11,631 nucleotides of DNA from Dehalococcoidia bacterium (GTDB taxonomy: Bacteria; Chloroflexota; Dehalococcoidia; JACPQF01), in contig JAUSEJ010000681.1 in NCBI GenBank assembly GCA_030650265.1, forward strand, positions 1 to 11,631. The letters run 5' to 3'. Shown in pieces: positions 1-11,631 of this stretch. Each line of letters starts with the position of its first letter. The first letter of the stretch is position 1. Below the pieces are notes generated by a model. It saw only the letters and a program-made list of their open reading frames with translations. It made no database searches and had not been told where the DNA came from. A program made the translations under genes and the position numbers.

Positions 1-121
1 CTATGTCTATGCCGACGCTAAGCAAAGCCCCGACACCAGCCGCGAAAGCACGCCGAATCACGGAATCCCGATCAGCCTGGTAGTGACGCATATAAACGTG
101 GGTATGAGAATCGACAATCAA
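1..121 (-). CDS. tatD: TatD family metal-dependent hydrolase, N-terminal fragment
   Basis: Only the first 40 codons are in the window; the gene runs off the left edge. The translation begins MIVDSHTHVYMRHYQADRDS and continues with an RRAFAAGVGALLSVGIDI stretch. The beta-strand ending in D-S-H-T-H gives the H-x-H metal pair (His6, His8) that opens the TatD-type TIM-barrel hydrolases. The following RDSVIRRAFAAGV segment matches the usual helix 1 and the VGIDI strand of that family. TatD enzymes are metal-dependent 3'-5' exonucleases/deoxyribonucleases in the cytoplasm. The start is a TTG one base after the metG stop codon, so translation is probably coupled to metG; tatD next to metG is a common bacterial arrangement. 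The Shine-Dalgarno sequence is weak. The family call is good. The exact subfamily cannot be judged from 40 residues. Confidence 0.82.
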   Translation of the reverse strand, partial: MIVDSHTHVYMRHYQADRDSVIRRAFAAGVGALLSVGIDI

Positions 122-122
122 A

Positions 123-1793
123 CTAAGAATGTCCCAGCTTTCTCGTTTCCGATTCGACGATATTTTCATCAAGTTTAACGAACAGCGGCGAAGGCTGTCC
201 CAACTCCTGACCAGGGGGGACAACGCTGATGTTCCACCCATCCTCTTCGATGGTTGTCACGAAACCAAGCGACTGCTGTAGCCTTTCCGAACTGAAAGGA
301 ATATAAGGAAACAAAATGGTCTTCAGGGAATTAATCACGGCGATAGCCACGTAAAGAGATGTTCCGGCTCTCTGCCTGTCTGTCTTGATCGTCTTCCAGG
401 GGGAGTTCTCTTCCAGGTAGCGATTCGCCTCCTGGGCCAGCCCCATAGCCTCTCGTAGCGCTTCTCTGAAGTGGCAGCCCGATAACAACTTATCGACAGA
501 CTGCATGGTGGACTTAGCCCTGGCAAGCATGGCATCGTCCCCTTCTTCGTAGGCACCGGGCGTCGGCACTTTGTGGTCATAATTCCGGTAGGTAAAGGTT
601 AGCACGCGATGAACAAGATTACCATAGGTAGCGACAAGCTCATCGTTGTTGCGCCGTACGAACTCGCTCCAGGAGAAGTCGCTGTCGGAAGTCTCGGGCG
701 CCGCCGCCGACAGCACATATCGAAGAGCATCCGGGTCGTAGCCATCGAGAACATCGTGCAACCAAACAGCCCAATTGCGGCTGGTGGAAATCTTTTGTCC
801 TTGAATAGTCATGTATTCGTTGGCCGGGATGTCATAAGGAAGATTCAAACCGCCGTAACCCATAAGCATAGCCGGCCATATCATTGTATGAAAAGGGATA
901 TTATCCTTGCCAATGAAATAGTAGCTCTTGCAGGTCTCTTGCCAGAACTCGCGCCACTTCTCTGGCTCTCCTACTTTGGCTGCCCATTCCTTGCTAGCCG
1001 AGAGATAGCCAATCACCGCCTCGAACCATACATAGATGCGCTTGCTTTCAAATCCAGCCACAGGCACCGACACACCCCATTCAATATCACGGGTTATCGG
1101 ACGATCTTTCAGCCCTTCCGAGAGATAGCGGGCAGTAAAGTTCTTGACGTTTGACCGCCAATGACTCTGCTTGTCGACCCATTCAAGCAAGTCCTGGTTA
1201 AAAGCAGTCAGACGCAAGAAGAAATGCTCTGTTTCACGTATGACAGGCGTACTACCGTCGAATTTGCACCTGGGATTGACGAGTTCTGTTGCATCGAGAG
1301 GCTTCCCGCAATTGTCGCACTGATCGCCCCTTGCTCCAAGATGCCCGCAGTTAGGACACTGTCCCTCCACGTACCGGTCGGGAAGAAAACGCCTGCAGGT
1401 GGGACAGAACGGCGAATTCATGGTGGCCGGGTAAATGTAGCCGTTATTCAACAAAGTCAAAAAGACATCATGTACGACCTCGCTATGGTTCTGAGTGCCG
1501 GTGCTGGTGTAGAGGTCAAAGGTAATGCCGAGGCTTTTCCACATGTCCATAAACAGACCGTGAAAGTGGGCGGCGACTTGAGCCGGCGTCTTGCCTTCTT
1601 GCTCGGCTCGGACAGTTATAGGCGTCCCATGTTGGTCGCTACCTGACACCATCAAGACCTCGTTGCCCTTCAGCCGGTGAAACCGGGCAAAGATGTCGGG
1701 GGGCAAGAAAGCTCCGGCAATTTGGCCGACATGAAGAGGGCCATTGGCATAGGGCCAGGCCACTCCGATGAATATTCGCTCGCTCAATAACAT
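123..1793 (-). CDS. metG: Methionine--tRNA ligase (MetRS)
   Basis: This class I aminoacyl-tRNA synthetase charges tRNA-Met and initiator tRNA with methionine in the cytoplasm. The 556 residues show the Rossmann start (FIGVAWPYANG, 8-18), the signature HIGH box in the variant form H21-V-G-Q24, GSDQHGTPI at 51-59, a zinc insertion and the KMSKS loop as K334-I-S-T-S338. In the zinc insertion the first knuckle is C130/C133/C146/C149. The second has C159/C162/C176, but Asp179 sits where a fourth Cys is often found. An alpha-helical anticodon domain follows (about 370-510). There is no C-terminal EMAP/tRNA-binding domain, so this is the short form. ATG at 1793 is preceded by GAGG only 3 bases away. 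An in-frame TTG at 1787 has 9-base spacing and gives MSERIFIGVAW, a typical family N-terminus, so the true start may be 1787. The gene lies 72 bases after the longer rsmI reading and has its own promoter-like sequence. Confidence 0.97.
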   Translation of the reverse strand: MLLSERIFIGVAWPYANGPLHVGQIAGAFLPPDIFARFHRLKGNEVLMVSGSDQHGTPITVRAEQEGKTPAQVAAHFHGLFMDMWKSLGITFDLYTSTGTQNHSEVVHDVFLTLLNNGYIYPATMNSPFCPTCRRFLPDRYVEGQCPNCGHLGARGDQCDNCGKPLDATELVNPRCKFDGSTPVIRETEHFFLRLTAFNQDLLEWVDKQSHWRSNVKNFTARYLSEGLKDRPITRDIEWGVSVPVAGFESKRIYVWFEAVIGYLSASKEWAAKVGEPEKWREFWQETCKSYYFIGKDNIPFHTMIWPAMLMGYGGLNLPYDIPANEYMTIQGQKISTSRNWAVWLHDVLDGYDPDALRYVLSAAAPETSDSDFSWSEFVRRNNDELVATYGNLVHRVLTFTYRNYDHKVPTPGAYEEGDDAMLARAKSTMQSVDKLLSGCHFREALREAMGLAQEANRYLEENSPWKTIKTDRQRAGTSLYVAIAVINSLKTILFPYIPFSSERLQQSLGFVTTIEEDGWNISVVPPGQELGQPSPLFVKLDENIVESETRKLGHS

Positions 1794-1831
1794 TGTCCTC
1801 GCGTTGATCGCCCGGGTAAAATTCCGCTTTC

Positions 1832-1860
1832 ATTCTACCACAGAGGACGAAGAAAAACAA
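1832..1860 (-). promoter_or_regulatory. Candidate sigma-70 promoter for metG
   Basis: Reading the minus strand, TTGTTT (1860-1855; 4 of 6 against TTGACA) is followed after exactly 17 bases by TAGAAT (1837-1832; 5 of 6 against TATAAT). Transcription would start near 1825, leaving a leader of about 30 bases before metG. The site sits in the intergenic gap between rsmI and metG, so metG-tatD could be transcribed separately from rsmI. The T-rich stretch is short, so chance similarity is possible. Confidence 0.4.
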
Positions 1861-1865
1861 AGCCG

Positions 1866-2678
1866 CTACGCTTGCTTAAGCCAAAGCCTGTACAATTCCT
1901 TCCGACGGAAGCCAGATACCTCGGCCACTCTCGCCGCCGACTCTCGCGCCCCGAGTCCTTGTTCCCGGCAAGCCTCAAGCATCCCGACTATCTCCTCCAG
2001 TGAAAGAGACTCGGGCTCTCCGGTGACTCCTTCAATTACAATTGTGAACTCCCCCCTTGGCTCTCTAAAATAGGCGATAGCCTCCTGTACCGTGCCTCTG
2101 AATATTTCCTCGTGCAGCTTTGTAAGCTCGCGACAGGCGGCAATGCGGCGATTACCAAGTGCCTGCAAGATAGTTTCGAGGGAGGCGCTGACCCTATGAG
2201 GCGCCTCAAAGGCCACAAGAGTTCGGGTTTCCCTAGCAACGGACTCAAGAAAGCTTCGACGAACACTGGCTCGACGAGGCAGGAACCCGAGGTAAATAAA
2301 CTGATCGGTTGGCAGGCCTGACGCCGCCAGGGCAGTGATGACGGCAGAGGGACCGGGAATGGGAACAACGGAGATCCCTCTAGCCGCCGCCTCGCGTACG
2401 AGTTCGAAACCAGGATCGCTAATTCCCGGCATGCCCGCTTCAGAGACGAGGGCTACGTCTTTCACAGCGGCCAGGCCAAGCAGGTAGTCCAGCTTGGCCA
2501 GCTTGTTGTGCTCGTAATAACTAGTCAGAGGCGTCTTGATATCGAAATGGGAGAGAAGAAGAGCTGTCTTTCTGGTATCCTCAGCGGCTATGACGTCCGC
2601 CTCGTGGAGGGTACGCAGTGCCCTCAGTGTAATATCCTCCAGGTTTCCTATCGGGGTAGCGACCACGTAGAGAGGCAT
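1866..2678 (-). CDS. rsmI: 16S rRNA 2'-O-ribose C1402 methyltransferase RsmI
   Basis: RsmI uses S-adenosylmethionine to methylate the 2'-hydroxyl of C1402 in the decoding centre of 16S rRNA. The 270-residue product has the tetrapyrrole-methylase fold signature of the family: LYVVATPIGNLEDITLRAL (3-21), AAEDTRKTALLL (31-42), the glycine-rich SEAGMPGISDPG (79-90), and the VPIPGPSAV loop (105-113) that lines the SAM pocket. The C-terminal helical region resembles the small RsmI C-terminal domain. A longer reading starts at 2699, but that ATG has no Shine-Dalgarno sequence. The ATG at 2678 has GGAG 8 bases upstream and begins MPLYVVATPIGN, matching the family, so I chose 2678. The gene follows the UGSC partner gene on the same strand after a gap of about 125 bases, in which I see no convincing terminator or promoter. 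Confidence 0.96.
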   Translation of the reverse strand: MPLYVVATPIGNLEDITLRALRTLHEADVIAAEDTRKTALLLSHFDIKTPLTSYYEHNKLAKLDYLLGLAAVKDVALVSEAGMPGISDPGFELVREAAARGISVVPIPGPSAVITALAASGLPTDQFIYLGFLPRRASVRRSFLESVARETRTLVAFEAPHRVSASLETILQALGNRRIAACRELTKLHEEIFRGTVQEAIAYFREPRGEFTIVIEGVTGEPESLSLEEIVGMLEACREQGLGARESAARVAEVSGFRRKELYRLWLKQA

Positions 2679-2803
2679 AAGAAATGCTCCGCTAGCCATT
2701 GTGTTCAGTCGATAATTGCGGACGGTAGTTCAAGACCCGAAATGAATCCCTCCGACAGACGGACGAACGGGCCGGGACACACGCGCCGGGCGCAATCAAC
2801 TGC

Positions 2804-3847
2804 CTAGCGGTTGCCGGGAACATGAATTGATTTAGTCACCGCTCTGGTGTCGGCGAACGTAGGGCAGGTGGTAGTATGGAGGCCACCAGAACCGCCAGCG
2901 ACAATAACCATAAGATCATCGGGCTTATAACAGAGCAGAACTTTGCCGTCCAATACACGATCTGCAGCCAGTTGAGCCTTTTGCTGGCCCCGTGGGAAAA
3001 GGTCTAACGGGATGCGGGCTTCCTCCCAAATAATTCTCTTGACATCGGCCTTCGACAAACCCGCCTGGCTGAATACGGAGGCGTGATGCGGACAGAGGAT
3101 GATGAGGGGCTCACCAGCATCCGGCACGACGATGTTATTGCACCCCATCGAGTTCATGGAGTTTGCGATGACAGTCAGGATTGAGCGGGCATTCTGGCCA
3201 TGTACGATTACATTGTTGGTGCCAGCAGCGCCGACCACTGTAACGGCGCTCTGATCCCGGGAGAATCCCCGCTCGTTGTGGAGGGGCTCCCAGGGATTCT
3301 CCTCCTCATTCTCACCCAGACAAAAGGTGAATTTGCCGGGTTGGCCAAGCGTGGCCTTATCCACCGTGCCCGGTATGGCGCCGCCGACGTTAAGCAGCAC
3401 CAGGCGCAGGGCACGCCCGATAGTAGCATTGGCCCGGCATCCCTGTCCGAGAGCGTTCGCATTGGAGTTGATTCCAAGCTGATCGCGAATGGGACCATTG
3501 ATGATGAGGAGCGGAGCAGCGGGATTAGTCGTACACTGAATGCCATTCAAATTGAATTCAGGTTCCATAATCGCTTCCACTGCCGCTAGCAAGACCGGAA
3601 AATATTCAGGTCGACAGCCAGCCATAACGGCATTGATGGCCAGCTTCTCAATCGTTGCAACGCCGAATCCAGGAGGAATCTCCGCAACAACTTCCTCGGG
3701 TTCGCGACCGACATATTTCACGAAGGCCATTACGCGTTCTTCGGTAGGCGGTATGATGGGAAGGCCATCAGTCCAACCCCATTCATACGCCTGCTCGAAC
3801 AACACGTCTATAGATTCAGAAACCGTGACTCGTCGTGAAGCTAGCAT
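2804..3847 (-). CDS. Uncharacterised protein, partner of the UGSC selenoprotein
   Basis: I do not recognise a characterised function. The 347-residue product has no signal peptide or obvious membrane segment and is probably cytoplasmic. Visible landmarks are WGWTDGLPIIPPTEERV (23-39), a hydrophobic core with NGIQCTTNPAAPLLIINGP (101-119), GQGCRANATIGRALRLV (135-150), FCLGENEEENPWEPLHNERGF (175-195), ILCPHHASVF (250-259) and a glycine-rich end GGSGGLHTTTCPTFADTRAVTKSI (318-341). There are eight cysteines (78, 105, 137, 176, 236, 252, 306, 328), many within these motif-like stretches, plus a His-His pair, suggesting metal binding or thiol chemistry. The frame stays open upstream to 4021, but that part overlaps the selenoprotein on the same strand. 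ATG 3847 has GGAGG 8 bases upstream and is the likely start. It begins 25 bases after the selenoprotein stop, so the two form an operon. From memory, WTDGLP-type proteins often neighbour UGSC genes; this was not checked here. Confidence 0.85.
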   Translation of the reverse strand: MLASRRVTVSESIDVLFEQAYEWGWTDGLPIIPPTEERVMAFVKYVGREPEEVVAEIPPGFGVATIEKLAINAVMAGCRPEYFPVLLAAVEAIMEPEFNLNGIQCTTNPAAPLLIINGPIRDQLGINSNANALGQGCRANATIGRALRLVLLNVGGAIPGTVDKATLGQPGKFTFCLGENEEENPWEPLHNERGFSRDQSAVTVVGAAGTNNVIVHGQNARSILTVIANSMNSMGCNNIVVPDAGEPLIILCPHHASVFSQAGLSKADVKRIIWEEARIPLDLFPRGQQKAQLAADRVLDGKVLLCYKPDDLMVIVAGGSGGLHTTTCPTFADTRAVTKSIHVPGNR

Positions 3848-3872
3848 GAATGCTTCCTCCCGCCATTCTTCT

Positions 3873-4403
3873 TCAACGCCCAATAATTGCTGATACGATC
3901 TGGTCAAAGACTTCGTCTGAGATCCGCAGTACATCCGCCTCGGGGATAGTGTCGAAAGGATGGGGAACAACGACCATGGGCAAGTTCGGCATACCTTTGG
4001 CCTTTCTCGACGTTTCCGCAAGCGGCAGGAAATACTGCGTGACTACCGTTACAGTAGGGGTCCCTCGCTTCTCGAGTTCGATTCCGTCGTGGATACTCCA
4101 CGTGGTGCAGGAGCCTCAGTTACCCAACCCGTTGATGACGACCTGGCACTTTTCCGCTAGCTCTTCAATTTGTTTGGTAGCGGGGCTGCTCTTGTTCTTC
4201 TTGAGATAGATGGCTCCGCTCACCCCATAGCGCTCAGCCAATCGTTTCTGTACTACATCGATAAGGAGGCCAAAACTCCACCAACCGTTATCCAGATAAC
4301 CGACTGTTATCCCCTTCAAATCAGTCGGGCGACTGGCCAATCGCGTACTGGCGCTTTTCGGCAGCGCAACCGGATCCAAGATAATGACTTCCGACTCGCT
4401 CAT
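3873..4403 (-). CDS. UGSC family selenoprotein with in-frame UGA selenocysteine
   Basis: Conventional reading sees two fragments separated by TGA at 4118-4116. Read through as selenocysteine, the frame gives a 176-residue protein in which U96-G-S-C99 follows VINGLGN. This is exactly the motif that names the UGSC (seleno)protein family, and a U-x-x-C box resembles the C-x-x-C redox site of thioredoxin-fold proteins. The downstream half is clearly coding: TTWSIHDGIELEKRGTP (100-116), a TVTVVTQYF strand, and NLPMVVVPHPF (139-149), ending IIGR before a TGA at 3875-3873. The N-terminal half includes GITVGYLDNGWWSFGLLIDVV (31-51). No signal peptide or membrane helix is seen. ATG 4403 has AGGAGG 6 bases upstream; a TTG at 4409 directly abuts that site and is unlikely. 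Substrate and exact reaction are unknown. The host must also encode SelA/SelB/SelC/SelD outside this window. Confidence 0.9.
4084..4118 (-). promoter_or_regulatory. Candidate bacterial SECIS element with its UGA codon
   Basis: Minus-strand RNA immediately 3' of the UGA (4118-4116) forms CGUGGA-GUA-UCCACG: six perfect pairs (4102-4097 with 4093-4088) closing a three-base loop that begins with G-U. Two further C-G pairs (4105-4104 with 4085-4084) extend it across a small internal loop. The loop G is separated from the UGA by 19 bases. A short stem, a small apical loop with G among its first bases, and this distance fit the known bacterial SECIS model recognised by SelB. No RNA folding program was run. 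Confidence 0.75.
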
Positions 4404-4409
4404 TTCCAA

Positions 4410-4415
4410 CCTCCT
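4410..4415 (-). promoter_or_regulatory. Ribosome binding site deciding the selenoprotein start
   Basis: AGGAGG on the minus strand, followed by TTGGAA and then ATG at 4403. The 6-base spacing supports ATG 4403 and excludes the upstream in-frame TTG at 4409, which would have zero spacing. Confidence 0.8.
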
Positions 4416-4496
4416 GATAGTGACTTAGATAAACCAAACGTTAACGCAGGTGGCCACTCCCAATCCAGTTTACGATGAGCTGTCCCTGCGCAAAAT

Positions 4497-4525
4497 AGGC
4501 TATCACTTATAGTCATGCTTGTCAA
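4497..4525 (-). promoter_or_regulatory. Candidate promoter of the UGSC selenoprotein operon
   Basis: On the minus strand a perfect TTGACA (4525-4520) is followed after 17 bases by TAGCCT (4502-4497). That -10 keeps the three most conserved positions (TA....T) but is otherwise weak. Transcription would start near 4490, leaving a leader of roughly 85 bases before ATG 4403. The weak -10 combined with a strong -35 would suit activator dependence; that is inference. Confidence 0.45.
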
Positions 4526-4558
4526 CTGATTACCGGCAGTCTCGCAAAAGCATGCTTT
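4514..4558. repeat. Direct repeat CATGCTT flanking the divergent promoters
   Basis: CATGCTT occurs at 4514-4520 and again at 4552-4558, 38 bases apart start to start. The first copy abuts the -35 box of the minus-strand promoter (TTGACAAGCATG on that strand). The second runs into the -35 box of the plus-strand promoter (CATGCTTTGACA). Repeats placed at both -35 boxes could be binding sites for a shared regulator, although short repeats can arise by chance. Confidence 0.4.
4547..4558. repeat. 12-bp perfect palindrome AAAGCATGCTTT
   Basis: A perfect dyad whose last two bases are the first two of the plus-strand -35 box (TTGACA, 4557-4562). A dimeric regulator bound here would contact or block RNA polymerase at the gcvH promoter. 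No regulator family can be named from the site alone. Confidence 0.45.
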
Positions 4559-4585
4559 GACATCGCCTGGCCATTTTGATATACT
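4557..4585 (+). promoter_or_regulatory. Strong sigma-70-type promoter of gcvH-lipM
   Basis: TTGACA (4557-4562, perfect) and TATACT (4580-4585, 5 of 6) are separated by exactly 17 bases. Transcription would start near 4592, giving a leader of about 95 bases before the gcvH TTG. The leader could form a small hairpin (GCGAC near 4598 with GTCGC near 4617), but I see no known riboswitch, including the glycine aptamer, in it. Confidence 0.75.
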
Positions 4586-4591
4586 GCCAGG
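4566..4591. promoter_or_regulatory. Candidate operator: inverted repeat enclosing the gcvH -10 box
   Basis: CCTGGC (4566-4571) and GCCAGG (4586-4591) are perfect inverted 6-base arms separated by 14 bases that include the -10 TATACT. A further CCAGGC lies at 4603-4608, just after the predicted start of transcription. Placement over the -10 and start site is typical of a repressor operator. The arms are short, so the call is tentative. Confidence 0.35.
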
Positions 4592-4673
4592 GACTGAGGC
4601 GACCAGGCAATAGAGCGTCGCGCCTTGGCAATCATTTCGGAGCCAGATTATCCCACAACGTATTTCCCAAAGA

Positions 4674-4678
4674 GGAGG
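4674..4678 (+). promoter_or_regulatory. Ribosome binding site fixing the gcvH TTG start
   Basis: GGAGG inside AGAGGAGGAAGAG, 9 bases before TTG 4688. It shows that the upstream in-frame ATG at 4625 is not the start: that ATG would add a 21-residue extension not found in H proteins and lacks its own site. Confidence 0.75.
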
Positions 4679-4687
4679 AAGAGTAGA

Positions 4688-5071
4688 TTGTCTAACGTTC
4701 CCAATGATCTCAAGTACACCAAAGGGCATAGCTGGGTCAAGGCCGATGGCGACCTGGCGACAGTAGGAATTTCGGATTTCGCCCAGGACACGTTAGGCTC
4801 GATTCTGCTGTTCGAACTGACTGGCGAAGGATCGACCGTCACGCAAGGGCAACCTCTCGGCACTGTCGAGTCCGACAAGGCTACCTCGGACGTCATCTCT
4901 CCCGTCAGTGGCGAAATCATCGAAATCAACGAGAATGTCACCAGCGCCCCAGAGAAGGCAAACGACGATCCATACGGCGAAGGATGGCTTGTAAAAGTGC
5001 GTATGAGCGATCCCGATGAGCTGAGTAACCTCATGTCCGCTGACGAGTTCGAGAAGTTTATCTCGGCGTAG
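4688..5071 (+). CDS. gcvH: Glycine cleavage system H protein (lipoyl carrier)
   Basis: GcvH carries the lipoyl arm that receives the aminomethyl group from glycine decarboxylase (P protein) and presents it to the T protein. In many Gram-positives it is also the hub from which lipoyl groups pass to other enzymes. The 127-residue product has the family's usual length. LKYTKGHSWVK (8-18) opens the sandwich fold, VGISDFAQDTLGSILLFELT (26-45) is the core, and E61-S-D-K64-A-T-S-D holds the lipoylated Lys64. DPYGEGWLVKV (94-104) closes the domain. TTG at 4688 is chosen because of its GGAGG and because it gives MSNVPNDLKYTKGHSW. No gcvT or gcvP is in the window. The gene is first in a two-gene operon, 12 bases before lipM, driven by a near-consensus promoter. 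Confidence 0.96.
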   Translation: MSNVPNDLKYTKGHSWVKADGDLATVGISDFAQDTLGSILLFELTGEGSTVTQGQPLGTVESDKATSDVISPVSGEIIEINENVTSAPEKANDDPYGEGWLVKVRMSDPDELSNLMSADEFEKFISA

Positions 5072-5083
5072 CCGGGATCTAAA

Positions 5084-5899
5084 ATGGATATTTGGCGTCT
5101 TCTCGACACTGGCAGGGCTACGGGAGCCCTCAACATGGCTATCGACGAGGCCGTAGCGACTTTACACGGTCGGGGTGTATCGCCGCCGACGATTCGCTTC
5201 TATGGCTGGAATCCAGCCTGCCTTTCGATTGGCTATTTCCAGCCAATCGAGCGCGAGGTCGAGATTGAGGTCTGCCGCGCAGAGGGAATCGACGTAGTAA
5301 GACGCCCGACCGGTGGTCGGGCCGTCCTTCACGACGATGAACTGACCTATAGCCTCATTGCGATGGAGCAGGAACCGCGAATCGCTGGCGGGGTTACCGA
5401 GTCGTATCGAAAGATCAGCGCCGGAATATTGGCCGGATTGACAAGACTCTCGGTCGTCGCTGATATGGCTCCTGGTCGCGGCGGGCAGCATGACCATCTT
5501 CACTCAGCCGCCTGCTTCGATTCTGCCTCCAGCTATGAGGTCACCGTAGGTGGCAAGAAACTCGTCGGCAGCGCTCAGGTACGCCGGGGCGGCGTCGTTC
5601 TACAGCACGGATCCCTTCTCCTGAGCTTCGATAGCAACAAGCTACTTTCTCTCCTCAAGTTGACTGTGTCTGATCGGTCGAACTTGAAGGACGAGCTCGA
5701 TAAAAAAGTGACGTCCATGGCCTCAATCGCCGGCTGGCGGCAGGAGTTCTCAGATGTTGCTGAGGCGCTGCGGTGCGGCTTCGAGCAAGCACTGGCTATC
5801 CTTTTGGCGGTAGGCCCGTTGACCAATGAAGAGGAGGACCTTGCCAACAAACTCCTCGCCGATAAGTATACCAGATCAGAATGGAATTTCCGGCGCTAG
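5084..5899 (+). CDS. lipM: Octanoyltransferase LipM-type (BPL/LplA/LipB fold)
   Basis: The 271-residue product belongs to the biotin/lipoyl ligase fold. It shows RFYGWNPACLSIGYFQ (38-53), the binding loop RRPTGGRAVLHDDELTYS (73-90), ACFDSASSYEVTVGGKKLVGSAQVRRGGVVLQHGSLLL (143-180) and a C-terminal KYTRSEWNF. Cys144 in the A-C-F context matches the catalytic cysteine of LipM/LipL amidotransferases, which E. coli-type LplA ligases lack. The conserved Lys (158-159) in GGKKLVGSAQ is also present. LipM moves octanoate from acyl carrier protein to GcvH, the first step of lipoate assembly before LipA adds sulfur. Location 12 bases downstream of gcvH strongly supports that substrate. A lipoate ligase or LipL-type relay enzyme is the main alternative. 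The ATG at 5084 has only a weak ribosome site, so translation may be coupled to gcvH. The 66 bases to the convergent rodA hold no obvious terminator. Confidence 0.88.
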   Translation: MDIWRLLDTGRATGALNMAIDEAVATLHGRGVSPPTIRFYGWNPACLSIGYFQPIEREVEIEVCRAEGIDVVRRPTGGRAVLHDDELTYSLIAMEQEPRIAGGVTESYRKISAGILAGLTRLSVVADMAPGRGGQHDHLHSAACFDSASSYEVTVGGKKLVGSAQVRRGGVVLQHGSLLLSFDSNKLLSLLKLTVSDRSNLKDELDKKVTSMASIAGWRQEFSDVAEALRCGFEQALAILLAVGPLTNEEEDLANKLLADKYTRSEWNFRR

Positions 5900-5965
5900 C
5901 CGAACGCCGATTGTCACTGAAATTCATCCTGCCCGATAGAGCGCAGATTCACAAATTGGGAGCGG

Positions 5966-7078
5966 TCAGAATTCGAGGCGCTTGTGGCGGAGGACGATGC
6001 TCTGGACGATGCCCAGGGACAGGAGTATGGTGATAAGAGAGCTACCACCGCTGCTAATGAAGGGGAGCGGGATGCCGGTGACGGGCAAAACCCTCGTGTT
6101 CACGCCAATATTGACAAACACCTGAAAAAGAAGCTGTACGGCAATCCCTACGGCCAGGAAACGGCCAAAGGTATCCTGAGAACGACTCGCTGCTCGCACG
6201 CAGCGGAATAGCAGAACGATGAACAGGAAGAAGAGAACGAGGGCCCCGACAAAGCCCAACTCCTCGCCCACCACGCTAAACACGAAGTCGGTATTCTGAA
6301 CTCGCAGGAAGTGAAGCTGACTCTGAGTACCCTGCGCGAATCCTTTGCCCCACAGTCCCCCCGATCCCACGCTGATCTCCGATTGCAAGACGTTATAACC
6401 TGCTCCCAGCGGGTCGCTGCCCGGGTCGAGAAAGGTATCCAGACGATCGCGCATATAGCCATGGAGTACCTTCTCGTAGACGAACGGGATTGCAAGTGCG
6501 CCGGCGACTCCCAGACCGGCAAAGTACGAGATTCGCATGCCGGACATTAGGGCCACACCCAGCCAGACGCAGGCGAAGATGATAATCGTCCCCAAGTCAG
6601 GCTGGAGATACACCAGGAAGACTGGAACGGCGACTATGGCCACAGACCCTATAAGGGTCGCTAGTCTCTTCATCTTGTCCTCACGCGCCGCCAGGAACGC
6701 CGCCAGAGCAATGGTCAGCACGAGCTTGGCGAGCTCGGAGGGCTGAACCGGTAGGGGCCCCAAGTCAACCCATCGTCGGGAGCCATGCGTCGCGGAGCCG
6801 ATGACAACAACGGCAACAAGGAACAGCATGGTGGCTACGTAGAGAAACGGCGCAAAGTGGCGAAAGACGCGATAGTCCACATAGATGGCCAGAGACATGA
6901 AGACGAGGCCGACAACTGCGTACAGCCCTTGCTTGACGGTTGGATGGTTCAGAAATGGGGTGCCAGTTGGGACCGTCGTCAGAGCTGTAGAGTAGTTCAT
7001 GGCAAGGCCAAAGCCGATTAGAAGTAGGATAACCAGCAGGAGAATGAAGTCAAAATTACGCCAAATCTGTGGTTTCAA
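5966..7078 (-). CDS. rodA: Rod-shape peptidoglycan glycosyltransferase RodA (SEDS family)
   Basis: RodA polymerises glycan strands from lipid II during lateral wall growth, in complex with PBP2. The 370-residue product equals the E. coli protein in length and is mostly transmembrane, with about ten helices. SEDS landmarks are RRWVDLGPLPVQPSELAKL (101-119), YLQPDLGT (157-164), DPLGAGYNVLQSEISVGSGGLWGKGFAQGTQ (222-252), TDFVFSVVGEELG (263-275) with Asp264 at the position of the catalytic aspartate, and VLPVTGIPLPFISSGGSS (330-347). FtsW is the paralogue to exclude; the elongasome context decides for RodA. The start is TTG at 7078, with GGGGAG 11 bases upstream overlapping the end of mrdA; the next Met is at residue 27, inside helix 1. 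The gene begins 7 bases after mrdA and is the last of the operon. Confidence 0.96.
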   Translation of the reverse strand: MKPQIWRNFDFILLLVILLLIGFGLAMNYSTALTTVPTGTPFLNHPTVKQGLYAVVGLVFMSLAIYVDYRVFRHFAPFLYVATMLFLVAVVVIGSATHGSRRWVDLGPLPVQPSELAKLVLTIALAAFLAAREDKMKRLATLIGSVAIVAVPVFLVYLQPDLGTIIIFACVWLGVALMSGMRISYFAGLGVAGALAIPFVYEKVLHGYMRDRLDTFLDPGSDPLGAGYNVLQSEISVGSGGLWGKGFAQGTQSQLHFLRVQNTDFVFSVVGEELGFVGALVLFFLFIVLLFRCVRAASRSQDTFGRFLAVGIAVQLLFQVFVNIGVNTRVLPVTGIPLPFISSGGSSLITILLSLGIVQSIVLRHKRLEF

Positions 7079-7085
7079 GCCGTGT

Positions 7086-8966
7086 CTAGCTCCCCGGCGC
7101 TTGTTGCTTAGGCGGCTCTTCTTTGCCGAAGAAGTAGCGCAATATCTTGTTAGCGGCGGGCGCTGCGGTCAGTGCCCCCTGCCCATCAGAGTGAAACACT
7201 AAGAGGGCAATCTGGGGATCGTCGAAAGGAGCAAAGGTGATGAACCAGCCATGGTAGATGGGACGACCGGAAGAGTCCTTCCTTCCCGACTCGGCCGTGC
7301 CCGTCTTGGCGCCCACCTTCACTCCTGGCACAAGAAATGTATTGGCGGTTCCCGATGGCCCGGTCGCCTCCAACATGCCCTGCCTGATCGTCGCTAGATT
7401 CGGCTTGGAGACCGCTACATCGCGGATCACCTGCTTCTCAAAGGGTCTGACAATGCTGCCGTCAGAGTCGAGGATTTCTCTCACAATCTGTGGCCGATAA
7501 AGGGTGCCGCCATTGGCGATAGCGGCTACCACATTAGCCATTTGCAGTGGCGTCACATTGAGATCCCCTTGCCCTATCGATAGATTATACGTCTCTCCTG
7601 CTAGCCATGGCTCCTTCCGAAGATCCAACTTCCATTGAGGATCGGGGACGAGCCCCGCCACTTCTCCTGGAATGGCTATTCCGGTCCTGGCTCCGAGGCC
7701 AAAATCGCGGGCATATCTGGCCAGACGATCAATTCCCAGGCCGGCCAAACTCTGATTCCCTCCGCCCATCGAAAAGAAGAAAACGTCACAAGACACAGCT
7801 AACGCTTTCAAAATGTTGACCGCACCATGAGGGGCCCAACAGGGATAAGTCCAGCCACCAACCGTTATCGAGCCGGCGCAGTAGACGGTACTCGATGCCT
7901 TTATCACCCCCTCCTGCAGGGCAGCAGCGCCGGTAATAACCTTGAATATGCTCCCCGATGGATATTGTCCGGCTATCGCGTGGTTGATCAACGGTCGGTT
8001 GGGGTCATTGAGAAGCTTGGACAGATTGTCATTGCTTATACCACCCGAGAACAGGTTGTTGTCAAAGGTGGGGAGCGAGACCATGCCGAGGATTTCTCCG
8101 GTCTTCGGGTTGATGGCCACTGCGGCCGCCGAAGTCGAAGGTCCCATTTCCTGAGCCAAATACTCGGCCATTTTTCTTTGCAGATTAAGGTCTATTGTCA
8201 GAACAAGATTATTGCCGGACGTAGGTGGCTCGCTCTTCAGAACCTCAACCTTCCTGCCGCTAACATCGACCACCACGTTTTCTCGTCCTGTCTTGCCCCT
8301 CAATTCGGTCTCAAAGGAACCCTCGATGCCTGCCTTGCCCAGTCGATCGTTCAGGTCGTAGCCTGCGCTTTCCAGCTTGGCTAGTTCGTCCTCCGAGATG
8401 CGTCCCACGTAGCCCAAGAGATGAGCAGTGAGCGGACCATCGATATACTGTCTGATGGGCTCGATCTGCAAGATTACGCCGGGCAACAGCGGATGCTGCT
8501 CTTCCACGGTAAACGCCGTTTTCTGATCTACGTTTGTCTTAATAGGGATTGGCGTGAACAGCCTCAGTTCACGCCGCCGATCTTCAATGGCGTTTGCTAT
8601 GTCTTCGGGAGGCGTGTTGAGTAGTTTGCTAAGCCTCCCTATCACCGCCGGCTGATCGCTCTTAGGTAGATCGGCCGGGACCACAGAGACTGTAAAGCTA
8701 GGAATGTTGCGGACGAGAAGAGTCTTGTTGCGATCGTACACAACACCACGAGGCGACGGCACCGTAAGCAGACGCACCGAGTTTAGCTCGGCTTTTTGCT
8801 TGTAGTTCTTCCCCTCAACGATCTGCATCTTCCAAAGCTGACCGCTCAGGATCGCAAAGAGTAGAACGATGAACACGCGAAATACAGCAAATCTAATCTT
8901 AAGAATCGTCGCTGGTTTTAGGCGCTTCTTTCTCGAGGAGCGCCATCGCTTATAGCCACCAAACAT
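7086..8966 (-). CDS. mrdA: Penicillin-binding protein 2 (class B transpeptidase)
   Basis: PBP2 crosslinks nascent peptidoglycan during elongation and activates RodA. The 626-residue product has a short basic cytoplasmic tail, one membrane anchor (about 24-42), and a pedestal/dimerisation region with SVRLLTVPSPRGVVYDRN (63-80) and LGKAGIEGSFETELRGKTG (209-227). The C-terminal transpeptidase domain carries all three active-site motifs: S339-I-F-K342 with the acylated serine, S392-C-D394, and K554-T-G556. The Asp in the S-x-N/D motif is the form usual in PBP2 proteins. The ATG at 8966 has GGGG 7 bases upstream and lies 9 bases after mreD. The protein should sit in the cytoplasmic membrane with its catalytic domain outside. 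The main alternative, a division-specific PBP3/FtsI, is disfavoured by the mre/rodA neighbours. Confidence 0.96.
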   Translation of the reverse strand: MFGGYKRWRSSRKKRLKPATILKIRFAVFRVFIVLLFAILSGQLWKMQIVEGKNYKQKAELNSVRLLTVPSPRGVVYDRNKTLLVRNIPSFTVSVVPADLPKSDQPAVIGRLSKLLNTPPEDIANAIEDRRRELRLFTPIPIKTNVDQKTAFTVEEQHPLLPGVILQIEPIRQYIDGPLTAHLLGYVGRISEDELAKLESAGYDLNDRLGKAGIEGSFETELRGKTGRENVVVDVSGRKVEVLKSEPPTSGNNLVLTIDLNLQRKMAEYLAQEMGPSTSAAAVAINPKTGEILGMVSLPTFDNNLFSGGISNDNLSKLLNDPNRPLINHAIAGQYPSGSIFKVITGAAALQEGVIKASSTVYCAGSITVGGWTYPCWAPHGAVNILKALAVSCDVFFFSMGGGNQSLAGLGIDRLARYARDFGLGARTGIAIPGEVAGLVPDPQWKLDLRKEPWLAGETYNLSIGQGDLNVTPLQMANVVAAIANGGTLYRPQIVREILDSDGSIVRPFEKQVIRDVAVSKPNLATIRQGMLEATGPSGTANTFLVPGVKVGAKTGTAESGRKDSSGRPIYHGWFITFAPFDDPQIALLVFHSDGQGALTAAPAANKILRYFFGKEEPPKQQAPGS

Positions 8967-8975
8967 AGATATCCC

Positions 8976-9479
8976 CTACCAATCGAGATTCCTGGCCGGC
9001 TTGACCCACTCGGAAATCCGGCGTATGATCCAGTAGACAACAGGAGTGAGAAGAGTATTGATCACACCGGCAGGAAGCAGTGTCGAACGAAACGTGACTT
9101 CCCAATCCACAACTCCACCTCCAGCCTGAATAATGAGCATATAAATCGCATAAAATGCCATGGTTCCACCGAACATGATAGTGAGCGGCAGAAGCAGGCT
9201 ACTTCGCACCAGATCGAACTCACCGATACTTGTGAGAAACGCTACAGCGACCATTGCGATCGTGGCCGCGCCAAAAGGGCCAGCGCCTAAGAGGTCGAGT
9301 ACGAGACCACCTACAAGCCCCCAGATTATGCCCTCCTGAGATCCTTTAGCCGTGCCCCAAATGACTACAAAAAGGAGGACCAGGTCCGGCTTGACGTTCA
9401 ACACCACGACATGCGGCAACAAGGTTGTTTGCAGCAACCCTGCGATGAACAGTACGGGTACGGCGAAGTATAGCGTCAT
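8976..9479 (-). CDS. mreD: Rod-shape determining protein MreD
   Basis: MreD is a small integral membrane protein of the elongasome that links MreC to the RodA-PBP2 enzymes. The 167-residue product is almost entirely hydrophobic, with about five predicted helices. It carries the family features P31-D-L33 after helix 1 and GGLVLDLLGAGPFG (57-70) in the middle. Sequence conservation in MreD is low, so position between mreC and mrdA is important support. ATG at 9479 is 4 bases after the mreC stop and gives MTLYFAVPVLF, a typical start. A TTG at 9506 would add nine residues and overlap the mreC end; neither start has a strong ribosome site, so coupled translation is likely. Confidence 0.9.
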   Translation of the reverse strand: MTLYFAVPVLFIAGLLQTTLLPHVVVLNVKPDLVLLFVVIWGTAKGSQEGIIWGLVGGLVLDLLGAGPFGAATIAMVAVAFLTSIGEFDLVRSSLLLPLTIMFGGTMAFYAIYMLIIQAGGGVVDWEVTFRSTLLPAGVINTLLTPVVYWIIRRISEWVKPARNLDW

Positions 9480-9483
9480 TGCA

Positions 9484-10302
9484 TCACTGAAGAGTGGTAG
9501 GCACAAAACTTGTAATGACCATGACGTTTTCCAACTTGGAGAATTTGACCGCCGACTCTATCCTGGCGTCCTGAAACATCTCCAAATCGTTACGCCTGAC
9601 CTCGGACACCCTGCCAACAAATAGTCCTTTGGGAAAGCCACCACCCAGACCGGAAGTTACAATCAAATCATTCACTTTAACGGCTTCCGACTGCGGCAAA
9701 TACTTCATCTCCAACCCGGAGACTTTGCCGTTCACTACACCCAAGGCGCGAGAGTCAAGACGCTGCACCATGCCATTGACAGAGCTGCTGGGATCAGTGA
9801 TTAGCAGAACTTTGGCGCTTGACGTATAAGACTTGGTTATCTTGCCCACCAAGGCGCCAGGCGACACAACCACCATGCCTGGTTTGACGCCATGCTCCGT
9901 GCCCTTGTCGATCATAACCGACTGGATAACATTGCTCGGGTCGCGGTCGATTATCGCGGCCGGTATATACTCCGTGCCAGAATAATCCTTTTTGTAATTG
10001 AGTTCGGCCTTGAGGCGCTGGTTTTCGATGTCCGCCTCTCTCAAGCGCACTACCTCGCCCATCAGTTGATCTATTGTTGTGCGATTCCGATCATTCTCCT
10101 CTCGTAATTGTTGAAGGCTCGTCAAGTCAGAGAGCCAGCTAAATGCCGGGTCAAAGACGCTGGTGGCGGCTCGCTGCAAAGGAGCGAGGCCTCTCATCAG
10201 AACGTCTTCAACCGGGTAGAGCCAGCCACGCTGGGACATAAACACAACCCCAACGCCAAGAACGAGGATTATCGCAGTGTACAAGGTCGACCTCGCCCGC
10301 AA
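9484..10302 (-). CDS. mreC: Cell shape-determining protein MreC
   Basis: MreC is a bitopic membrane protein whose extracytoplasmic part forms filaments and switches PBP2-RodA into the active state. The 272-residue product has one N-terminal membrane helix (about 7-23), a coiled-coil segment rich in Leu, Glu and Gln (60-101), and then the two-lobed beta domain, with IPAAIIDRDPSNVIQSVMIDKG (113-134) and DLIVTSGLGGGFPKGLFVGRV (212-232) as conserved stretches. The start is TTG at 10302, chosen because GGGGAG lies 7 bases upstream and the N-terminus MRARSTLYTAIIL is typical. It is separated from mreB by 152 bases, the only large gap in the cluster. Confidence 0.95.
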   Translation of the reverse strand: MRARSTLYTAIILVLGVGVVFMSQRGWLYPVEDVLMRGLAPLQRAATSVFDPAFSWLSDLTSLQQLREENDRNRTTIDQLMGEVVRLREADIENQRLKAELNYKKDYSGTEYIPAAIIDRDPSNVIQSVMIDKGTEHGVKPGMVVVSPGALVGKITKSYTSSAKVLLITDPSSSVNGMVQRLDSRALGVVNGKVSGLEMKYLPQSEAVKVNDLIVTSGLGGGFPKGLFVGRVSEVRRNDLEMFQDARIESAVKFSKLENVMVITSFVPTTLQ

Positions 10303-10345
10303 CGCTTAACTCCCCTAAGACCGGCGGGTAAGAGCGAAAAATGTC

Positions 10346-10419
10346 AAAAGGCCAAGAGGGAGTGGGACGAGTTGGTAGCCCATGCGGCTGCCACGACCTA
10401 TGCCCGCACTCCTCCTTTT
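10346..10419 (-). other. Structured intercistronic element between mreB and mreC
   Basis: On the minus strand AAAAGG (10419-10414) can pair with CCTTTT (10351-10346), GGAGTG (10412-10407) with CACTCC (10364-10359), and between them TGGCAGCC (10393-10386) with GGCTACCA (10380-10373) around a GCATG loop with one C-A mismatch. The last arm is followed by GACATTTTT. This could be a processing site, a partial terminator or an mRNA stability element. Read on the plus strand the mismatch becomes a G-U wobble, so an RNA from that strand would fold slightly better. No folding energy was computed. Confidence 0.35.
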
Positions 10420-10454
10420 CCGCTTTTCCGCTTTTCCCTTTTTCCCCTCGCCTA
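10411..10454 (-). repeat. Polypurine tract with short tandem repeats after mreB
   Basis: Directly after the mreB stop (TGA followed by in-frame TAG), the minus strand is almost pure purine for about 44 bases. It includes two exact tandem copies of GCGGAAAA (10431-10416) and a third partial one. Such tracts can be simple-sequence expansions or affect mRNA processing. No gene is encoded here that I can support. Confidence 0.6.
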
Positions 10455-11525
10455 TCATCCGACTTTGGGTCTCTTGCCATATTGTAGTTGGACCAGAACT
10501 TTGCGAAGCTTGCTAAGGTCCTCTAGCACGACTCCGGTGCCCCTTACAACACAGGTCAGAGGATCATCCGCCACGTAAACTCGAAACTTAGTTTCGTGAG
10601 TGAGACGCTCGTCCAGGCCACGAAGGAGGGCACCACCGCCTGCTAGAGCGATGCCCTGGTCCATAAGGTCGGCAACCAACTCCGGCGGAGTGATCTCAAT
10701 AGTGGTTTTCACCGCATCGACAATGGCAGAGACCGAAGTTGAAATCGCCTCTCTAATCTCGATAGTGCTGACGTTTATTCTTTTTGGCAGGCCAGTGATG
10801 AGATCTCTGCCCCGAAGGGTTACCTCCCATTCCTCCTTGAGCGGATAGGCGGAAGCCGCGCTAATCTTTATCTCTTCGGCCATTCTCTCGCCAATCAGAA
10901 GGTTGTGCTTCTGTCTTGCATAAGCGATAATCTCCTGATCCATCTCGTCGCCGGCGATTCGTATGGATTTGCTGGCTACGATGCCACCCAAAGCGATTAC
11001 GGCGACCTCGGTTGTGCCACCGCCTATATCAACGATCATGGTTCCATCTGGTTCCATCACTAGCGCCCCTGCGCCAATTGCTGCGGCCATTGGCTCCTCG
11101 ATCAGGTAGGCCTCCCGAGCGCCAGCGTTGATAGCTGCGTCGTGGACGGCCCGCTTCTCAACCTCCGTAACGCCACTAGGGATGCCAATCACCACGCGCG
11201 GCCGGGGCACCAGAGAGAAGCTGTAGCGCTCGTGGACCTTCCTAATAAAATAATCTAGCATTCGTTCGGTGGTATCGAAGTCTGAAATGACTCCATCTTT
11301 GAGCGGTCGAATGGCCACGATGTTGGCTGGTGTGCGACCTACCATGCGTTTCGCCTCGGCCCCCACAGCCAGCACTTTTCTGCGCTTCTTGTCGATTGCT
11401 ACCACAGAAGGCTCGTTGATGACGATGCCTTTCCCTTTAACCATGACCAGCGTGTTCGCCGTCCCCAAATCGATACCTATATCATGAGAAAAAAGTCCGA
11501 GCAATACGTTTATGGGATTGGCCAC
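10455..11525 (-). CDS. mreB: Rod-shape actin homologue MreB
   Basis: MreB is the bacterial actin that assembles membrane-attached filaments and steers lateral wall synthesis. The 356-residue product shows the actin-fold nucleotide motifs: phosphate 1 at DIGIDLGTANTLV (15-27), phosphate 2 at DIGGGTTEVAVI (166-177), and the adenosine motif ALAGGGALLRGLDERL (293-308). IEEPMAAAIGAG (142-153) and GDEMDQEIIAYAR (192-204) are also typical. The first residues (NVLLGLFSHD) are hydrophobic and could serve as the membrane-binding end. The tail after KVLVQLQ ends in a basic YGKRPKVG, slightly longer than many homologues. The start is GTG at 11525, with GAGGAGG a few bases upstream. It is the first elongasome gene in transcription order, followed by mreC, mreD, mrdA and rodA. 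Confidence 0.98.
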   Translation of the reverse strand: MANPINVLLGLFSHDIGIDLGTANTLVMVKGKGIVINEPSVVAIDKKRRKVLAVGAEAKRMVGRTPANIVAIRPLKDGVISDFDTTERMLDYFIRKVHERYSFSLVPRPRVVIGIPSGVTEVEKRAVHDAAINAGAREAYLIEEPMAAAIGAGALVMEPDGTMIVDIGGGTTEVAVIALGGIVASKSIRIAGDEMDQEIIAYARQKHNLLIGERMAEEIKISAASAYPLKEEWEVTLRGRDLITGLPKRINVSTIEIREAISTSVSAIVDAVKTTIEITPPELVADLMDQGIALAGGGALLRGLDERLTHETKFRVYVADDPLTCVVRGTGVVLEDLSKLRKVLVQLQYGKRPKVG

Positions 11526-11541
11526 GGCACCTCCTCGGTTA

Positions 11542-11631
11542 TCACAGGTCAGTTGGAGCGTTTGACGAACCGGCCCTAACCGGTTCTATTATTTGTTTGC
11601 CCTGCAGAGCGAACATCCGGATGATCTCGTC
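11542..11631 (-). CDS. C-terminal end of an upstream gene, function unknown
   Basis: Entering from the right edge, one minus-strand frame is open for 29 codons and ends in TGA at 11544-11542. It reads DEIIRMFALQGKQIIEPVRA followed by GSSNAPTDL. The other two minus-strand frames stop sooner. The composition looks like a real protein C-terminus and the stop lies 16 bases before the mreB start, as expected inside an operon. I do not recognise the family, and 29 open codons could occur by chance. Confidence 0.4.
   Translation of the reverse strand, partial: DEIIRMFALQGKQIIEPVRAGSSNAPTDL
11567..11586. repeat. Perfect inverted repeat upstream of mreB
   Basis: GAACCGG (11567-11573) and CCGGTTC (11580-11586) form a perfect 7-bp stem with a 6-base loop, about 42 bases before the mreB start. 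No T-run follows on the minus strand, so it is not a classical terminator. It lies within the possible coding end of the upstream gene. It might influence mreB expression as an RNA hairpin or operator. Confidence 0.4.

Follow-up and report, generated by a model that had tools for sequence, protein, structure and literature searches.

An interrupted gene in a Dehalococcoidia contig is most likely an intact UGSC-family selenoprotein gene, whose product is probably the selenocysteine subunit of a two-subunit GrdB-like enzyme

A gene split by an in-frame TGA codon may be broken, may end early or may be decoded through the TGA as selenocysteine (Sec), and in the last case it has to be asked which enzyme the resulting selenoprotein serves. 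We addressed these questions for such a gene in an 11,631-nt stretch of DNA from a Dehalococcoidia bacterium (referred to below as the window), the relevant features of which are listed in Table 1.

The earlier note, made from the letters of the window, claimed that reading this TGA as selenocysteine yields the motif U-G-S-C at residues 96–99. Translation with TGA = U bore this out and placed the frame on the minus strand, which had not been specified. The TGA is preceded by 95 codons and followed by 80 more, and the frame remains open, as had been proposed, as far as a proper stop codon 25 bases ahead of the ATG of the next gene (P0002). Profile matches to a glycine-cleavage H protein and a lipoate ligase were found on the opposite flank, and the other neighbors in the window are presumably metG, rsmI, rodA, mrdA, mreD, mreC and mreB, which they resemble by sequence.

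Automatic annotation had been predicted to report a truncated protein, and the database entry for this gene (P0131) is indeed only 95 aa long. A false start of the downstream gene at position 4021, predicted at the same time, did not materialize: the database gives P0002 a length of 347 aa, which corresponds to a start at ATG 3847, and its M1 hardly varies among 47 aligned homologues, so that the false start is absent from the database entry.

Table 1. Positions of the features discussed in the text (numbered from the first letter of the window)
Feature	Coordinates	Strand	Description and basis
UGSC-family selenoprotein gene	4403..3873	minus	176 codons, ATG 4403, terminal TGA 3875-3873; read-through with TGA = U
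Sec codon 96 (in-frame TGA)	4116..4118	minus	read-through; TGA = U of UxxC in 43 family loci
U-G-S-C motif, residues 96-99	4107..4118	minus	read-through; alignment; CGSC in five Cys homologues
SECIS-like hairpin	4088..4102	minus	nt 17-31 from U of UGA; stem CGTGGA/TCCACG, loop GTA
Partner gene P0002, 347 aa	2804..3847	minus	homologue adjacent or fused in 41/43 UGSC loci

The assignment of the gene to the UGSC family held. The full product scored 163.6 bits with the Pfam model UGSC (PF24696; curated cutoff 25) and 129.1 bits with the NCBIfam model UGSC_fam (NF041046; curated cutoff 125), i.e. above both cutoffs, while the part preceding the TGA gave 57.1 and 27.2 bits, respectively. The increase from 57.1 to 163.6 bits indicates that the match of the read-through product is more than chance.

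At residue 96, where homologues were expected to carry U or C, U was present in 27 of the 27 rows of alignment A1, whose members were picked from TGA-bearing matches; in this alignment both column 96 (Sec) and column 99 (the second Cys) are invariant. Five independent database proteins (P0003, P0004, P0127, P0128 and P0129) have CGSC at the Sec site. One of these Cys-type proteins, P0129, carries an N-terminal extension of approx. 100 residues. Six further database entries (P0130–P0135, that of the window gene included) comprise 93 to 96 residues and end directly ahead of the Sec, and UGSC copies are therefore easily missed.

The TGA recurs in relatives of the window gene. In the two nearest loci (L001 and L002, with identities of 74% and 61%), both of which belong to the groundwater Chloroflexi MAG G001, it occupies the same codon, and in a third locus, labelled Nitrospinota, it lies at the corresponding place. 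All 12 UGSC matches of G001 (approx. 3.2 Mb) contain one in-frame TGA. Within a Chloroflexota sample the family was detected in 32 of 301 genomes, with at most 11 candidates scored per genome, so that copy numbers are lower bounds; exactly one TGA was present in 76 of the 79 matches. Of the other three, two had Thr or Met in place of Sec and one was an N-terminal fragment of a split gene. For the phylum to which the third locus belongs (genome G002; L145–L154), the family was found in all 18 genomes, with 2 to 8 matches each and one TGA in 89 of 90 matches. Two or more matches occurred in at least 14 of the 32 family-bearing Chloroflexota genomes (a split gene accounting for one of these) and in every one of the 18 genomes of the second phylum.

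The TGA provides the U of the UxxC motif in all 43 translated loci (two duplicates were dropped); the other matches were counted as having one TGA inside the match, its place in UxxC being established for these 43. The two UGSC-like sequences mentioned above that have Thr or Met instead of Sec (L102:12388-12909 and L155:424-933) have possibly lost the redox residue.

Comparison with L001 gave dN values of 0.180 before and 0.150 after the TGA (dS was saturated) and amino-acid identities of 72.6% and 77.5%, respectively. The low dN and the identity after the TGA indicate that the second half is constrained as protein. A pseudogene, or a sequencing error generating the TGA, would produce a single in-frame stop in an otherwise open frame, as observed here, but this explanation is extremely improbable in view of the same-codon TGA in the translated relatives, the low dN on both sides of it and the identity, which is higher after the TGA than before. 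It is also very unlikely that UGA terminates translation and leaves the N-terminal 95 aa as the functional product; the database does carry such a product, but constraint persists past the TGA, and the Sec-domain homology described below sits at and after this codon.

Read-through of the TGA would likewise be seen if UGA had been reassigned in this organism to serve as a regular sense codon. We checked nine other genes of the window: none contains an internal TGA and three end in TGA, which is evidence against code reassignment, and the UGSC gene itself terminates at TGA. We consider reassignment exceedingly unlikely, and conclude that the apparently broken gene is most likely an intact UGSC-family selenoprotein gene.

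The genes required for Sec incorporation were sought in related genomes. G001, the MAG of the closest relative, contains selA, selB, selD and tRNA-Sec. With the machinery judged from this relative, neither of the outcomes that the note had named as refuting its reading was encountered (a genome devoid of Sec machinery, or homologues lacking both U/C at the site and similarity past the UGA). At E 1e-60, selA was present in 31 of the 32 UGSC-bearing Chloroflexota genomes vs. 244 of 301 overall (Fisher p 0.015) and selB in 30 of the 32 vs. 236 of 301 (Fisher p 0.023); this enrichment is modest, because Sec genes are common throughout the phylum sample. Among the 32 genomes, G219 had neither selA nor selB and G261 had no selB at this threshold. 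The selD match in both relatives (L113 and L114, including the selD of G001) contains an in-frame TGA, and SelD may itself be a selenoprotein in these organisms.

Just after the Sec codon there is a SECIS-like hairpin, in which nt 17–22 (the U of UGA being 1) pair with nt 26–31 and the loop starts with G23 and U24; we take this loop to resemble that of E. coli fdhF. Over 32 loci, ten loci with differently laid-out hairpins having been excluded from the pair count, 189 of 192 cells were paired (98.4%; shuffled mean 79.0), 30 cells were changed on both sides (11.3 in shuffles) and the covariation score was 0.476 (0.141 shuffled); in each case 0 of 500 shuffles was as high, in tests that are inflated by the relatedness of the rows. 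Two measures were weak: pairs with double-sided change (3 vs. 2.5 shuffled; 239 of 500 shuffles as high) and further pair types (9 vs. 7.1; 25 of 500). When the hairpin partners were slid, at most 60.4% of cells were paired.

The hairpin was also compared with synonymous recodings. The mean number of pairs was 5.91 out of 6 over 33 loci (30 of them fully paired) vs. 4.13 in the recodings, and the mean folding z over 43 loci was −1.44 vs. −0.16 for control windows, with values under −1 in 27 of 43 loci and 2 of 43 control windows. The residues encoded by the stem vary along with it (W-S-I-H, A-S-V-A, C-S-V-H and G-S-V-L). In the window sequence taken by itself, the hairpin also stays fully paired in 23% of synonymous recodings, and folding is about equally stable in the 39 nt following the terminal TGA (−10.3 kcal/mol) and in those following the Sec TGA (−9.9 kcal/mol). 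This signal is weak, and the argument from the hairpin therefore rests on the family. The sequence data as a whole strongly suggest that UGA 96 is decoded as selenocysteine, aided by the hairpin.

The gene located downstream, P0002, matched none of the Pfam or NCBIfam models at E 1e-3, and at least 7992 of 8000 candidates scored in the protein database were homologues. A P0002 homologue lies beside UGSC in 41 of 43 loci, either on the same strand within 436 bases (the distance from one profile match to the other) or within one open frame; near-identical loci (L024–L026) and paralogues within one MAG were counted separately. The homologue was placed downstream in 28 loci and upstream in 13, and in 11 of the 41 the two genes share one frame, with UGSC first. 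No P0002 homologue was found in 18.5 kb at L028 (L028/L077), which has a well-conserved UGSC gene, or in the 2.3 kb examined of the 6.5-kb contig of L037.

In a set of 201 genomes, P0002 (E 1e-30) was present in 20, of which 19 also bear UGSC (Fisher p 1e-25), and there was no UGSC genome without P0002. A P0002 homologue unaccompanied by any UGSC match in its genome occurs at L128 (G075). Gene order, fusion and co-occurrence show that UGSC and P0002 travel as a widespread two-gene set; they also point to joint action of the two proteins, which presumably are in physical contact.

The genes neighboring UGSC loci vary and indicate no single substrate. For the predicted model of P0002 (pLDDT 91.1) there was no significant fold match, which makes the substrate role of this protein a guess, and its sequence gave no profile match to GrdB. 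In the USTC-type fused proteins inspected, Ala takes the place of C78 of P0002. In four stretches of G001, another protein recurs near UGSC (L097:2667-4058 and homologues in L096, L099 and L100); the L097 protein matches a radical-SAM model with 25.5 bits, which is below the cutoff of 29.5.

The UGSC profile and that of Chloroflexota GrdB (an alignment of five rows) aligned across 83 columns in such a way that the two Sec positions coincide (hhalign E 1.1e-8, probability 95.6); a second GRDB-related group aligned with UGSC at E 2.8e-5 (probability 74.0). With the motif masked, the E values were 4e-5 and 1.1e-3, respectively; reversed templates, used as controls, gave 0.062 and 0.54, and the lowest value from 100 GrdB column shuffles was 0.055.

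Weak matches were obtained when 27 UGSC members were scanned with NCBIfam at a lenient threshold: TIGR01917 (glycine reductase component B) matched 17 of them (best E 2.3e-4), GrdF 12, GrdH 5, TIGR01918 5 and PrdB 4 (best E 2.7e-4). In the same scan, 12 unrelated families matched one or two UGSC members each (best E 1.4e-3). The window protein itself scored 12.4 bits with TIGR01917 (E 0.055), far under the cutoff of 602.2, and had no match to the other four GrdB/GrdF/GrdH/PrdB models at E 5. Judged from the profiles together with the predicted model described below, the Sec-containing half of UGSC and the Sec domain of GrdB, GrdF, GrdH and PrdB are homologous. Domain homology combined with a sub-cutoff score means that UGSC, while sharing a domain with the GrdB/PrdB enzymes, falls outside their families.

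G001 gave no match to Pfam GRDB (PF07355). In L053–L072, matches to PF07355 stop just ahead of the redox-motif codon (UGA or Cys); the model apparently does not extend into the Sec domain. According to the available part of a published account (PMC13188914), glycine is bound, and ammonia released, by component B of glycine reductase, GrdA is the likely interaction partner of the UxxCxxC motif in this component, and PrdB is the component B homologue acting in proline ring cleavage.

The AlphaFold2 model of UGSC, built from 15 sequences (six covering the N-terminal half only) and with Sec96 modelled as Cys, had a pLDDT of 90.7 and a pTM of 0.83. In this model strands and helices alternate in five beta-alpha units, and Sec96 is placed after strand 3, between the strand 88–94 and the helix 97–112. 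The PDB matches listed were Rossmann-like, flavodoxin-like and similar alpha/beta proteins. No solved thioredoxin (Trx) was among the matches listed for the model (Foldseek, 50 rows; VIA), an absence that excludes nothing. The thioredoxin fold has its own order of strands and helices, and this was the basis of our comparison: UGSC is predicted to be Rossmann-like, and not Trx-like as suggested for the family in 2008 (PMC2398784, in its available part).

It is unlikely that UGSC is a general thiol-disulfide (thioredoxin-like) redox selenoprotein of which P0002 is one client. The UxxC motif is consistent with such a role, and a 2026 review, in the portion available, lists UGSC beside selenoproteins of the Trx-like fold; however, in the predicted model strands alternate with helices and Sec follows the third strand, sequence profiles relate UGSC to GrdB, and pairing and fusion with one partner suggest a dedicated enzyme.

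The intact UGSC selenoprotein is, in our opinion, probably the Sec-bearing subunit of a two-subunit GrdB-like enzyme, in which the adjacent P0002 would be the other subunit, fused to the first in some genomes. UGSC would supply the Sec and P0002 the substrate site. By analogy only, the reaction might comprise (i) attack of the Sec selenolate on a substrate held by P0002, (ii) reductive cleavage of a carbon-heteroatom bond, (iii) closure of a selenylsulfide between Sec96 and Cys99, and (iv) its reopening by a dithiol such as thioredoxin. Paralogous UGSC/P0002 pairs would serve different substrates.

We see an even chance that UGSC and P0002 represent a separate class of GrdB-like selenoenzymes, which would combine a new substrate subunit with a short Sec subunit belonging to the superfamily of the glycine/proline reductases, have expanded to up to 12 paralogous copies in one MAG, each pair having its own substrate, and be easy to overlook, since gene callers truncate the Sec subunit at its UGA.

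The gene itself adds one member to a known family. The UGSC family has been in print since at least 2008, and a fusion with a domain named Unknown_1 was reported in the same year (both from the available part of PMC2398784). In the limited set of literature searched on UGSC, available in part, we did not find the GrdB relationship, the near-constant partner or the multi-copy expansion. The context of the gene matters more than the gene: the relationship to GrdB/PrdB and the near-constant partner provide a concrete, testable enzyme hypothesis for the UGSC family, which is often multi-copy in the genomes sampled.

Compared with known systems, the window protein is an ordinary member of the UGSC-containing selenoprotein family, which it resembles in scoring above the cutoffs, in the UGSC motif and in the exchange of Sec for Cys, with no distinguishing feature. 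It shares the UxxC motif with the thioredoxin-like selenoproteins but differs in the order of secondary structures in the predicted model, the Trx order being taken from general knowledge.

In the case of GrdB, the differences are (i) length (176 aa vs. the 431 positions of the GrdB model), (ii) the absence of the last Cys of UxxCxxC, the motif that GrdB is described as having (in the available part of the source), and (iii) a partner, P0002, without a GrdB profile match. The likeness to GrdB, GrdF, GrdH and PrdB lies in the putative Sec domain, which in each case presents a strand, U-G-(S/T)-C, a helix, E-x-x-G-x-P and a later HP-containing strand.
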